From Wenxinia saemankumensis (GTDB lineage: Bacteria > Pseudomonadota > Alphaproteobacteria > Rhodobacterales > Rhodobacteraceae): 64,000 bases of DNA. How positions within the stretch are numbered: the first letter of the stretch is position 1; each line of letters opens with the position of its first letter. A program made the translations under genes and the position numbers. Below, piece by piece: positions 1 through 64,000 of this stretch. Below the pieces are notes generated by a model that was not told the origin of the DNA, made no database searches, and worked only from the letters and a program-made list of their open reading frames with translations. The stretch lies in assembly GCF_900141735.1 (NCBI RefSeq), contig NZ_FQYO01000002.1, positions 372,001 through 436,000 on the forward strand. Reading direction: 5' to 3'.

Positions 1-172
1 CCGCGACCGCCCCGCCGAAGCCGAAGAGCAGGGCCGCGGGCCCGGTGATCGCAAGCAGCAGCAGGACCGTGCCCACGGCCCAGTAGATGGCCATGTGCTT
101 GCCGGTCGTGAGGTAGCAGGACAGCCAGGCCAGGCCGTCGAGCACCTGCGGGTCGGAGCAATACGCGAACAT
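1..172 (-). CDS. Amino-acid ABC transporter permease, N-terminal part (cut by window edge)
   Basis: The minus strand from an ATG at 172 reads as an open frame to the window edge. It begins MFAYCSDPQVLDG, continues WLSCYLTTGKHMAIYW and then enters a hydrophobic stretch rich in L, A and G (first membrane helix). This start is what I remember for permeases of HisM/HisQ-type polar amino-acid importers in Rhodobacterales. It lies directly downstream of the binding-protein gene (61 bp gap), in the order ATPase, binding protein, permease. Only about 57 residues are visible, so the family call rests on this N-terminus and the context. A second permease gene may lie beyond the edge. Confidence 0.72.
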   Translation of the reverse strand, partial: MFAYCSDPQVLDGLAWLSCYLTTGKHMAIYWAVGTVLLLLAITGPAALLFGFGGAVA

Positions 173-233
173 CGGGGCGCGGGCGCGGCGCGGAGGGGGG
201 GCCCCGCGCCGCGCCGTCAGGAGCCTGGCCGGG

Positions 234-956
234 TCAGTAGGTGCCGACCTGCTCGCCGAACCACTCGACGAGAAGCGCGTTCAGCGTGCCATCCTCCTTC
301 ATCGAGGTGATGGCCGCGTCGAACTGGTCGCGCAGCGCGGCATCGCTCTCGCGCAGGCCCATGCCGACGCCGCCGCCCAGCGGCACCCGCTCGCCCACGA
401 ACATCAGCTCGCCGCCCGAAGCCTCGACCAGCGGCAGAAGGTAGTCGTAATCGGCGAAGACGGCGTCGGCCTCGCCGTCGCGGACGGCGGCGACGGTCTC
501 TTCGGGGGTGGCGAATTCGAGCAGGGCGGCGCCGCTCTCGGCCACGTGGCCGGCCTGGATCGTGGCGGTCTGTGCCGAGACCACGCCGCTGAGGACGTCG
601 ACCTCCTCGGATGCGGCGACATAGGCGCTTTCGGTCGGGGGGTAGTAGTCCTGGGTGAAGTCGATGACCTCCTCCCGCTCGTCGGTGATGCTCATCCCGG
701 CGATGATCGTGTCGTAATTTCCCGAGACGAGGTTGGGAATGATCGAATCCCAGTCGGTGGTCACCCATTCGCAGGTCAGTCCGGCCCGCGCGCAGAGCTC
801 GTCGCCGAGCTCGCGCTCGAAGCCCGCGACCTCGCCGCTGTCGTCGATGAAGTTGTAGGGGGGGTAGGCGCCCTCGGTCCCCATGCGGATCACGTCCTGG
901 GCGGTCGCTGCGCCGGCGGCGAGGGCCAGGGCGGCGGTGGCGAGTACGAGTTTCAT
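234..956 (-). CDS. Polar amino-acid ABC transporter substrate-binding protein (SBP family 3)
   Basis: A 240-residue periplasmic binding protein. Residues 1-19 form a Sec signal peptide ending AGAATA before QDVIRMGTEG. The mature start has the family-3 pattern GTEGAYPPYNF, and later LVSGNYDTIIAGMSITDERE, where the arginine would bind the alpha-carboxylate of an amino acid. Length is normal for the family (about 240-260). The start at 956 is chosen because it opens the signal peptide and follows a GGGAGAG ribosome site; longer in-frame extensions are low-quality. It should deliver the ligand to the permease at the window edge, powered by the ATPase at 1270-2064. Substrate is unresolved: His, Arg/Lys or Glu/Gln types look alike at this level. 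Confidence 0.9.
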   Translation of the reverse strand: MKLVLATAALALAAGAATAQDVIRMGTEGAYPPYNFIDDSGEVAGFERELGDELCARAGLTCEWVTTDWDSIIPNLVSGNYDTIIAGMSITDEREEVIDFTQDYYPPTESAYVAASEEVDVLSGVVSAQTATIQAGHVAESGAALLEFATPEETVAAVRDGEADAVFADYDYLLPLVEASGGELMFVGERVPLGGGVGMGLRESDAALRDQFDAAITSMKEDGTLNALLVEWFGEQVGTY

Positions 957-1269
957 CCGGTTCTCTCCCGTTGGGTCGTCGCGCCTCGTTGCGGGCGCTG
1001 ATGGGGGGCGAGCCTGCTGCGCTTCGCCGCGCAAGGCAAGCGCCGAAGGCCGAAGTGCCGCATAGTCGCGCGGCATCTGCCCGCGGATCGGGCAGATGCG
1101 GGGGGCAGGCGGGCGCGGCCGGGGCCGCGTCGGGGCGGCGGATCGGCGCCGCGCATCCGGATCATCCAGGGGTGCTCCGGGCGGGATCTGGCAGCGCTTT
1201 GCCGCAGGCCCCGTCGGCGACCGTGCGCAGGGGAAGGCGCCCCCCGGAGCGGGGGGAACCGGGCCACGC
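957..1269. other. Non-coding gap in the ABC operon with a perfect 11-bp hairpin
   Basis: This 313-bp stretch separates the ATPase stop from the binding-protein start, both on the minus strand. I see no convincing gene. It contains one perfect inverted repeat at 1073-1099, with stem GCATCTGCCCG and a 5-base loop, and no T-run on either side. A strong hairpin without a T-tract just ahead of a binding-protein gene is typical of mRNA-stabilising or partial-terminator elements that set different protein amounts within one operon. That role is inferred. Confidence 0.5.
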
Positions 1270-2064
1270 TCAGGTCGCGGCGTGGGCGGGGTCGTGGGCG
1301 AGGGTGGAGGAGAGGAAGCCGCGCAGCCGCTCGCTCCGCGGGGCACCGAACAGGGCGCCCGGCGGGCCCTCCTCCTCGATCCGGCCCTGGTGGAGGAAGA
1401 CGACGTGGTCCGAGCAGTCGCGGGCCATCTTCATGTCGTGCGTCACCAGGATCATCGTCCGCCCCTCGTCGGCGAGCGACTTGATCACGCGCACCACCTC
1501 CTGCTCGAGCTCGGGATCGAGCGCGGAGGTCGGCTCGTCGAAGAGCAGGGCCGCGGGCTCCATGCAGAGGGCGCGGGCGATGGCGGCGCGCTGCTGCTGC
1601 CCGCCCGAGAGCTGGGCCGGCCAGGCATCGGCCTTGTCCCCGATCCCCACGCGGTCGAGATAGCCGCGGGCCCTGTCCTCCACCTCTGCCCGGTCCCGGC
1701 CGAGCACGGTGACCGGCGCCTCCATCACGTTCTGCAGGATCGTCATGTGGGCCCAGAGGTTGAACTGCTGGAACACCATCGAGAGCTGCGTGCGGATCCG
1801 CACCACCTGCGCGCGGTCGGCGGGGTGGCGCCCCGCACCGGTGCCGCGCCAGGCGACGGGCTCGCCCTTGAACAGGATCTCGCCCTGCTGGCTGTCCTCG
1901 AGCAGGTTGGCGCAGCGCAGGAGCGTGGACTTGCCCGACCCGGAGGAACCGATGAGCGAGACGACATGGCCGCGGGGGGCGGCGATGTCGACGCCCTTCA
2001 GCACCTCGAGCTGCCCGTAGGACTTGTGCAGGTCGCGGATCTCGATGACCGGGGAGGTGTCCAT
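1270..2064 (-). CDS. Polar amino-acid ABC transporter ATP-binding protein
   Basis: A 264-residue ABC ATPase of the HisP/GlnQ type. Visible motifs, in order: Walker A GSSGSGKST, Q-loop region MVFQQFNLWAH, signature LSGGQQQR, Walker B LLFDEPTSALD and the H-loop VTHDM. The ATG at 2064 opens MDTSPVIEIRDLHKSYG, a normal start, after GAGAAAGG. It is the first gene of a minus-strand set with the binding protein and permease to its left, separated from the binding protein by a hairpin-bearing gap. It energises import across the inner membrane from the cytoplasmic side. A few extra residues (TGAGRHPADRAQ) between Walker A and the Q-loop are common in this subfamily. Confidence 0.93.
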   Translation of the reverse strand: MDTSPVIEIRDLHKSYGQLEVLKGVDIAAPRGHVVSLIGSSGSGKSTLLRCANLLEDSQQGEILFKGEPVAWRGTGAGRHPADRAQVVRIRTQLSMVFQQFNLWAHMTILQNVMEAPVTVLGRDRAEVEDRARGYLDRVGIGDKADAWPAQLSGGQQQRAAIARALCMEPAALLFDEPTSALDPELEQEVVRVIKSLADEGRTMILVTHDMKMARDCSDHVVFLHQGRIEEEGPPGALFGAPRSERLRGFLSSTLAHDPAHAAT

Positions 2065-2178
2065 GGGGCGCCTTTCTCGCTGGTGGGCGCAATAGGACGG
2101 ATTTCGCCCGCCGCCGCAATGCGGCCCGCGCGGCAGGGCGCCCGTGCCGGGCCGCGTACGGGGGCGAAGGCCGGCGGC

Positions 2179-2210
2179 CGCGGTATTTGCGGACCCTGCG
2201 AAGGAGGGGG
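2179..2210 (+). repeat. Dispersed GTATTTGC-type intergenic repeat, copy A
   Basis: This segment reads CGCGGTATTTGC, a variable bit, then GCGAAGGAGGGG. Near copies occur at 20922-20950 and 35655-35690. All three lie between genes and carry the core GTATTTGC followed 8-12 bases later by a purine run. I recall similar gagtatttg-purine elements scattered between genes in Rhodobacteraceae genomes. Function unknown; this copy lies 3' of the PhnD-like gene. Confidence 0.6.
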
Positions 2211-2284
2211 GCGGGGCGCGCCGCCCCCGGGGGGGAGCGGCGTCGCTGGTGCGACGGTCCGGGCCGAACGGCGGTTCGGGCGGG

Positions 2285-3043
2285 TCAGGCGGCGCGGCGG
2301 ATCGGCGCCTCCGGGAGCGCCATGTCGTAATCGCCCGAGGGGAGGCGGACGAGGCCGCGCAGGCCGAGCGTGGCGCGATGGTCCGGCGCGAGGCCGTCGA
2401 TCGCGGCGGCGAGCGCGGCGCGCAGCGTGCCGGCGATGCCGGGATCGGCGGTGACGAAGCTCTGCCCCGGCGAAGTGCCGGTACGGCCGACGACCCGCAC
2501 CTCCCGCGCCGCCGGGTCCCAGCGCCGCAGCATCGCCCAAGTGATCGAATCGATCGCGGCGAGATCGGCCCGCCCCTCCGCGACGGCGGCGAGGCTGTCG
2601 GCATGGGCGCCGGTCTCGAGATGGGGCGCGAGACGCAGGCCGCGCGACTCGGCCCAGGTCCAGACCGCGCCCCAGCCCGAGCAGGACATCGGATCGTTGT
2701 AGGCGAGGCGGTGGCCCGCCGCCTCCTCGGCCGTGCGGGCGGGGTCGTCGTGGCGCACGACGAGAACCGAGTGGTAATGCCCGGGCGGGCAGTCGGGCAG
2801 GCCGTAATCGCCGCAGCCGAGCACGGTGAGACGCTCGCAGTGGAGCGCGCGGAGCGGCAGGTTGCAGATCTGGCCGACCAGCAGGTCGTCGCGCGCCCAG
2901 CCGTCCATGTAGGGGACGTCGCGGTCGAGCGCCTCCGGCGCGTCGATCCCGGCCTGGCGCAGCCGGTCGCGCAGGTCCGCCCAGAGGGCGTCGTGCGCCG
3001 CCGCCGTTTCGGGGCGGTCGTACATCGGGAAGGCGGCGAACAT
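2285..3043 (-). CDS. PhnD-like phosphate/phosphonate-type binding protein without signal peptide
   Basis: A 252-residue protein resembling the PhnD-like domain (PF12974) of phosphonate/phosphite ABC binding proteins. Visible features: MFAAFPMYDRPE at the start, LVGQICNLPLRAL, GCGDYGLPDCPPGHYHSVLVV, LAYNDPMSCSGWGA and LAAIDSITWAML. These match the fold with hinge strands and the small-residue ligand loop NDPxSxSG. There is no signal peptide or lipobox, so it is probably cytosolic, unlike a transporter component, and no permease or ATPase partner of this type adjoins it. The ATG at 3043 shares one base with the stop of the TerB-like gene (TGATG), so the two are translationally coupled. Role unknown; it may sense a small anion or act as an enzyme-like relative. 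Confidence 0.7.
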   Translation of the reverse strand: MFAAFPMYDRPETAAAHDALWADLRDRLRQAGIDAPEALDRDVPYMDGWARDDLLVGQICNLPLRALHCERLTVLGCGDYGLPDCPPGHYHSVLVVRHDDPARTAEEAAGHRLAYNDPMSCSGWGAVWTWAESRGLRLAPHLETGAHADSLAAVAEGRADLAAIDSITWAMLRRWDPAAREVRVVGRTGTSPGQSFVTADPGIAGTLRAALAAAIDGLAPDHRATLGLRGLVRLPSGDYDMALPEAPIRRAA

Positions 3044-3498
3044 CACGCCCTCCGCGCGGCGGCCCGCTGCCGGGCGAGGCCGCTGTCGCGATCCTCGATC
3101 CCGAGCAGCGGGGCGACCATGCGCAGCAGCGCGTCCTCCTCCTCGTCGCGCTCGCCGTCGGCGAGGACGACCTCCCACAGCGCCTCGATCACGGTGATGC
3201 GCTCCTCGTAGGGGACTCCCTCCTTGATGGCGCGGGTGAAGCGGACGGTGTCGGGCGCCTCGGCCTCGACGGCCTCGGCCTCGGTCCGCAGCGTGCCCGC
3301 CGCCTCGGCGGTGAGGGCGAAGCGGCGCGCGAGCACGCGGTCGATGCGGGCGATCTCGCCGGCATCGTAGCTGCCGTCGGCGCGGGCGATGCGGACGAGA
3401 AGGGCGGCGAGCGCGAGCCTTGCATCGGGCTCGGGCAGGCGGTCGGCCTCTGGCTGGGCGAGGCGGCGAAGGAAATCGGCGATCATGCGGCGCGACAT
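3043..3498 (-). CDS. TerB-family (tellurite-resistance-like) protein
   Basis: A 151-residue, all-helical, acidic protein with the TerB pattern: RLALAALLVRIARADGSYDAGEIARIDRVL in the first half and RITVIEALWEVVLADGERDEEEDALLRMVAPLLGI in the second. The two D-G-x-x-x-x-E segments are the metal-binding-like acidic turns of the family (PF05099). It starts 15 bp downstream of the rlmJ stop after GAGGGA and overlaps the next gene by one base, so rlmJ, this gene and the PhnD-like gene form one operon. The link to tellurite is by family name only; such stand-alone proteins are widespread with no firm function. Confidence 0.8.
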   Translation of the reverse strand: MSRRMIADFLRRLAQPEADRLPEPDARLALAALLVRIARADGSYDAGEIARIDRVLARRFALTAEAAGTLRTEAEAVEAEAPDTVRFTRAIKEGVPYEERITVIEALWEVVLADGERDEEEDALLRMVAPLLGIEDRDSGLARQRAAARRA

Positions 3499-3513
3499 AG
3501 GGCAGGTCCCTCG

Positions 3514-4281
3514 TCAGGCCAGCGCGGCGAACCTCGCGGCAAGCCGCGCCGCCTCGTCCGCGAGGCCGAAGGGCGGGTTGATGACGGCGAGGCCGGAGCC
3601 GATCATCCGGTGCCCCTCGCGGGCCGGCGGGAAGCGCACCTCGTGGAGAAAGACCTTGTCCGGCAGGGAATCCGTCAGCGGCGCCTCAGCCCCGGTGGTG
3701 AGGAGGGGGTACCACAGGACCAGCACCCCGACCGGCCAGCGGCGGTGGAGCGCGCGCAGCAGGGCCGGCATCGCCGCGAACTCGGCCTTCACCTCGTAGG
3801 AGGGGTCGATCAGGCAGAGGCCGCGGGCGGGATCGGGCGGCACTGCGCCCTTCGCCATCTCGACCCCGTCGCGCTTCTCGATCGTGGCGCGTCGGCCGAG
3901 CAGGGCGCGCAGGGCCGCCTCCTCCCGGGGGTGCAGCTCGGCGAGGCGCATCCGGTCGTCCGGCCGCAGCAGCGTCGCCGCGAGAAGGGGGGAGCCGGGA
4001 TAGGCCCCCGCCCCGTGATCCGCGCGGATCCGGGCCAGGGCGCGCGAGAAGGGATGCGCCGCCGGGGCGAAATCGTGGTCGCGCCCGATCCCGGCGGCGG
4101 CTTCGCCGGTGCGGGCGGCCTCGGCCCCCGACAGGTCGTAGAGCCCGCGCCCGGCATGGGTTTCCATGTAGGTCAGGGGCTTTGGCTTGGCCGTCATGTA
4201 ATCCAGCATCCAGGCCAGCAGGACATGCTTGTGCAGGTCGGCGAGGTTCCCGGCGTGGTAGGCGTGTTGGTAGGACAGCAT
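3514..4281 (-). CDS. rlmJ: 23S rRNA (adenine-2030-N6)-methyltransferase RlmJ
   Basis: A 255-residue protein starting MLSYQHAYHAGNLADLHKHVLL, the hallmark N-terminus of RlmJ (formerly YhiR), then TYMETHAGRGLYDL, the SAM-binding region, and CLIDPSYEVK, the D-P-x-Y/F catalytic motif of N6-adenine methyltransferases. It would methylate A2030 of 23S rRNA using S-adenosylmethionine. Length is slightly under the E. coli enzyme (280). The ATG at 4281 is preceded by GGGAA; the upstream extension is not conserved-looking. It is the first gene of the operon with the TerB-like and PhnD-like genes and is divergent from the OmpV-like gene at 4388. Confidence 0.92.
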   Translation of the reverse strand: MLSYQHAYHAGNLADLHKHVLLAWMLDYMTAKPKPLTYMETHAGRGLYDLSGAEAARTGEAAAGIGRDHDFAPAAHPFSRALARIRADHGAGAYPGSPLLAATLLRPDDRMRLAELHPREEAALRALLGRRATIEKRDGVEMAKGAVPPDPARGLCLIDPSYEVKAEFAAMPALLRALHRRWPVGVLVLWYPLLTTGAEAPLTDSLPDKVFLHEVRFPPAREGHRMIGSGLAVINPPFGLADEAARLAARFAALA

Positions 4282-4322
4282 GGTTCCCGCTTGGCGCGGG
4301 GCGTCACGCTTGTCCAGCCGTC

Positions 4323-4350
4323 TTGCCGGCCGGGGGCGGCCGGCTATGCT
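4323..4350 (+). promoter_or_regulatory. Candidate promoter of the mipA-like gene with an internal palindrome
   Basis: TTGCCG (4323-4328) and TATGCT (4345-4350) are 16 bp apart and point at the gene starting at 4388, about 38 bp downstream. The spacer holds a perfect inverted repeat GCCGGCC / GGCCGGC (4325-4344) that would sit under RNA polymerase, so it may be an operator. Prediction from sequence only. Confidence 0.42.
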
Positions 4351-4387
4351 GCGGGACGACCGCCTGCCTGCCTCGAAAGGGCCCGCC

Positions 4388-5143
4388 ATGATCCGTCCGA
4401 TCCTTCTCGCCGCCCTCGTCCTGCCCGCCGCCGCCGGGGCGCAGGAGACGGGCAACCGCATCGTCTTCCAGCTCGGCGGGGGCGCGGCGAGCGTGCCGGG
4501 CTATTTCGGCTCGCCCGAGACCGAGATCGTGCCAGATCTCGCCTTCTCCTTCGCCTATGCGCGGCTGGGCGGTTTCGAGTTCGGCGACCCCGACCCCTAT
4601 GCGCGGGCCAGCGGCCTCGGCTTCGGCGCCTCGTTCCGCGTGGTGCCTGAGCGGACCGCGCGCGACTATCCCGAGCTCGCGGGGCTCGATGATCTCGAGC
4701 AGGCGGTCGAGCTGGGCGGGCAGGTCAGCTATGCCGGGCCTGGATTCGAGGCCTTTGCCGCGTTGCGTTACGGCGTGACGGGCCACGAGGCGCTGGTGGG
4801 CGAGGTCGGGCTCGACGCGGTGCTGCGCCCGCAGGAGGATCTGGAGCTGACGCTCGGGCCGCGGGTGGTCTACGGATCGGACGATTACGCGGACTACTAT
4901 TTCGGCATCAGCGCGGCCGAGGCGGCGGCGAGCGGGGTCGACGCCTTCGCGGCCGGAGCGGGGATCGTCTCTGCCGGGATCGCCTTCGGGATGGAGTACC
5001 GTCTCGCCCCGGCCTGGTCGCTCTACGGCACGGCGCGCTACGACCAGCTGCAGGGCGATGCGGCCGACAGCCCGATCACCTTCGACGACGAGCAGGTGAG
5101 CGTCTCGCTCGGCATCACGCGGACATTCGACCTGCGGTTCTGA
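4388..5143 (+). CDS. MipA/OmpV family outer-membrane protein
   Basis: A 251-residue protein with a Sec signal peptide (MIRPILLAALVLPAAAGA, then QETGNR). The mature part has alternating amphipathic strands: YFGSPETEIVPDLAFSFAYARL, GFGASFRVVPER, ELGGQVSYAGPGFEAFAALRYGVTGH, LGPRVVYGSDDYADYYFGIS and AWSLYGTARYDQL. It ends with FDLRF, where a terminal aromatic residue suits BAM-assembled barrels. This is the MipA/OmpV family (PF06629), MltA-interacting protein or porin-like. Role in this organism unknown: peptidoglycan enzyme scaffold or small-molecule channel are both possible. The start is the ATG opening the signal peptide. Transcribed alone, divergent from rlmJ and convergent with pyrG. Confidence 0.87.
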   Translation: MIRPILLAALVLPAAAGAQETGNRIVFQLGGGAASVPGYFGSPETEIVPDLAFSFAYARLGGFEFGDPDPYARASGLGFGASFRVVPERTARDYPELAGLDDLEQAVELGGQVSYAGPGFEAFAALRYGVTGHEALVGEVGLDAVLRPQEDLELTLGPRVVYGSDDYADYYFGISAAEAAASGVDAFAAGAGIVSAGIAFGMEYRLAPAWSLYGTARYDQLQGDAADSPITFDDEQVSVSLGITRTFDLRF

Positions 5144-5256
5144 CGGGCAACCCCCGGAGCGCCCGGGAAATGCCCGCGCAACAACCTGTAGTTGAACGAT
5201 TTCCGGCCGCTTTCGTTGAAACCAGAAACGCCTGCCCATCGTTGAGGCGGCAGGGA

Positions 5257-5275
5257 GCCGGGGCGCCGCCCCGGC
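5257..5275. terminator. Perfect hairpin between convergent mipA-like gene and pyrG
   Basis: GCCGGGGC and GCCCCGGC form a perfect 8-bp stem with a 3-base loop. It sits between two convergent genes and could stop transcription from either side, but there is no T-run on either strand. A Rho-independent role is therefore only possible, not shown. Confidence 0.33.
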
Positions 5276-5371
5276 CCCGGGGGTAACGAGTGCCGGAGGG
5301 TGGGCCCGAGGGTCCCTCTCCGGAAGGTTCGGCGCCCGGTCCGCCCGGCGGCGGGCGGCGCGGTGGGGGGC

Positions 5372-5420
5372 GGTCAGTCCCCGTCAGGCCCCGGTCAGGC
5401 CCGGTCAGGCCCCGGTCAGG
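5372..5420. repeat. Five helically phased GTCAG(G)CCC repeats 3' of pyrG
   Basis: The pentamer GTCAG starts at 5373, 5383, 5394, 5404 and 5415, i.e. spacings of 10, 11, 10 and 11 bp, averaging 10.5 bp, one turn of B-DNA. The flanking bases are mostly GCCC(C)(G). It ends 18 bp from the pyrG stop, on its 3' side. I recognise no known element. It could be a simple tandem repeat made by slippage, or a phased protein-binding array. Confidence 0.7.
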
Positions 5421-5437
5421 CGGGAGCCGGGCCGCAG

Positions 5438-7081
<1,644 letters not shown>

Positions 7082-7147
7082 GAGGCCCCCGTGATGGTCC
7101 GAATCGGTGGATGGCGACGCAAGGGGTCGCGGCATCACGGGAGTCTG

Positions 7148-7176
7148 TCCTAGCCCGGAACCGCGCCCCGCCGCAA
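7148..7176 (-). promoter_or_regulatory. Candidate pyrG promoter
   Basis: Read on the minus strand, TTGCGG (7176-7171) and CTAGGA (7153-7148) are separated by 17 bp and point at pyrG, whose start is 67 bp below. The -35 matches four of six consensus bases, while the -10 is weak. Low certainty. Confidence 0.28.
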
Positions 7177-7274
7177 GCGGGCGTCGCAAGATGATGGAGG
7201 GTCGAGGCGAGAACGCCGCAACCTGTTGTGGGAATTGGCATTCAGGGGGCAGCCGGCGGCCGCCCCGGGCCGGC

Positions 7275-7646
7275 TCAGTCGGCCGAGGGGGCGAGCGGGA
7301 CGTCGCCGCCGCCGGCATCCCCGGCAGAGGGCGGCAGCAGGCTGCCGCCATCGGTCGGCAGGGTCGCTGGCTCGCCCGCCGGAGCCGGCGCGTCCTGCAG
7401 GCGATCCACGACCGAGACGCCGGCTGATTGCTCGGCCGCGATGATCGTCAGCGCGATCGAGGTGCAGATGAACGCGATGGCGAGGCCCCAGGTGATCTTG
7501 CCCAGCGCCGTGGCCGCCGCGCGGCCCGTCATCACCCCGCCGCCGCCGCCCATGCCGAGGCCGCCGCCCTCGCTCCGCTGGAGGAGCACCACGCCGATCA
7601 GGCTGAGCGCGAGAACGAGGTGGACGATCAGGATGACGTTTTCCAT
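7275..7646 (-). CDS. secG: Preprotein translocase subunit SecG
   Basis: A 123-residue SecG: first membrane helix [23 protein letters not shown], the conserved cytosolic loop [14 protein letters not shown] with [14 protein letters not shown], a second helix [15 protein letters not shown], then a 50-residue flexible tail rich in A, P, G and D. It associates with SecYE in the inner membrane and assists protein export. Length 110-130 is usual for alphaproteobacteria, where the tail is variable. Neighbours are pyrG downstream and the small helix-hairpin-helix gene 95 bp upstream on the same strand. Confidence 0.93.
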
Positions 7647-7741
7647 TGCGCGGAGGGCCTCGAGAGCGGGGGACGTGCGGGTTGGCGCTATCTAAGGAAG
7701 CCGGGCGGGGCAGGCAACCGGCAATTCCGGGCGGCCCGGGG

Positions 7742-7954
7742 TCAGTAATGCCCGCCCGGCTTGGCGCGGAAGGTCAGTCCCCGCGCCGCCAGCGCCTCGC
7801 GCAGGATCGCGATGGCACGGGGGCCGAGGCCGTGCAGTCCGCGCAGCTCCGCCTCCGAGCGCTGGGCGACGTCGCCGAGGGTGCGGATCCCCTCCGCCTC
7901 GAGCGCGCGCTCGGCGGGGGCGGGCAGGGCGGGCGGCAGGCCGGTCTCGGGCAT
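7742..7954 (-). CDS. Small helix-hairpin-helix (RNA polymerase alpha-CTD-like) protein
   Basis: A 70-residue protein of the form [46 protein letters not shown]. The pattern A-x-x-x-G-I-x-T-L-G-D-V and L-x-G-L-G-P-R-A-I resembles the helix-hairpin-helix of the alpha subunit C-terminal domain and other DNA-binding HhH folds. It starts after AAGGGAG, 166 bp from the divergent purA. Probably binds nucleic acid non-specifically or acts as a small accessory factor; no partner is visible. Strong ribosome site and high third-position GC support a real gene. Confidence 0.72.
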
Positions 7955-8120
7955 CGAGGCTCCCTTGCGTCTGTGGCCGATGATGCCGCGTCCCGCCCGC
8001 GCCTGTCCAGCCTGCGGGCGGCCGGGGCGACGTGCCTCGCAATTCCCCCTGTCGCGCGGGCGCCGCTTTCTCTATGACCGCCCCCGGCGTGACAGCCGCA
8101 TGGCAGCGAGGAGACCTGAG

Positions 8121-9412
<1,292 letters not shown>

Positions 9413-9413
<1 letters not shown>

Positions 9414-9655
9414 TGGCCCGCTCCCCCTCTCGGTTGTCGCACAAGGCCCGCAAGCGGCTGTCGATCCTCTTCCTGGTCGTCGGCCTCCCCGCCTACATCG
9501 TCGCCTGCGTGACGGTGGTGAACCTGTTCGACCGGCCGCCGATCCTGCTGGAGCTGGCGGTCTACGTCGCGCTCGGCATCGTGTGGGCCTTCCTCGCCCG
9601 TCCGATCTTCCTCGGCGTCGGGCGGGCGGCGCCGGAGGACGAGGACCGCGAATAG
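9413..9655 (+). CDS. DUF2842 family small membrane protein
   Basis: An 80-residue protein: a basic N-terminus (MARSPSRLSHKARKRL), two predicted membrane helices (SILFLVVGLPAYIVACVTVVN and ILLELAVYVALGIVWAFLA), then RPIFLGVGR and an acidic end. This is the pattern of DUF2842, a small alphaproteobacterial family of unknown function. It overlaps the purA stop by one base (TGATG), so translation is coupled. I infer only an inner-membrane location. Confidence 0.85.
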
Positions 9656-9658
9656 GTA

Positions 9659-9680
9659 AAGGGCCCCCTCGGGGGCCCTT
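9659..9680. terminator. Bidirectional terminator between purA operon and the acidic-protein gene
   Basis: A perfect 10-bp inverted repeat AAGGGCCCCC / GGGGGCCCTT with a 2-base centre lies 4 bp after the DUF2842 stop and 22 bp from the stop of the convergent gene. The A and T ends give a short T-run on both strands, fitting a shared Rho-independent terminator. Confidence 0.75.
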
Positions 9681-9701
9681 CCTCCTGCCGCCCGACTGTC
9701 C

Positions 9702-12455
9702 TCAACCGGCGCGGCGCGCCGGGTTGAACCGGGTGGAGGGCGCGACGGCGAAGCGGCCGTTGCGGACCTTGGCGATCCGGCCCTGCCGCAGCAGCGTGCC
9801 GAAGGAGCGCAGCTCGTCCTCGCGGCTGAACTCGGCCGGGGCCATCTCGCGGACCCGGTTCACCAGCTGCGGGCGCGAGAAATCCTCGATCCCCTCGACG
9901 AAGGCGGTGTAGGCCGCCGCCGCTTCCAGCAGGTCGGGCAGGTCCGACGCGCCCATCTCGCGCGCGAAGCGGGCAAAGCCGCCATCCGGGGCCGGCGCCG
10001 GTGCGGGCGCCTCGGCCGAGCCGTCCTGAGACGAGACGCGGCGCGGGCGCACCGGGGTGATCGCTGCGGCGGAGGGCGCCGGGGCTGGCGTGTCGATGCG
10101 CTGCGAGGCCACCAGCTTCAGCGGTGCGGGGCGCGGACGCTCCACCCGGTGCTCGGCGCCCGCCTCGGGGCGGCGCGGCCGCACCACCTGGCGCAGATCG
10201 TCGCGGAAGGCGGCCTCGTCGGCGGCGCCCTTGCCTTCGCCCAGCTGCCGGGCCGCCTCGGCTGCCGCGACGGCCGCCTTGAGGCCGGTCATCGCCTCGC
10301 GCCGGGACTGCGCCTCGGGGGCCGAGATCTCGCCCTCGACCCGCGAATGCAGGCGGCTCGCCTCGGCGTCGTCCTCCTCCAGATCGGGGAGCATGCGGCG
10401 CGGGCGGGCGGAACCGCCGTGGAGCGTGTCCTCCTCGTCGTCTTCGGACTCTTCGTCGGGATCGTCGGTCGCGTCGTGCCCGGCCGTCGTCTCCGCCCTA
10501 GCGGGCACGTCTTCAGGGACGGGGGCCATCATGTCGTCCGCCTCCGGGCGGGCGGGCTCCGCGTCCAGGTCCCGGTCCGCCCCGTCGTCGTCCTCCGCCT
10601 CGGCCAGCGCCATGTCGGCGGCCCAGACGTCGAGATCGGCATCGGCGCGCGCCTCGGCCTCGTCGGGGCCGGCCGCCGCCTTGTCGTCCTCGTCGAGGTG
10701 GCGCAGCGCCACCCGGCGGGGAGAGATCGCGGGCGAGTGCTCCGCTTCTTCGGCGACGGGCGCATCGGGGCCATCCGTGTCCTCTGCCTCGCGGAGCGAG
10801 GCGGAGAGGCGGCGCATCAGGTCGCCCTCCTCCTCGTCGTCGGCGGCGGAGGAGGCGGCGGGATCCGCGGGGTCGATCGCCTGGACGGCGCGGGAGTCCG
10901 GCCCGGCCCCGGAAATGTCCTCCGGCGCCTCGCCGGCGGGGGCCGCGCGGGCCCCGATCCCGGCAAGGTCCACCTGCGGGTCGTCCTCGTCCTCGAACCC
11001 GTAATCGAAGCCGCCGAAGCCGGCGGGGGCCGCAGGACCTTCGGCGTCCTCGTCCTCTTCCGCCAGGGCGGCGAGCTCGGATTGCAGGTCGGCCTCGTCC
11101 TCCTGGCTGAGGGTGCCGGTGGCGAAATCGTCATCCGCGAGCGTGTCGGCGTCGAAACCGGCGCCGGCCACCTCATCCTCGGCATCGTCGGTCGCCCCGG
11201 CCGCGGCGGCGGGTGCGGCCTCGTCCGTCGCGTCGGGCACGCGGCGCATGCGGATGATCCGAGCGCGGACGGGGGGGGGGCTCTCCTCCGTCTCCGCCGG
11301 ATCCTCGGCGGAAATTCCGTGCGCCGTCTCGCCCAACGCGGGGGTGTCGTCGGCCGCGATGTCCTCGTCCGCGAGCGCGTCGACATCGAAGCCACCCCGA
11401 GCGTCCGCCGCGACGAGGGCATCCTCGCCCGCGAGGTCGTCTTCCGCCATCGGCGGGGTCGGGGCGTCATCTTCCGCTGCGACGGGGGTCTCCTCCGCCG
11501 TGTCCCCGGCGCGGGCGGCCGCGGGCGCGACGGCGAGAGCCTCGGCCGGGTCGGAGCCGGCCGGCAGGTCGGCGCCTTCCAGCGCCTCCGCCTCGGTCAG
11601 CCCGTCCTCCGCCGCGGGCTCGTGTTCGGCCTCGTCGTCCTCCCCGGCCACATGATCGGGCCCGTCCCGATCCTCGCCCGCCCGCGGGGGCAGCGCATCC
11701 GGCTGCGGTTGCGGCGCGGGGAAGGCGGAGGTCACGGTCGGCGTGCCCTCCTCCTCGGTATCGGCGAAGCCGGAGGCGAGGGTGGCGCGGCCGGCGGCGG
11801 CGCGGATGCGGCGCAGCTTCGCCGCGATGCTGTCGTCCTCGTCCGCCTCGGACGGGCTGGCGACGGGCTCCGGCGCGGCGGGGGGCGCGGGGGGTGCGGT
11901 CGGGGGCGTCCCGGCCTCCGGCGCCCGGGCCGCCGGGGGCATCGGCGCGGCGGTCCGGGCGGCGGGAGCGTCGGTGCCGGCGGAGGAATCAGCGTCCGCG
12001 TCCGGCGCACTTTCGGCGGGGGCGGGGTCGGGCACGGCGTCCTCGCCCCGCATTCCGGCGGCTGGCGCGGTCGGCGGGGATGCGTCCGCGGATCGCGGCG
12101 CCGCCTCCTCGACGGCCTGCGCATGGGCGGGGGCCTGCGGAGCGGCGGGGGCCTGCGGAGCGGCGGGGGCCTGCGGAGCGGCGGGGGCGGCGAGGGCCGA
12201 GGCGGCGCGCAGGACGATGCCCTCGCCGCTGGTGCGGGCCTCGACCCGGCGCGAGATCTCGCGCTCGGCGATCCGGGCCAGCATGTCGGCGTCGGGGGTC
12301 GGCGGCTCGGCCCCGAAATAGCGGTCGTCGGCGGCGAGGTCGCGGAAATACTCCGCGATCGCCTTCATCGTCCCGAATGAATCGTCGAAGCCCTCGAGGG
12401 TGCACGAGAACGTGCCGTAGGACACCGTGAGGATCTTGCTGCTCGTTCCAACCAT
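9702..12455 (-). CDS. Large acidic low-complexity protein of unknown function
   Basis: A 917-residue protein in three parts. Residues 1-75 are ordered and look conserved (SSKILTVSYGTFSCTLEGFDD, MKAIAEYFRDLAADDRYFG, RIAEREISRRVEAR). Residues 80-800 are extremely rich in A, D, E and P, with a tandem (APAAPQ)3 stretch and recurring blocks such as FDVDALADEDIAADD and FDADTLADDDFATG. The last 120 residues look folded again (DLPDLLEAAAAYTAFVEGIEDFSRPQLVNRV, ending RFAVAPSTRFNPARRAG). No signal peptide or membrane helix. The start is either GTG at 12476 or the chosen ATG at 12455. It is a monocistronic gene divergent from thiN. The ordered ends with a disordered linker suggest a scaffold or tether; I do not recognise a family and assign no function. 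Confidence 0.85.
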   Translation of the reverse strand: MVGTSSKILTVSYGTFSCTLEGFDDSFGTMKAIAEYFRDLAADDRYFGAEPPTPDADMLARIAEREISRRVEARTSGEGIVLRAASALAAPAAPQAPAAPQAPAAPQAPAHAQAVEEAAPRSADASPPTAPAAGMRGEDAVPDPAPAESAPDADADSSAGTDAPAARTAAPMPPAARAPEAGTPPTAPPAPPAAPEPVASPSEADEDDSIAAKLRRIRAAAGRATLASGFADTEEEGTPTVTSAFPAPQPQPDALPPRAGEDRDGPDHVAGEDDEAEHEPAAEDGLTEAEALEGADLPAGSDPAEALAVAPAAARAGDTAEETPVAAEDDAPTPPMAEDDLAGEDALVAADARGGFDVDALADEDIAADDTPALGETAHGISAEDPAETEESPPPVRARIIRMRRVPDATDEAAPAAAAGATDDAEDEVAGAGFDADTLADDDFATGTLSQEDEADLQSELAALAEEDEDAEGPAAPAGFGGFDYGFEDEDDPQVDLAGIGARAAPAGEAPEDISGAGPDSRAVQAIDPADPAASSAADDEEEGDLMRRLSASLREAEDTDGPDAPVAEEAEHSPAISPRRVALRHLDEDDKAAAGPDEAEARADADLDVWAADMALAEAEDDDGADRDLDAEPARPEADDMMAPVPEDVPARAETTAGHDATDDPDEESEDDEEDTLHGGSARPRRMLPDLEEDDAEASRLHSRVEGEISAPEAQSRREAMTGLKAAVAAAEAARQLGEGKGAADEAAFRDDLRQVVRPRRPEAGAEHRVERPRPAPLKLVASQRIDTPAPAPSAAAITPVRPRRVSSQDGSAEAPAPAPAPDGGFARFAREMGASDLPDLLEAAAAYTAFVEGIEDFSRPQLVNRVREMAPAEFSREDELRSFGTLLRQGRIAKVRNGRFAVAPSTRFNPARRAG
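12133..12186. repeat. Three perfect tandem copies of an 18-bp unit inside the acidic-protein gene
   Basis: The unit GCCTGCGGAGCGGCGGGG occurs at 12133-12150, 12151-12168 and 12169-12186 without mismatch. It encodes a six-residue Ala-Pro-Gln repeat on the minus strand. Since 18 bp is six codons, gain or loss of copies would keep the frame, so copy number may vary between strains. Confidence 0.88.
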
Positions 12456-12605
12456 GTCTCGCTCGCTTCCATCCACTTTCCAGCAACAAACCGTTTACCT
12501 GCAATCCGGACGCAAACCGGACCGGCTTCGGGTTGTGCGGGCGGTGATTTTGGGGCCCTTTCGTGACTGTGAACCGGGATCGGGGCGACTTTGCGGAACG
12601 GGGCG

Positions 12606-13292
12606 ATGGCGGGCGATGCGCCGGTGGTGACGACGGCGGGGGGACTCACGCTCCTCGGTGGGGGGCCTGTTAGCCCGGCCGACCTTACCGAGGCGTTAGC
12701 CCTCGCCCCCGTGCTGGCCGCCGCGGATGGCGGCGCCGACGCGGCGCTGGCGGCGGGGCTGCGTCCGGCCGCCGTGATCGGCGACATGGATTCGCTCTCG
12801 GCCGCGGCACGGGCCGCCTTCACCGACGTCCTGCACGAGGTCAGTGAACAGGAGACGACCGATTTCGACAAGGCGCTGCGGGGGGTGGGGGCGCGATTCG
12901 TGATCGGCCTGGGCTTCCTCGGCGGCCGGCTCGACCACGCGCTCGCGGCGCTCAGCGTGCTGGCGGCCCATCCGGGCCGGCGCTGCCTGCTCGCCTCGCC
13001 CGATTCGGTGGTGTTCCTCTGCCCGCCGCGCGTGGCGCTGGACCTCGCGCCTGGCACGACGGTCTCGCTCTGGCCGATCGCGCCCTGCCGCTGCGAGTCG
13101 ACCGGGCTGCGCTGGCCGACCGCGGGTCTCGATCTCGACGCCACCGGGCGGATCGGCACGTCGAACGCGGTGGAGGCGGGGCCGGTCACGCTGGCCCCCT
13201 CCGCCCCCGCCCTGCTGGCGATCCTGCCCCGCCCGGCGCTGGTGCTGGCGGTCCGGGCGCTGGAGGCGGCGCCGGTCTGGGGCGGAAGCTGA
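12606..13292 (+). CDS. Thiamine pyrophosphokinase (thiamine diphosphokinase)
   Basis: A 228-residue enzyme transferring pyrophosphate from ATP to thiamine to make the cofactor thiamine diphosphate. Visible motifs: AAADGGADAAL (substrate/Mg site), AAVIGDMDSL (the I-G-D-x-D-S motif) and TTDFDKAL (T-D-x-x-K-A-L), then FLGGRLDHALA, in family order. The C-terminal half is the beta-sandwich domain (TTVSLWPIAP, GTSNAV). The ATG at 12606 is preferred over an in-frame TTG at 12591. It is divergent from the acidic-protein gene across 150 bp. The symbol thiN or tnr could apply; I leave it open. Confidence 0.9.
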   Translation: MAGDAPVVTTAGGLTLLGGGPVSPADLTEALALAPVLAAADGGADAALAAGLRPAAVIGDMDSLSAAARAAFTDVLHEVSEQETTDFDKALRGVGARFVIGLGFLGGRLDHALAALSVLAAHPGRRCLLASPDSVVFLCPPRVALDLAPGTTVSLWPIAPCRCESTGLRWPTAGLDLDATGRIGTSNAVEAGPVTLAPSAPALLAILPRPALVLAVRALEAAPVWGGS

Positions 13293-13380
13293 GCCCGGCC
13301 GGCGCATCGCTGGTCAAGGGGCCGGGGACGGGCTAGGTCCGGGCGCGACCCCCTCCCGCGCCGGAAGAAGGAGCCCCGCG

Positions 13381-14835
13381 ATGAGCGAGCACGACTACGA
13401 CCTCTTCGTCATCGGCGGCGGTTCGGGCGGCGTCCGCGCGGCCCGCGTCTCGGCGTCGATGGGGGCGAAGGTGGGACTGGCCGAGGAAAGCCGCATGGGC
13501 GGCACCTGCGTGATCCGCGGCTGCGTGCCGAAGAAGCTGATGGTCTTCGCCAGCGGCTTCCGCGAGGGCTTCGGCGAGGCCGCGGCCTATGGCTGGGACA
13601 TGGGGGAGCCGGGCTTCGACTGGGGCCGCTTCCATCCCAAGCTGCGGGCCGAGCTGGACCGGCTGGAGGGCGTCTATCGCAGGCTGCTCAAGTCCTCGGA
13701 TGTCGATATCCACGACCAGCGGGCGCGGATCACCGGTCCGAACGAGGTGACGCTCGCCGACGGCACGGTGAAGACGGCCGGCACGATCCTGATCGCGACC
13801 GGCGGCCACCCGGTGACCCCCGACAAGGACAATGCCCATCTCGGCCTCGTCTCGGACGACATCTTCGAGCTGGAGGAGCTGCCGAAGTCCATCCTCATCA
13901 TCGGCGGCGGCTACATCGCCTGCGAGTTCGCGGCGATCCTCGCCGGGCTCGGCGTCGAGGTGACGCAGTACTACCGGGGCGCGCAGATCCTGCGCGGCTT
14001 CGACGACGAGGCGCGCGGCCTGATCGCGGAAAGCCTGCGCGAGCTGGGCGTCGATTTGCATGTCGGGACCGACATCGTCGAGATGGCCCATGCCGAGAGC
14101 GACCATTTCAATCATCCGACCGGCAGCGACGCGTCGATGGGCGCCGGCGCCGCCGACAGCGCCAAGCTGCTGCCCTCGGACGGCGACAAGGGCTGTCCGG
14201 TCTGGGTCAAGTCGACCAACGGGCGCGAGAAGGTGTTCGACGCCGTGCTCTTCGCCACGGGGCGCAAGCCGAACACCCGCGATCTCGGCCTCGACGAGGT
14301 GGGGGTCAGGACGGGCCGCGGCGGCGAGATCGAGGTGGACGAGTTCTCGCAGACCTCGGTGCCGTCGATCTACGCGATCGGGGACGTGACGAACCGGATC
14401 GCCCTGACGCCCGTCGCGATCCGCGAGGGGATGGCCTTCGCCCGCACCGTCTTCGGGGGCGAGAGGACCTCGATGGATCACGATCTCGTCGCCTCGGCCG
14501 TCTTCACCCGGCCGGAGCTAGGCACGATCGGCCTCACCGAGGAGGAGGCGCGCGAGAAGGGCGCCTGCGAGATCTACTGCGCGTCCTTCCGCCCGATGAA
14601 GAGCGCCTTCGCCGAGAAACCCGACCGGGTGCTGATGAAGCTGGTCGTCGAGGCCGAGAGCCGGAAGGTCGTCGGGTGTCATATCGTCGCGCCGGAGGCG
14701 GGCGAGATGATCCAGCTGGTGGCAATCGCGATCAGGATGGGCGCCACGAAGGAGGATTTCGACCGCACGGTCGCCGTCCACCCCACGATGGCCGAAGAAA
14801 TCGTGACCATGCGCGAGCCGATCCGCACCTACTGA
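13381..14835 (+). CDS. gor: Glutathione-disulfide reductase with an inserted loop
   Basis: A 484-residue FAD/NADPH oxidoreductase that recycles GSSG to GSH. Motifs: FAD fingerprint VIGGGSGGVRAAR (10-22), redox-active disulfide GTCVIRGCVPKK (Cys43 and Cys48), NADPH fold IIGGGYIACEFA (174-184) followed by arginines that would bind the 2'-phosphate, ATGRKPNT, YAIGDVTNR, and the active-site His-Glu HPTMAEE near the C-terminus. Typical length is about 450; the extra comes from a loop at residues 235-272 (EMAHAESDHFNHP, then a G/A/S stretch to GDKGCP) inside the NADPH domain. The reading frame is continuous, so it looks like a true insertion. The start follows AGAAGGAG. Confidence 0.93.
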   Translation: MSEHDYDLFVIGGGSGGVRAARVSASMGAKVGLAEESRMGGTCVIRGCVPKKLMVFASGFREGFGEAAAYGWDMGEPGFDWGRFHPKLRAELDRLEGVYRRLLKSSDVDIHDQRARITGPNEVTLADGTVKTAGTILIATGGHPVTPDKDNAHLGLVSDDIFELEELPKSILIIGGGYIACEFAAILAGLGVEVTQYYRGAQILRGFDDEARGLIAESLRELGVDLHVGTDIVEMAHAESDHFNHPTGSDASMGAGAADSAKLLPSDGDKGCPVWVKSTNGREKVFDAVLFATGRKPNTRDLGLDEVGVRTGRGGEIEVDEFSQTSVPSIYAIGDVTNRIALTPVAIREGMAFARTVFGGERTSMDHDLVASAVFTRPELGTIGLTEEEAREKGACEIYCASFRPMKSAFAEKPDRVLMKLVVEAESRKVVGCHIVAPEAGEMIQLVAIAIRMGATKEDFDRTVAVHPTMAEEIVTMREPIRTY

Positions 14836-14862
14836 CGGGCGCGGGGCGGTTGATTCTGCGGC

Positions 14863-14897
14863 GGAACGTTCCGAAATGGTGATCCATCGGATATAGG
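14863..14897 (+). promoter_or_regulatory. Candidate hflKC promoter overlapped by a perfect palindrome
   Basis: A -10-like TATAGG (14892-14897) lies 17 bp after a weak -35 TTCCGA (14869-14874). A perfect 10-bp palindrome GGAACGTTCC (14863-14872) overlaps that -35. The hflK start is 66 bp downstream. The palindrome could be an operator; no known regulator can be assigned from it. Confidence 0.35.
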
Positions 14898-14962
14898 ACC
14901 GCTTGCGCGGCGCACGTGGGGGAGGCCCTGGCGCCGCACGAGACAAGGGAAGCAGGAGACAG

Positions 14963-16183
14963 ATGGCAGGCAACAACGGTGGCCCCTGGGGCGGCGGCGG
15001 CGGGAACGACGACCGCGGCGGCAACGACGAGGACGTCCGGCGTCCGCAATTCGGCGACCGGCGTCCGGGCGACAGGCGCCCCGGCCAGCGCCGGCCGGGC
15101 GAAGGGCCGCAGATGCCCGAGATCGACGACCTCATGAATCGCGGGCGCGAACAGCTCCGCGTCCTGATGGGCGGACGCCGCGGGCCAACGAACGGCAGCG
15201 GCGGCTCCGGTCAGGGCGGCCCGCGCCTCACCCGCGGCACCGTCGGCCTGATCGTGGCCGGCATCGTGGTGCTGTGGGGGTTCATGTCGTTCTACACGGT
15301 GCGCCCCGAGGAGCAGTCGGTCGAGCTCTTCCTCGGCGACTTCTCGTCGATCGGACAGCCGGGCCTGAACTTCGCCCCCTGGCCCCTGGTCACGCACGAG
15401 GTGGTCAACGTCACCTCCGAACGCTCCGAGCAGATCGGCACCACCGGCCGTGCGAACGAGTCCGAGGGGCTGATGCTGACGACTGACGCGAACATCGTCG
15501 ATATCGGCTTCCAGGTCGTGTGGAACGTCTCCGATCCGGCGCTGATGCTGTTCAACATCGCCGATCCGCAGCTGACCGTGCAGGCCGTGTCTGAATCGGT
15601 GATGCGCGAGGTCATCGCGGCCAGCAACCTCGCCCCGATCCTCAACCGCGACCGGGGCCTGATCGCCCAGCAGGTTCAGGAGCGGATCCAGTCCACGCTC
15701 GACGAATACGAGAGCGGCATCAACATCGTCCGGGTCAACCTCGATACCGCCGACCCGCCGGCGCAGGTGATCGACGCCTTCCGCGAGGTGCAGGCCGCCG
15801 AGCAGGAGCGCGACCGCCTCCAGCGGCAGGCCGACGCCTATGCCAACCGCGTCCTCGCCGAGGCGCGCGGTCAGGCCGCGCAGACGATCGAGGAGGCCGA
15901 GGCCTACCGCGCCCAGACCGTCAACAACGCGACCGGCCAGGCCTCCCGCTTCTCGGCCGTGCTCGAGGAATACCTCCTCGCCGAGGACGTGACGCGCCGC
16001 CGGATCTATCTGGAGACGATGGAGCGGATCCTCGGCGACACGCAGAAGGTGCTGCTCGACCCGTCCGTCGCCGGGGGCGGCGGAAACGGTCAGGGCGGGG
16101 GGACCGGCGTGGTGCCGTTCCTGCCGCTGAACGAGCTCATCCGAAACGACGGTGCCGGCGCAGCCGCCACCGCGGCCAACTGA
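14963..16183 (+). CDS. hflK: FtsH protease modulator HflK
   Basis: A 406-residue SPFH/band-7 membrane protein. The N-terminus is a 90-residue G/R/D/P-rich cytosolic tail, then one membrane helix (GTVGLIVAGIVVLWGFMSFYTV), then the periplasmic SPFH domain starting RPEEQSVELFLGDFSSIGQPGLNF, and a coiled-coil rich in E, A, Q and R (EVQAAEQERDRLQRQADAYANRVLAEARGQ shortened here as a helix, residues 265-330). With HflC it forms a large cage around FtsH and restrains its proteolysis of membrane proteins such as SecY. The ATG at 14963 follows AGGAGA. First gene of the set hflK-hflC-DUF2065-degP, 16 bp from hflC. Confidence 0.94.
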   Translation: MAGNNGGPWGGGGGNDDRGGNDEDVRRPQFGDRRPGDRRPGQRRPGEGPQMPEIDDLMNRGREQLRVLMGGRRGPTNGSGGSGQGGPRLTRGTVGLIVAGIVVLWGFMSFYTVRPEEQSVELFLGDFSSIGQPGLNFAPWPLVTHEVVNVTSERSEQIGTTGRANESEGLMLTTDANIVDIGFQVVWNVSDPALMLFNIADPQLTVQAVSESVMREVIAASNLAPILNRDRGLIAQQVQERIQSTLDEYESGINIVRVNLDTADPPAQVIDAFREVQAAEQERDRLQRQADAYANRVLAEARGQAAQTIEEAEAYRAQTVNNATGQASRFSAVLEEYLLAEDVTRRRIYLETMERILGDTQKVLLDPSVAGGGGNGQGGGTGVVPFLPLNELIRNDGAGAAATAAN

Positions 16184-16199
16184 TAGGGGGGCCCGAGAC

Positions 16200-17393
16200 A
16201 TGAACAAGTCCATCATCATCCTCCCCCTCGTCGTGATCCTGATCGCGCTCGGCCTCAGCTCGATCTTCGTCGTGGACGAGCGCGAGAAGGCCCTCGTCCT
16301 GCAGTTCGGGCAGATCGTCCGCGTGCAGGAAGAGCCGGGGCTGGGCTTCAAGATCCCGCTCGTCCAGGAGGTCGTGAGCTACGACGACCGGATCCTCGCC
16401 CTCGACACGCCCGAGATCGAGGTGACGCCCTCGGACGATCGGCGCCTGTCGGTCGACGCCTTCGCCCGCTACCGGATCGCCGACGTGGTGCGGTTCCGGC
16501 AGGCGGTCGGCATCGGCGGCGTGCGCGTCGCCGAGGACCGGCTGACCAACATCCTCAACGCCCAGATCCGCGAGGTGCTGGGCGCCGATCAGGTCACGTC
16601 CGACACGATCCTGTCCGAGGACCGGCGCACGCTGATGAACCGGATCCGCGACCAGGCGCGGGAGCAGGCCCTCTCGCTCGGCATCGACGTGGTGGACGTG
16701 CGGCTGAAGCAGACGATGCTGCCGGACCAGAACCTCGACGCGACCTTCGCCCGGATGGAGGCCGAGCGGCAGCGCGAGGCCGCGGACGAGATCGCCCGGG
16801 GTAACGAGGCGGCCCAGCGGGTGCGCGCGCTGGCCGACCGGACGGTGACGGAGACGCTGTCAGAGGCGAACCGCGACGCCGACATCACCCGAGGCGAGGC
16901 GGACGCGCAGGCCAACGGCATCTTCGCCAGCGCCTATGGCGCCGATCCCGAGTTCTTCGACTTCTACCGCTCGATGCAGGCCTACGAGCTGGCGCTGCAG
17001 GGCCGGAACTCGACGATGGTGCTGACGCCGGACAGCTCGTTCTTCGACTACCTCTACGACGGCGACCGGCCGGCCCAGGCTCCGACGCCCGGCACATCGG
17101 GCGGCGCGGTCGAGGGCGAGACGCTGGAGCCGGGCGAGTTGCCCGAGGAGGCCCAGGTGGAGGGCACGCCGCCCGAATCGAGCCCCGCGCAGATCGACGC
17201 CGACGAGCAGGCGACCTCGCTCTCGGACGAGAGCGCCGAGTTCGTGATCGACGAGACCTCCGACGCGCCGCTCGAGACCGGCGCGGAAGAGGACGCGGCG
17301 GGCGATCCGCTGCCGGACGCGATCGTCACCGAGGACGACGACGTTCCGCCCGCGGCGATCAACGTCGACCCCGATCCCGAGACGGCGAACTGA
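16200..17393 (+). CDS. hflC: FtsH protease modulator HflC with acidic C-terminal tail
   Basis: A 397-residue partner of HflK. It has one N-terminal membrane helix (IIILPLVVILIALGLSSIFVV), then the SPFH domain (DEREKALVLQFGQIVRVQEEPGLGFKIPL) and helical region to about residue 290, ending FYRSMQAYELALQG and STMVLTPDSSFFDYL, which is where HflC normally ends. About 110 further residues are disordered and strongly acidic (T, E, D, P, S), an extension absent from E. coli HflC (334). Function with HflK as FtsH regulator is family knowledge; the tail's role is unknown. Tight spacing to hflK and DUF2065 indicates one transcript. Confidence 0.93.
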   Translation: MNKSIIILPLVVILIALGLSSIFVVDEREKALVLQFGQIVRVQEEPGLGFKIPLVQEVVSYDDRILALDTPEIEVTPSDDRRLSVDAFARYRIADVVRFRQAVGIGGVRVAEDRLTNILNAQIREVLGADQVTSDTILSEDRRTLMNRIRDQAREQALSLGIDVVDVRLKQTMLPDQNLDATFARMEAERQREAADEIARGNEAAQRVRALADRTVTETLSEANRDADITRGEADAQANGIFASAYGADPEFFDFYRSMQAYELALQGRNSTMVLTPDSSFFDYLYDGDRPAQAPTPGTSGGAVEGETLEPGELPEEAQVEGTPPESSPAQIDADEQATSLSDESAEFVIDETSDAPLETGAEEDAAGDPLPDAIVTEDDDVPPAAINVDPDPETAN

Positions 17394-17401
17394 CGCCGGC
17401 G

Positions 17402-17599
17402 ATGGGGACCGTGCTCTGGGCCCTCGGGCTCGTGCTGATCGTGGAGGGGCTGGTGGTCGCACTGGCCCCTTCGCGCGTCGAGGACCTGCTCGCCGCGCTC
17501 CGCGCCCTGCCGGTGGAGGCGCGGCGGCTGATCGGCTTCCTCGCGCTGACCCTGGGGGCGCTGCTCCTCGCGCTGGGGCGGTCGCTGGGTGTGGGCTGA
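17402..17599 (+). CDS. DUF2065 small membrane protein
   Basis: A 65-residue protein with two membrane helices: VLWALGLVLIVEGLVVALAP and RRLIGFLALTLGALLLALGRSLG. A loop RVEDLLAALRALPVEARR joins them. This pattern is DUF2065 (YjeT-like), which in many proteobacteria sits beside hflKC. It starts 8 bp after the hflC stop, so it belongs to that operon. Function unknown; location inner membrane. Confidence 0.85.
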   Translation: MGTVLWALGLVLIVEGLVVALAPSRVEDLLAALRALPVEARRLIGFLALTLGALLLALGRSLGVG

Positions 17600-17650
17600 G
17601 GGCTGGTACAGCGCTCTCCCCGGTCCGTTTTCGAAGATTACAAGCGCTCA

Positions 17651-17669
17651 ACGCCCTGTGACGCCCTGT
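17651..17669 (+). promoter_or_regulatory. Perfect 9-bp direct repeat, one helical turn apart, upstream of degP
   Basis: ACGCCCTGT occurs at 17651-17659 and 17661-17669, a 10-bp period, in the 213-bp gap before degP. Such side-by-side repeats on one face of the helix are typical binding sites of OmpR-class response regulators. The identity of a binder is unknown; I see no clear -10 fitting it. Confidence 0.4.
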
Positions 17670-17812
17670 TAGCGTCCTTTGTGTTGCGGATCGGCCCCGG
17701 TCCGGCGCATGGTCCGCGACATCCGGGGAAGGCCGCGTGGCCAGACGCGCGGCGCCGTCCGGGGGGGACCCCGGCCGGAGACGACCCGGACAGAATCAGG
17801 AGTATCGACCAC

Positions 17813-19315
17813 ATGAAGGCCATCACCAAAGCTGCCCCGCTTGCCGGTGTCGCCGTCCTGTCGCTGGGCGTGGCGCTGACCGGCCAGACCGGGATCCTCA
17901 CCGCGCAGGAGATCGACGCGGAGACGGCGCAGGAGACCGTCGAGACCCGGCCCGCCACCTTCGCCGACCTCGCCGAGCTGGTCAGCCCGGCGGTCGTGAA
18001 CATCACCACCTCGACGATGGTCTCGGGCCAGACCGGACCGCAGGGGATCGTTCCCGAGGGCTCGCCCTTCGAGGATTTCTTCCGCGACTTCCAGGACCGC
18101 CAGGATGGCGCGCCGCGCCGGTCCTCGGCGCTCGGCTCGGGCTTCGTCATCTCGGCCGACGGCTACATCGTGACGAACAACCACGTCATCGAGGGCGCGG
18201 ACGAGATCGAGATCGAGTTCTTCCCCGGCGAGAACCAGCCGAGCGAGTTCCTCCCCGCCGAGCTGATCGGGACCGATCCCAACACCGACATCGCGCTGCT
18301 CAAGGTCGAGTACGACAGCCCGCTGCAATACGTGTCCTTCGGCGACAGCGACGGCACGGGCAGCCGCGTCGGCGACTGGGTCATGGCGATGGGCAACCCG
18401 CTGGGGCAGGGTTTCTCGGTCTCGGCCGGGATCATCTCGGCCCGCAACCGGGCGCTCTCGGGCACCTATGACGACTACATCCAGACCGACGCCGCCATCA
18501 ACCGCGGCAATTCCGGCGGGCCGCTCTTCAACATGGACGGCGAGGTGATCGGGGTGAACACCGCGATCCTGTCGCCCAACGGCGGCTCGATCGGGATCGG
18601 CTTCGCCATGTCCTCGGCCGTGGTCGAGAACGTGGTCGACCAGCTGCAGGAATTCGGCGAGACCCGCCGCGGCTGGCTGGGCGTGCGGATTCAGGATGTC
18701 AGCCCCGACATGGTCGACGCGATCGAGGGCCTCGCCAGCGCGACCGGCGCGCTCGTCACCGACGTGCCGGAAGGGCCGGCGCTCGACGCGGGCATGGAGG
18801 CGGGCGACGTCATCATGACCTTCGACGGCGTCGAGGTGCAGGACACGCGCGAGCTCGTCCGCGTGGTCGGCAACTCGCCGATCGGCAAGGAAGTCCCGGT
18901 CGAGGTGCTGCGCGACGGCGGGATGGTCTCTCTCACGGTCGAGCTCGGCCGCCGCGAGGGCAATGTCGACGTGCCGGTGCCGGCCTCGGTTGATGCGCCC
19001 GACGCCGAGGTCGCGCCCGAGGAACTGCTGGGCCTGTCGCTCTCGACGATCACGCCGGAGCTGACCGACGAGTACGGCCTGACCGTCGAGGAAGGCATCG
19101 TCGTCACCGAGGTCGACCCGGCCTCGGACGCGGCGGCCAAGGGCATCGCGCCCGGCGACGTCATCGTCGAGGCGGGCCAGCAGGCGGTGACCAGCGTCGC
19201 CGATCTCGAGGCGCGCATCGCCGATACCGAGGCGGCGGGACGCAAGTCGCTGCTGCTGCTCGTGCGGCGCGGCGCCGATCCCCGCTTCGTCGCGCTGACG
19301 GTGGGCGAGGGCTGA
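17813..19315 (+). CDS. degP: Periplasmic serine endoprotease of the DegP/HtrA family
   Basis: A 500-residue Do-family protease. It has an N-terminal export signal ([17 protein letters not shown]), then a trypsin-like domain with the triad His124 (VTNNHVIEG), Asp159 (NTDIALLKV) and Ser234 ([10 protein letters not shown]), and two PDZ domains at about 275-365 ([30 protein letters not shown]) and 390-490 ([24 protein letters not shown]). It degrades or refolds misfolded periplasmic proteins. The start after CAGGAG opens the signal. It is downstream of hflKC-DUF2065, forming a membrane/periplasm quality-control group, and is followed by a strong terminator. DegQ-like function cannot be excluded. 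Confidence 0.93.
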
Positions 19316-19343
19316 TCCCGGCCCGGAACCGGACGACCTGCGG

Positions 19344-19368
19344 GAGGCGCCCTTCGGGGCGCCTCTTT
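19344..19368 (+). terminator. Rho-independent terminator of degP
   Basis: GAGGCGCCC, loop TTCG and GGGCGCCTC form a perfect 9-bp stem with a stable UUCG-type loop, followed by TTT. It lies 29 bp after the degP stop and 54 bp before murD, so murD should have its own promoter. Confidence 0.85.
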
Positions 19369-19421
19369 GCATTCCGGGCGCCGCTTGCCAGAACGGGGGC
19401 GAAGTCGGGCGGAGGCACGCG

Positions 19422-20831
19422 ATGATACCGGTGGCGGGATTCGAGGGGCAGGAGGTCGGCGTGCTCGGCCTGGGCCGGTCGGGGCGGGCGACGGCGGCGG
19501 CGCTGGCGGCGGGCGGGGCCCGCCCCGTCGTCTGGGACGACGGGGCGCCGGGACGCGACGCGGCGGAGGCGGCGGGCCTCACCCTGCGCGACCTGACCGC
19601 GCCCGGCGGGATGACGGGCCTTGCCGCGCTGATCGTCTCGCCCGGGATCCCGCATCTCTATCCCGCGCCGCACCCGGCCATCGCGGCCGCGCTGGAGGCG
19701 GGGGTGCCGGTCGACAACGACATCGGCCTCTTCTTCCGCTCCTTCGGGAGCGACGCCTTCGCCCGGCACGACACCGTGCCGCGGGTGATCGCGGTGACCG
19801 GATCGAACGGCAAGTCCACCACCTCGGCCCTGATCCACCACATCCTGACCGAGGCCGGACGCCCCGCGCAGCTCGCCGGCAATATCGGCCGGGGGGTCCT
19901 CGACCTCGACCCGCCGCGGGACGGCGAGGTGATCGTGCTGGAGCTCAGCTCCTACCAGACCGAGCTGGCGCGGGCGCTGACGCCGGATGTCGCGGTCTTC
20001 ACCAATCTCTCGCCCGACCATCTCGACCGGCACGGGGGGCCGGGCGGCTATTTCGCGGCCAAGCGCCGGCTCTTCGCCGAGGGCGGGCCCGACCGGGCCG
20101 TGATCGGCGTGGACGAGGTCGAGGGGCGGTTCCTGGCGAACCAGCTGACCGAAGGGTCCGGCGATCCCCGGGTGATCCGGGTCTCGGTCGAGCAGGGGCT
20201 GAAGGACGCAGCCTGGTCGGTCTTCGCCCGCAAGGGGCATCTCGCCGAATGGCGCAAGGGCCGGCAGCAGGCGAGCATCGACCTGCGCCCGATCAAGGGT
20301 CTGCCCGGCGCGCACAATCACCAGAACGCCTGCTGCGCCTATGCCGCGCTGCGGGCGCTGAATCTCGGCCCGCGCGATATCGAGGCGGGTCTGGCGAGCT
20401 ATCCCGGCCTGCCGCATCGCAGCCAGCTGATCGCCGAGCGGGGCGGCGTCGCCTTCGTCAACGACAGCAAGGCGACGAACGTGGACGCCGCCGAGATGGC
20501 GCTGCGCGCCTTTCCCCGCATCCGCTGGATCTGCGGGGGCCTGATGAAGGAGGGGGGCCTCGGCGCGCTGGAGCCGCATCTGGGGTCGGTGGCCAAGGCC
20601 TACGTGATCGGGCGCGAGGCCGAGGCCTTTGCCCGCGCCCTGCCGGGGGTGGAGGCCGAGATCTGCACGACGATGGACGTGGCCGTGATCCGCGCCATGG
20701 CCGAAGCCGAGCCCGGCGACACCGTGCTGCTGGCGCCGGCGGCGGCGAGCTTCGACCAGTACGACAATTTCGAGCGGCGGGGCGAGGATTTCGTCGCCTG
20801 CGTCGAGCGCGGGCTGGCGGCGGGGCGCTGA
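19422..20831 (+). CDS. murD: UDP-N-acetylmuramoyl-L-alanine--D-glutamate ligase
   Basis: A 469-residue Mur ligase adding D-glutamate to UDP-MurNAc-Ala. N-terminal Rossmann domain [21 protein letters not shown]-binding P-loop [54 protein letters not shown]; and C-terminal domain [17 protein letters not shown], all in the family order. GGAGG precedes the ATG. Slightly longer than E. coli MurD (438). Its usual upstream partners murE, murF and mraY are not here: degP and a terminator precede it, so the wall cluster is split at this point. Confidence 0.96.
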
Positions 20832-20921
20832 CGGCGCAGCCTTCCGCCGGCGGTGTGCCCGGGGCCCGGTCCATCCGGTCGCACGCTGACCCCTGCGGGG
20901 CGCGGGCGGACGGGACGGCGC

Positions 20922-20950
20922 CGCGGTATTTGCAACCCGCGAAGGAGGGG
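20922..20950 (+). repeat. Dispersed GTATTTGC-type intergenic repeat, copy B
   Basis: CGCGGTATTTGC, then CGCGAAGGAGGGG; the first 12 bases are identical to copy A at 2179 and the purine end nearly so. It lies in the 240-bp gap between the convergent murD and the YhiN-family gene. Confidence 0.6.
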
Positions 20951-21071
20951 ACGGCCCGCCCCGACCCCGGGGAGGGGCGTAGCCTCTGCCAGCGGCGCGC
21001 GGAGCCGGGAGGGGGGCGGCCGGGCTCGGGACCGGAGCGGGGGTAGGGTGCGTGGCCGGGGGCGGCGCCGC

Positions 21072-22256
21072 TCAGGCGTCCCGGATCGCGGCGGCGGCGG
21101 CGGCGGCCGAGGCCCAGGCCCACTGGAAGTTGTAGCCGCCCAGCCAGCCGGTGACGTCGACGCATTCGCCGATGAAGTAGAGGCCTGGCACCGCCTTGGC
21201 CTCCATCGTCTTCGACGACAGGCCGGCCGTGTCGACGCCGCCGAGCATGACCTCCGCCGTGCGGTAGCCTTCGGTCCCCGACGGGACGAGGCGCCAGTCG
21301 GCCAGCCTGTCCGCCAGGGTGGCCAGCTCGGCATCCGGCCAGTCCGCGATCGGCCGGCCCGCGCCCGCGATCCCCTCGCACAGATGCTCGGCCAGACGGG
21401 CGGGCAGGTGCCGGGCGAGATGGGTCCGCAGCGCCCTGGCGCCCTCCTGCCGCTTCGCCGCGACCAGCGCCGCGCCGAGGCCGGGACCGGCGAGGTCGAG
21501 GACGATCTCCTCGCCCTCGTGCCAGTAGTTCGACGCCTGGAGGAGCGCGGGGCCGGACAGGCCGCGATGGGTGAAGAGCATCGCCTCGGGGAAGGCGGGT
21601 CCGCGTTCGGCGGCGCGGGCGGTGATCGGCAGGGACAGGCCCGACAGGCCCGCGAAGGGCTGGCCCGAGAAGGTGAAGGGGACGAGGGCGGGCCGCGTCT
21701 CCGTCACGGCGAGGCCGAAGCGACGCGCGATCTCGAGGCCGCGCCCGGTCGCCCCCATCCTGGGGATCGACTTGCCGCCCGTTGCGACGACGAGGTGGCG
21801 GGCGCGGATCGTCTCGGCCCGGCCGTTCCGCACCGTCTCCACGGTGAAGCGGCTGCCGTCATGGCCGACCTCGCCGAGTCCCGTCTCCATGCGGATCGCG
21901 GCCCCGGCGCGGGCGGCGGCGCCGGTCAGCATCTCGACGATCTGGCGGGAGGAGCCGTCGCAGAAGAGCTGGCCCAGCGTCTTCTCGTGCCAGGCGATAC
22001 CGGCCGCCTCGACCTCGGCCAGGAAGTCCCACGGCGTCAGGCGGGCCAGCGCGCTCTTGGCGAAGTGGGGATTGGCGGAGAGGAAGTTCCCGGCCTCGGT
22101 GCCGGTATTGGTGAAGTTGCAGCGCCCGCCGCCGGAGATGCGGATCTTCTCGCCCGGGCGTTTCGCGTGGTCGAGCACGAGCGTGTCCGGCCCGGTCCGG
22201 GCGGCGGCGTAGAGGCCGGCGGCGCCGGCGCCGAGGATGAGGGTGCGGCACTCCAT
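21072..22256 (-). CDS. YhiN/HI0933-family flavoprotein (NAD(P)/FAD-dependent oxidoreductase)
   Basis: A 394-residue flavoprotein. Features: FAD fingerprint LILGAGAAGLYAAA at the N-terminus, KIRISGGGRCNFTN (typical of HI0933-like proteins), LVVATGGKSIPRMGATGRGL, LFTHRGLSGPALLQ, and at the C-terminus AEVMLGGVDT and LYFIGECVDVTGWLGGYNFQWAWASA, the FAD-ribityl-binding end. Family enzymes reduce an unknown substrate (one relative is linked to tRNA modification, unproven here). It is on the strand opposite to the wall cluster and divides murD from ftsW, which forces ftsW to have a separate promoter. Confidence 0.9.
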   Translation of the reverse strand: MECRTLILGAGAAGLYAAARTGPDTLVLDHAKRPGEKIRISGGGRCNFTNTGTEAGNFLSANPHFAKSALARLTPWDFLAEVEAAGIAWHEKTLGQLFCDGSSRQIVEMLTGAAARAGAAIRMETGLGEVGHDGSRFTVETVRNGRAETIRARHLVVATGGKSIPRMGATGRGLEIARRFGLAVTETRPALVPFTFSGQPFAGLSGLSLPITARAAERGPAFPEAMLFTHRGLSGPALLQASNYWHEGEEIVLDLAGPGLGAALVAAKRQEGARALRTHLARHLPARLAEHLCEGIAGAGRPIADWPDAELATLADRLADWRLVPSGTEGYRTAEVMLGGVDTAGLSSKTMEAKAVPGLYFIGECVDVTGWLGGYNFQWAWASAAAAAAAIRDA

Positions 22257-22370
22257 GCGGGGGCCTTGCCGCGGGGCCGGGTCGGCCGCAAGGGGGAGAG
22301 GCGCCGGGGGCGCATCGGCCCTCGCGCCTCCGGCTCTTCGCAAGGGACGGGCGCGCCGCAGATTGCCGCT

Positions 22371-22399
22371 TTCCAACCCGCCCCCCGATTCGCTACACT
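22371..22399 (+). promoter_or_regulatory. Candidate ftsW promoter
   Basis: TTCCAA (22371-22376), a 17-bp spacer and TACACT (22394-22399) form a plausible sigma-70-type promoter 57 bp ahead of ftsW. A promoter is expected here because the preceding gene runs the other way. Confidence 0.48.
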
Positions 22400-22455
22400 G
22401 GCGGCCAGACCCGGGACGAACCCGGGCGGATACGAGGCAAACGGGTGGACACCCC

Positions 22456-23619
22456 ATGACCGAGATGGTGCACGGCGCCGTGCCGATCGCGTCCGGCGAT
22501 CCGGTGCTGCCGCGCTGGTGGCGGACGATCGACAAGTGGACGATGTCCTCGATCCTGATCCTGTTCGGGATCGGGCTGCTGCTCGGCCTCGCCGCCTCGC
22601 CGCCGCTGGCGGCGCGCAACAATGTCGAGCCCTTCTACTACGTCGCGCGGCAGGCCTCGTTCGGGGCGGTGGCGCTGCTGACCATGCTGCTGATCTCGAT
22701 GTTGAGCCCGCGCGTCGTGCGGCGCCTCGCCGTGGTCGGCTTCGCCGTGTCCTTCGTCGCGATCATGCTGCTGCCGATCTTCGGGACCGATTTCGGCAAG
22801 GGCGCGGTGCGCTGGTATTCCTTCGGCTTCGCCTCGGTCCAGCCGTCGGAGTTCCTCAAGCCGGGCTTCGTCGTCGTCGCGGCCTGGCTGATGGCCGCGG
22901 GGCAGGAGATCGGCGGCCCGCCGGGCAAGACCTGGTCGCTGGCGCTGACCATGGTGATCGTCGGCTTCCTCGCGCTGCAGCCCGATTTCGGGCAATCCGC
23001 GCTCGTCCTCTTCTCCTGGGGGGTGATGTATTTCGTCGCCGGGGCGCCGATGACGCTGCTCGTCTGCCTCGCCGGGGTGGTGATCTTCGCCGGGACGGTC
23101 TTCTACGAGAATTCCGAGCACTTCGCCCGCCGCATCGACGGCTTCCTCAACCCCGAGATCGATCCGACGACCCAGATCGGCTACGCCACGAACGCGATCC
23201 GCGAGGGCGGGTTCTTCGGCGTCGGCGTGGGCGAGGGGCAGGTGAAGTGGTCGCTGCCCGACGCGCATACCGATTTCATCATCGCCGTGGCGGCCGAGGA
23301 ATACGGGCTGATCTGCGTGCTGCTGATCCTCGCCCTCTACGCCGTGATCGTCGTGCGCTCGCTGGTGCGCCTGATGAAGGAGCGCGATCCCTTCATCCGG
23401 CTCGCCGGGACGGGGCTGGCCTGCGCCTTCGGCGTGCAGGCGATGATCAACATGGGCGTCGCGGTGCGGCTGCTGCCGGCCAAGGGGATGACGCTGCCCT
23501 TCGTCAGCTACGGCGGCTCGTCCCTGATCGCGGGGGGCATCGCGGTGGGGATGCTGCTGGCCTTCACCCGGACCCGCCCGCAGGGCGAGATCGGCGACTT
23601 CCTCGGACGCGCGCGGTGA
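22456..23619 (+). CDS. ftsW: Septal peptidoglycan polymerase / lipid II glycosyltransferase FtsW
   Basis: A 387-residue SEDS protein with about ten membrane helices. Conserved blocks: [72 protein letters not shown] (the large periplasmic loop, shortened to key parts [14 protein letters not shown]), and [25 protein letters not shown], the family signature near the C-terminus. It polymerises glycan strands from lipid II at the septum with a class B PBP. RodA is the alternative paralogue, but the place in the wall cluster before murG supports FtsW. The ATG at 22456 is the best start. Confidence 0.95.
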
Positions 23620-23692
23620 GCCGCGCATCGCGCCGCCCCGCCGCCGGACCCGGGTTGACCCCCGGGCCGGGGGCGGGGCAGGGACGCGCCCC

Positions 23693-24799
23693 ATGACGGC
23701 CCCCCTCCTTCTCCTCGCCGCCGGCGGCACCGGCGGACACCTCTTTCCCGCCCAGGCGCTGGCCGAGACGATGCTGGCCCGCGGCTGGCGGGTCGCGCTG
23801 TCGACCGATGCGCGCGGCGCCCGCTACGTGGGCGGCTTCCCGGCCGAGGTCGCCGTCGAGGTCGTCGCCTCCGGCACCACGGCGGGCCGGTCGCCGCTGC
23901 AGAAGGCGCTGGTGCCGGCGCGGATCGGGGCGGGCACCCTCGCCGCGGCGCGGCGGATGCGGGCCGACCGGCCGGCGGTGGTGGTCGGCTTCGGCGGCTA
24001 CCCGTCGATCCCGGCGCTGGGCGCGGCGACGCTGCTGCGGGTGCCGCGGATGATCCACGAGCAGAACGGCGTTCTGGGGCGGGTCAACCAGCTCTTCGCC
24101 CGGCGGGTGGACGCCGTGGCCTGCGGCATCTGGCCCACCGATCTGCCCGCCGGGGTGACCGGCACGCCGGTCGGCAACCCGGTCCGCGCGGCGATCCGCG
24201 CCCGGGCCGGCGCCCCCTACATCGCGCCGGGCGATCACCCGATGGAGATCCTCGTCACCGGCGGCAGCCAGGGCGCGCGGATCCTGTCGGACGTGGTGCC
24301 CCCGGCCATCGCCGAGCTGCCGCGCGACATGCGCGAGCGGCTGCGCGTCAGCCACCAGGCGCGGTCCGAGGACGTGGACCGCGTGAGCGCCTTCTACGAC
24401 GAGGCGCTGGTGCGGGCCGAGGTCGTGCCCTTCTTCACCGACATGCCGGACCGCATCGCCTCGGCGCAGCTGGTGATCGCGCGGTCCGGCGCCTCGACCG
24501 TCGCGGATCTGAGCGTGATCGGCCGCCCCGCGATCCTCGTCCCGCTCGCCAGCGCGCTGCGCGACGAGCAGACGGCGAATGCGCGCGGCCTCGTCGAGGC
24601 CGGCGCGGCGGAGCTGATGCCGGAGAGCGACGTCCACCCGCAGGCGCTGACGGCGCGGATCGCCGCGCTGCTGGGCGATCCCGCGCGGGCGGCGGGAATG
24701 GCCCGTGCGGCGCTGGCCGTAGGCCGCCCCGACGCGGCGGAGAGATTGGCGGACCTGGTGGCCCGGGTTGCCGGCCGGACAGAGGAGAGTGCAGGATGA
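23693..24799 (+). CDS. murG: UDP-GlcNAc:lipid I GlcNAc transferase
   Basis: A 368-residue GT28 glycosyltransferase that converts lipid I to lipid II on the inner face of the membrane. Visible: [19 protein letters not shown] (G-loop 1), [11 protein letters not shown] (second G-loop), [27 protein letters not shown] (third G-loop), [26 protein letters not shown] and [15 protein letters not shown]. Length is usual. Its stop overlaps the murC start by four bases (ATGATG), so the two are coupled. Confidence 0.97.
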
Positions 24800-26220
24800 T
24801 GGACGGAAGCCCCCGGATGACCAACGCGACGAAGCTGCCCCTCGACATCGGGCCGATCCACTTCGTCGGGATCGGCGGGATCGGGATGTCCGGCATCGCC
24901 GAGGTCCTGCTCAATCTCGGCTACCGGGTGCAGGGGTCGGACCTGAAATCGTCGAAGATCACCGACCGGCTCGTCGCGATGGGGGCGACGGTCCATGTCG
25001 GGCAGGCGGCCGAGAATCTGGACGGGGCGGAGGTCGTCGTGATCTCCTCGGCGATCAAGACCGGCAATCCCGAGCTCGACGCCGCGCGCCAGCGCGGCCT
25101 GCCCATCGTGCGCCGGGCCGAGATGCTGGCCGAGCTGATGCGGCTGAAGTCCAACGTCGCCATCGGCGGCACCCACGGCAAGACGACGACGACCACGATG
25201 GTCGCGGCGCTGCTGGACGAGGGCGGGATCGACCCCACCGTCATCAACGGCGGCATCATCCACGCCTACGGCTCGAACGCGCGGATGGGCGAGGGGGAAT
25301 GGATGGTGGTGGAGGCCGACGAGAGCGACGGCACCTTCACCCGCCTGCCCGCGACCATCGCCATCGTCACCAATATCGACCCCGAGCATATGGAACACTG
25401 GGGCTCGATCGAGAAGCTGCGCGAGGGGTTCCGCGACTTCGTCTCGGGCGTGCCGTTCTACGGGCTGGCGATCTGCTGCACCGACCATCCGGAGGTGCAG
25501 GCGCTGGTGGGCCGCGTCCGCGACCGGCGGGTCGTGACCTTCGGCTTCAACGCGCAGGCCGACGTGCGGGCGGTGAACCTGCGCTATGCCAGGGGCGTCG
25601 CGCATTTCGACATCGCCCTCCAGGCCGAGGAGGCGGTGATCGAGGGTTGCACCCTGCCGATGCCGGGGGACCACAACGTGTCCAACGCGCTCGCCGCCGT
25701 CGCCGTGGCACGGCATCTGGGGATGAGCCATGACGGGATCCGCGCGGCGCTGGCCAAGTTCGGCGGCGTCAATCGCCGCTTCACCAAGGTGGGCGAGTGG
25801 AACGAGGTCGCGATCATCGACGATTACGGCCACCATCCCGTCGAGATCGCCGCCGTGCTGAAGGCCGCCCGGCAGGCCAGCGAGGGGCGGGTGATCGCCG
25901 TGCACCAGCCGCACCGCTATTCCCGCCTGTCCTCGCTGTTCGAGGATTTCTGCACCTGCTTCAACGAGGCCGACGTGGTCGGCATCGCCGAGGTCTACGC
26001 CGCGGGCGAGGAGCCGATCCCGGGCGCCAGCCGCGACGACCTCGTCGCCGGGCTGATCGCCCATGGCCACCGCCATGCCCGCTCCGTCACCTGCGAGGAC
26101 GATCTCGTCCGGCTGGTGCGCGAGCAGGCCCGGCCGGGGGACATCGTCGTCTGCCTCGGCGCCGGCACGATCAGCGCCTGGGCGAACGCGCTGCCCGCGC
26201 GGCTGGCGGAGGCGGGGTGA
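24796..26220 (+). CDS. murC: UDP-N-acetylmuramate--L-alanine ligase
   Basis: A 474-residue Mur ligase adding L-alanine to UDP-MurNAc. Motifs: [38 protein letters not shown] (P-loop), [64 protein letters not shown] and [16 protein letters not shown], all canonical. Start codons at 24796 or 24799 (ATGATG) both fit; a third in-frame Met lies seven codons in. Gene order murG-murC-DUF2484-DUF2484-murB has overlaps of 1-4 bases throughout. Confidence 0.97.
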
Positions 26221-26471
26221 GCCCCGCGCTCACAGCCGCCTGTCTCTGGGCGCTGCTGGGGACCGTGACGGCCTTGTTGCCGATGCGGCGGCAGATGGTG
26301 CCCGGGCTGGTCCTGCTCGTGAGCGCACCTTTCCTGCTGGCCTGGCTGGCCGTGGCGCATGGCTGGTGGGTGCTGGCCCTCGGCCTCGCCGCCTTTGCCT
26401 CGATGATGCGCAATCCGATCCGCTACCTCCTCGCCCGGGCGCGGGGGCAGAGGCCGGAGATCCCGCGATGA
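26217..26471 (+). CDS. DUF2484 family small membrane protein, copy 1
   Basis: An 84-residue protein starting with GTG that overlaps the murC stop (GTGA). Three hydrophobic segments: [39 protein letters not shown] and [15 protein letters not shown], then [13 protein letters not shown]. This is the DUF2484 pattern, a Rhodobacterales family that I know from the murC-murB interval. Function unknown; a role in wall precursor synthesis is only suggested by place. Confidence 0.82.
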
Positions 26472-26776
26472 ACCCGGCGCTCGTCGCGGCCTTCCTCTGG
26501 GTCGTGCTGGCCCACCTGCTCGCCCTGCTGCCGAGCCGCGACCATCACTGGCGCCGGGCCTACGGGCTGATCGCGATCGGCATCCCCATCGTGGGCTGGG
26601 TCACCGCGACGAACGGACCCGTCATCGGCCTGGTCGTGCTCGCCATGGGGGCGAGCGTGCTGCGCTGGCCGGTGATCCATCTCGCCCGGTGGGTGCGGCG
26701 GCGCGGCCGCCGCGCCGGGACCGCCCCGGGCACCGCCCCCGGCGCCGCACCGGGCACCGAAGGAGAGGCTCCATGA
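26468..26776 (+). CDS. DUF2484 family small membrane protein, copy 2
   Basis: A 102-residue paralogue of the preceding gene: [22 protein letters not shown] aligns with the start of copy 1, and [16 protein letters not shown] with its end. It has a longer tail of G, A, P and T repeats ([13 protein letters not shown]). Its ATG overlaps copy 1's stop by four bases and its stop overlaps murB's ATG by four. Two adjacent diverged copies may form a heteromer. Confidence 0.82.
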
Positions 26777-27717
26777 CCGACCATGCCACGCTGCCGATCG
26801 ACCTGCCGCCGGTGCGCGGAACGCTGACCCCGGACCGCGACCTGTCCGGCCTGACCTGGATGCGGGTCGGCGGCCCGGCGGACGTGCTGTTCCAGCCGGC
26901 GGACGAGGAGGATCTCTCCGGCTTCCTCGCCGCGCTGCCGGCCGGGGTGCCGGTCTTTCCGATGGGGGTGGGGTCCAACCTGATCGTCCGCGACGGCGGC
27001 ATCCGCGGCGTGGTGATCCGGCTCGGGCGCGGCTTCAACGGGATCCGAGTCGAGGGGGGCAGAGTCCATGCGGGGGCGGCCGCGCTCGACGCGCATGTCG
27101 CGCGGCGCGCGGCCGAGGCGGGGCGCGACCTGACCTTCCTGCGCACGATCCCCGGCAGCATAGGCGGGGCGGTGCGGATGAATGCCGGCTGCTACGGCAC
27201 CTATACCGCCGACGTGCTGGAGAGCGTGCGCGTGATCCACAGGGACGGCCGCACCGAGACGCTGCCCGCCGCCGCCCTGAACATGCGCTACCGGCAGAGC
27301 GACCTGCCGGAGGGCGCGGTCGTCGTCGAGGCGATCTTCGCCGCGCCCGAGGGCGATCCCGAGGCGCTGGCGGCGCGGATGGCCGAGCAGCTCGCCCGCC
27401 GCGACGAGACCCAGCCGTCGAAGGACCGCACCGCCGGCTCGACCTTCCGCAACCCGGCGGGTTTCAGTTCCACCGGGCGGGACGACGACACGCACGAGCT
27501 GAAGGCGTGGAAGGTCATCGACGAGGCGGGGATGCGCGGCGCGCGCATCGGCGGCGCGGTGATGAACGAGAAACACTCCAATTTCCTGACCAATGCAGAG
27601 GATGCCACGGCAGAGGATCTCGAATCCCTGGGCGAACTCGTCCGTAAGAGGGTTTACGAGAGTCAAGGCATCCGGCTAGAGTGGGAAATCATGCGCGTGG
27701 GCGATCCCGCGCGCTGA
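26773..27717 (+). CDS. murB: UDP-N-acetylenolpyruvoylglucosamine reductase
   Basis: A 314-residue FAD enzyme reducing UDP-GlcNAc-enolpyruvate to UDP-MurNAc with NADPH. Motifs: [38 protein letters not shown] (FAD-binding PP-loop), [37 protein letters not shown] (with the catalytic Ser), [30 protein letters not shown] and the closing EWEIMRVG. It is the shorter type II-like form common in alphaproteobacteria. GAAGGAG precedes the ATG. Confidence 0.96.
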
Positions 27718-27742
27718 CGACCCCGCAGACCGCGACGAACAG

Positions 27743-27868
27743 CCTCCCCCGGGCAGGGGAGGGCGGATCCGGGGGAACAGGCACCGGCGGGCAGGTCCCG
27801 CCGGATCGGTGCGACGGGCGACGAACGCCCGCGGACCGCAGGACAGACAGACGGGCGGCAAACGCCCG
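27743..27868 (+). repeat. Four consecutive perfect hairpins between murB and ddl
   Basis: The 172-bp gap holds stems at 27743-27762 (CCTCCCC/GGGGAGG), 27784-27804 (CCGGCGGG/CCCGCCGG, 5-base loop), 27815-27831 (CGGGCG/CGCCCG) and 27852-27868 (CGGGCG/CGCCCG). The last two lie in a 23-bp near-duplicate (27813-27835 and 27850-27872; three differences). None has a T-run, so they are not plain terminators. mRNA processing or stability elements are possible. Confidence 0.75.
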
Positions 27869-27889
27869 CGGATTCGAGGCGGACAGAGC

Positions 27890-28804
27890 ATGGGGGCCTT
27901 TCCGGGCCAGCATATCGTCGTGGTGAAGGGCGGCCCGTCGGCCGAGCGCGAGGTCTCGCTCTCGTCCGGGCACGAATGCGCGGTCGCGCTGCGCGCCGCC
28001 GGCTACGACGTCACCGAACTGGATGCCGGGCCCGACCTGGCCGCGCGGCTGGCCGAGCTGCGCCCCGCCGCCGTGTTTAACGCGCTGCACGGCCGCTGGG
28101 GCGAGGACGGGACGGTGCAGGGCCTGCTCGAATGGCTGCGCATTCCCTACACCCATTCCGGCGTGCTCGCCTCGGCCCTCGCCATGGACAAGGAGCGGGC
28201 CAAGGCGGTCTACCGCCAGCACGGCCTGCCCGTGGTCGACAGCCGCCTCGCCGCCCGGGCCGAGGTCGAGGCCGCCCATGTCATGGACCCGCCCTACGTG
28301 GTGAAGCCCTACAACGAGGGCTCCTCGGTCGGGGTCTACCTGGTGCGCGAGCGCGCGAACGGGCCGCCGACCCTCTCTCCCGACATGCCGGAGACGGTGA
28401 TGGTCGAGAGCTACGTGCCGGGGCGCGAGCTGACGGTGAGCGTGCTCGGCGACCGGGCGCTGACCGTGACCGACATCGTCACCGACGGCTGGTACGACTA
28501 TGCCGCGAAATACGAGACCGGCGGCTCGCGCCACGTCGTTCCGGCCGAGATCCCGCAGGACGTGTTCGACGCCTGCCTCGCCCATGCCGAGACCGCCCAC
28601 CGCGCGCTCGGCTGCCGCGGACTCAGCCGGACCGATTTCCGCTGGGACGAAGCCCGCGGCCTCGCGGGGCTCGTCGTGCTGGAGACCAATACCCAGCCCG
28701 GCATGACGCCGACCTCGCTCTCGCCCGAGCAGGCCGCCCATGCCGGCATGGATTTCCCGGCGCTCTGCCGCTGGTTGGTGGAGGATGCCTCGTGCGATCG
28801 CTGA
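27890..28804 (+). CDS. ddl: D-alanine--D-alanine ligase
   Basis: A 304-residue ATP-grasp ligase making D-Ala-D-Ala for the pentapeptide. Motifs: [122 protein letters not shown] with the metal ligands E and N, all in order. Length matches DdlB. The ATG follows GAGGCGG. Its end overlaps the ftsQ start by 13 bp. Confidence 0.96.
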
Positions 28805-29691
28805 TCTCGCTCGTCCGGCGCCCGGCCGAGAAGCCGGGCCGGGTCGATCCCGCCCCGTCGCGCTGGGGCTACCGCTTCCACCGGCTGATGCTGACGCCGT
28901 CCTTCCGCGGCTTCCTGCGGGTCGGGCTGCCGGTGATCGTGATCGGCGGGCTCGTCATCGGCTGGGCCGCGCAGCGCGAGAACCGCGACGCCGCCCGCGA
29001 GGTCGTGGCCGGCCTGCGCCAGCAGATCGAGACGCGGCCGGAATTCATGGTCACGGGCGTCGACGTCTCGGGCGCGGACCTCGCCCTCGCCGCGGCGATC
29101 GGCCAGGTGCTGAGCGCGCACGAGATCGCCTTTCCCGTCTCGTCCTTCGCCCTCGACCTCGAGGAGATCCGCGCCGCCGTCACCGACCTGACAGCGGTGC
29201 GCGAGACCGTCGTGCGGGTGCGACCGGGCGGCGTGCTCGAGATCGCGGTCGACCAGCGGCGCCCGGTGGCGGTCTGGCGGCATCTCGACGGGCTGCGCCT
29301 GCTGGACGCCGACGGGGTGATGACCGGCATGATCGCGGCCCGCACCGACCGGCCCGACCTGCCGCTGCTCGCCGGGGACGGCGTGCGTGCCCATACCGAG
29401 GAGGCGCTGGCCCTGTTCGAGGCGGCCCGCCCGCTGGAGGACCGGGTCCGCGGCCTGGTGCGGATGGGCCAGCGGCGCTGGGACCTGCTGCTGGACCGCG
29501 ACCAGCGCGTGCTGCTGCCGGAGCAGCAGCCCGTGGCGGCGCTCGAGCGGCTGCTGGCGCTGGACGAGACGCAGGACGTGCTGGACCGGGACGTCTCGGT
29601 GATCGACCTGCGCAACGCGCAGCGGATCATCGTGCGGGTCTCGCCGATGGGGATGGACACGCTGCGGCTGGCCTCGGGGGACGGCCGGTGA
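28792..29691 (+). CDS. ftsQ: Cell division protein FtsQ
   Basis: A 299-residue bitopic division protein. It has a basic cytosolic N-terminus ([22 protein letters not shown]), one membrane helix ([17 protein letters not shown]), then the periplasmic POTRA domain ([48 protein letters not shown]) and the beta domain ([45 protein letters not shown]). No good ATG is near, so I take the GTG at 28792 inside the end of ddl. It links early cytosolic and late periplasmic divisome proteins. It lies in the standard ddl-ftsQ-ftsA-ftsZ order. Confidence 0.92.
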
Positions 29692-29728
29692 CGGGGCAAG
29701 GCACAACGACAAGAATGGGGCAGGACGG

Positions 29729-31063
29729 ATGACGCGGGATCTCTACCAGTCGCAGCGCGCGATGCGGAACATGCGCCGGGCGGCGATGCAGCGCGGCGTG
29801 ATCGCCGTGCTCGACGTGGGCACGTCGAAGATCGCCTGCCTCGTCCTGCGCTTCGACGGGCCGGCGCCCGACGGCGACAGCGGCGTCGGGCGCATGGCCG
29901 GGCAGAGCCAGTTCCGCGTGATCGGCGCCGCGACGACCCGGTCCCGCGGCGTCCGCTTCGGCGAGATCGAGGCGATGGCCGAGACCGAGCGCGCGATCCG
30001 CACCGCCGTGCAGGCGGCGCAGAAGATGGCGAACGTGCGCGTCGATCACGCGATCGCCTGCTTCTCGGGCGCGCGGCCCCGCAGCTACGGGCTCGACGGG
30101 TCGGTGGACCTGCACGGGATGCCGGTGACCGACGGCGATATCGGCGCGGTGCTCGCCGCCTGCGACGTCCCCGATTTCGGCGCGGGCCGCGAGGTGCTGC
30201 ATGCCCAGCCGGTGAACTTCGCGCTCGACCACCGCTCCGGCCTCGCCGATCCGCGGGGCCAGATCGGCAACCGGCTGTCGACCGACCTGCACCTGCTGAC
30301 GGTAGACGGCGCGTCGATCCAGAACCTGCTGCATTGCATCAAGCGCTGCGACCTCGAGCTCGCGGGGCTCGCCTCGTCGGCCTATGTCTCGGGCATCTCC
30401 TCGCTCGTCGAGGACGAGCAGGAGCTGGGCGCGGCCTGCATCGATCTGGGCGGCGGGGCCTCCGGCATCTCGATCTTCTGGCGCGGGCACATGATCTACG
30501 CCGACAGCGTGCGGATGGGCGGCGATCACGTCACCTCCGACATCTCGATGGGCCTGCAGGTCAACGTGGCGGTCGCCGAGCGGATCAAGACCTTCTACGG
30601 CGGGGTCGAGGCGACCGGCATGGACGACCGCGAGATGATCGAGATCGGCGGCGACAGCGGCGACTGGGACAAGGACCGGCGCACCGTCTCGCGCGCGGAA
30701 CTCATCGGCATCATGCGCCCCCGCGTGGAGGAGATCCTCGAGGAGGTGCGCGCCCGGCTCGACGCCGCCGGCTTCGACCAGCTGCCCAGCCAGCAGATCG
30801 TCCTGACGGGGGGCGGCAGCCAGATCCCCGGCATCGACTGGATCGCGGGGCGCATCCTCGGCAGCCAGATACGGCTCGGGCGGCCGCTGCGCGTGCAGGG
30901 CCTGCCGCAGGCGGCGACGGGATCGGCCTTCGCGGCCGCCGTGGGCCTCAGCCTGTTCGCGGCGAATCCCCAGGACGAATGGTGGGATTTCGAGATCCCG
31001 GCCGAGAAATACCCGGCCCGCTCGCTCAAGCGCGCGGTCCGCTGGTTTCGCGACAACTGGTAG
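29729..31063 (+). CDS. ftsA: Cell division protein FtsA
   Basis: A 444-residue actin-like ATPase that tethers FtsZ to the membrane. Phosphate 1 region VIAVLDVGTSKIACLVL, FtsA-specific 1C domain (VRVDHAIACFSGARPRSYG), phosphate 2 ACIDLGGGASGISIFW, and adenosine motif VLTGGGSQIPGIDWI. The C-terminal end YPARSLKRAVRWFRDNW is an amphipathic basic/aromatic helix fit for membrane binding. Slightly longer than E. coli FtsA (420), with a 20-residue N-terminal extension. The ATG follows GGCAGGA, 37 bp after ftsQ. Confidence 0.96.
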   Translation: MTRDLYQSQRAMRNMRRAAMQRGVIAVLDVGTSKIACLVLRFDGPAPDGDSGVGRMAGQSQFRVIGAATTRSRGVRFGEIEAMAETERAIRTAVQAAQKMANVRVDHAIACFSGARPRSYGLDGSVDLHGMPVTDGDIGAVLAACDVPDFGAGREVLHAQPVNFALDHRSGLADPRGQIGNRLSTDLHLLTVDGASIQNLLHCIKRCDLELAGLASSAYVSGISSLVEDEQELGAACIDLGGGASGISIFWRGHMIYADSVRMGGDHVTSDISMGLQVNVAVAERIKTFYGGVEATGMDDREMIEIGGDSGDWDKDRRTVSRAELIGIMRPRVEEILEEVRARLDAAGFDQLPSQQIVLTGGGSQIPGIDWIAGRILGSQIRLGRPLRVQGLPQAATGSAFAAAVGLSLFAANPQDEWWDFEIPAEKYPARSLKRAVRWFRDNW

Positions 31064-31458
31064 GCGGCGGCCCCCCTCCCCGGGGGCGGCGAAGGTCGGC
31101 CGATCGCGCGGGGCGGGGCTTGCCCTCGCCCACGAAGGGCGGTTTGTAGGGATCGGGCGACGGTGGAAAACCTCCGCGCCGGACGGCACGGGCAGTGTCA
31201 GCAGCATATGCGCGACCCGCGGCTTCGGCCGATGCGGCGGCGCGATTCGGCCAGCAGCATCTGGCGTCCGGCAGGGGCCGGAACGCTACTGGAGCCGTCG
31301 TAACCGAGATGCGCCGGGTCTCGGCAGTCTCTCGCCTATATTTTGTGGAAAACAGGGTATTGACGGGTGACGCCGGAGCAACACCGGGGTAGGTTGCCCC
31401 AATTCAGGCGGATCGACGCCCGGTGGGACGGGCCAACCAGGAACGAGGCGGACAGCAG
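31064..31458 (+). promoter_or_regulatory. ftsA-ftsZ intergenic region, probable ftsZ promoter zone
   Basis: This 395-bp gap is long for the cluster and holds no credible gene: a short GTG frame at 31195-31392 has ordinary rather than coding third-position GC. The only AT-rich patch, 31337-31353, contains TATATTTTGTGGAAAA, and TTGACG follows at 31360-31365. TATATT (31337) may be a -10, but no good -35 stands 16-18 bp ahead; TTGACG may be a -35, but no good -10 follows at the right distance. TGTGGAAAA differs by one base from a DnaA box. I conclude that a separate ftsZ promoter lies here without fixing it. Confidence 0.4.
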
Positions 31459-33204
31459 ATGACTCTCAATCTCTCCATGCCCGGGCAGGACGACCTTCGT
31501 CCCCGGATCACCGTGTTCGGCGTCGGCGGCGCGGGTGGCAACGCGGTCAACAACATGATCGAGAAGCAGCTCGACGGGGTCGAGTTCGTCGTCGCCAATA
31601 CCGATGCGCAGGCGCTGAGCCAGGCCATGGCCGAGGCGAAGATCCAGATGGGCGTGAAGGTGACGGAAGGGCTGGGCGCGGGGGCCCGGGCCAGCGTCGG
31701 CGCCGCCGCGGCCGAGGAGAGCATCGAGCAGATCGTCGACCACCTGGCCGGGGCGCATATGTGCTTCATCACCGCCGGGATGGGCGGCGGCACCGGGACC
31801 GGCGCCGCGCCGATCATCGCGCAGGCCGCCCGGGAGCTCGGCGTGCTGACCGTCGGTGTCGTGACCAAGCCGTTCCAGTTCGAGGGCGCCAAGCGGATGC
31901 GCCAGGCCGAGGACGGGGTCGAGGCGCTGCAGAAGGTGGTCGACACCCTCATCATCATTCCGAACCAGAACCTCTTCCGCCTCGCCAACGAGCGCACGAC
32001 CTTCACCGAGGCGTTCAGCCTTGCCGACGACGTGCTCTACCAGGGCGTGAAGGGCGTGACCGACCTGATGGTGCGCCCCGGCCTCATCAACCTCGACTTC
32101 GCGGACGTGCGCGCGGTGATGGACGAGATGGGCAAGGCGATGATGGGCACCGGCGAAGCCGACGGCGAGGACCGCGCCGTGCAGGCCGCGCAGAAGGCCA
32201 TCAACAACCCGCTGCTGGACGAGCTGTCGCTGGATGGCGCCAAGGGCGTGCTCATCAACATCACCGGCGGCCACGACCTGACGCTGTTCGAGCTGGACGA
32301 GGCGGCGAACCAGATCCGCGAGAAGGTGGATCCGGACGCCAACATCATCGTCGGCTCGACCCTCGACCCGTCGATGGAAGGCGCGATGCGCGTTTCGGTC
32401 GTCGCCACCGGGATCGACGCCGTGGCCAGCCGCGCCGACACCCCGCTGCCGCGCCGCTCGATGTCGCAGCCGCTGCGCGACAAGGTCGCCGCCGAGGAGC
32501 CCGCCGAGCGGCCCGCCGCCCGTGAGCGGGCCCCCGAACGGGCCGAACGGAACGTCGAGCGCAACCTCGAGCGCACGGCCGAGCCCCGGCCGGCCCCGCG
32601 CGACGAGGCGCCCCGCGCCGCGGCCGAGCGCCGCGTGACCGAGGCCCCGCGTCCCGCGCCCCAGCCGGTCGCCGAGGCCGAGGAGGAGCCGAACCTGTTC
32701 GACGCCTCCGATTTTGACGAGCCGGGCTATGACGGGCGCGACGGCGGCCGCTACGAGGCCGAGGACGATCTGCCGCCCCCGGCCTACCGCCCGCGCGCCG
32801 AGCCCCCGATGGGCCATGCGCCCGAGAGCTTCGTCGCGCCGCGCAAGCCGGCCGGCGGCCAGCCCGCGCCCGATGCGCTGGCACGCCTGCGCGACGCCGC
32901 GCAGCGCAGCCAGCCCCGCGCCGACAGCCGCCAGCAGGAGCCCGCCCCCCGGGGCGAGGCGCCGCGCGCGTCGGAGGGCGAGCGTCCGCGCTTTGGCCTC
33001 AACTCCCTGATCGGCCGGATGACCGGCTCGGGCGAGGGCCATGCCGAGCCGCAGGCCCGCGCCGCGGGCGAGCGGCCCCAGCCCCGCGCCGCCACGCCGG
33101 AGCGGTCGCAGCCCCGCCCGCAGGCCGTGCGCGGTGACGCCGATGTCGATCCCGAGCAGGAGAAGATCGAGATCCCGGCCTTCCTCCGCCGCCAGGCGAA
33201 CTGA
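31459..33204 (+). CDS. ftsZ: Cell division GTPase FtsZ with long C-terminal linker
   Basis: A 581-residue tubulin homologue that forms the Z ring. GTPase domain about 12-320: [17 protein letters not shown], tubulin signature GGGTGTG (109-115), and T7 loop [11 protein letters not shown]. Residues about 325-565 form a linker rich in P, R, E and A, much longer than in E. coli (383 total), usual in Rhodobacterales. The end [14 protein letters not shown] is the conserved C-terminal peptide for FtsA and ZipA-like partners. The ATG at 31459 gives [13 protein letters not shown]; upstream in-frame residues are not FtsZ-like. GAGG lies upstream. Confidence 0.97.
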
Positions 33205-33368
33205 GCCGTCCCGGCCGGTCCGGAGCGGGACCGGACGAGACGAGCGACACGATCCGGCAGGGCCGTCCCCAGGGGCGGCCCTGTGGCGTTCCGCGCCCGG
33301 ACCCGGCCCGCCCCGGCCCGCCCCTGACGGTGACGCGGCCGACCCTTCCCCGGCGCGCTCCGACACAG

Positions 33369-33475
33369 CCCTCGCCAGATTGGCGCGAGCCGGACCTCTG
33401 CCGGGTGCCGATCCGCCGAGGCCCCGGGGCCGGGACGTGGCCCTCGCCAGCTTCGCGCGGGCCGGCCCTCTGCCG
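33369..33475. repeat. 35-bp imperfect direct repeat with 72-bp period
   Basis: 33369-33403 and 33441-33475 match at 31 of 35 positions, both starting CCCTCGCCAG and ending CCTCTGCCG. The period of 72 bp equals 24 codons, so a translated frame would repeat (for example ARAGPLP twice on the plus strand), but no plausible start or ribosome site is present. It may be a remnant of duplicated intergenic or coding sequence. Confidence 0.7.
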
Positions 33476-33638
33476 ACGACCGACCTGCCCGGACCCCGGC
33501 TGCCACTTGCCGCGCACGGCCCGCATGGAGCGGCGCGGTTCGTTCGCGGGACCCTGCCCGGGACGACCCTCGCGGGGCCGCGGAACAAGGGCCGCACCCG
33601 TGCACGGAGGCTGTTACAGGGGCGTTGCAAAAGGTGAG

Positions 33639-33667
33639 TTGAGGGGCAGGGGCCCCTTTCCTAGATC
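33639..33667 (+). promoter_or_regulatory. Candidate lpxC promoter
   Basis: TTGAGG (33639-33644), a 17-bp spacer and TAGATC (33662-33667) stand 56 bp before the lpxC GTG. The spacer contains GGGGCCCC. The surrounding sequence is the AT-richest of the gap, supporting a promoter. Confidence 0.45.
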
Positions 33668-33722
33668 ATGTTCCGAAAAGATTAAGCGCGAGTTGACGCG
33701 CGACGAGACGCAGGCAGATCAC

Positions 33723-34637
33723 GTGCAGACCACCATCGCCCAGACGACGACCTTCACGGGACGCGGCCTCCATTCGGGGCAGCCGGCCCGGCTCGTCCTG
33801 CGCCCGGCGCCGGCCGGGCGGGGGATCGTGTTCCGCCGGACCGACCTCGTCCCCGCGGTCGAGATCCCCGCCCTGTGGTCCCACGTCCCCGGCGAGCCGC
33901 TGAACACCCGGATCGTGCGCGGCGCGGTTTCGGTCGGCACGATCGAGCACCTGATGGCGGCGCTGGCCGGGACCGGGATCCACAACGTCGTGGTCGAGAT
34001 CGACGGTCCCGAGGTCCCGATCCTCGACGGCAGCGCGCGGCCCTTCGTCCGCGGTCTGCTCGATGCCGGGATCGCGCCGCTGGCCGAACCGCTGCGCGCC
34101 ATCGTCGTGCGCCGCCCGGTCGAGGCGCGGCGTGGCGAGGCCGTCGCCCGGCTCGACCCCGCGCCGGGGCTGGTGATCGACTTCACGATCGACTTCCCCG
34201 ACCCGGCGATCGGCCGGCAGCAGCGGCGGATGGACATGGCGAACGGCGCCTTCGTGCACGATCTGTGCGACAGCCGCACCTTCTGCCGGCTCTCGGATGT
34301 CGAGGCGATGCAGGCGGGGGGGCTCGCCCTCGGCGGATCGCTCGAGAACGCGGTGGTGGTCGACGGGGCCGAGGTGCTGACCCCGGGCGGGCTGCGCCAT
34401 GAGGACGAGGCGGTGCGGCACAAGATGCTGGACGCGCTCGGCGATCTCTACACCGCCGGGGCGCCGATCCTGGGCCGCTATACCGGGCTTCGCGCGGGCC
34501 ACGCGGTGACCAACGCGCTCCTGCGGGCGCTCTTCGCCGACCCGGCCAACTGGGGCTGGACGACCTGCGATTCCCGGCGGGCGGCGCGTCTGCCGGGCGC
34601 CGGCGTCGCGCTCTGCGACCTCGAGGCCGCGGCCTGA
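33723..34637 (+). CDS. lpxC: UDP-3-O-acyl-N-acetylglucosamine deacetylase
   Basis: A 304-residue zinc enzyme for the committed step of lipid A synthesis. It begins QTTIAQTTTFTGRGLHSGQP, a typical LpxC start. Zinc and catalytic residues are visible: His76 in GTIEHLMAAL, and His233 and Asp237 in HEDEAVRHKMLDALGDL, plus LDGSARPFV and VHDLCDSRTFCRLSD. No ATG fits, so the GTG at 33723 is taken. Its place between ftsZ and bamD is standard here. Presence implies an LPS-bearing outer membrane. Confidence 0.95.
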   Translation: MQTTIAQTTTFTGRGLHSGQPARLVLRPAPAGRGIVFRRTDLVPAVEIPALWSHVPGEPLNTRIVRGAVSVGTIEHLMAALAGTGIHNVVVEIDGPEVPILDGSARPFVRGLLDAGIAPLAEPLRAIVVRRPVEARRGEAVARLDPAPGLVIDFTIDFPDPAIGRQQRRMDMANGAFVHDLCDSRTFCRLSDVEAMQAGGLALGGSLENAVVVDGAEVLTPGGLRHEDEAVRHKMLDALGDLYTAGAPILGRYTGLRAGHAVTNALLRALFADPANWGWTTCDSRRAARLPGAGVALCDLEAAA

Positions 34638-34764
34638 CGCCGCCTCGCGCCGGTCCCGCCCGTCGCCCATTTCCCGCGCCCGGACTTTCATGGTAGAGGC
34701 AGGCCCTGGGGACCAAGAGGCGGCACGCCCGGGCCCGGACAAGAGGCGGAAAGAGGGGAGCGGC

Positions 34765-35598
34765 ATGGCAGGCGGACGTCAGGCCCTGATGGCAGCGATG
34801 CTGGCGACGACGCTGACGGGATGCGGCATCCTGGACGGCGGCGTGCCCGGCCCGCTGGACGGCTACCCGGCGGAGGAGATCTTCCAGCGCGGGGAATACG
34901 AGCTGTCGCAGGGCCAGGCCGAGGACGCGGCCTTCTATTTCGGCGAGGTCGAGCGGCTCTATCCCTATTCGCAGCTGGCGAAGCGGGCGCTGATCATGCA
35001 GGCCTTCGCCTATCACCGCGACCGCGACTACGAGAGCGCGCGGTCCTCGGCGCAGCGCTTCCTCGACTTCTACCCGGCGGACGAGGACGCGGCCTACGCG
35101 TCCTACCTGCTGGCGCTGAGCTATTACGACCAGATCGACGAGATCGGCCGCGACCAGGGGCTGACCTTCCAGGCGCTGCAGGCGCTGCGGGTCGTGATCG
35201 AGCAATATCCCGAGAGCGAGTACGCGCAATCGGCGATGCTGAAGTTCGACCTCGCCTTCGACCACCTCGCGGCGAAGGAGATGGAGATCGGGCGCTACTA
35301 TCTCGGCCGTGGCCATTTCGCGGCGGCGGTGAACCGCTTCCGCGTCGTGGTGGAGGATTTCCAGACCACGACGCACACGCCCGAGGCGCTGCACCGGCTG
35401 GTCGAGGCCTACCTCTCGCTCGGCCTGACGGAGGAGGCGCAGACCGCCGGCGCGATCCTCGGCTACAACTACCAGTCGACCGAATGGTACGCGAGCAGCT
35501 ACGCGCTGCTGACCGGGCAGGGCCTGGCGATGGAGGCGCGGGGCGACAGCTGGCTCGCCTCGATCTACAGGCAGGTCGTGCGGGGCGAGTGGATCTGA
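34765..35598 (+). CDS. bamD: Outer-membrane assembly lipoprotein BamD
   Basis: A 277-residue lipoprotein: signal MAGGRQALMAAMLATTLTG then Cys20 (lipobox LTGC). It has TPR repeats through the body: PAEEIFQRGEYELSQGQAEDAAFYF, VERLYPYSQLAKRALIM, DYESARSSAQRFLDFYP, ASYLLALSYYDQI, VIEQYPESEYAQSAM and FAAAVNRFRVVVEDF, matching BamD/ComL. It is essential for folding outer-membrane barrels with BamA. GAGGGGAG precedes the ATG. Confidence 0.95.
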   Translation: MAGGRQALMAAMLATTLTGCGILDGGVPGPLDGYPAEEIFQRGEYELSQGQAEDAAFYFGEVERLYPYSQLAKRALIMQAFAYHRDRDYESARSSAQRFLDFYPADEDAAYASYLLALSYYDQIDEIGRDQGLTFQALQALRVVIEQYPESEYAQSAMLKFDLAFDHLAAKEMEIGRYYLGRGHFAAAVNRFRVVVEDFQTTTHTPEALHRLVEAYLSLGLTEEAQTAGAILGYNYQSTEWYASSYALLTGQGLAMEARGDSWLASIYRQVVRGEWI

Positions 35599-35622
35599 CG
35601 GCGTCGAGGGGCGGATATCGGG

Positions 35623-35639
35623 CGGGGGCTCTGCCCCCG
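35623..35639 (+). terminator. Hairpin after bamD
   Basis: CGGGGGC, loop TCT and GCCCCCG form a perfect 7-bp stem 25 bp after the bamD stop. It is followed by a small CGCC/GGCG stem and then repeat copy C, with no T-run. A weak terminator or part of the repeated intergenic element. Confidence 0.4.
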
Positions 35640-35654
35640 TCGCCTGAGGGCGAC

Positions 35655-35690
35655 TCCCCCGGAGTATTTGCGGCAAGATAAGGGGGCGGG
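35655..35690 (+). repeat. Dispersed GTATTTGC-type intergenic repeat, copy C
   Basis: TCCCCCGGAGTATTTGCGGC, then AAGATAAGGGGGCGGG. This is the fullest copy and the one closest to the element I recall from other Rhodobacteraceae (ccggagtatttg followed by an A/G run), preceded by a GGGGGCTCTGCCCCC-type hairpin. Confidence 0.68.
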
Positions 35691-35735
35691 CCGGGCCCGA
35701 CCTTGCCGGCCCCACCCGGTGCGCGGGACGGGCCA

Positions 35736-35764
35736 TTGACGCTGCATCGGCAGCCCCCATAAAG
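35736..35764 (+). promoter_or_regulatory. Candidate recN promoter very close to the start codon
   Basis: TTGACG (35736-35741), a 17-bp spacer and ATAAAG (35759-35764, or CATAAA with 16 bp) stand only 5 bp before the recN ATG. If used, transcription would start at or near the ATG, giving a leaderless or nearly leaderless mRNA. I find no GTTC-N7-GTTC LexA-type site of alphaproteobacteria in the 171-bp gap. Confidence 0.45.
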
Positions 35765-35769
35765 GCGCC

Positions 35770-37431
35770 ATGCTCCGCCACCTGCATATCCGCGACATGC
35801 TGATCATCGACCGGCTGGACATGGCCTTCCGGCCCGGCCTGAACGTGATCACGGGCGAGACGGGGGCCGGCAAGTCGATCCTCCTCGACAGCCTGGGCTT
35901 CGTGCTGGGATGGCGCGGGCGCGCCGAGCTGGTGCGCCAGGGCGCCGCGCAGGGCGAGGTGACGGCCGAGTTCGAGCTGGACGCCGACCATCCCGGGCGT
36001 GCGGTGCTGGCCGAGGCGGGGATCGCGGTCGAGGACGGCGAGGTGATCCTGCGGCGGGTCAATGCCGAGGGCGGGCGCAAGACCGCCTGGATCAACTCGG
36101 TCCGCGTCTCCGGCGAGGTGCTGCGGGCGCTGTCCGAGACGCTGGTGGAGCTGCAGGGGCAGGGCGACGACCGGGGCCTCCTGGACGCGCGGGGGCATCG
36201 CCGGCTGCTGGACGCGCATGGCGGGCTCGAGGATCTCGTGGCCGCGACCCGCGCGGCCTGGGCCCGGCGGCGCGCGGCGGAGCGGGCGCTGGACGAGGTG
36301 CGCCGGGCCCGCGACGCTCTGCTCGAGGAGGAGGAGTTCCTGCGCCACGCGGCGGGCGAGCTGCGCGTCCTCGACCCGCGGCCCGGCGAGGATGCCGCCC
36401 TGGATACCGAGCGCAGGGCGCTGCAGGCGGGCGCGCGGATCCGCGGCGACATCGAGCGGGCCCATGCCGGGATCGGCGGCGAGGGGGCCGAGGGCCTTGC
36501 CGCGGATGCGATGCGCTGGCTGGACGGCGCGGCGGCGCAGGCCGATGGCCGGCTCGACGCGGCGATCGCGGCGCTGGCCCGCGCGATGGACGCGATCGGC
36601 GAGGCCGAGCAGGAAGTCGCCGCGGCGCTGGACGCGCTGGAGGACGATCCCGGCCGTCTGGAGGCGGTGGAGGAGCGGCTCTTCGCGATCCGCGGCCTCG
36701 CCCGCAAGCACGGCGTGCAGCCCGACGGCCTGGCGGAATTCGCGGCGGGCCTCGAGACGCGGCTGGCGGCGCTCGACGCGTCGGACGGCGACATGGACCG
36801 GCTGGCCCGCGAGGCGCGCGAGGCCGGTGCGGCCTTCGCCGCCGCCGATGCCGCGTTGCGGGCGGGGCGCGAGGCGGCCGCCCGCGCGCTCGAGGCGGAC
36901 ATGGCGCGCGAGCTGGAGCCGCTGAAGCTGGGCCGGGCGGTGTTCCAGGTGGAGATCGCGGACGGCGCGCCGGGGCCGGAGGGCTCGTCCGAGGCCACGT
37001 TCGTCGTCGCGACCAATCCGGGCGCGCCGCCCGGGCCGCTCGGCCGGGTCGCCTCGGGCGGGGAGCTCAGCCGCTTCCTGCTGGCGCTGAAGGTGAGCCT
37101 CACCCGCGAGGCGCGGGGGCTGACGCTGATCTTCGACGAGATCGACCGCGGGGTCGGCGGGGCGACGGCCGATGCCGTCGGACGCCGGCTCGCGCGGCTG
37201 GCGGAGGGGGCGCAGGTCCTCGTCGTGACGCATTCCCCGCAGGTGGCCGCGCGCGGCGCGCATCACTGGCGCACCGAGAAGCGCGTCGAGGGGGACGAGA
37301 CGCTGAGCCGGGTCGTGGCGCTGGCGCCCGCCGACCGGGTGGACGAGATCGCACGGATGATCTCGGGCGACACGGTGACCGAGGCGGCGCGGGAGGCGGC
37401 GCGGGCCCTGCTGGCGGACGTGGCGGCCTGA
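35770..37431 (+). CDS. recN: DNA repair ATPase RecN
   Basis: A 553-residue SMC-like protein for double-strand-break repair. N-terminal ATPase half MLRHLHIRDMLIIDRLDMAF with Walker A VITGETGAGKSILLDSL and ELVRQGAAQGEVTAEFEL, LQGQGDDRGLLDA; a central coiled-coil (about 150-360) very rich in A, R, D and E; and the C-terminal half RVASGGELSRFLLALKVSL (signature), TLIFDEIDRGVGG (Walker B) and VLVVTHSPQVAARG. Length matches E. coli RecN (553). AAAGG before the ATG may be a ribosome site. Last gene of the wall/division cluster. Confidence 0.95.
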   Translation: MLRHLHIRDMLIIDRLDMAFRPGLNVITGETGAGKSILLDSLGFVLGWRGRAELVRQGAAQGEVTAEFELDADHPGRAVLAEAGIAVEDGEVILRRVNAEGGRKTAWINSVRVSGEVLRALSETLVELQGQGDDRGLLDARGHRRLLDAHGGLEDLVAATRAAWARRRAAERALDEVRRARDALLEEEEFLRHAAGELRVLDPRPGEDAALDTERRALQAGARIRGDIERAHAGIGGEGAEGLAADAMRWLDGAAAQADGRLDAAIAALARAMDAIGEAEQEVAAALDALEDDPGRLEAVEERLFAIRGLARKHGVQPDGLAEFAAGLETRLAALDASDGDMDRLAREAREAGAAFAAADAALRAGREAAARALEADMARELEPLKLGRAVFQVEIADGAPGPEGSSEATFVVATNPGAPPGPLGRVASGGELSRFLLALKVSLTREARGLTLIFDEIDRGVGGATADAVGRRLARLAEGAQVLVVTHSPQVAARGAHHWRTEKRVEGDETLSRVVALAPADRVDEIARMISGDTVTEAAREAARALLADVAA

Positions 37432-37449
37432 GGCCCCCGACCGGGGGGA

Positions 37450-37674
37450 TCAGCGGGCCGGGACCGGACGGCAGCCCAGGGGCGGCGCGCCGGGGCGCTG
37501 CAGGTCGGGCAGGGGCACCGCCGGCAGGCCGAGCCGCCGGGCGAGACAGGGCACGACGCCGCAGAGCGCGACGAGGCGGACGGTCCGGCCGATGGCGGTG
37601 ACGCGCGCGGTGCCGCCGGGGCCGGTGACGAGAACCGCGGGGGTCGGGCGTCTGCGCATCGGGCGATCCGTCAT
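37450..37674 (-). CDS. Small hypothetical protein
   Basis: A 74-residue frame starting MTDRPMRRRPTPAVLVTGPG and ending GCRPVPAR, basic and Pro-rich, with one mildly hydrophobic stretch (TVRLVALCGVVPCLARRLGL). I recognise no family. In favour of a real gene: about nine in ten codons end in G or C, and it sits in a gap, convergent with recN. Against it: no ribosome site and no visible partner. Confidence 0.4.
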   Translation of the reverse strand: MTDRPMRRRPTPAVLVTGPGGTARVTAIGRTVRLVALCGVVPCLARRLGLPAVPLPDLQRPGAPPLGCRPVPAR

Positions 37675-37918
37675 GCCTGCCCCCCGCGGGTTCATCGACC
37701 GGGAAATGATCCGGCCCTGTGCTGTCAAATCGGAAAAGGATCCGCGCGTGGCGGCCCCCCCTGTCGAAACGTCGCGCCCCCCGGGACCGGCGGGCCGCGG
37801 CAATGCGCTTGCGGCGACCCCTGCCTTCTAGGATCCGTGCGCCGATGTCGTCATACCCCGATTGGGGCAAACCGGGGCATGCGGCGGGAAAATCGCGGGG
37901 CGAGCCGCCCGCCCCCTC

Positions 37919-39718
37919 TCAGCGCCGGGGGGGCAGATGGCGCTCCAGTTCGTCCAGCACGTCGCGCCATTCGCGGAAGAACAGCAGTTGCCCGGCGCCG
38001 GGATAGCGGCGGAAGTCGATCCAGCCGTATTCGGCGACATGCTCCTCAAGCGTGGCGAGGGGGACCTGGGGGTCCTGATGGCCGCTGAAGAACACGACCG
38101 GCCGGCCGGAGGCGCGGAGCGCGGCGAGGTCGGCGCTCCAGTCCGTGCGCTCGTGGCTGATGACCTCGCGGGTGAAGGCCTCGTGCGCGGAATGATCCTC
38201 GCTCAGGGCCACGTCCGAGCCGCAGACCATCGCCTCGTAGACCTCCGGGATCTCGAAGGTGGCGACGTCGGCGGCCGACTTGCCGTAGACCGAGTGGACG
38301 AAGTAGCGCTTGCCCTTGCGCCGGGCGAGCGCGAAGCCGCCCTTGACCATGAAGGGCAGGAGCTGCGGCGTGTAGCGCGCCGAGGCGAGGATGAACCGGT
38401 GCCACTTGTCCATCCGCTCGTACTGGTCGGGGCGGGTGAGCGGCAGCACACCCGAGGCGCAGATCAGAGCGGCGATGCGGGCCGGGTGGCGCGACTGCAG
38501 GCGGTAGCCGAAATAGCTGTCGTTCCCGAGCGTCAGAACCGGGCAGGCGGCGATGCCGAGATGGTCGAGCAGCGCCGCGTGATCGTCGACGATCGTGTCG
38601 GCATAGGGGGCGCCCTTCGGCAGCGGGGTCGACCGGCCGTAGCCCGGCCGGATCGGGACGACGATCCGCATGCCGCGCGCTGCGGCCGCAGCCTCGGCGC
38701 TGGCGGGCCACCGGACGAGTCCGTAATCCAGCGGGTAGTACAGTACCGGCCGCCCGGCGGGATCGCCGAGCAGGAGGTACTCGATCTGCCGCGGCCCGGG
38801 GCGGTCGAGGCGGAAGACTTCGCGCGGGGCGAGCGTGCCCTGACCGATCGACCGGCCGGCCGGGGCCGGCGCCCGGCCCGGCAGGCGGGCGAGCTCGGTC
38901 AGCGACAGCGTCAGGCGGACCAGCTCGCTCTGGCCGCGGGTCTCGGTCTTGGAGAGGATCGACTTGATCTGCGCCCGCACCGTGCCGACGCTGCGCCCCC
39001 TCTGTCCGGCGATCTGCGGCGCGCCGAGCCCCTCGCAGAGGCCGCGCACCACCTCGCACTCGGCCCGGGTCAGCTCGAAGGCCTGGGAGAGCAGCTCGGC
39101 GATCCCCTCGCTCCAGCCCAGCTCGGACGAGATGACGAGGACGAAGGGCGCCTCGCCCTCCGGCGCGACGTGCCGCAGGTTCAGCAGGACGACGCGCCCG
39201 TCCTCGGGCCCGTGGACCCGCATCACCGTCGGGGACGGGCGGGGGGAGGCGAACATCCGGGCCAGCTGCCGCAGCAGCAGGTCGGCCTCGCCCGCGGCGA
39301 GGCGCATCGCGTCGAGCCGCGCCTCGGCAGCGAGGCCGAAGACCTGCGCCGCCGGCGGGTTCAGGCCGGCGACCCGGCCCCCGCGATCGACGACGAAGGC
39401 GGCGCTGTCGATCCCGTCGAGGGCGGCGCGGACGCTGTCGCGGCCGCCCCCGTCGGCCAGGGCGCGGTCCAGCATCGCGGCGGCCCGGCGGGTGTGATCC
39501 TCGATCCGGGGGAGCGGCGGGTCGATGGCGGCGCGCGGATCGTTCGCGGCGGCGCGGTGCGGGGCGATCAGCGCCTCCCACCTGTCGAGAAGGTCCTCGT
39601 AGCGGGCCGGGTCGACCGCCACGTCGTAGAGCCGGCCGATCAGGTCCTGGGCGTCGTCCTCCGGCACCGCGTCGGGGCGGGGCGGGGGGGCGGAGTCTCT
39701 GCGGCTTGGACGGGACAA
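37919..39718 (-). CDS. PAS-LuxR-alpha/beta-hydrolase fusion regulator with degenerate catalytic site
   Basis: A 599-residue one-protein regulator. Residues about 92-200 look like a PAS-type sensor (ALDGIDSAAFVVDRGGRVAGLNPPAAQVFG). Residues 213-275 are a LuxR/GerE DNA-binding domain (LTRAECEVVRGLCEGLGAPQIAG, SVGTVRAQIKSILSKTETR, SELVRLTL). Residues 300-599 are an alpha/beta-hydrolase fold (YLLLGDPAGRPVLYYPLDYG, VPIRPGYGRS, DHAALLDHLGI). The nucleophile elbow reads GNDSYFG (398-404) instead of G-x-S-x-G. The acid D549 (SGHQDPQVP) is kept, but the usual final Gly-His is YPGAGQLLFF, with Gln577 in place of His. It may thus bind a ligand rather than cleave one. Start TTG 39718 or GTG 39667; neither has a clear ribosome site. 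Divergent from the CLC gene. Confidence 0.85.
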   Translation of the reverse strand: MSRPSRRDSAPPPRPDAVPEDDAQDLIGRLYDVAVDPARYEDLLDRWEALIAPHRAAANDPRAAIDPPLPRIEDHTRRAAAMLDRALADGGGRDSVRAALDGIDSAAFVVDRGGRVAGLNPPAAQVFGLAAEARLDAMRLAAGEADLLLRQLARMFASPRPSPTVMRVHGPEDGRVVLLNLRHVAPEGEAPFVLVISSELGWSEGIAELLSQAFELTRAECEVVRGLCEGLGAPQIAGQRGRSVGTVRAQIKSILSKTETRGQSELVRLTLSLTELARLPGRAPAPAGRSIGQGTLAPREVFRLDRPGPRQIEYLLLGDPAGRPVLYYPLDYGLVRWPASAEAAAAARGMRIVVPIRPGYGRSTPLPKGAPYADTIVDDHAALLDHLGIAACPVLTLGNDSYFGYRLQSRHPARIAALICASGVLPLTRPDQYERMDKWHRFILASARYTPQLLPFMVKGGFALARRKGKRYFVHSVYGKSAADVATFEIPEVYEAMVCGSDVALSEDHSAHEAFTREVISHERTDWSADLAALRASGRPVVFFSGHQDPQVPLATLEEHVAEYGWIDFRRYPGAGQLLFFREWRDVLDELERHLPPRR

Positions 39719-39995
39719 GGGGCGACGGACCGGGCTGACGGGAACGGGGGTGCCGCTAGGGTACCCCGGCCGGGCCGGCGAGGCGAGTCCCGCGAGGATG
39801 CGACCTGCGGCCGCGGATCACGGGCGCGCCGAACAGGCGTCCCGGTCGCGGCGCGGCCGATCCCGCGGACCCGGCCCCTCCCGCACGGGGGGCGACACGG
39901 CACCTGCGCCGGCGGCCGGTTTGGAGGCCGACCGGAGGGCGGGGCCTTCCGGGACGCGGCCCCACGGGCTATGACGCGCCCTGCAGCAAGGGACG

Positions 39996-41816
39996 ATGAT
40001 GCCGACAGACCCTCCCCGATCTTCCGGCCCGGGCACGCGCGCCGATGCCGGTCCCGGCCCCGCTGGGGGTGGCGGACCCGGTCTGGCGGGGGGCGCCGGC
40101 ACTCCGGGCGAGCGCGGCGCACCGGCCCGGGCCCGCCCGGCGGCCGGCCTCGTCCGGGCCGGCGCGGGGGCGGCATCGGGGGCCGTGGCGCGCGCCTGGG
40201 ACCTGCTGCTGCGGCGCGGACCCGACCAGGCGCAGTTCTGGGTCATCGCCCTCGCCCTCGGCATCGTGGCGGGGGGCGCGGCGGTCGCGTTCCGCTGGGT
40301 GGTGGCCCGCATGCAGGCCGCACTCTACGGGACCGACGACATCAATACACTCGGCAGCTTCGCCGCGACGCTGGACTGGCACTGGATCGTCCTGATCCCG
40401 GTGGCGGGCGGCCTCGCCGTGGGGCTGCTGCTGCACCGCTTCCAGATGGACGGACGCGTGCGCGGCGTGCCCGAGGTGATCGAGGGCGCCGCCCTCTACG
40501 ACGGGCGGGTCGAGCGGCGGCGCGGCATCCTGTCGACCCTCGCCTCCGCCATCACCCTATCGACCGGCGGCTCCACCGGGCGCGAGGGGCCGGTCGTGCA
40601 CCTCGCCGCGATCCTCTCCTCGTGGATCGCCGTGCGGATCAACGCCAGCGGCATGGTCGGGCGCGACCTTCTGGGCTGCGCGGTGGCGGCGGGCGTCGCG
40701 GCGAGCTTCAACGCCCCCATCGCGGGGGCGATCTTCGCGCTCGAGGTCGTGCTGCGGCACTACGCGATCCACGCCTTCGCGCCCATCGCCATCGCCAGCG
40801 TCGCGGGCGCCGTGACCAGCCGCATCGCCTTCGGCGACGTGCGCGAGTTCGACCTGCCGGTGCAATCGGCGCTCGCCTTCTATGTCGAGCTTCCCGCCTT
40901 CCTGCTGCTCGGCCTGCTCTGCGGGGCCGTCGCGGTCGTGCTGATGCGGTCGATCTTCTTCGCCGACCGGGTGGGCAGCGCGGTGCAGGCGCGGCTGGCG
41001 CTGCCGATCTGGGCGCGGCCGATGGGGGCGGGACTGCTGCTCGGGCTGATGGCGCTGGCCTGGCCCGAGATCATCGGCGTCGGCTACGAGACGACGAACC
41101 GCGCGCTCTCGGGCGAGTACGGCTTTTTTGCCTGCGTGACGCTGGTCGCGGTCAAGGTGGCGGCGGTCGCGGTGACGCTGGGCGGGCGGATGGGCGGGGG
41201 CGTCTTCTCGCCCGCGCTGATGGTCGGGGCGCTGACCGGACTCGCCTTCGGATCCGTGGCGACCGCGCTGGTGCCCGAGATGTCTGGCGAGGGGGCGCTC
41301 TACGCCCTGGCGGGGCTGGGCGCGGTGACGGCGTCCGTGCTCGGTGCGCCGGTCTCGACCACGCTGATCGTGTTCGAGCTGACGGGCGACTGGCAGGCGG
41401 CGGTGGCGGTCCTGGCGGCCGTCTCGACCGCCGTCGCGGTGTCGAGCCGGGCGGTCGACCATTCCTTCTTCCTCACGGCGCTCGGCAAGCGGGGCGTGCG
41501 GCTGGCGGCGGGTCCGCAGGCCTGGCTGCTGGGCACCTTGCGGGCGGAGGAGGTGATGCGCGGCCCGGACCATCCGCGCGCCGCCGATGCCGAGATCGCC
41601 GAGCGCCTGGTGACGGAAGGCACGTACCTGCCGCGCGACGCGACGCTGGAAGAGGCGATGCCGGTCTTCGAGGCGACGGGGGCCGCCTTCCTGCCCGTCG
41701 TCCGCTTCCCGCCCGGCGATTCCCCGCCCGAGATCGTCGGCGCGGTCTTCCAGACCGACGCGCTGCGCGCCCTCAACGCCGCGCTGGTGGCGCAGGCGCG
41801 GGAGGAACATTCCTGA
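39996..41816 (+). CDS. CLC-family chloride channel/antiporter with C-terminal CBS-like domain
   Basis: A 606-residue CLC protein. A 70-residue disordered G/A/P/R tail is followed by about 16 membrane segments (80-490). Anion-path motifs: RGVPEVIEG (155-163, at the GSGIP place), GREGPVVHL (195-203, gating Glu197), FNAPIAGAIFALE (238-250) and GGRMGGGVFSPALMVG. The C-terminal 100 residues (AEEVMRGPDHPR, FEATGAAFLPVV) resemble a CBS domain. Relative to the E. coli exchanger the filter Ser is Arg155 and the internal proton Glu203 is Val251, so transport type (channel or exchanger) is uncertain. ATG at 39996 or 39999; the second is better spaced from AAGGGA. Confidence 0.92.
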   Translation: MMPTDPPRSSGPGTRADAGPGPAGGGGPGLAGGAGTPGERGAPARARPAAGLVRAGAGAASGAVARAWDLLLRRGPDQAQFWVIALALGIVAGGAAVAFRWVVARMQAALYGTDDINTLGSFAATLDWHWIVLIPVAGGLAVGLLLHRFQMDGRVRGVPEVIEGAALYDGRVERRRGILSTLASAITLSTGGSTGREGPVVHLAAILSSWIAVRINASGMVGRDLLGCAVAAGVAASFNAPIAGAIFALEVVLRHYAIHAFAPIAIASVAGAVTSRIAFGDVREFDLPVQSALAFYVELPAFLLLGLLCGAVAVVLMRSIFFADRVGSAVQARLALPIWARPMGAGLLLGLMALAWPEIIGVGYETTNRALSGEYGFFACVTLVAVKVAAVAVTLGGRMGGGVFSPALMVGALTGLAFGSVATALVPEMSGEGALYALAGLGAVTASVLGAPVSTTLIVFELTGDWQAAVAVLAAVSTAVAVSSRAVDHSFFLTALGKRGVRLAAGPQAWLLGTLRAEEVMRGPDHPRAADAEIAERLVTEGTYLPRDATLEEAMPVFEATGAAFLPVVRFPPGDSPPEIVGAVFQTDALRALNAALVAQAREEHS

Positions 41817-42215
41817 GAAGGCCGGTCGCGCCGGAGGGGGCCCACCCCCCGGCGAGTTTCAGAGTGTGACGATCGTCAGGGGGGCGCTCATTCCCCGGCA
41901 GGTTGCAGGCCGGGCCGCAGGCCGGGGCGGGAGCCCTTGTCCGGCGGGCGCCGCCCTCCGGGCCGGCCGAAGTCCCCCTCGGGTTCAGCTTCGGCCGGCG
42001 GCTGCGGCCGAGGGACGGGGGCGAAGCGACCGGACCGGCGCCCGCGCGCCGGATGAGCCCGTTCCGTCGCCGGGCGTGTCCTTCCCCGATCGGACATGGT
42101 CGGCCCCGGATGCGGGGGCGGGCCGGTCCGCGTCTCGGCGCCGGGGCCCGGTCACGGTCCGCACCGGGGCGGCCCGGGCCGCACCGGAAGCTGCGCGGCG
42201 GGCAGGCCGGCGGCG
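41817..42215. other. Intergenic region after the CLC gene
   Basis: A 399-bp stretch between the convergent CLC and DUF427 genes. Frames here lack a ribosome site and family resemblance. The only structure I note is a near-tandem GCAGGCCGGG (41909-41931). No terminator with a T-run is visible. Confidence 0.4.
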
Positions 42216-42554
42216 TCAGGTCTGCTCGACCGTGACCTTGTCGGGATAGAACGCGATGTGACCGGCGATCTGCGCGACATCCGCCTTCGGCGTCTCGTAG
42301 GACCAGCCGCCGTCCGGGATCGTGCCGCTGCCGGTCGAGATGTGGAAATAGCTCGCCTCGCCCTTGTGGGGGCAGGTGGTCCGAGTCGGCGAGGGATCGA
42401 GGAAGGCCATCGCCAGATCCTCGCGCGGGACGTAGATGACCGGGTCGTGGCCGTCCTCGACCAGTTCCAGCGCCCGCGACGTCTCGCCCAGCACCGCGCC
42501 GCCGGCGCGGATCGAATAGGTGCCCGTCGCCGGGCGGATCTCGATCTTGCTCAT
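42216..42554 (-). CDS. DUF427 domain protein
   Basis: A 112-residue single-domain protein: IRPATGTYSIRAGGAVLGETSRALELVEDGHDPVIYVPREDLAMAFL in the first half, then TCPHKGEASYFHI, and GHIAFYPDKVTVEQ at the end. The C-P-x-K-G-x-A-x-Y motif and closing AFYP are typical of DUF427 (PF04248). These small beta-rich proteins are predicted cytosolic; function unknown. GAAGGA precedes the ATG at 42554. It lies 97 bp downstream of the pepP-like gene on the same strand. Confidence 0.88.
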   Translation of the reverse strand: MSKIEIRPATGTYSIRAGGAVLGETSRALELVEDGHDPVIYVPREDLAMAFLDPSPTRTTCPHKGEASYFHISTGSGTIPDGGWSYETPKADVAQIAGHIAFYPDKVTVEQT

Positions 42555-42651
42555 GCCTCGTCCTTCCTTCCCGCGATGTCGTGGCCGCATCGGCCCGCGC
42601 ATCGCCCTCGTCCTAATCCGGTCATGGCGGGATCGTCCGGGCCGGTGCCCC

Positions 42652-44448
42652 TCAGAGGGGCGCGCAGGCCGCGGCGAGCCAGTCCGCCGCCGCCCCGTCG
42701 ACCCGCGGACCGATCCGCGCGAGTGTATCGGCGTGGTAGGCGTTGATCCAGTCCCTCTCTCCGGGGGTCAGCATGCCCGCCTCGATCAGGCGGCGATCGA
42801 GCGGCACCCAGGTCAGCGTCTCGAAATCCTGCCACGGTCGGTCGTCCTGGCCGGGCAGGGGCGAGGCCTGCCGCACCACGATCAGGTTCTCGATCCGGAT
42901 GCCCCAGGCGCCCTCGCGATAGTAGCCCGGCTCGTTCGACAGGATCATCCCCGGCTCAAGCGCGATGTCCGAGGTGCGCGAGATGCGCTGCGGCCCCTCG
43001 TGGACCGAGAGGTAGACGCCGACCCCGTGCCCGGTGCCGTGATCGTAATCGAGCCCCGCCTGCCAGAGCGGCGTGCGCGCAAGCACGTCGAGATGGGCGC
43101 CGGCGACCCCCTTGGGGAAGCGGCAGCGCGACACCGCGATCATGCCCTGCAGGACGCGGGTATAGGCTTCGCGCGCGCCTTCGGGCGGGGTCCCGACGGT
43201 TATCGTGCGGGTGATGTCCGTGGTGCCGTCGATGTACTGCCCGCCGCTGTCCACGAGGAGGAGTTCCCCCGCGCGGACAGGCCGGTCGGTGTCCTCGGTC
43301 ACGCGGTAATGCACGATGGCCCCGTGCTCCCCCGCGCCCGAGATCGTCTCGAAGGAGATGTCGAGCAGCTGGTTGGTATCGCGCCGGAACCCCTCCAGCG
43401 CCTCGACCACGGCGATCTCGGTCAGCTGGCCCTTCGGCGCCTCGGCGTCGAGCCAGGCGAGGAAGCGGACCATCGCCGCGCCGTCGCGCAGATGCGCCTC
43501 GCGCGTGCCGGCGAGCTCCGCCTCGGTCTTGCGCGCCTTCGGCAGGAGGCAGGGATCGGGGGCCTGGGCGATCTCCACCTCGGCCGCCTCGAGCGCGTCG
43601 CGCACGGCGACGGGGCAGCTCGCCGGGTCGATCTGGACCGGCCCGTCGAGCGAGGCGATCGCGGCGAGAAGCGCGTCCTCCGGCAGCAGGGCGACATCGG
43701 GACCGAGATCGAGCCCCTCCGCCTTGCCCTCGCGCGCGAAAAGCTGGCAGCTGCCGTCTTCCATCAGGATGGCGAAGGCATGGGGGACGGGATTGCGCGC
43801 GATGTCGACGCCGCGGATGTTCAGCAGCCACGCGATGGAATCGGGCAGGGTGAGGACCGTGGCGCGGCGGCCCGCCTCGCGCAGGCCCCTGGCGATCTGG
43901 GCCCGCTTGTCGGCGGCGCTGCGGCCGGCCCGTTCCTCGGGATAGGCGGTGAAGGCGCCGGTCGGCGGCTCGGGCCGGTCCGCCCAGACGCGGTCGACGA
44001 GGTTCGGCCCGTCCGTCACCCGGATCCCGTGCGGGGCGAGAGCGGCGCGCAGCTCGTCGATCTCCTTCACCGTGTGCAGCCAGGGATCGAATCCCAGCGT
44101 GCTGCCGCGCGGCAACCGCTCGGCCACCCAGTCCGCCGTCCTCGTCTCGGGCCAGTTCACCGGGGTGAAGGCGGCGAGGTCCACCTGGGACCGCACCTGC
44201 ACCCGGTAGCGCCCGTCGACGAAGATCCCCGCCTCCTCGGCCGTCGCGACGGCGAAGCCCGCGGAGCCGGTGAAGCCGGTCAGCCAGGCCAGCCGCTCGT
44301 CCGCCGGGGCGACGTATTCGCCCTGGTGCGCATCGGCCCGGGGGACGAGGACGGCGTCGAGCCCCTCCTCCGCCATCTCGGCGCGCAGCGCGGCGAGACG
44401 TCCGGCGCCGTGATCCGGGCTCGTGGCGGCGGTGAAGGTCTGGAACAT
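42652..44448 (-). CDS. M24B aminopeptidase P family (Xaa-Pro aminopeptidase)
   Basis: A 598-residue metallopeptidase of the three-domain type, as in eukaryotic cytosolic aminopeptidase P (about 600 residues). Two creatinase-like N-terminal domains: LAALRAEMAEEGLDAVLVPRADAHQGEYV, LTGFTGSAG, VDGRYRVQV; LPDSIAWLLNIRG. C-terminal pita-bread catalytic domain: ISGAGEHGAIVHY, LLVDSGGQYIDGTTDITRT (two Asp ligands), HGTGHGVGVYLSVHEGP (His ligand), LSNEPGYY (Glu) and IRIENL (Glu). It removes an N-terminal residue before proline, probably in the cytosol. AGAGGGG precedes the ATG at 44448. Confidence 0.94.
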   Translation of the reverse strand: MFQTFTAATSPDHGAGRLAALRAEMAEEGLDAVLVPRADAHQGEYVAPADERLAWLTGFTGSAGFAVATAEEAGIFVDGRYRVQVRSQVDLAAFTPVNWPETRTADWVAERLPRGSTLGFDPWLHTVKEIDELRAALAPHGIRVTDGPNLVDRVWADRPEPPTGAFTAYPEERAGRSAADKRAQIARGLREAGRRATVLTLPDSIAWLLNIRGVDIARNPVPHAFAILMEDGSCQLFAREGKAEGLDLGPDVALLPEDALLAAIASLDGPVQIDPASCPVAVRDALEAAEVEIAQAPDPCLLPKARKTEAELAGTREAHLRDGAAMVRFLAWLDAEAPKGQLTEIAVVEALEGFRRDTNQLLDISFETISGAGEHGAIVHYRVTEDTDRPVRAGELLLVDSGGQYIDGTTDITRTITVGTPPEGAREAYTRVLQGMIAVSRCRFPKGVAGAHLDVLARTPLWQAGLDYDHGTGHGVGVYLSVHEGPQRISRTSDIALEPGMILSNEPGYYREGAWGIRIENLIVVRQASPLPGQDDRPWQDFETLTWVPLDRRLIEAGMLTPGERDWINAYHADTLARIGPRVDGAAADWLAAACAPL

Positions 44449-44645
44449 GGCGGGCCCCTCTGGTCTGGCGTGCCGGGGTTGTCGGCCCTCGTCGGGGGGA
44501 TGGCAAGGGGCGGGGGCGGAAGGACAGCGGGGGGCGCGAACACCCGCCCCGGGACTGACCCGGGCCCCCGCGGGGCCGGGGGGCGGTGTCGGGGCCCGCA
44601 GGAACGGGGTGCCGTCCCTTCGCGTCCCGCAGCGCCAGAGCCCGC

Positions 44646-44942
44646 TCAGTCGTCGTTGATGTCGCGGTCCCAGTACTTCACCTGTCCCGGGCGCCTGCCC
44701 ACCACCGCGCGCAGCACCAGCCACGACAGCAAGGCCACGACCGCCGCAACCAGCATCAGCCCGCCCGGTCCGCCCGGCATGATCCCGGGCGCCACCAGCA
44801 GGCCGAGGCCGACGGCCCCCGCGCCGAACCCGAAGCCGAGGAAGACGTAGCCCGGCACGATTGCCTCCAGGATGCCGAGCGCCAGCGCGGCGACGGTCCA
44901 GAGCCACCACATCTCCCACGGCCATTGCGGCAGCCAGCCCAT
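44646..44942 (-). CDS. NfeD-like membrane protein
   Basis: A 98-residue protein: W-rich start (MGWLPQWPWEMWWLWT), two to three membrane helices (VAALALGILEAIVPGYVFLGFGFGAGAVGLGLLV and LMLVAAVVALLSWLVLRAVV, shortened in key parts), then RRPGQVKYWDRDIN. This is the short NfeD form that pairs with SPFH proteins. Its ATG shares a base with the SPFH stop (TGATG), so the pair is co-translated. Role: membrane microdomain organisation or membrane protein quality control, by family. Confidence 0.87.
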   Translation of the reverse strand: MGWLPQWPWEMWWLWTVAALALGILEAIVPGYVFLGFGFGAGAVGLGLLVAPGIMPGGPGGLMLVAAVVALLSWLVLRAVVGRRPGQVKYWDRDINDD

Positions 44943-45832
44943 CAGCCGCGACCCTTGAGCAGCGAGAACGCGTCGGAGAAGGCCTCGACCGCAGCGGCGG
45001 GAACGATGATCGTCTGCCCGCCCGTGCCCTGGCTCATCGCGGCCAGAGCCTCGACCTGCTTCAGCGCGACCTGGTAGCGCGCCGCCTCGATCCCGCCGTC
45101 ATGCAGCGAGGCGGCGAGCTGGGTCGTGGCATAGGCCTCGGCCTCGGCGAGGATGCGCTTGGCCTTGGCGCTCTGCTCGGCGGCGTAGAGCTCGCCGTCG
45201 GCGGCGAGTTCCACCGCGCGGCGCTTGCCCTCGGCCTCGGTCACCATGGCGCGGCGCGCCCGCTCGGCATTGAGCTGCTGGAGCATCGCGGCCCGCGTCG
45301 CCTCGTCGAGATTGACGTCCAGCACCTCGGCCCGGGTCACCTCGATTCCCCAGTCGTCGACCATCGCCCGCACGCCCTCGCGCACGTTGGCGATCAGCTC
45401 GGAGCGGTTGGACTGCACCTCGTCCAGCTCGATCTTGCCGATCTCGGAGCGGACGATGCCGGCGACGGTGGTGGCGATGGCGCCGTCCACGTCGCGGATC
45501 CGGTAGACCGTCTTCTCGGGCTCGGTCACCCGGTAGAAGACCGAAGTCTCGACCTTCACCAGCACGTTGTCGGCGGTGATCGCGTCCTGCTCGGCATTGG
45601 GCAGCTGCCGCTCGAGCACCGAGACCTTGTGCGCCACCCGGTCGAGCCAGGGGACGATGAGGTTGATCCCGGGCCCGAGGACCGAGCGCAGGCGGCCGAA
45701 CCGCTCCACCACGTACTTGTCCGATTGAGGCACGATGCGGACCCCCATGAGGATCGTGACCGCGACGAGGATCGCGGCGGCGATCCAGACGATCTCGGTG
45801 CCGGAGAGGGGGAACTGGTCGAGGCTGTCCAT
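44942..45832 (-). CDS. SPFH/band-7 (stomatin, QmcA-like) membrane protein
   Basis: A 296-residue protein with one N-terminal membrane helix (EIVWIAAAILVAVTILMGV). The SPFH domain follows (RIVPQSDKYVVERFGRLRSVLGPGINLIVPWLDRVAHKV in part, LPNAEQDAITADNVLVKVE), then a coiled region (QQLNAERARRAMVTEAEGKRRA) and IIVPAAAVEAFSDAFSLL near the end. It resembles QmcA/stomatin rather than HflK or HflC. It oligomerises in the inner membrane, with the NfeD partner encoded immediately downstream. Confidence 0.92.
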   Translation of the reverse strand: MDSLDQFPLSGTEIVWIAAAILVAVTILMGVRIVPQSDKYVVERFGRLRSVLGPGINLIVPWLDRVAHKVSVLERQLPNAEQDAITADNVLVKVETSVFYRVTEPEKTVYRIRDVDGAIATTVAGIVRSEIGKIELDEVQSNRSELIANVREGVRAMVDDWGIEVTRAEVLDVNLDEATRAAMLQQLNAERARRAMVTEAEGKRRAVELAADGELYAAEQSAKAKRILAEAEAYATTQLAASLHDGGIEAARYQVALKQVEALAAMSQGTGGQTIIVPAAAVEAFSDAFSLLKGRG

Positions 45833-46056
45833 CGGAGGGGTCCGGCTGCTGTCTTCGTCGCGGCCAGTATGGCGCGACCTCGACCCCGGGGAAAAGCGCG
45901 CCGGACGGATCGGGCGCAGGAAGCGAACGCGGCGTCATCCATCCGCCACCCTGCCCGGCGGCGGCCGTGCCCGGGGGCGGGTGAATGGCCCTCCCGAAGG
46001 CCGGAACGACGCAGCGGAAAGGAGGAGCCCCGGGGCGGGGCGCGGCGGGGGACGCG

Positions 46057-47928
46057 CTAGGCGACCCGCCGCATCCCCCGGAACCGCGCCCGCGCGCGGG
46101 GATCGCTGTCGAAGAGGCTGGCGAGCTGTTCCGTCATCGCTCCGGCGAGCTGCTCGACATCCGTGATCGTGACCGCGCGGTCGTAGTAGCGCGTCACGTC
46201 GTGTCCGATGCCGATGGCGATCAGCTCCACCGCCTTGCGCTTCTCGACCATCGCGATGACGTCGCGCAGGTGCTTTTCCAGGTAGTTCGCGGCGTTCACG
46301 CTGAGGGTGCTGTCGTCGACCGGCGCGCCGTCCGAGATGACCATCAGGATCTTGCGCGCCTCGGGCCGGGCGGTCATCCGGCGATGCGCCCATTCCAGCG
46401 CCTCGCCGTCGATGTTCTCCTTCAGCAGCCCTTCCTTCATCATCAGGCCGAGATTGTCGCGCACGCGTCGCCACGGGGCGTCGGCGCGCTTGTAGATGAT
46501 GTGGCGCAGGTCGTTGAGGCGCCCCGGACTGGCCGGGCGGCCGTCGGCGAGCCAGGCCTCGCGGGCCTGTCCGCCCTTCCAGGCGCGGGTGGTGAAGCCC
46601 AGGATCTCGACCTTCACGTCGCAGCGTTCCAGCGTTCGGGCCAGCACGTCGGCGCAGATCGCGGCGATCGAGATCGGGCGGCCGCGCATCGAGCCCGAAT
46701 TGTCGAGCAGCAGGGTGACGACCGTGTCGCGGAACTCGGTATCCTTCTCGACCTTGAAGGACAGGGGGGTCGTCGGGTTCGCGACCACCCGGGCGAGCCG
46801 GCCGGCATCGAGGATCCCCTCCTCGAGGTCGAATTCCCAGCTGCGGTTCTGCTGCGCCTGCAGCCGGCGCTGCAGCTTGTTCGCCAGCCGCCCGACCGCG
46901 CCCTTCAGCGGCTCGAGCTGCTGGTCGAGATAGGCGCGCAGGCGCTCGAGCTCCGCCGGTTCGGCCAGATCCTCGGCGCCCATCTCCTCGTCGTGCTCGG
47001 TGAGATAGACCTTGTAGTCGGGATCGGCCTCGCTGGCGGGGGCAGGGGGCGGCGGCTCCATCGGGGCCTCCCCATCGGGGAGTTCCTGCTCCTCGGCCTC
47101 CTCGCTGTCGGCGGTCTCGTCCATCGAGACCTGGGCCTGGCTCTCGTCCTGCTGCTCGTCCTGGGACTGCTCGGGCGCGGCCTCGGCCTCGTCGCCGTCG
47201 CTCTCGTCCTGTCCCTCGCTCTCCTGTTCCTCCTCCTCGGCGGTCTCGTCAGACGCCTCGTCCTCGTCGTCGGAGAGGTCGGGATCGTCGCCGAGCTGGT
47301 CGCCGTAGCCGAGGTCGCGGATCACGTCGCGGGCGAACTTCGCGAAGGCGCCCTGGTCGTCGAGCCGGCCGGCGAGGTCGTCCAGCCGGTCGCCCGTCTG
47401 CTCCTCGATGAATCCGCGCCACAGCTCCATCACGTTGCGCGCGCCCTCGGGCATCTCGCGTCCCGTGGCGAGGTGGCGAAAGAGGTAGCCGGCGGCCACG
47501 GCAAGCGGCGCGTCGCTGGCCTCGCGGATCTGCTCGTAGCCCTTGCGCCGCGCCTCGGTGCCGATGCGCGCGTCGATGTTGCCGGCTGTGCCCGGCATCC
47601 GCTCGGCCCCCAGCGCCTCGACCCGCGCGGTCTCCATCGCCTCGTAGAGGTCGCGCGCCATCTGGCCCTGCGGCAGGTAGCGGTTATGGGTCGCGGCGTC
47701 ATGGTAGCGGTGGCGAAGCGCCGAGCTGTCGGCGACCCCCCGGGCGAGCAGCACCTCGTCGCGGGTCATCCGGCGGCTGACCTGGGGCAGGCGGATCGAA
47801 TCGGCCGTCTGGCCCGGCGGATCGACCGAGAAGCTGATCGTCAGATCGGCGTCGTCGGCGAGCACCTTCGTCGCCTCGATCAGCGCCTTCTTGAAGGGAT
47901 CGGCCGGGTTGTCGCTGTTCTTCGCCAT
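46057..47928 (-). CDS. cobT: Cobaltochelatase subunit CobT
   Basis: A 623-residue subunit of the aerobic, ATP-dependent cobaltochelatase (CobN-CobS-CobT) that inserts cobalt into hydrogenobyrinate diamide. It begins [20 protein letters not shown], the usual CobT start. A long acidic linker spans about 213-300 (E, D, Q, S). The C-terminal von Willebrand A domain has the MIDAS motif [11 protein letters not shown] (409-413), with [10 protein letters not shown] later. Upstream in-frame residues to 47991 look spurious. The partner cobS is 0.9 kb away on the same strand, with a divergently read PilZ gene between them. Confidence 0.95.
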
Positions 47929-48002
47929 GGGGGAGACATCGTCCAGCGACGCGGCCTTGGCAAGGGGCGGGGCCCTTAACCCCGTCTTCATCCCGCCGCT
48001 GC

Positions 48003-48533
48003 ATGCTGGCGGGCATGTGGCGCCTCGTCCTCCTCCTCTGCCTCTCTCCCGCCGGCCTTGCGGCGCAGGACGTGGCCCGTCCCGGCGGCGTCCGGGGCGT
48101 GCCGGGGGGGCTGGACCTCTACGGGCAGATCCTGGGGGTGGGGCTGGTGCTGGCGCTCATCGCCGGGGCCATCGCGATCTGGGGTGACCGGTTCCGCCGC
48201 TCGCGCCGCGAACGCCGGTTCGATTGCGATCTGCCGGTGCGGCTCGTGCCGGATCGCGGCGATCCCGCCGTGCGGCTGGTGGACCTGTCCCGGCACGGGG
48301 CGCGGCTGCGGATGTCGGCGCCCCCCGCGCAGGGGACACGGATCGGCTTCCTCGTCTGCGGCGTCCGGATCACGGGCACGGTCGCCTGGACGGGGGAGGT
48401 GTTCGTGGGCCTGCGCCTGCACCGCGCCCTGCCGAAAGCGGTGCTGATGCGCCTTCTCGCCGAAAGCGCCGCACGCGCCGCGCCGGCCGAACGGGACGAG
48501 CCGCTCTGGGCGCGGGACGGGCGGCGGGGCTAG
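48003..48533 (+). CDS. Membrane-anchored PilZ (c-di-GMP receptor-like) protein
   Basis: A 176-residue protein. It has an export signal ([17 protein letters not shown]), a short periplasmic stretch, one membrane helix ([19 protein letters not shown], 43-61), then a cytosolic PilZ domain. Both c-di-GMP-binding motifs are intact: RxxxR at 68-72 (RRERR) and D-x-S-x-x-G at 94-99 (DLSRHG), followed by [19 protein letters not shown] and VFVGLRL. No output domain, so it may work through a partner. Start 48003 or, more likely, the ATG at 48015 that opens the signal. Transcribed opposite to cobT and cobS, between them. Confidence 0.85.
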
Positions 48534-48576
48534 GACCGCGCGAGCGGGGGCATGCCGCCCCTCGTGCGGGACGGGC

Positions 48577-48707
48577 GGCGGGACCGGGAGCGGCCCCGCG
48601 GGGCGAGCCGCTGCGGGTATCGGAGGGGCATCTGTGCCAGCAGCGGCTCTACCGGGCACGCATCTCGGGCGCTGGACTGGCGGGACCGGGAGCGGCCCTG
48701 CGGGGCG
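48577..48707. repeat. 29-bp direct repeat with 102-bp period
   Basis: 48577-48605 and 48679-48707 share 28 of 29 bases (GGCGGGACCGGGAGCGGCCC[C/T]GCGGGGCG split here by the variable base). The intergenic region between the convergent PilZ and cobS genes holds further GC-rich half copies. 102 bp is 34 codons, so overlapping frames also repeat, but none looks like a gene. Confidence 0.78.
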
Positions 48708-48810
48708 CGCAGCCGCGGGACGGGCAGCGGGGCAGCCGGCGCGAGCGGGCCCGCGGGCGCGGGTGCCCGATCCGGCCGCGGGAGGGGCCCCGCGCCGGAC
48801 CGGCGGTCGA

Positions 48811-49797
48811 TCAGGCCATCGCCATGGCGGCGGCGCTCTCGGGCAGTTCCTCGGCGAAGCAGCGCTGGTAGAACTCCGCCACCGTCTGCCGCTCGAGCTC
48901 GTCGCACTTGTTGAGGAAGGACAGGCGGAAGGCATAGCCCACGTTGCGGAAGATCTCGGCGTTCTGCGCCCAATTGATCACCGTGCGCGGACTCATCACC
49001 GTCGACAGCTCGCCCGACATGAAGGCGGTGCGCGTCAGTTCCGCCACCGTCACCATGCGGCTGACGGTCTTGCGGCCCTTCTCGGTATTGTAGTGCGGGC
49101 ACTTGGCCAGAACGATCGCCGCCTCGGCATCGTGCGACAGGTAGTTCAGCGTCGTCACCAGGCTCCAGCGGTCCATCTGCGCCTGGTTGATCTGCTGCAC
49201 CCCGTGATAGAGGCCCGTCGTGTCGCCGAGACCGACCGTGTTCGACGTGGCGAAGAGCCGGAAATACGGATTGGGGGTGATGATCTCGTTCTGGTCGAGC
49301 AGCGTGAGCTTGCCGTCCGCCTCGAGGATCCGCTGGATCACGAACATCACGTCCGCGCGGCCGGCATCGTATTCGTCGAAGACGATCGCGACCGGGTTGC
49401 GCAGCGCCCAGGGCAGGATCCCCTCCTGGAAATCGGTGACCTGCTTGCCGTCCTTCAGCTTGATCGCGTCCTTGCCGATCAGGTCGATGCGGCTGATGTG
49501 GCTGTCGAGGTTCACCCGAACCGCGGGCCAGTTCAGCCGCGCGGCGACCTGTTCGATATGCGTCGACTTGCCGGTGCCGTGATACCCCTGGATCATCACC
49601 CGACGGTTATGCGAGAAACCGGCGAGGATCGCGAGCGTCGTGTCGGGGTCGAACTTGTAGGTGCTGTCCACCTCGGGCACCCGCTCCGTCCGCTCGGCGA
49701 AGCCCTTGACCACCATGTCGGTCTCGATGCCGAAGGTCTCGCGGACCGAGATCTCCTCGGTCGGACGCAGGTTCGGGTCGAACGTTCCGTGGGACAT
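48811..49797 (-). CDS. cobS: Cobaltochelatase subunit CobS
   Basis: A 328-residue AAA+ ATPase, the motor of cobalt insertion. Motifs: [24 protein letters not shown] start, Walker [14 protein letters not shown] (71-79), Walker [19 protein letters not shown], sensor region [15 protein letters not shown] and arginine-rich [14 protein letters not shown]. Length is exactly that of known CobS (about 330). GAAGGAG precedes the ATG at 49797. It works with CobT (46057-47928) and with CobN, which is not in the window. Confidence 0.97.
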
Positions 49798-50022
49798 GGT
49801 CGCACTCCTTCGCGGACAGGACGGCGGATGCGCCCCGGGGGCGCCGGCGACCCTCTTCCAACATCGCCGGGCGAAGGGCAAGGGAGGGGGGAGGCGGGCG
49901 CCCGTGTTAAGGCCTGTGGCGGAGCCCGCCCGCGAACACAGCGTTTCCGCCCCGCCCGGACCACAAGGACGGCCGGTTCGTTTAGGACTCGGAAACCATC
50001 CGAGGCCGGGACCGCCGTTCAC

Positions 50023-50532
50023 ATGCTCAAACGAAACAACCTGAAGTTGAGTGCCGGGGAGCGGCAGCAGGTGCAGTCCTATGCCGCCATGGCGCTCGTC
50101 TCGGCCTTCGTCGGCTATGTCGTCGTCGTCAACCTGGATGCCGGCCGTTCCGTCTTCGACCCGCTCGGCCCCTATCACGTCTGGCTGATCGTCGCCGCGA
50201 CGCTCGGCGGCGTGCTGGGGCTGCATTTCGTGCGGTCGCATCTCGGCCATTCCGGGCCGCGCGGCTGGTTGCGTCTCGCACGCGCGATCGCGCAGGGCAC
50301 GCTCTATGCCGGGCTGTTCGGCGGAACGCTGGCCCTGCCGCTCTACGGCACGATGTTCGGGCCGTTCACGCTGCTAGTCACGCTCGCCGCCTGGCCGGCG
50401 GTCGGCCTGATGTGGGTGCTGATCTACCTGATCGCCCATCTCCACCGCGCCGAGTACCAGCGCGAGCGGGACAGCATCTTCGCCTGGACGCCGTCCGCCC
50501 CGGCTACGACGCGTCGCGGAAGTTCCGGCTGA
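50023..50532 (+). CDS. Hypothetical membrane protein, four helices
   Basis: A 169-residue protein starting [21 protein letters not shown]. Four predicted membrane helices: [55 protein letters not shown] and [23 protein letters not shown], then a short cytosolic tail. I do not recognise the family. It is divergent from cobS, and its last 29 bases overlap the antiparallel end of the J-domain gene. Good codon use and the clear helix pattern support a real gene. Confidence 0.72.
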
Positions 50533-51139
50533 CCCTGATCTGGTCCCATGCCCAGACGACCTGGGCAAGCTGTTCCTCGTGGCTGCGGTCGCCGCCGTTC
50601 ATGTCGGGATGCAGCACCTTGATCAGGGCCTTGTAGGCCTTGCGGATCTCGGGCTTGGTCATGCTGTCCCTGACGTCCAGGATCTCGACCGCGCGGCGCT
50701 CGGTCGGGGGCAGCTTTCGCTTGCCCGAGGCCGCCTTGCCGGGATTGCGGGTCGCGTTCTCGCCCAGGACCTGATGCGCGTCGTCGATGCCGAGCCGCGC
50801 CCAGGCGCGCTCTTCCACGCTGCGCTTGAAGGGCTTGGTCTCGCGGTCCCAGACCCGGTCGCCGGCCATCCGCTCCTCGTAGTCCGACTCCGTCTTGCCG
50901 TCGAAGAAGTTCCACTTGAGGTTGTACTCGCGGACATGGTCCTTGCAGAACCAGTAGAAATCGTCGAGGGAATCGGGGCTCTTCGGGGCCCGGTACTTGC
51001 CGGATTCCTCGCAGCCCGGATGGTCGCAGACCCGGGTCGAGGTCTCGAACGCCCCGGACATGCCGCGGCGGCCGCGCGGGTTCTTCTTCTTCGACGCGGA
51101 TACCGACATATCGAAGCCGAATGGATCGCTCTTAGCCAT
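50504..51139 (-). CDS. J-domain (DnaJ-like) protein
   Basis: A 211-residue protein with a C-terminal J domain. Its N-terminal half is a family-specific region containing CDHPGCEESGKYRAPKSPDSLDDFYWFCKDH (Cys/His pairs that could bind zinc) and VREYNLKWNFFDG. The J domain is at about 155-211: AVEILDVRDSMTKPEIRKAYKALIKVLHPDMNGG, with the HPD signature that stimulates DnaK. Such genes sit beside cobS and bolA in related genomes. GAGGCGG precedes the ATG. It may deliver specific clients to DnaK; clients unknown. Confidence 0.9.
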   Translation of the reverse strand: MAKSDPFGFDMSVSASKKKNPRGRRGMSGAFETSTRVCDHPGCEESGKYRAPKSPDSLDDFYWFCKDHVREYNLKWNFFDGKTESDYEERMAGDRVWDRETKPFKRSVEERAWARLGIDDAHQVLGENATRNPGKAASGKRKLPPTERRAVEILDVRDSMTKPEIRKAYKALIKVLHPDMNGGDRSHEEQLAQVVWAWDQIRVSRNFRDAS

Positions 51140-51218
51140 GATAGCCGCCTCGCCTGCTCGATCTGGAGGCGGGATTTTATGCAAAGAGACGGGGGATTGA
51201 AGAGGTGGAAAGGAAAAA

Positions 51219-51473
51219 ATGAGACTTGACGCGCAGATCCGTGATCGCCTGCAGGCGGCCTTCCGCCCGCAGCGGCTGGAGGTCATCAACGAGAGCGCCC
51301 AGCATGCGGGCCATGCCGGCGATGACGGCAGCGGCGAGAGCCATTGGCGGGTGCGGATCTCGGACGAGTCCTTCGAGGGGCAGAGCCGGATCGCGCGTCA
51401 CCGCGCGATCCACGCCGCCATCGGACGGGACCTCATGGACCGGATCCACGCCCTCGCCATCGAGATCGGCTGA
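51219..51473 (+). CDS. BolA family protein
   Basis: An 84-residue BolA: IRDRLQAAFRPQRLEVINESAQHAGHAG, SHWRVRISDESFEGQSRIARHRAIHAAIGRDLMDRIHALAIEI in order. The conserved loop E-S-x-x-H-x-G-H and the F-x-G-x-x-x-x-x-R-H-R-x-I motif identify the family. The conserved His supports Fe-S binding with a monothiol glutaredoxin. A strong GGAAAGGAAAAA site precedes the ATG. Divergent from the J-domain gene across 79 bp and convergent, 6 bp apart, with the DUF4177 gene. Confidence 0.95.
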   Translation: MRLDAQIRDRLQAAFRPQRLEVINESAQHAGHAGDDGSGESHWRVRISDESFEGQSRIARHRAIHAAIGRDLMDRIHALAIEIG

Positions 51474-51479
51474 GGGCGC

Positions 51480-52022
51480 TCAGCTCTCGTCGGATTTCGG
51501 GCGGTCGCGCATCGTGTCGCCGATCGCCCCGGGGCTGGGCAGCGTGCCCTTGTCCCCGCTGCCGAAGACCTCGGACCGGTCGGCGGCCGGGGCGAGCGGG
51601 CCGCCCGGCGGGGCCGAGCGGTCCGCCCCGCCCAGGATGCGGGGGGGGCGCACGGGGGCCGGGTCGGTCGCGGTGACGGTGGCGCCCGGGCCCGCGGGCG
51701 CCGGGGCGGGATCGACCGACGGGGCAGGGGCCGCCGCCGCGCTCTCCTCGCGCGACGGGGCGGGCAGCGCCTCGCGCCGGGGGGACTCCTCGGCCCGGCG
51801 CCGGCGGAAGACCAGGACGTTCTGGAACGTGGTCGTCCGGCCGGTCAGACCCTGACGCTCCTCCACCGGCAGGGTGTCGACGCGCAGGTATTCCCATCCC
51901 TCGGCGCCCTGCTCGTTGAGAAGGGTTTCCAGCGTGGCCGCGATCAGCGCGTCGGCCCCTTTGACGCCCTTGACCTTCTCGGCCTTCTTCGGGGCGGGCA
52001 CGACGCGGTATTCGTATGTCAT
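51480..52022 (-). CDS. DUF4177-type protein with Pro/Ala-rich tail
   Basis: A 180-residue protein. Residues 1-75 match the DUF4177 pattern (MTYEYRVVPAP, AATLETLLNEQGAEGWEYLRVDTLPVEER, TFQNVLVFRR), a small alpha/beta domain. The remaining 100 residues are disordered, rich in A, P, S, G and D. No signal or membrane helix. Function unknown. The ATG at 52022 follows GGAAG. It is divergent from phoX, sharing a 234-bp control region whose Pho box faces phoX. Confidence 0.82.
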   Translation of the reverse strand: MTYEYRVVPAPKKAEKVKGVKGADALIAATLETLLNEQGAEGWEYLRVDTLPVEERQGLTGRTTTFQNVLVFRRRRAEESPRREALPAPSREESAAAAPAPSVDPAPAPAGPGATVTATDPAPVRPPRILGGADRSAPPGGPLAPAADRSEVFGSGDKGTLPSPGAIGDTMRDRPKSDES

Positions 52023-52158
52023 GATCGGGATCTTCCGGCTCTGGCTGCCGGCCCCCTCTAGCAGCGCCGCCGCGGGAAGGGAAACCGCGCGCGGCCGGGA
52101 CGCGCGCGGAGCGCCGCCGATCCGGGCGCCGTTATCCGATGATTTTGCTAGGATTTCG

Positions 52159-52192
52159 CTGTCATCTGCCTGTTGGAATCGGCGCCTATGGC
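52159..52192 (+). promoter_or_regulatory. Pho box and -10 element of phoX
   Basis: CTGTCAT (52159-52165), a 4-bp spacer and CTGTTGG (52170-52176) match the PhoB consensus of two 7-bp repeats with an 11-bp period: first half 7/7, second 4-5/7. A third, weaker repeat (CTAGGAT, 52148) stands exactly 11 bp upstream. TATGGC (52187-52192) lies 10 bp after the box, the normal place of a -10 when PhoB replaces the -35 contact. phoX starts 65 bp downstream. Phosphate-starvation control is a well-founded inference. Confidence 0.78.
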
Positions 52193-52256
52193 CCCTGCAT
52201 GCCGGGCCGAGCGCGCCCGCATCACGGGAAACCAGCTGCCTGACAGGGAGACGATC

Positions 52257-54206
52257 ATGAAGGACGACATCAAGGGCCAGGGCCTGACCTTCGACGAGTG
52301 GGACGAGGCGAACTTCCCCCGCCCCGAGGTGCAGGAGTTCGACCGCGTCGTGGAACGGGCGATCTCGCGTCGCGGCTTCCTCGGCGGCGTGCTCGCCTTC
52401 GGGTCGGGCGCGGCGGTGATGGGCGGCGCGGCGCTGCGCGGGACGACCGCGATGGCGCAGGGCGCCTCGCGCTTCCCGTTCGAGCAGATCGCGGCGCAGA
52501 CCGACGGCACGATCCACGTCGCCGAGGGCTACGAGTGGGACGTTTTGGTGCGCTGGGGCGATCCGCTCTTCTCCGACGCGCCGGCCTTCGATCCCGAGAC
52601 GGGCATCCCGACCGAGGGGTCGGACCGCGTCTTCGGCGAGAACACCGACGGGATGGAGCTGTTCAGCGTCGACGGGCGCGAGATCCTGGTCGTGAACAGC
52701 GAATACACCAACAACGACATCAATCTGATGGGCCGGAACGTCGAGAATCCGGACGAGCAGGAGGATGACGCCGCCCCCGCCAGTGCCGATGACGTGCTGC
52801 GGCTGCAGAACTTCCAGGGCGTGACGGTGATGGAAGTGGCGCAGACCGGCGGCGCCTGGGAGGTCGTGGTCGACAGCCCCTACAACCGCCGCATCACGCA
52901 CAACTCGCCGATGGCGATCGACGGCCCCGCCGCCGGCCATCCGCTGATGCAGACCGCCGCCGATCCGTCGGGCACCCAGTCGCTGGGCACGTTCAACAAT
53001 TGCGGCTCGGGTCGGACGCCGTGGGGCACCTACTTGACCTGCGAGGAGAACTTCAACGGCTACTTCGGCGCCACGGGCGAGATGCCGACGGACGAGAAGG
53101 TCGCGGCCGGCTATGCCCGTTACGGCATCTCGGCGGACGGCAACGGCTACAACTACCACCTCTACGACTCGCGCTTCGACGTGACCGCTGAGCCGAACGA
53201 GCCGCACCGCGCCGGCTGGATCGTGGAGATCGATCCCTCCGACGCCAATTCGACCCCGGTCAAGCACACCGCCCTCGGCCGCTTCAAGCACGAGAACGCG
53301 GCGTATGCGCTGGCGAACGACGGGCGCCTGGTCGTCTACATGGGCGACGACGAGCGCGGCGAGTTCATGTACAAATGGGTCAGCCGCGACGTCTCCGAGG
53401 AGGGCGGGGACACCTCCACCCTGCTGGTCGAGGGACAGCTCTTCGCGGCGACCTTCGCCGACAACATGACCGGCGAATGGGTCGCCCTGACCCCCGAGGC
53501 GACGGGGATGGAGCCGGCGGAGATCGCGATCTTCACCCGGACCGCCGCTTCTGCCGTCGGCGCCACGACGATGGACCGTCCCGAATGGATCGCGGTCGAT
53601 CCCACGGCGGCCGAGGCCTATTGCTGCCTGACCAACAATTCCCGTCGCGGGGCCACGAACGATGCCGGCGAGGTGCTGACCAATGCCGGCGGCGATCCGA
53701 TGGCGGTCAATGCGCCCAACCCGCGCGAGACCAACGAGTACGGCCAGATCGTGCGCTGGCGGCCCGAGAACGGCGATCACGGCGCCGTCGATTTCGACTG
53801 GGATCTCTACGTCATGGCGGGCAATCCGAACGTCCATGCCGAGGGGCCCTATGCGGGGACCGAGAACATCAATGCCGGCAACCTGTTCAACTCGCCCGAC
53901 GGGATGCAGATCGACACGACCGGCCTGATCTGGATCCAGACCGACGGCGACGACAGCAACGAGGGCGAGTTCGAGGGCATGGGCAACAACCAGATGCTCG
54001 CGGGCGATCCCGAGACCGGCGAGATCCGGCGCTTCCTCACCGGCCCGAACGGGTCCGAGGTGACGGGCCTGACCTGGTCGTCGGATCGCTCGACGATGTT
54101 CGTCGGCATCCAGCACCCCTCCGCCCCGTTCCCGGACGGCGAAGGCGTGCTGCCGCGCTCTTCCATCGTGGTCGTCCGCCGCACGGATGGCGCGACGGTC
54201 GGCTGA
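52257..54206 (+). CDS. phoX: PhoX-type alkaline phosphatase (DUF839), Tat-exported
   Basis: A 649-residue PhoX-family protein. The N-terminus is a twin-arginine signal with a long n-region: AISRRGFLGGVLAFGSGAAVMGGAA (key part SRRGFLGG, 37-44), cleaved around AMAQG. The body shows the DUF839 pattern: TPWGTYLTCEENFNGYFG, NGYNYHLYDSRFD, GWIVEIDPSD, FKHENAAYALANDGRLVVYMGDDERGEFMYKW, RPEWIAVDPTAAEAYCCLTNNS and SPDGMQIDTTGLIWIQTDGD, with many acidic and Cys residues for Ca/Fe ligands. It releases phosphate from organic esters in the periplasm. The Pho box upstream and terminator downstream make it a single-gene Pho unit. Confidence 0.93.
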   Translation: MKDDIKGQGLTFDEWDEANFPRPEVQEFDRVVERAISRRGFLGGVLAFGSGAAVMGGAALRGTTAMAQGASRFPFEQIAAQTDGTIHVAEGYEWDVLVRWGDPLFSDAPAFDPETGIPTEGSDRVFGENTDGMELFSVDGREILVVNSEYTNNDINLMGRNVENPDEQEDDAAPASADDVLRLQNFQGVTVMEVAQTGGAWEVVVDSPYNRRITHNSPMAIDGPAAGHPLMQTAADPSGTQSLGTFNNCGSGRTPWGTYLTCEENFNGYFGATGEMPTDEKVAAGYARYGISADGNGYNYHLYDSRFDVTAEPNEPHRAGWIVEIDPSDANSTPVKHTALGRFKHENAAYALANDGRLVVYMGDDERGEFMYKWVSRDVSEEGGDTSTLLVEGQLFAATFADNMTGEWVALTPEATGMEPAEIAIFTRTAASAVGATTMDRPEWIAVDPTAAEAYCCLTNNSRRGATNDAGEVLTNAGGDPMAVNAPNPRETNEYGQIVRWRPENGDHGAVDFDWDLYVMAGNPNVHAEGPYAGTENINAGNLFNSPDGMQIDTTGLIWIQTDGDDSNEGEFEGMGNNQMLAGDPETGEIRRFLTGPNGSEVTGLTWSSDRSTMFVGIQHPSAPFPDGEGVLPRSSIVVVRRTDGATVG

Positions 54207-54231
54207 GCCCGGCAGGTCGAGTGACGAGTGG

Positions 54232-54258
54232 GGCGGGCCCTTCGGGGTCCGCCTTTTT
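54232..54258 (+). terminator. Rho-independent terminator of phoX
   Basis: GGCGGGCCC, loop TTCG and GGGTCCGCC (9-bp stem with one G-U pair), followed by TTTTT, starting 26 bp after the phoX stop. It has a T-run only on the plus strand. Confidence 0.9.
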
Positions 54259-54329
54259 CGTGTGCGGGTCCCGGAACGGAAAACGGCGCCGCAAGGGGCG
54301 CCGTTCCCGGTCTTCGCGGGGGAGGGGCG

Positions 54330-55850
54330 TCAGAGCCCCAGCTTCTCCGTCACCAACTGGTTGACCGCGGCCGGGTTCGCCTTGCCGCCCGTCGCCTTCA
54401 TCACCTGGCCGACGAACCAGCCCGCGAGCTTGGGGTTCGCCCTGGCCTTCTCGACCTGGGCGGGGTTCGCGGCGATCACCTCGTCCACCGCCGCCTCGAG
54501 CGCGCCGGTATCGGTGACCTGCTTCATGCCGCGCGACTCGACGATTTCGGCCGGGTCGCCCCCTTCGGAATAGACGATCTCGAACAGGTCCTTGGCGATC
54601 TTGCCCGAGATGTCGCCCTTCGCGATCAGGTCGACGATCCCGCCCAGCTGGGCGGGGGAGACGGGGCTTTCGGTGATGTCCCGGTCGTCCTTCTTCAGCC
54701 GGCCGAACAGCTCGTTGATGACCCAGTTCGCCGCCATCTTGCCATCGCGGCCCGCGCCGCCCTCGACCACGGCGTCGAAATAGGCGGCCGTCTCGACCTC
54801 GGCGGTGAGGACGCCCGCGTCGTAGTCGGTCAGGCCGAACTCGGCCATGAACCGCGCCTTCTTCTCGTCCGGCAGTTCGGGCAGCGAGGCGGCGATGTCG
54901 TCGACCCAGCCCTGCTCGATCTCGAGCGGGAGCAGGTCGGGATCGGGGAAGTAGCGGTAATCGTGCGCCTCCTCCTTCGATCGCATCGAGCGCGTCTCGC
55001 CCTTGTCGGGATCGTAGAGCCGGGTTTCCTGCGTGACGGTCCTGCCGTCCTCGAGCAGCGCGATCTGGCGGCGGGCCTCGTACTCGATCGCCTGCTGGAT
55101 GAAGCGCATCGAGTTCATGTTCTTGATCTCGCAGCGCGTGCCGAGATGGCTGAAGTCCTGGCTTTCCTGGTAGCGCTCGTAGTCGCCGGGCCGGCAGACG
55201 CTGACGTTCACGTCCGCGCGCAGGTTGCCGTTCTGCATGTTGCCGTCGCAGGTGCCGAGATAGCGCATGATCTGGCGCAGCTTGCCGACATAGGCGGCGG
55301 CCTCCTCGGGCCCGCGGATGTCGGGGCGGCTCACGATCTCCATCAGGGCGACGCCGGTGCGGTTGAGATCGACGAAGGACATGTGCGGGTCCATGTCGTG
55401 GATCGACTTGCCCGCGTCCTGCTCGAGGTGGATCCGCTCGATCCGGACGCGCCGCGCGATCCCGGGGCCCATCTCGACGATCACCTCGCCCTCGCCGACG
55501 ATGGGATGATAAAGCTGGCTGATCTGGTAGCCCTGCGGCAGGTCGGGATAGAAGTAGTTCTTGCGGTCGAACGCGCTGACGAGGTTGATCACGGCCTTCA
55601 GCCCCAGCCCGGTCCGCACCGCCTGCGCCACGCAGCCCTCGTTGATGACGGGCAGCATTCCGGGCATCCCGGCATCGACGAAGGCGACGTTGCTGTTCGG
55701 CTCGGCCCCGAACCGCGTCGAGGCGCCCGAGAAGAGCTTGGCCTTCGTCGCGACCTGGGCGTGGACCTCGAGGCCGATCACCAGCTCCCAGTCGCCCGTG
55801 GCGCCGGAGATCCGCCTGGGCGCGGGGGCTTCGAATGTCAGGTCCAGCAT
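54330..55850 (-). CDS. gatB: Asp-tRNA(Asn)/Glu-tRNA(Gln) amidotransferase subunit B
   Basis: A 506-residue GatB, binding the mischarged tRNA and activating the acyl group in GatCAB. Motifs: [122 protein letters not shown] and [16 protein letters not shown], then the helical tail domain ending LVTEKLGL. The presence of GatB implies indirect Gln-tRNA and/or Asn-tRNA synthesis. GAAGGAACGAGG precedes the ATG. gatA and gatC are not in the window. Confidence 0.97.
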
Positions 55851-56061
55851 GGGGGCGCACCTCGTTCCTTCGGGGTGCGGCGGTTCTAGGCGAAGGCCCC
55901 GAAGGGGGCAAGCTGTGGACAAGTGCCCGGGATCGGCGGGATTTACCTCTACGTCAGGCGAGAATCTGCCGAAAATTGCGGCAGAGCCGAAAGGCCGACT
56001 CGACCTCGGGGCGGAATCCGGGTCCAAGCCGCCGGTCTTCAACAACGACGGTCCAGATCCG

Positions 56062-56673
56062 ATGAACTTCCGCCTCGCCGCCGCGCCGCTCGCTCTCGTG
56101 GCCCTGCTCTCCGCCTGCGCGACCTCGCCCGTGCTGGAGAGCCCCGACGTCGAGATCGTGGAGGCCCTGCCCGTGATGGCGTGGGACCACCGGCCGGAGA
56201 GCGAGGAATGGACCGAGGCGACGCTCGAGGCGCTGCAGGAAGAGGGCGCGGTCCTGCTGTCGACCCTGCCTGCGGACATCGAAAGCTGGTGCCCCGGCTT
56301 CGACACCGCCCCGCAGGAGGAACGCGCGGCCTTCTGGGCCGGTCTCTTCTCGGCGCTGGCGCGGTTCGAGAGCACCTGGAACCCCCGCGCGGTCGGTGGC
56401 GGCGGTCGCTGGTTCGGCCTCGTCCAGATCGACCCGCGCACGGCCCGCGGCTATGGCTGCGAGGCGCAGTCGGGTGAGGCGCTGCGCGACGGCACGGCGA
56501 ACCTGCAATGCGCGGTCCGCATCGCGGCCCATCAGGTCGCCTCGCGCGGGACCGTCTCGCGCGGGATGCTGGACTGGGGCCCGTTCCATTCCGCCACGCA
56601 CCGCGCCGAGATGCGCGACTGGGTGAGCAACCAGGAATATTGCCGGCCCGGTGCCGCGGCGCAGCAGGGCTGA
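56062..56673 (+). CDS. Lytic-transglycosylase-like lipoprotein, paralogue 1
   Basis: A 203-residue lipoprotein: signal [18 protein letters not shown] then Cys19 (lipobox LSAC). Residues 70-195 carry a lysozyme-like domain: [32 protein letters not shown] with probable catalytic Glu103, [17 protein letters not shown], and [25 protein letters not shown]-x-x-N-P and G-L-x-Q-I are SLT-type motifs, and paired cysteines could form disulfides. It would cleave peptidoglycan glycan strands at the outer membrane. A clear paralogue lies 47 bp downstream. Divergent from gatB. Confidence 0.82.
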
Positions 56674-56720
56674 TCGACGGACGACGGACAGCAGGGCCCC
56701 AGCGGCCGGAAGGATCGAGG

Positions 56721-57569
56721 ATGCGCACGACGATGACGACCAGGTCGATCCCGGGGGGCCTGCGCGGCGCGGTCCTCGCCTCACTCCTCGGGCTGCCGGG
56801 CGCGCTGGCCGCGCAATCGGCGCCGCTGCCGTCCGATCTCGCCGCCACGGCCACCTCCGCCCCCCTGGCACCCGCGCTGGCCGCGACCGCCGTCGTCGTG
56901 CCGCGCCCCGCCGCCCGGCCGGAGCTTGCCCCGCCGCCGGTCAATGTGGGTCTTCCGCCCGCCCGGCCGCGTGCGCGCGATCCCTACCTGCCGGCCGCGC
57001 AGTGGAACGACGAGAGCCGCGGCCCGCTCTGGACGCGGGTGATGATGTCCGCGCTCGAGGGGCACGGCGCGGAGGTGCCCGCCACCATCCCCGCCGATAT
57101 CGCGACCTGGTGCCCGGGCTACGAGCAGGCCTCGCTCCGCGACCGCCGCGCCTTCTGGACCGGCCTGATGTCGGGCATTGCCTATTACGAAAGCCGCTTC
57201 CAGCCCGAGGTGGTGGGGGCGGGCCTCTATCACGGGCTGCTTCAGATCTATCCCAGCACCGCCGATGCCGTGGATTGCCGGGCGGACAGCGGGTCCGAAC
57301 TGCAGAGCGGCACGGCCAACCTGTCCTGCGCGGTGCGGATCATGTCGGTCGTGGTTCCCGATCACGACGTGGTCGCGGCGGGCGGGCGCGGAATCGCGAA
57401 TCAGTGGGGCCCGATGAGCCATGGCTGGGTCCGCGACGAGATCGCGGAATGGACCCGGTCGCAGGATTACTGCCAGATCGCGCCGCTCGACACGGTGCCG
57501 CGGCCGCAGGACCGGCCCTATGCGCTGCTGACCACGCCCGGCCCGGCCGGCGCGCCGGTCCGGGGCTGA
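56721..57569 (+). CDS. Lytic-transglycosylase-like secreted protein, paralogue 2
   Basis: A 282-residue relative of the preceding gene. It has a Sec signal peptide (IPGGLRGAVLASLLGLPGALA) without lipobox, then a 70-residue A/P-rich linker, then the same domain: ADIATWCPGYEQASL, FWTGLMSGIAYYESRFQPEVVG (Glu157), YHGLLQIYPSTADAVDC, and SGSELQSGTANLSCAVRIMSVVV, ending NQWGPMSHGWVRDEIAEW. The pair is probably a duplication that diverged into a lipoprotein and a soluble periplasmic form. Same operon as paralogue 1. Its stop is 10 bp from the convergent acyltransferase stop. Confidence 0.82.
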   Translation: MRTTMTTRSIPGGLRGAVLASLLGLPGALAAQSAPLPSDLAATATSAPLAPALAATAVVVPRPAARPELAPPPVNVGLPPARPRARDPYLPAAQWNDESRGPLWTRVMMSALEGHGAEVPATIPADIATWCPGYEQASLRDRRAFWTGLMSGIAYYESRFQPEVVGAGLYHGLLQIYPSTADAVDCRADSGSELQSGTANLSCAVRIMSVVVPDHDVVAAGGRGIANQWGPMSHGWVRDEIAEWTRSQDYCQIAPLDTVPRPQDRPYALLTTPGPAGAPVRG

Positions 57570-57579
57570 CGCGAGCGCT

Positions 57580-58452
57580 TCAGGACTTCAGGACGGGCCG
57601 GGTCGCGCGGACGAGGCTGACCGCCGGCCCCTCGCTCTCGCCGCCGAGCGAGAGGGTGATGCGCTTGAGCATCTCGATCCCCTCCTCGCCGCCGGCCGGA
57701 ATGGCGGCGGGCGAGACCTCTTCCCCGATGGTGACCCGGTAGGGCTGACGGGCCTTGTTCAGCGTCTCGTGGAAGAGGGTGATGTCCCGCAGGGTGGGGT
57801 GGATCAGGTCGAACAGGTAGAACAGGCTGGAATTGCGGGCCCGGATGTTGATCGGGATGACCGGCAGGTCGTATTTCCGCGCGAGCATCGCGGCCGAGGG
57901 CATCCAGTCCCGCTCGTGCAGCGACAGCTTCTTGCGCTGGGCGAGGCGGCCGGAGGGGAAGATGATCCCGATCCGCCCGTCCTTCACCGCCTGACGGGTG
58001 AAGGCCATCGTCTCGCGCGTCTTGCCGTGGCTGCGCTGATCCTTGCGCCATTCGACCGGCGCGATCACGTCGGCCATCTGCGGCACGACGCGCAGGATGT
58101 CGCGATTGGCGTAGACGTAGAGATCGGGCCGGATCGGGCGCAGGACATGCCACAGCACGATGCCGTCCATGATGCCGGTCGGATGGTTCGCGACGATCAT
58201 CGCGGGGCCGTGGCGGGGGATGTTCGACAGGCCCGTCACCTGCACCTCGCGCGCGAGCATCGACGCGAGGTCGTCCATCAGCTGGTGCGTGGACCAGTCG
58301 CGGTACTTCTCGGCCAGTTCGACGGTGCGGTCGTAGGAGAGCCCGAGATGGAGCAGCCCCCGGAGCATGCGGATCGCCATGCCCCTCCGGTAGATCCAGG
58401 GGGCCCGTTCCTCGATGAGGGGGTCGATCCTGTCTCGCATTGCTCCGCCCAT
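57580..58452 (-). CDS. PlsC-like 1-acyl-glycerol-phosphate acyltransferase family protein
   Basis: A 290-residue protein with the PlsC fold: VQVTGLSNIPRHGPAMIVANHPTGIMDGIVLW (block I), GKTRETMAFTRQ, IGIIFPSGRLAQRKK (block III with F-P-S-G), LPVIPINIRARNSSLFY (block IV) and RVTIGEEVSP. In block I the catalytic His and Asp are five residues apart (HPTGIMD) instead of the usual four, as in some hemolysin/ornithine-lipid-type relatives. Substrate is therefore unclear: lysophospholipid or aminolipid. Start 58452 or 58440. It lacks an obvious membrane helix at the N-terminus. Confidence 0.85.
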   Translation of the reverse strand: MGGAMRDRIDPLIEERAPWIYRRGMAIRMLRGLLHLGLSYDRTVELAEKYRDWSTHQLMDDLASMLAREVQVTGLSNIPRHGPAMIVANHPTGIMDGIVLWHVLRPIRPDLYVYANRDILRVVPQMADVIAPVEWRKDQRSHGKTRETMAFTRQAVKDGRIGIIFPSGRLAQRKKLSLHERDWMPSAAMLARKYDLPVIPINIRARNSSLFYLFDLIHPTLRDITLFHETLNKARQPYRVTIGEEVSPAAIPAGGEEGIEMLKRITLSLGGESEGPAVSLVRATRPVLKS

Positions 58453-58584
58453 GCTACGCGGAGAGAAGCCATCATCCCGCGGTAAGAGTTCCGTGACATC
58501 TGGCCTGGGGGAAAGGCGAAATCAAGCAATCCGAAGACAAGGGCCGGGGACCGGCGAGCGCTCGCCGGCCCCCGGGCCTGCCGG

Positions 58585-59145
58585 TCAGGCGGCCGGACGG
58601 CGATGCTCGCCCTCCTCGACCTCCTCGACGATCTTGTCGATGAAGGCCGGCAGGTCGTTCGGGTTGCGGCTGGTGATGATGCCGTTGGAGATGGCGACCT
58701 CCTTGTCGACCACGTTCGCGCCGGCATTCTTCAGGTCGGTGCGGATCGAGGGATAGGAGGTCATCTCGCGGCCGCGGACCACGTCCGCCTCGACCAGCAG
58801 CCAGGGGCCGTGGCAGACGGCGGCGACGATCTTGTTGCCGGTGACGAAGTCCTTCACCAGCTGGACCGCCTCGGGCTTGGTCCGCAGCACGTCCGGGTTG
58901 ATCTGGCCGCCCGGCAGGACGAGGGCGTCGTAATCGCTCCACGTCACGTCCGAGAGCTTGAGATCGGAGGCGATGCTGTCGCCCCAGTCCGTCTCGTCCC
59001 ACGACTTGATCTCGCCGCCCTCGGGCGAGGCGATGTGCACGGTCGCGCCGCGCTTCTGCAGTTCCTCGTGCGGCTGGCGCAGCTCGCTGCGCTCGTAGCC
59101 GTCGGTGGCGAGGATGAGGATCTTGCTGTCGCCGATCTTGGGCAT
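58585..59145 (-). CDS. DJ-1/PfpI family protein (type 1 glutamine-amidotransferase-like)
   Basis: A 186-residue PfpI/YhbO-type protein: KILILATDGYERSELRQPHEEL (acidic E18/E21), VHIASPEGGEIKSW, YDALVLPGGQINPD, IVAAVCHGPWLLVEA with the nucleophile Cys111 and His112, and GREMTSYPSIRTDLKNAGA. It matches the stress-related intracellular protease/deglycase subgroup (YhbO, YraA). The biochemical role (glyoxal detoxification or deglycation) is debated in the family. AAAGGAG precedes the ATG. It lies 72 bp downstream of pepN on the same strand. Confidence 0.93.
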   Translation of the reverse strand: MPKIGDSKILILATDGYERSELRQPHEELQKRGATVHIASPEGGEIKSWDETDWGDSIASDLKLSDVTWSDYDALVLPGGQINPDVLRTKPEAVQLVKDFVTGNKIVAAVCHGPWLLVEADVVRGREMTSYPSIRTDLKNAGANVVDKEVAISNGIITSRNPNDLPAFIDKIVEEVEEGEHRRPAA

Positions 59146-59217
59146 GGAAAGGCTCCTTTCGCCGTTTCGGTCGTCATTCGATGGGCCGGCAACGCGAAAG
59201 GGGCGGGGGCCGGTTCC

Positions 59218-61770
59218 TCAGCCCTCCAGCATGCGCTGGGCCATTTCCCCGAGGTCGCGGCTCACATCGTCGCGATCCAGCATCCTGTGCAGGGCGGCGC
59301 GCATCCTTTCCTGTCGCCCGGCATCGTAGCGCTTCCAGGACGAGAAGACGGTGCTCGTGCGGGCCGCGACGGACGGATTCACGGGGTCGAGCCGGACGAT
59401 CCAGTCGGCGAGGAAATCGTAGCCCGCCCCGTCGGCGCGGTGGAAACCCGCATGATTGCCGGCGAGGCCCCGCATCAGGGCGCGGAAGCGGTTCGGAGTC
59501 TTCCAGGCGAAGGCCGGGTGATCGGCGAGGGAGCGGGCCGTCTCGACCGCGCTCTCCGGCGGGGCCTGCCCGGCGACGAGGGCGAACCAGCTGTCGAGGA
59601 CGAGGCGCTCGTCCTTCCAGCGGTCGTGGAAGGCCGCCGCCTCCGCCTCGCCCGCCCCGATGGAGAGCAGGGCGGACAGGCCGGCGAGGACGTTCGTCAT
59701 GTTCTCGTCCGCCGCCACCTGGGCCCTCGCCCGGGCGCCGCCATCGGCCGCGGTCAGGATCCAGAGCGCGCGGTTGCGCAGCGCCCGCTGGCCCGCCGGG
59801 CCGGCGGAGGGATCGTAGGGGCCGGGGGTGGCGCCCTCGTGGTAGGCCGCCTCGAGCTGCGGGGACAGGCGCTCGGCCAGGATCCGGCGGATCCGGGCAC
59901 GACCGGAATGGATCGCGTCCGGGTCGGGCACGTCGCCCCGCTCGGCCAGCGCGATCGCGATGTCCTCGTCCCCCGGAAGATCGAGGAGCAGAGCGCGGAA
60001 GGCGGGGTCGAGCCCGGTATCGGCGAGCGCGCGGCCCAGCCCCTCGATCCAGTCGGGGGCCGGATCGCCCGCGCCCCCGGCGGCATCCATCAGCGCGGCC
60101 CGGGCAAGGGCCTGCGCCGCGTCCCATCGGTTGAACGGATCGGTGTCGTGGGCGAGCAGGAAGGCCCGCTCGGCGCTCGGCACCTCGCGCTGCAGCACCA
60201 CGGGGGCCGAGAAGTCCCGCAGGATCGACGGGATCGGCCGGGCGGAAAGCCCCTCGAAGGCAAAGCTCTGCCGCGCCTCGGTCATCTCGAGCACCTTCGT
60301 CGGCACCACCTCGTCGCCGTTGGGGTTCAGCAGTCCGACCGCGATGGGCAGGACCTGCGGCGCCTTGTCCGGCTGACCGGGGGTGGGGGGAGTCTCCTGC
60401 GTGAAGATCAGGGTGTAGGTGCCGTCCTCCCAGGCCTCCTCGACCGAGAGCCGGGGCGTGCCGGCCTGGCTGTACCAGCGCTTGAACTGCGACAGGTCGC
60501 GGCCAGTCGCGTCCTCGAACACCTGCAGCCAGTCCTCGATGGTGGCCGCGTCGCCGTCATGGCGATCGAAATAGAGATCGAGCGCGCGCTTGTAGGCGGC
60601 CGCCCCGACAAGGCGGCGCAGCATCCCGATCACCTCCGCCCCCTTCTCGTAGACGGTGATCGTGTAGAAGTTGTTGATCTCGACGAAGCTCTCGGGCCGG
60701 ACGGGGTGGGCGAGGGGACCCTGGTCCTCCTTGAACTGGTGGCGGCGGATCGTCTGCGCATCCTCGATCCGCTTCACCGCCTCGGACCGCATGGCGGAGG
60801 TGAACTGCTGGTCGCGGAAGACGGTCAGCCCCTCCTTCAGGCAGAGCTGGAACCAGTCGCGGCAGGTGATGCGGTTGCCCGTCCAGTTGTGGAAGTATTC
60901 ATGCGCGATCACCGCCTCGATCCGCTCGTAGGTGCCGTCGGTCGCGGTCTCGGGCGAGGCGAGGACGAGGGCGGAGTTGAAGACGTTCAGCCCCTTGTTC
61001 TCCATCGCGCCGGCATTGAAGTCGTCCACCGCCACGATGTTGAAGACGCCGAGGTCGTATTCTCGGCCGTAGACCTCCTCGTCCCAGCGCATCGACGCCT
61101 TGAGCGCCTCCATCGCGAAGGCGCAGCGGCCCTGGTCGCCCGGGCGCACCCAGATGCCGAGATCGACCTCGCGTCCCGACAGCGTGGTGAAGCGGTCGCG
61201 CACCGCGACCAGGTCCCCCGCGACCAGCGCGAAGAGATAGGCCGGCTTGCGCCACGGGTCGTCCCACTCGGCCCAGCCCGGGCCCGATGCCTCGGGATTG
61301 CCGTTCGACAGCAGGACCGGCAGGTCGCCCTCCACGCGGACCCGGAAGGGGGCCATCACGTCGGGCCGGTCGGGATACCAGGTGATGCGGCGGAAGCCCT
61401 CGGCCTCGCATTGGGTGCAGTAGATGCCGTTCGACATGTAGAGCCCCTCGAGCGCGGTGTTCTCCGCCGGGGCGATCTCGACCTCCGCCTCCCAGGTGAA
61501 GGGGGCGTCGGGCACGTCGCAGGTGATCCCGCCTTCTGCCTCGCGCAGGGTCGCGGGGCGGCCGTCGATCGTGGCCGAGATCGTCTTCAGCCCCTCGCCA
61601 TGCAGGAAGAAGGTGCGGTCGGTGCTGTCGGGGTTCGGGCGGAAGCGGATGGTCGAGAGCACCCGCGTCGCCTGCGGATCGAGCCGGAAGGTCAGCGCCA
61701 CGTCCGCCACCAGCCAGGCGGGCGGCGCGTAATCGGCGAGGCGGATCGTCCGGGGGGCGGCGTCTTTCAT
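59218..61770 (-). CDS. pepN: Aminopeptidase N (M1 family)
   Basis: An 850-residue zinc aminopeptidase. The N-terminal beta domain includes YMSNGIYCTQCEAEGFRRITWYPDRPDVM in part (residues 111-139). The catalytic domain has DDFNAGAMENKG (254-258 binding the N-terminus) and HEYFHNWTGNRIT (290-294) with the third zinc ligand Glu313 in LKEGLTVF. The C-terminal half is the Ig-like domain and a helical cap (SILRDFSAP to AQRMLEG). Length and motifs match E. coli PepN (870). GGAAGG precedes the ATG at 61770. It degrades cytosolic peptides. Confidence 0.96.
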   Translation of the reverse strand: MKDAAPRTIRLADYAPPAWLVADVALTFRLDPQATRVLSTIRFRPNPDSTDRTFFLHGEGLKTISATIDGRPATLREAEGGITCDVPDAPFTWEAEVEIAPAENTALEGLYMSNGIYCTQCEAEGFRRITWYPDRPDVMAPFRVRVEGDLPVLLSNGNPEASGPGWAEWDDPWRKPAYLFALVAGDLVAVRDRFTTLSGREVDLGIWVRPGDQGRCAFAMEALKASMRWDEEVYGREYDLGVFNIVAVDDFNAGAMENKGLNVFNSALVLASPETATDGTYERIEAVIAHEYFHNWTGNRITCRDWFQLCLKEGLTVFRDQQFTSAMRSEAVKRIEDAQTIRRHQFKEDQGPLAHPVRPESFVEINNFYTITVYEKGAEVIGMLRRLVGAAAYKRALDLYFDRHDGDAATIEDWLQVFEDATGRDLSQFKRWYSQAGTPRLSVEEAWEDGTYTLIFTQETPPTPGQPDKAPQVLPIAVGLLNPNGDEVVPTKVLEMTEARQSFAFEGLSARPIPSILRDFSAPVVLQREVPSAERAFLLAHDTDPFNRWDAAQALARAALMDAAGGAGDPAPDWIEGLGRALADTGLDPAFRALLLDLPGDEDIAIALAERGDVPDPDAIHSGRARIRRILAERLSPQLEAAYHEGATPGPYDPSAGPAGQRALRNRALWILTAADGGARARAQVAADENMTNVLAGLSALLSIGAGEAEAAAFHDRWKDERLVLDSWFALVAGQAPPESAVETARSLADHPAFAWKTPNRFRALMRGLAGNHAGFHRADGAGYDFLADWIVRLDPVNPSVAARTSTVFSSWKRYDAGRQERMRAALHRMLDRDDVSRDLGEMAQRMLEG

Positions 61771-61887
61771 CGGGGAACCTTCCGAGGGGGGAACCGAAGC
61801 GGTGGCCGGACCGTATGTGCACGAAGGCGGGGCCGCAACGGCGCCGCATGCGCCATGCCGGCGTGACGACGACGACAGGAGGGCCCC

Positions 61888-62139
61888 ATGTCCGCACCGC
61901 ATACCAATGTCGAGAAGCAGGCCAAGCGCCACCGCCCCGCGCTCTGGGGCATCGCCTTCGCGGCGGTGTTCGGCGTGGCCATGATCATGTTCCTGCTCTT
62001 CTGGTCGGTGGACGAGGGAGAGACGCCGTCCAACGACACGCCCCAGACCGAGCTCGGGGTCGGCACCGATCTGGAAACCGGCGAGACGACGCCCGCCCCC
62101 GCCGAGGACGGCCTCGCGCCCGATACCGTGACCGAGTGA
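61888..62139 (+). CDS. Small single-helix membrane protein
   Basis: An 83-residue protein: polar start ([17 protein letters not shown]), one membrane helix ([22 protein letters not shown]), then an acidic, Thr/Pro-rich periplasmic tail ([13 protein letters not shown] to DTVTE). A perfect AGGAGG precedes the ATG, so it is well translated. I do not recognise a named family. Divergent from pepN across 117 bp and 22 bp before the DUF2256 gene. Confidence 0.8.
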
Positions 62140-62161
62140 TCCGCCTCGCGCGGCATCCGCC

Positions 62162-62308
62162 ATGCCTCGCGTGAGGAAGGCCGATCTGCCGGTCAAGACC
62201 TGCCCCGTCTGCGGCCGCCCCTTCACCTGGCGGCGCAAATGGGCGCGGGACTGGGACGAGGTCCGCTATTGTTCGGAACGATGCCGGCGCGGCAAGGCGC
62301 GCGGATAG
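62162..62308 (+). CDS. DUF2256 zinc-finger-like mini-protein
   Basis: A 48-residue protein, [21 protein letters not shown] at the start, then [20 protein letters not shown] and RRGKARG. C-P-x-C-x-R-P-F and Y-C-S-x-x-C form a four-cysteine zinc ribbon, and the W-R-x-K-W-x-x-x-W spacing is the hallmark of DUF2256. Basic ends suit nucleic-acid contact. No strong ribosome site. It lies 22 bp after the preceding small gene, probably co-transcribed. Function unknown. Confidence 0.85.
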
Positions 62309-62366
62309 CTTGTCCGCGCCCGCCGCCGCGTTAGGGTGCGCCGGGTCAGAGATGCCGGAGGCCCCC

Positions 62367-64000
62367 ATGACCGATCGCGCCGACCGCCACGGGCTTTCCG
62401 TGGCCCTGCCGCTTCTGCACTTCGTCGAGGAACGGGCGCTGCCCGGAACGGGGGTGGAGGCCGAGACCTTCTGGTCCGGGTTCGCGGCCCTCGTGCGCGA
62501 TCTCGCCCCCCGCAATGCCGCGCTGCTGGAGAGGCGCGAGGAATTGCAGGCGCGGATCGACGCGCGGCTCAAGGGCGGCGGGAAAGCGGACGAGGCCTTC
62601 CTGCGCGAGATCGGCTACCTCGTCGAGGAGGGGCCGGATTTCGAGATCGCTACCCGGGACGTCGACCCCGAGATCGCGGACATCGCCGGCCCGCAGCTGG
62701 TCGTGCCGATCACCAATGCCCGCTTCGCGCTCAACGCCGCCAATGCCCGCTGGGGCTCGCTCTACGACGCGCTCTACGGCACCGACGCACTGGGCGACCT
62801 GCCGGCGGGCAAGGGCTACGATGCCGAGCGCGGCGCCCGCGTGATCGCCTGGGCGAAGCGCTTCCTCGACGGGGCGGTGCCGCTCTCCTCGGGGTCGTGG
62901 GCCGATGTCACGCGCCTCGCCTGGGAAGACGGGCTGGTGATCGAGGGCGCCGGAGGGCTGGCCGATCCGGGCCAGGTCCTGGGCCATGTCGAGCATGACG
63001 GCTGGGAGATGTTCCTCTTCGAGAACAACGGTCTGAAGCTCGAGATCCTCGTCAATGCCGAGGGCGAGATCGGCCGGACCGACCCCGCCGGCATCGACGC
63101 GGTTCACCTCGAGAGTGCGCTGACGGCCATCATGGATTGCGAGGATTCCGTCGCCTGCGTCGATGCGCGCGACAAGGTGTTGGCCTATTCGAACTGGCTG
63201 GGCCTGATGAAGGGCGACCTCGTCGAGACCTTCCGGAAGGGCGGCGAGACGGTCACCCGCAAGCTGCACGGAGACTTCACCTATACCGCCCCGGACGGGT
63301 CGGACCTGATCGTGAAGTGCCGGTCCCTCATGCTGGTGCGAAATGTCGGCCACCTGATGACCAATCCCGCCATCCTGATGGAGGATGGATCGGAGATCCC
63401 CGAGGGGCTTATGGACGCCGCCCTGACGGTCCTCATCGCCATGCACGACCTGGCGAAGACGCGGGGGCCCCGCAATTCCGAGACCGGGTCGGTCTATGTC
63501 GTGAAGCCCAAGATGCACGGCCCCGAGGAGGTCGCCTTCGCGGTGGAGACGTTCGACCGGGTGGAGGACATGCTCGGCCTGCCGCGGAATACGGTGAAGC
63601 TCGGCATCATGGACGAGGAGCGGCGGACCAGCGCGAACCTCAAGGAATGCATCCGGGCCGCGAAGGACCGGGTCGCCTTCATCAATACCGGCTTCCTCGA
63701 CCGGACGGGCGACGAGATCCATACGAGCATGGAGGCCGGACCGATGATCCCCAAGGGGGAGATGAAGTCGGCGAAATGGATCAAGGCCTACGAGGATCGC
63801 AACGTCGATATCGGCCTCGCCTGCGGATTGCGGGGGCGCGCGCAGATCGGCAAGGGCATGTGGGCCATGCCCGACCGGATGGCGGACATGCTGGAGGCCA
63901 AGATCGGCCATCCAAAAGCGGGCGCCAACTGCGCCTGGGTCCCGTCGCCCACCGCCGCGACGCTGCACGCGACGCATTACCACCGGGTGAACGTCCACGA
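62367..64000 (+). CDS. glcB: Malate synthase G (cut by right window edge)
   Basis: 544 of about 720 residues are visible. The enzyme condenses glyoxylate with acetyl-CoA to malate (glyoxylate and glycolate use). N-terminus [21 protein letters not shown], then [22 protein letters not shown], the isoform G signature [32 protein letters not shown] in part, [52 protein letters not shown] and [21 protein letters not shown], all GlcB-type. The catalytic Asp near the C-terminus lies beyond the edge. GGAGG precedes the ATG at 62367. Glycolate-oxidation genes may follow, but cannot be seen. Confidence 0.96.

Follow-up and report, generated by a model that had tools for sequence, protein, structure and literature searches.

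What does a transcription regulator do with an alpha/beta-hydrolase fold whose active-site residues are out of place? The question is raised by a gene of the marine bacterium Wenxinia saemankumensis that lies in the window, the whole 64,000-nucleotide stretch of DNA analysed here. The original prediction read its product as a LuxR-type regulator fused to a hydrolase that had been turned from an enzyme into a ligand sensor. The regulator gene is a real coding gene, as judged from its base composition and from the way it diverges. GC by codon position is 0.76/0.51/0.94 (GC3 0.94), and the differences from the Wenxinia marina homologue number 153/159/238 by codon position over 595 codons, the third position differing most often. 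Full-length relatives are present in many Rhodobacterales. An antisense open frame (37862-41869, plus strand, 1335 aa) overlaps the regulator and extends beyond it; most likely this frame is a mirror of GC-rich coding and no gene.

Domain layout and fold

The chain runs from N-terminal helices through a PAS domain and a LuxR/NarL-type helix-turn-helix (HTH) to a full alpha/beta-hydrolase domain (ABH; Table 1). The proposal that one polypeptide holds all three domains is confirmed by the open reading frame, by Pfam and by fold matches, with domain limits that were correct to within a few residues. In the window protein, Pfam scores GerE at residues 216-269 with 23.6 bits, against a cut-off of 23.5. 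PAS_4 at 100-199 (22.6 bits) lies slightly below its cut-off of 23.1, and Abhydrolase_1 at 343-423 (22.2 bits) lies below 25.8. At E<=0.001, GerE is matched by 61 of 70 relatives, Abhydrolase_1 by 41 and PAS_4 by 5. An autoinducer-binding domain is absent from the Pfam matches up to E=1, which comprise just GerE, three PAS families and Abhydrolase_1.

Residue conservation was read from two alignments, A3 (the window and 69 of 77 listed loci, 70 rows) and A4 (the window and 38 of 75). Rows of A3 were chosen with patterns on [PH][LQI]D[YF]GL[VTI]RW and KTET..Q, which retained 80 of 127 relatives. The A3 counts for D331, G333, R336 and W337 are biased upward by these patterns, and D400, D549 and Q577 lie outside them.

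Table 1. Features of the regulator gene, in window coordinates
Feature	Coordinates	Strand	Details
Whole gene, PAS / LuxR-type HTH / alpha-beta-hydrolase one-component regulator	37919..39718	(-)	599 aa, TTG start, TGA stop; fused relatives
N-terminal helices, residues 20-89	39452..39661	(-)	predicted models; invariant Y31, P37, W47, H75 and R78 in alignments A3 and A4
PAS domain, residues 92-200	39119..39445	(-)	PAS_4 just below cut-off; fold matches to PAS domains, EL222 and VqmA; without Cys
LuxR/NarL-type HTH, residues 206-277	38888..39103	(-)	GerE above cut-off; DegU, VraR, DosR and NarL fold matches
Variable linker between HTH and hydrolase, residues 278-298	38825..38887	(-)	pLDDT <50 at 280-286; mean column entropy 2.64 bits, the highest of seven measured regions
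Complete alpha/beta-hydrolase fold, residues 299-599	37922..38824	(-)	VIA match to 9wlv
Asp331, directly after the former HG (oxyanion) motif	38726..38728	(-)	D in 67/70, a count biased upward by row selection
Former nucleophile elbow GxSxG, T396-L397-G398-N399-D400, Ser replaced by Gly398	38519..38533	(-)	gapless alignments; modelled strand/helix
Cap (lid), residues 425-525, limits set by the analyst	38144..38446	(-)	best-conserved part of the ABH
Asp549, catalytic-acid position, retained	38072..38074	(-)	Asp in 67/70
Gln577, replacing the catalytic His	37988..37990	(-)	Gln 65/70, His 0/70

At the level of fold, the chain holds a LuxR/NarL HTH, a PAS domain and a complete ABH with its cap. 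An AlphaFold2 model of the window protein, built with 70 sequences, reached a mean pLDDT of 89.2 and a pTM of 0.79 over the full length; by 10-residue block, pLDDT in the ABH ranges over 80-98, with the minimum at 501-510. The completeness of the hydrolase fold, part of the original prediction, is borne out by the match to 9wlv, with a VIA Z of 28.5 and an rmsd of 2.6 over 286 residues at 26% identity. After 9wlv, the ABH matches at Z ~21-23 are mostly dehalogenases and epoxide hydrolases.

Residues 1-282 were folded separately (pLDDT 83.8, pTM 0.60). Their top Foldseek matches are EL222 and VqmA, both PAS/LOV-HTH regulators, and their top VIA match is phage VqmA, at Z 13.0 but with an rmsd of 8.8. 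Single PAS structures match at Z ~11-12 over ~100 residues, mostly at 2-4 Angstrom (VIA), and single HTH domains at 1-3 Angstrom, DegU, VraR, DosR and NarL being among the VIA matches. By these models, the N-terminal half consists of PAS and HTH domains of the EL222/VqmA class, whose modelled placing relative to each other is tentative. The first 200 residues of the window protein contain no Cys, and the PAS domain being without Cys rules out LOV flavin-adduct photochemistry there.

The former active site and the spread of the fusion

Gly398 pairs with the nucleophile Ser of 9wlv and of 4y7d, with no gaps around the elbow. With the window as reference, 183 of 186 aligned hydrolase domains are without an indel at 385-420, and the AlphaFold2 model passes from a strand (392-397) into a helix (398-410). 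From the gapless elbow alignments, the scarcity of indels and this strand/helix boundary, we infer that the triad positions are G398/D549/Q577. The nucleophile had been sought at N399/D400/S401 (GNDSYFG), a register that these alignments overturn: D400 occupies the place of the final Gly in GxSxG. The alignment agrees with the two other assignments made earlier, D549 as the acid and Gln577 at the place of His. The HG oxyanion motif reads P329-L330.

As aligned, nucleophile and base are both lost and the acid is retained. This is a more severe loss than had been supposed, the nucleophile being gone as well as the base. In the sequence alignment the standard places for a Ser, Cys or Asp nucleophile, an acid and a His read G398/D549/Q577, which is no active hydrolase set. 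Nor is the protein an Asp-nucleophile hydrolase of the haloalkane or fluoroacetate dehalogenase or epoxide hydrolase kind, since position 398 is Gly and D400 stands two residues on; these families nevertheless rank high among the ABH fold matches. D400 as the nucleophile of a self-labelling, HaloTag-like covalent-capture receptor was considered and rejected, because gapless alignments place G398 at that site.

The fusion is widespread. Searches matched 113 of 394 genomes in the window's own family (E<=1e-20), 36 of 385 at the level of the class and, at E<=1e-30, 41 of 398 at the level of the phylum, the last including 19 genomes of f188, a family outside the class; part of the matches in each search are HTH alone or hydrolase alone. 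The span from the HTH to the end of the ABH is covered in 172 of 183 non-redundant profile matches (profile start <230, end >540). The worry that the fusion might be an artefact is thereby removed, as it is recovered in relatives.

Triad states vary across 186 hydrolase domains. G-D-Q is found in 85, M-D-Q in 13, S-D-Q and S-D-H in 12 each and L-D-Q in 10, with others fewer; nine of the S-D-H domains are fused and three standalone. A possible triad is retained in 11 of 183 fused rows (9 with Ser, 2 with Asp), these rows being selected fetched relatives rather than a random sample, some of which match the HTH profile only partly. In the window's clade of 95 members, position 398 is Gly in 82, Ser in 10, and Ala, Leu and Thr in one each. 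Position 577 is Gln in 89, Tyr in 3, and Asp, Ala and Glu in one each, with His in none, and the acid position is Asp in 92. The ten Ser-398 members are all without His at 577. Two residues singled out in the original prediction, D400 and Q577, prove conserved among homologues (70/70 and 65/70 in A3); A3 is used here because the clade was defined by D331, R336 and D400, which makes its own 95/95 for D400 circular.

Standalone relatives carry GxSxG, Asp and His in 9 of 9 cases. Among the 13 members of f188 that were fetched, four (L261, L266, L267 and L273) have Ser-Asp-His and the other nine are without one or two of the triad residues. Catalysis was probably lost several times, because standalone and some fused relatives, also outside Alphaproteobacteria, keep Ser-Asp-His. 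Minimum changes on a tree of 113 of the 186 rows are at least 6 for the His state and at least 14 for the Ser/Asp/Cys state of position 398; the tree is a quick one with no mixture model, in which long branches meet and the outgroup row L236 is misplaced, and it served just for these counts and for hand-picking clades for the cap comparison. The simplest history would be that an active hydrolase was fused to a PAS-HTH regulator and that repeated catalytic loss followed, a direction that depends on an uncertain root.

Several relatives are of interest in their own right. Tandem fused regulators occur in L161 (G352:C1), where frames at 2076-3944 and 3974-5755 read G-D-L beside G-D-Q, and in L222 (G515:C16), where adjacent frames read V-D-Q beside A-D-F, the latter frame being cut by the locus end and having an indel near the elbow. 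Both pairs look as if they were duplicated and diverging. Fused relatives in L185-L187, L202, L228-L230 and L272 have Asp at the nucleophile place and retain His, the acid also being kept in L185 and L187 only; such proteins may act as enzymes with an Asp nucleophile or as covalent sensors. One fused clade (L196-L199, L214 and L217) has an intact Ser-Asp-His, with the HG oxyanion motif changed to Asp-Ala, and its members are promising candidates for a regulator with enzyme activity.

Conservation of the cap and the proposed mode of action

Within the window's clade, identity averages 32% for the PAS domain, 60% for the HTH, 48% for the ABH core and 63% for the cap, and cap identity exceeds core identity in 4425 of 4465 pairs. 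The order is inverted in nine standalone relatives with intact triads (cap 18% vs core 36%, cap above core in 0 of 36 pairs), a small control, from which one duplicate and the fused L243 were excluded and whose divergence exceeds that of the window's clade. In the M/L-D-Q clade, core identity equals that of the standalone control at 36%, cap identity is 44%, and the cap is ahead in 172 of 190 pairs. The cap exceeds the core in just 1 of 15 pairs in one small sister clade and 2 of 6 in another; in the fused clade whose Ser-Asp-His is intact, it does so in 15 of 15. Because this intact-triad fused clade shows the conserved cap and the two sister clades do not, the inversion of cap and core tracks fusion and not strictly catalytic loss.

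The old site is held as well. Ten residues are invariant in all 70 rows of A3: D400, R357, R435, M436, W439, D484, G546, G576, F581 and W584. That D400, R357, R435, W439, F581 and W584 are identical throughout argues that the former active site is not decaying, and this conservation points to a dead site under selection. Since the old active-site residues are held too, the cap is more likely a ligand lid than an interface. Two of three catalytic residues are lost, yet the lid is strongly conserved, so a built-in receptor role is probable.

Our preferred reading, to which we give a probability of about 0.6, is that the regulator is a one-component receptor that binds a small molecule in its non-catalytic ABH, with cap closure altering PAS-HTH packing and DNA binding. 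The protein would be a cytoplasmic transcription regulator whose N-terminal half is a PAS-HTH unit like those of EL222 and VqmA. Its C-terminal ABH would be unable to run the classical reaction, with Gly398 for Ser and Gln577 for His, and the pocket of this domain, beneath the conserved cap, would hold a small molecule without turnover. Closure of the cap would change how the ABH packs against the PAS-HTH half, and this altered packing would switch HTH dimerisation and DNA binding. The PAS domain may serve for dimerisation, or as a surface touched by the hydrolase, as excerpts of a study of RsbQ and the RsbP PAS domain suggest for that pair (PMC3183031). As a guess at the ligand, a cationic or aromatic molecule could suit the conserved D331, D400, W337, W439, W527 and W584, and the ester or lactone-type ligand proposed at the outset is not borne out by the present analysis. 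Of the idea of a pseudo-enzyme turned sensing domain, the substance stands, as triad loss, widespread fusion and the conserved cap and old site all fit sensing; the nucleophile register that came with it does not.

The same conservation could be read differently if the ABH were a protein-protein module, its cap docking on the PAS domain, the HTH or a partner with no small molecule involved. No part of the ABH is better conserved than the cap, which may be a surface, the residue at position 398 differs widely among clades, and a direct contact between RsbQ and PAS was proposed for the RsbQ-RsbP pair from two-hybrid and pull-down experiments, according to excerpts of that study (PMC3183031). We nonetheless consider this unlikely, because a surface role needs none of the constraint seen around the old site, where D400, G576 and F581 stand at 70/70, D549 at 67/70 and Q577 at 65/70. 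A surviving enzyme with a rearranged catalytic set, such as D331/D400/D549 or S501 with H512, and maybe with another reaction type, is quite improbable. These residues are indeed conserved (D400 70/70, D549 67/70, the cap residues S501 and H512 68/70 and 63/70, and D331 67/70 with the upward bias of the patterns), Ser appears at 398 in 10 of 95 clade members, and the intact Ser-Asp-His of some fused relatives indicates that activity may coexist with the architecture. However, the ABH has no invariant His column in the 70 rows, His is missing from 577 in the clade members with Ser at 398, and the H512 column is a gap in 74 of 91 rows outside the window's clade.

That the hydrolase is an inert, stabilising remnant and the PAS domain alone senses strikes us as very unlikely. 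EL222 and VqmA, whose folds come closest, are not known to need any hydrolase for their function. Yet the PAS domain is much less conserved than the cap (32% vs 63% mean identity), relatives in different families, and outside the class too, retain a full-length ABH, and the window's PAS domain, being without Cys, would have no LOV photochemistry to sense with. We therefore retain the reading in which a ligand-binding ABH acts on the HTH of its own chain.

Gene surroundings and relation to known systems

Gene order was compared in 68 loci, the window's own among them, that have 4.5 kb or more of flanking sequence on each side; L218 and L031 both represent one W. marina locus. The gene recN lies convergently downstream in 29 of them and CLC upstream in 28; a FAD-linked oxidase gene (PF01565/PF02913), the commonest upstream partner, separates CLC from the regulator in 22 of these 28. 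Six loci, the window's included, have CLC directly adjacent and divergent, and two of the six are the one W. marina locus. The suggestion that the regulator controls CLC is not supported by this gene order. The FAD-oxidase gene is no fixed partner of the regulator, because in the window's genome the best match to it sits on another contig, at 56% identity and with a TGA within the matched stretch. An inositol-monophosphatase homologue is upstream in 13 of the 68 loci (Roseovarius-type). In the Roseovarius-type loci L058, L061, L063, L065-L067, L069, L076 and L077, the regulator follows this homologue on the same strand, with Ser at 398 and Gln at 577. A wider locus survey found lipB downstream in 15 loci (L156 type) and 105 loci without any marker gene, many of these with short flanks. 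The arrangement of neighbours seems to have been inherited with the location and does not point to a target. Among 87 non-redundant stretches upstream of the clade members' genes, no operator is common to most; GC-rich CGCG-N3-CGCG dyads are enriched, occurring in 17 of the 87, against 9 in the best of four shuffles, and TTGACC-N4-GGTCAA occurs in 4, against 2 in the best of four shuffles for that length.

Tentatively, and at somewhat less than even odds, we propose that Pseudomonadota contain a family of PAS-HTH-hydrolase one-component receptors not described before, formed by the repeated and independent conversion of active hydrolases fused to a DNA-binding domain into non-catalytic small-molecule receptors, a bacterial parallel to plant GID1/D14. 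The individual parts, sensing by PAS plus hydrolase, and pseudo-hydrolase receptors are already known; no LuxR-HTH/alpha-beta-hydrolase regulator was found among the papers that literature searches listed (titles and abstract openings, with subscription journals thinly covered). If the proposal is true, living members stand at several stages of the conversion (Ser-Asp-His, Asp-Asp-His, Ser-Asp-Gln and Gly-Asp-Gln). Plant hormones offer the best-known conversion of hydrolase to receptor, and the same step seems to have been repeated within bacterial transcription factors, where it is open to experiment because intact-triad and dead members share an architecture. The strong conservation of the cap across many roseobacter genera suggests one shared ligand; if the Rhodobacterales clade does share one, that ligand would be a signal or metabolite common among marine roseobacters. 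Many such regulators may be miscounted as enzymes, since annotation is mostly 'alpha/beta hydrolase': among the 25 plasmid records listed, 23 bear that name and 2 'LuxR C-terminal-related transcriptional regulator'.

Known systems share parts of this design. LuxR-type acyl-homoserine-lactone receptors join a LuxR HTH and a small-molecule sensor in one chain, as the window protein is presumed to do, with the autoinducer-binding domain preceding the HTH. The window protein lies outside that class, having the order PAS, HTH, hydrolase and no autoinducer-binding domain among its Pfam matches. EL222 and VqmA have a PAS domain followed by a LuxR-type HTH, matching the N-terminal half of the window protein, and neither is known to carry a C-terminal hydrolase. 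Unlike the LOV domain of EL222, the window's PAS domain is without the adduct-forming Cys and is thus no LOV photoreceptor. The closest solved fold to the ABH is 9wlv, an alpha/beta-fold hydrolase of Microlunatus sagamiharensis, which differs in being standalone and in having Ser (GWSGG) and His (GHL) at the active-site places.

In RsbQ-RsbP of Bacillus subtilis and relatives, a hydrolase and a PAS domain form a bipartite sensing module coupled to an output domain, which excerpts of PMC3183031 give as a phosphatase (PPM), a histidine kinase or a diguanylate cyclase (GGDEF). The likeness lies in an alpha/beta-hydrolase and a PAS domain in one sensing unit. In these excerpts RsbQ is a separate protein encoded next door, with a highly conserved and required Ser-Asp-His (PMC3183031), whereas the window regulator is a single chain with a LuxR HTH as output and a lost triad, and so falls outside that module type. 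The gibberellin receptor GID1 is suggested, in excerpts of PMC3531792, to descend from hormone-sensitive lipases through loss of the active-site His; its retained Ser and Asp touch the hormone, and it signals through protein partners. With GID1, as these excerpts portray it, the window regulator shares an alpha/beta-hydrolase fold without the catalytic His, a lid over the pocket and the existence of intact-triad relatives, and it differs in losing Ser as well and in carrying a DNA-binding domain in the same chain.
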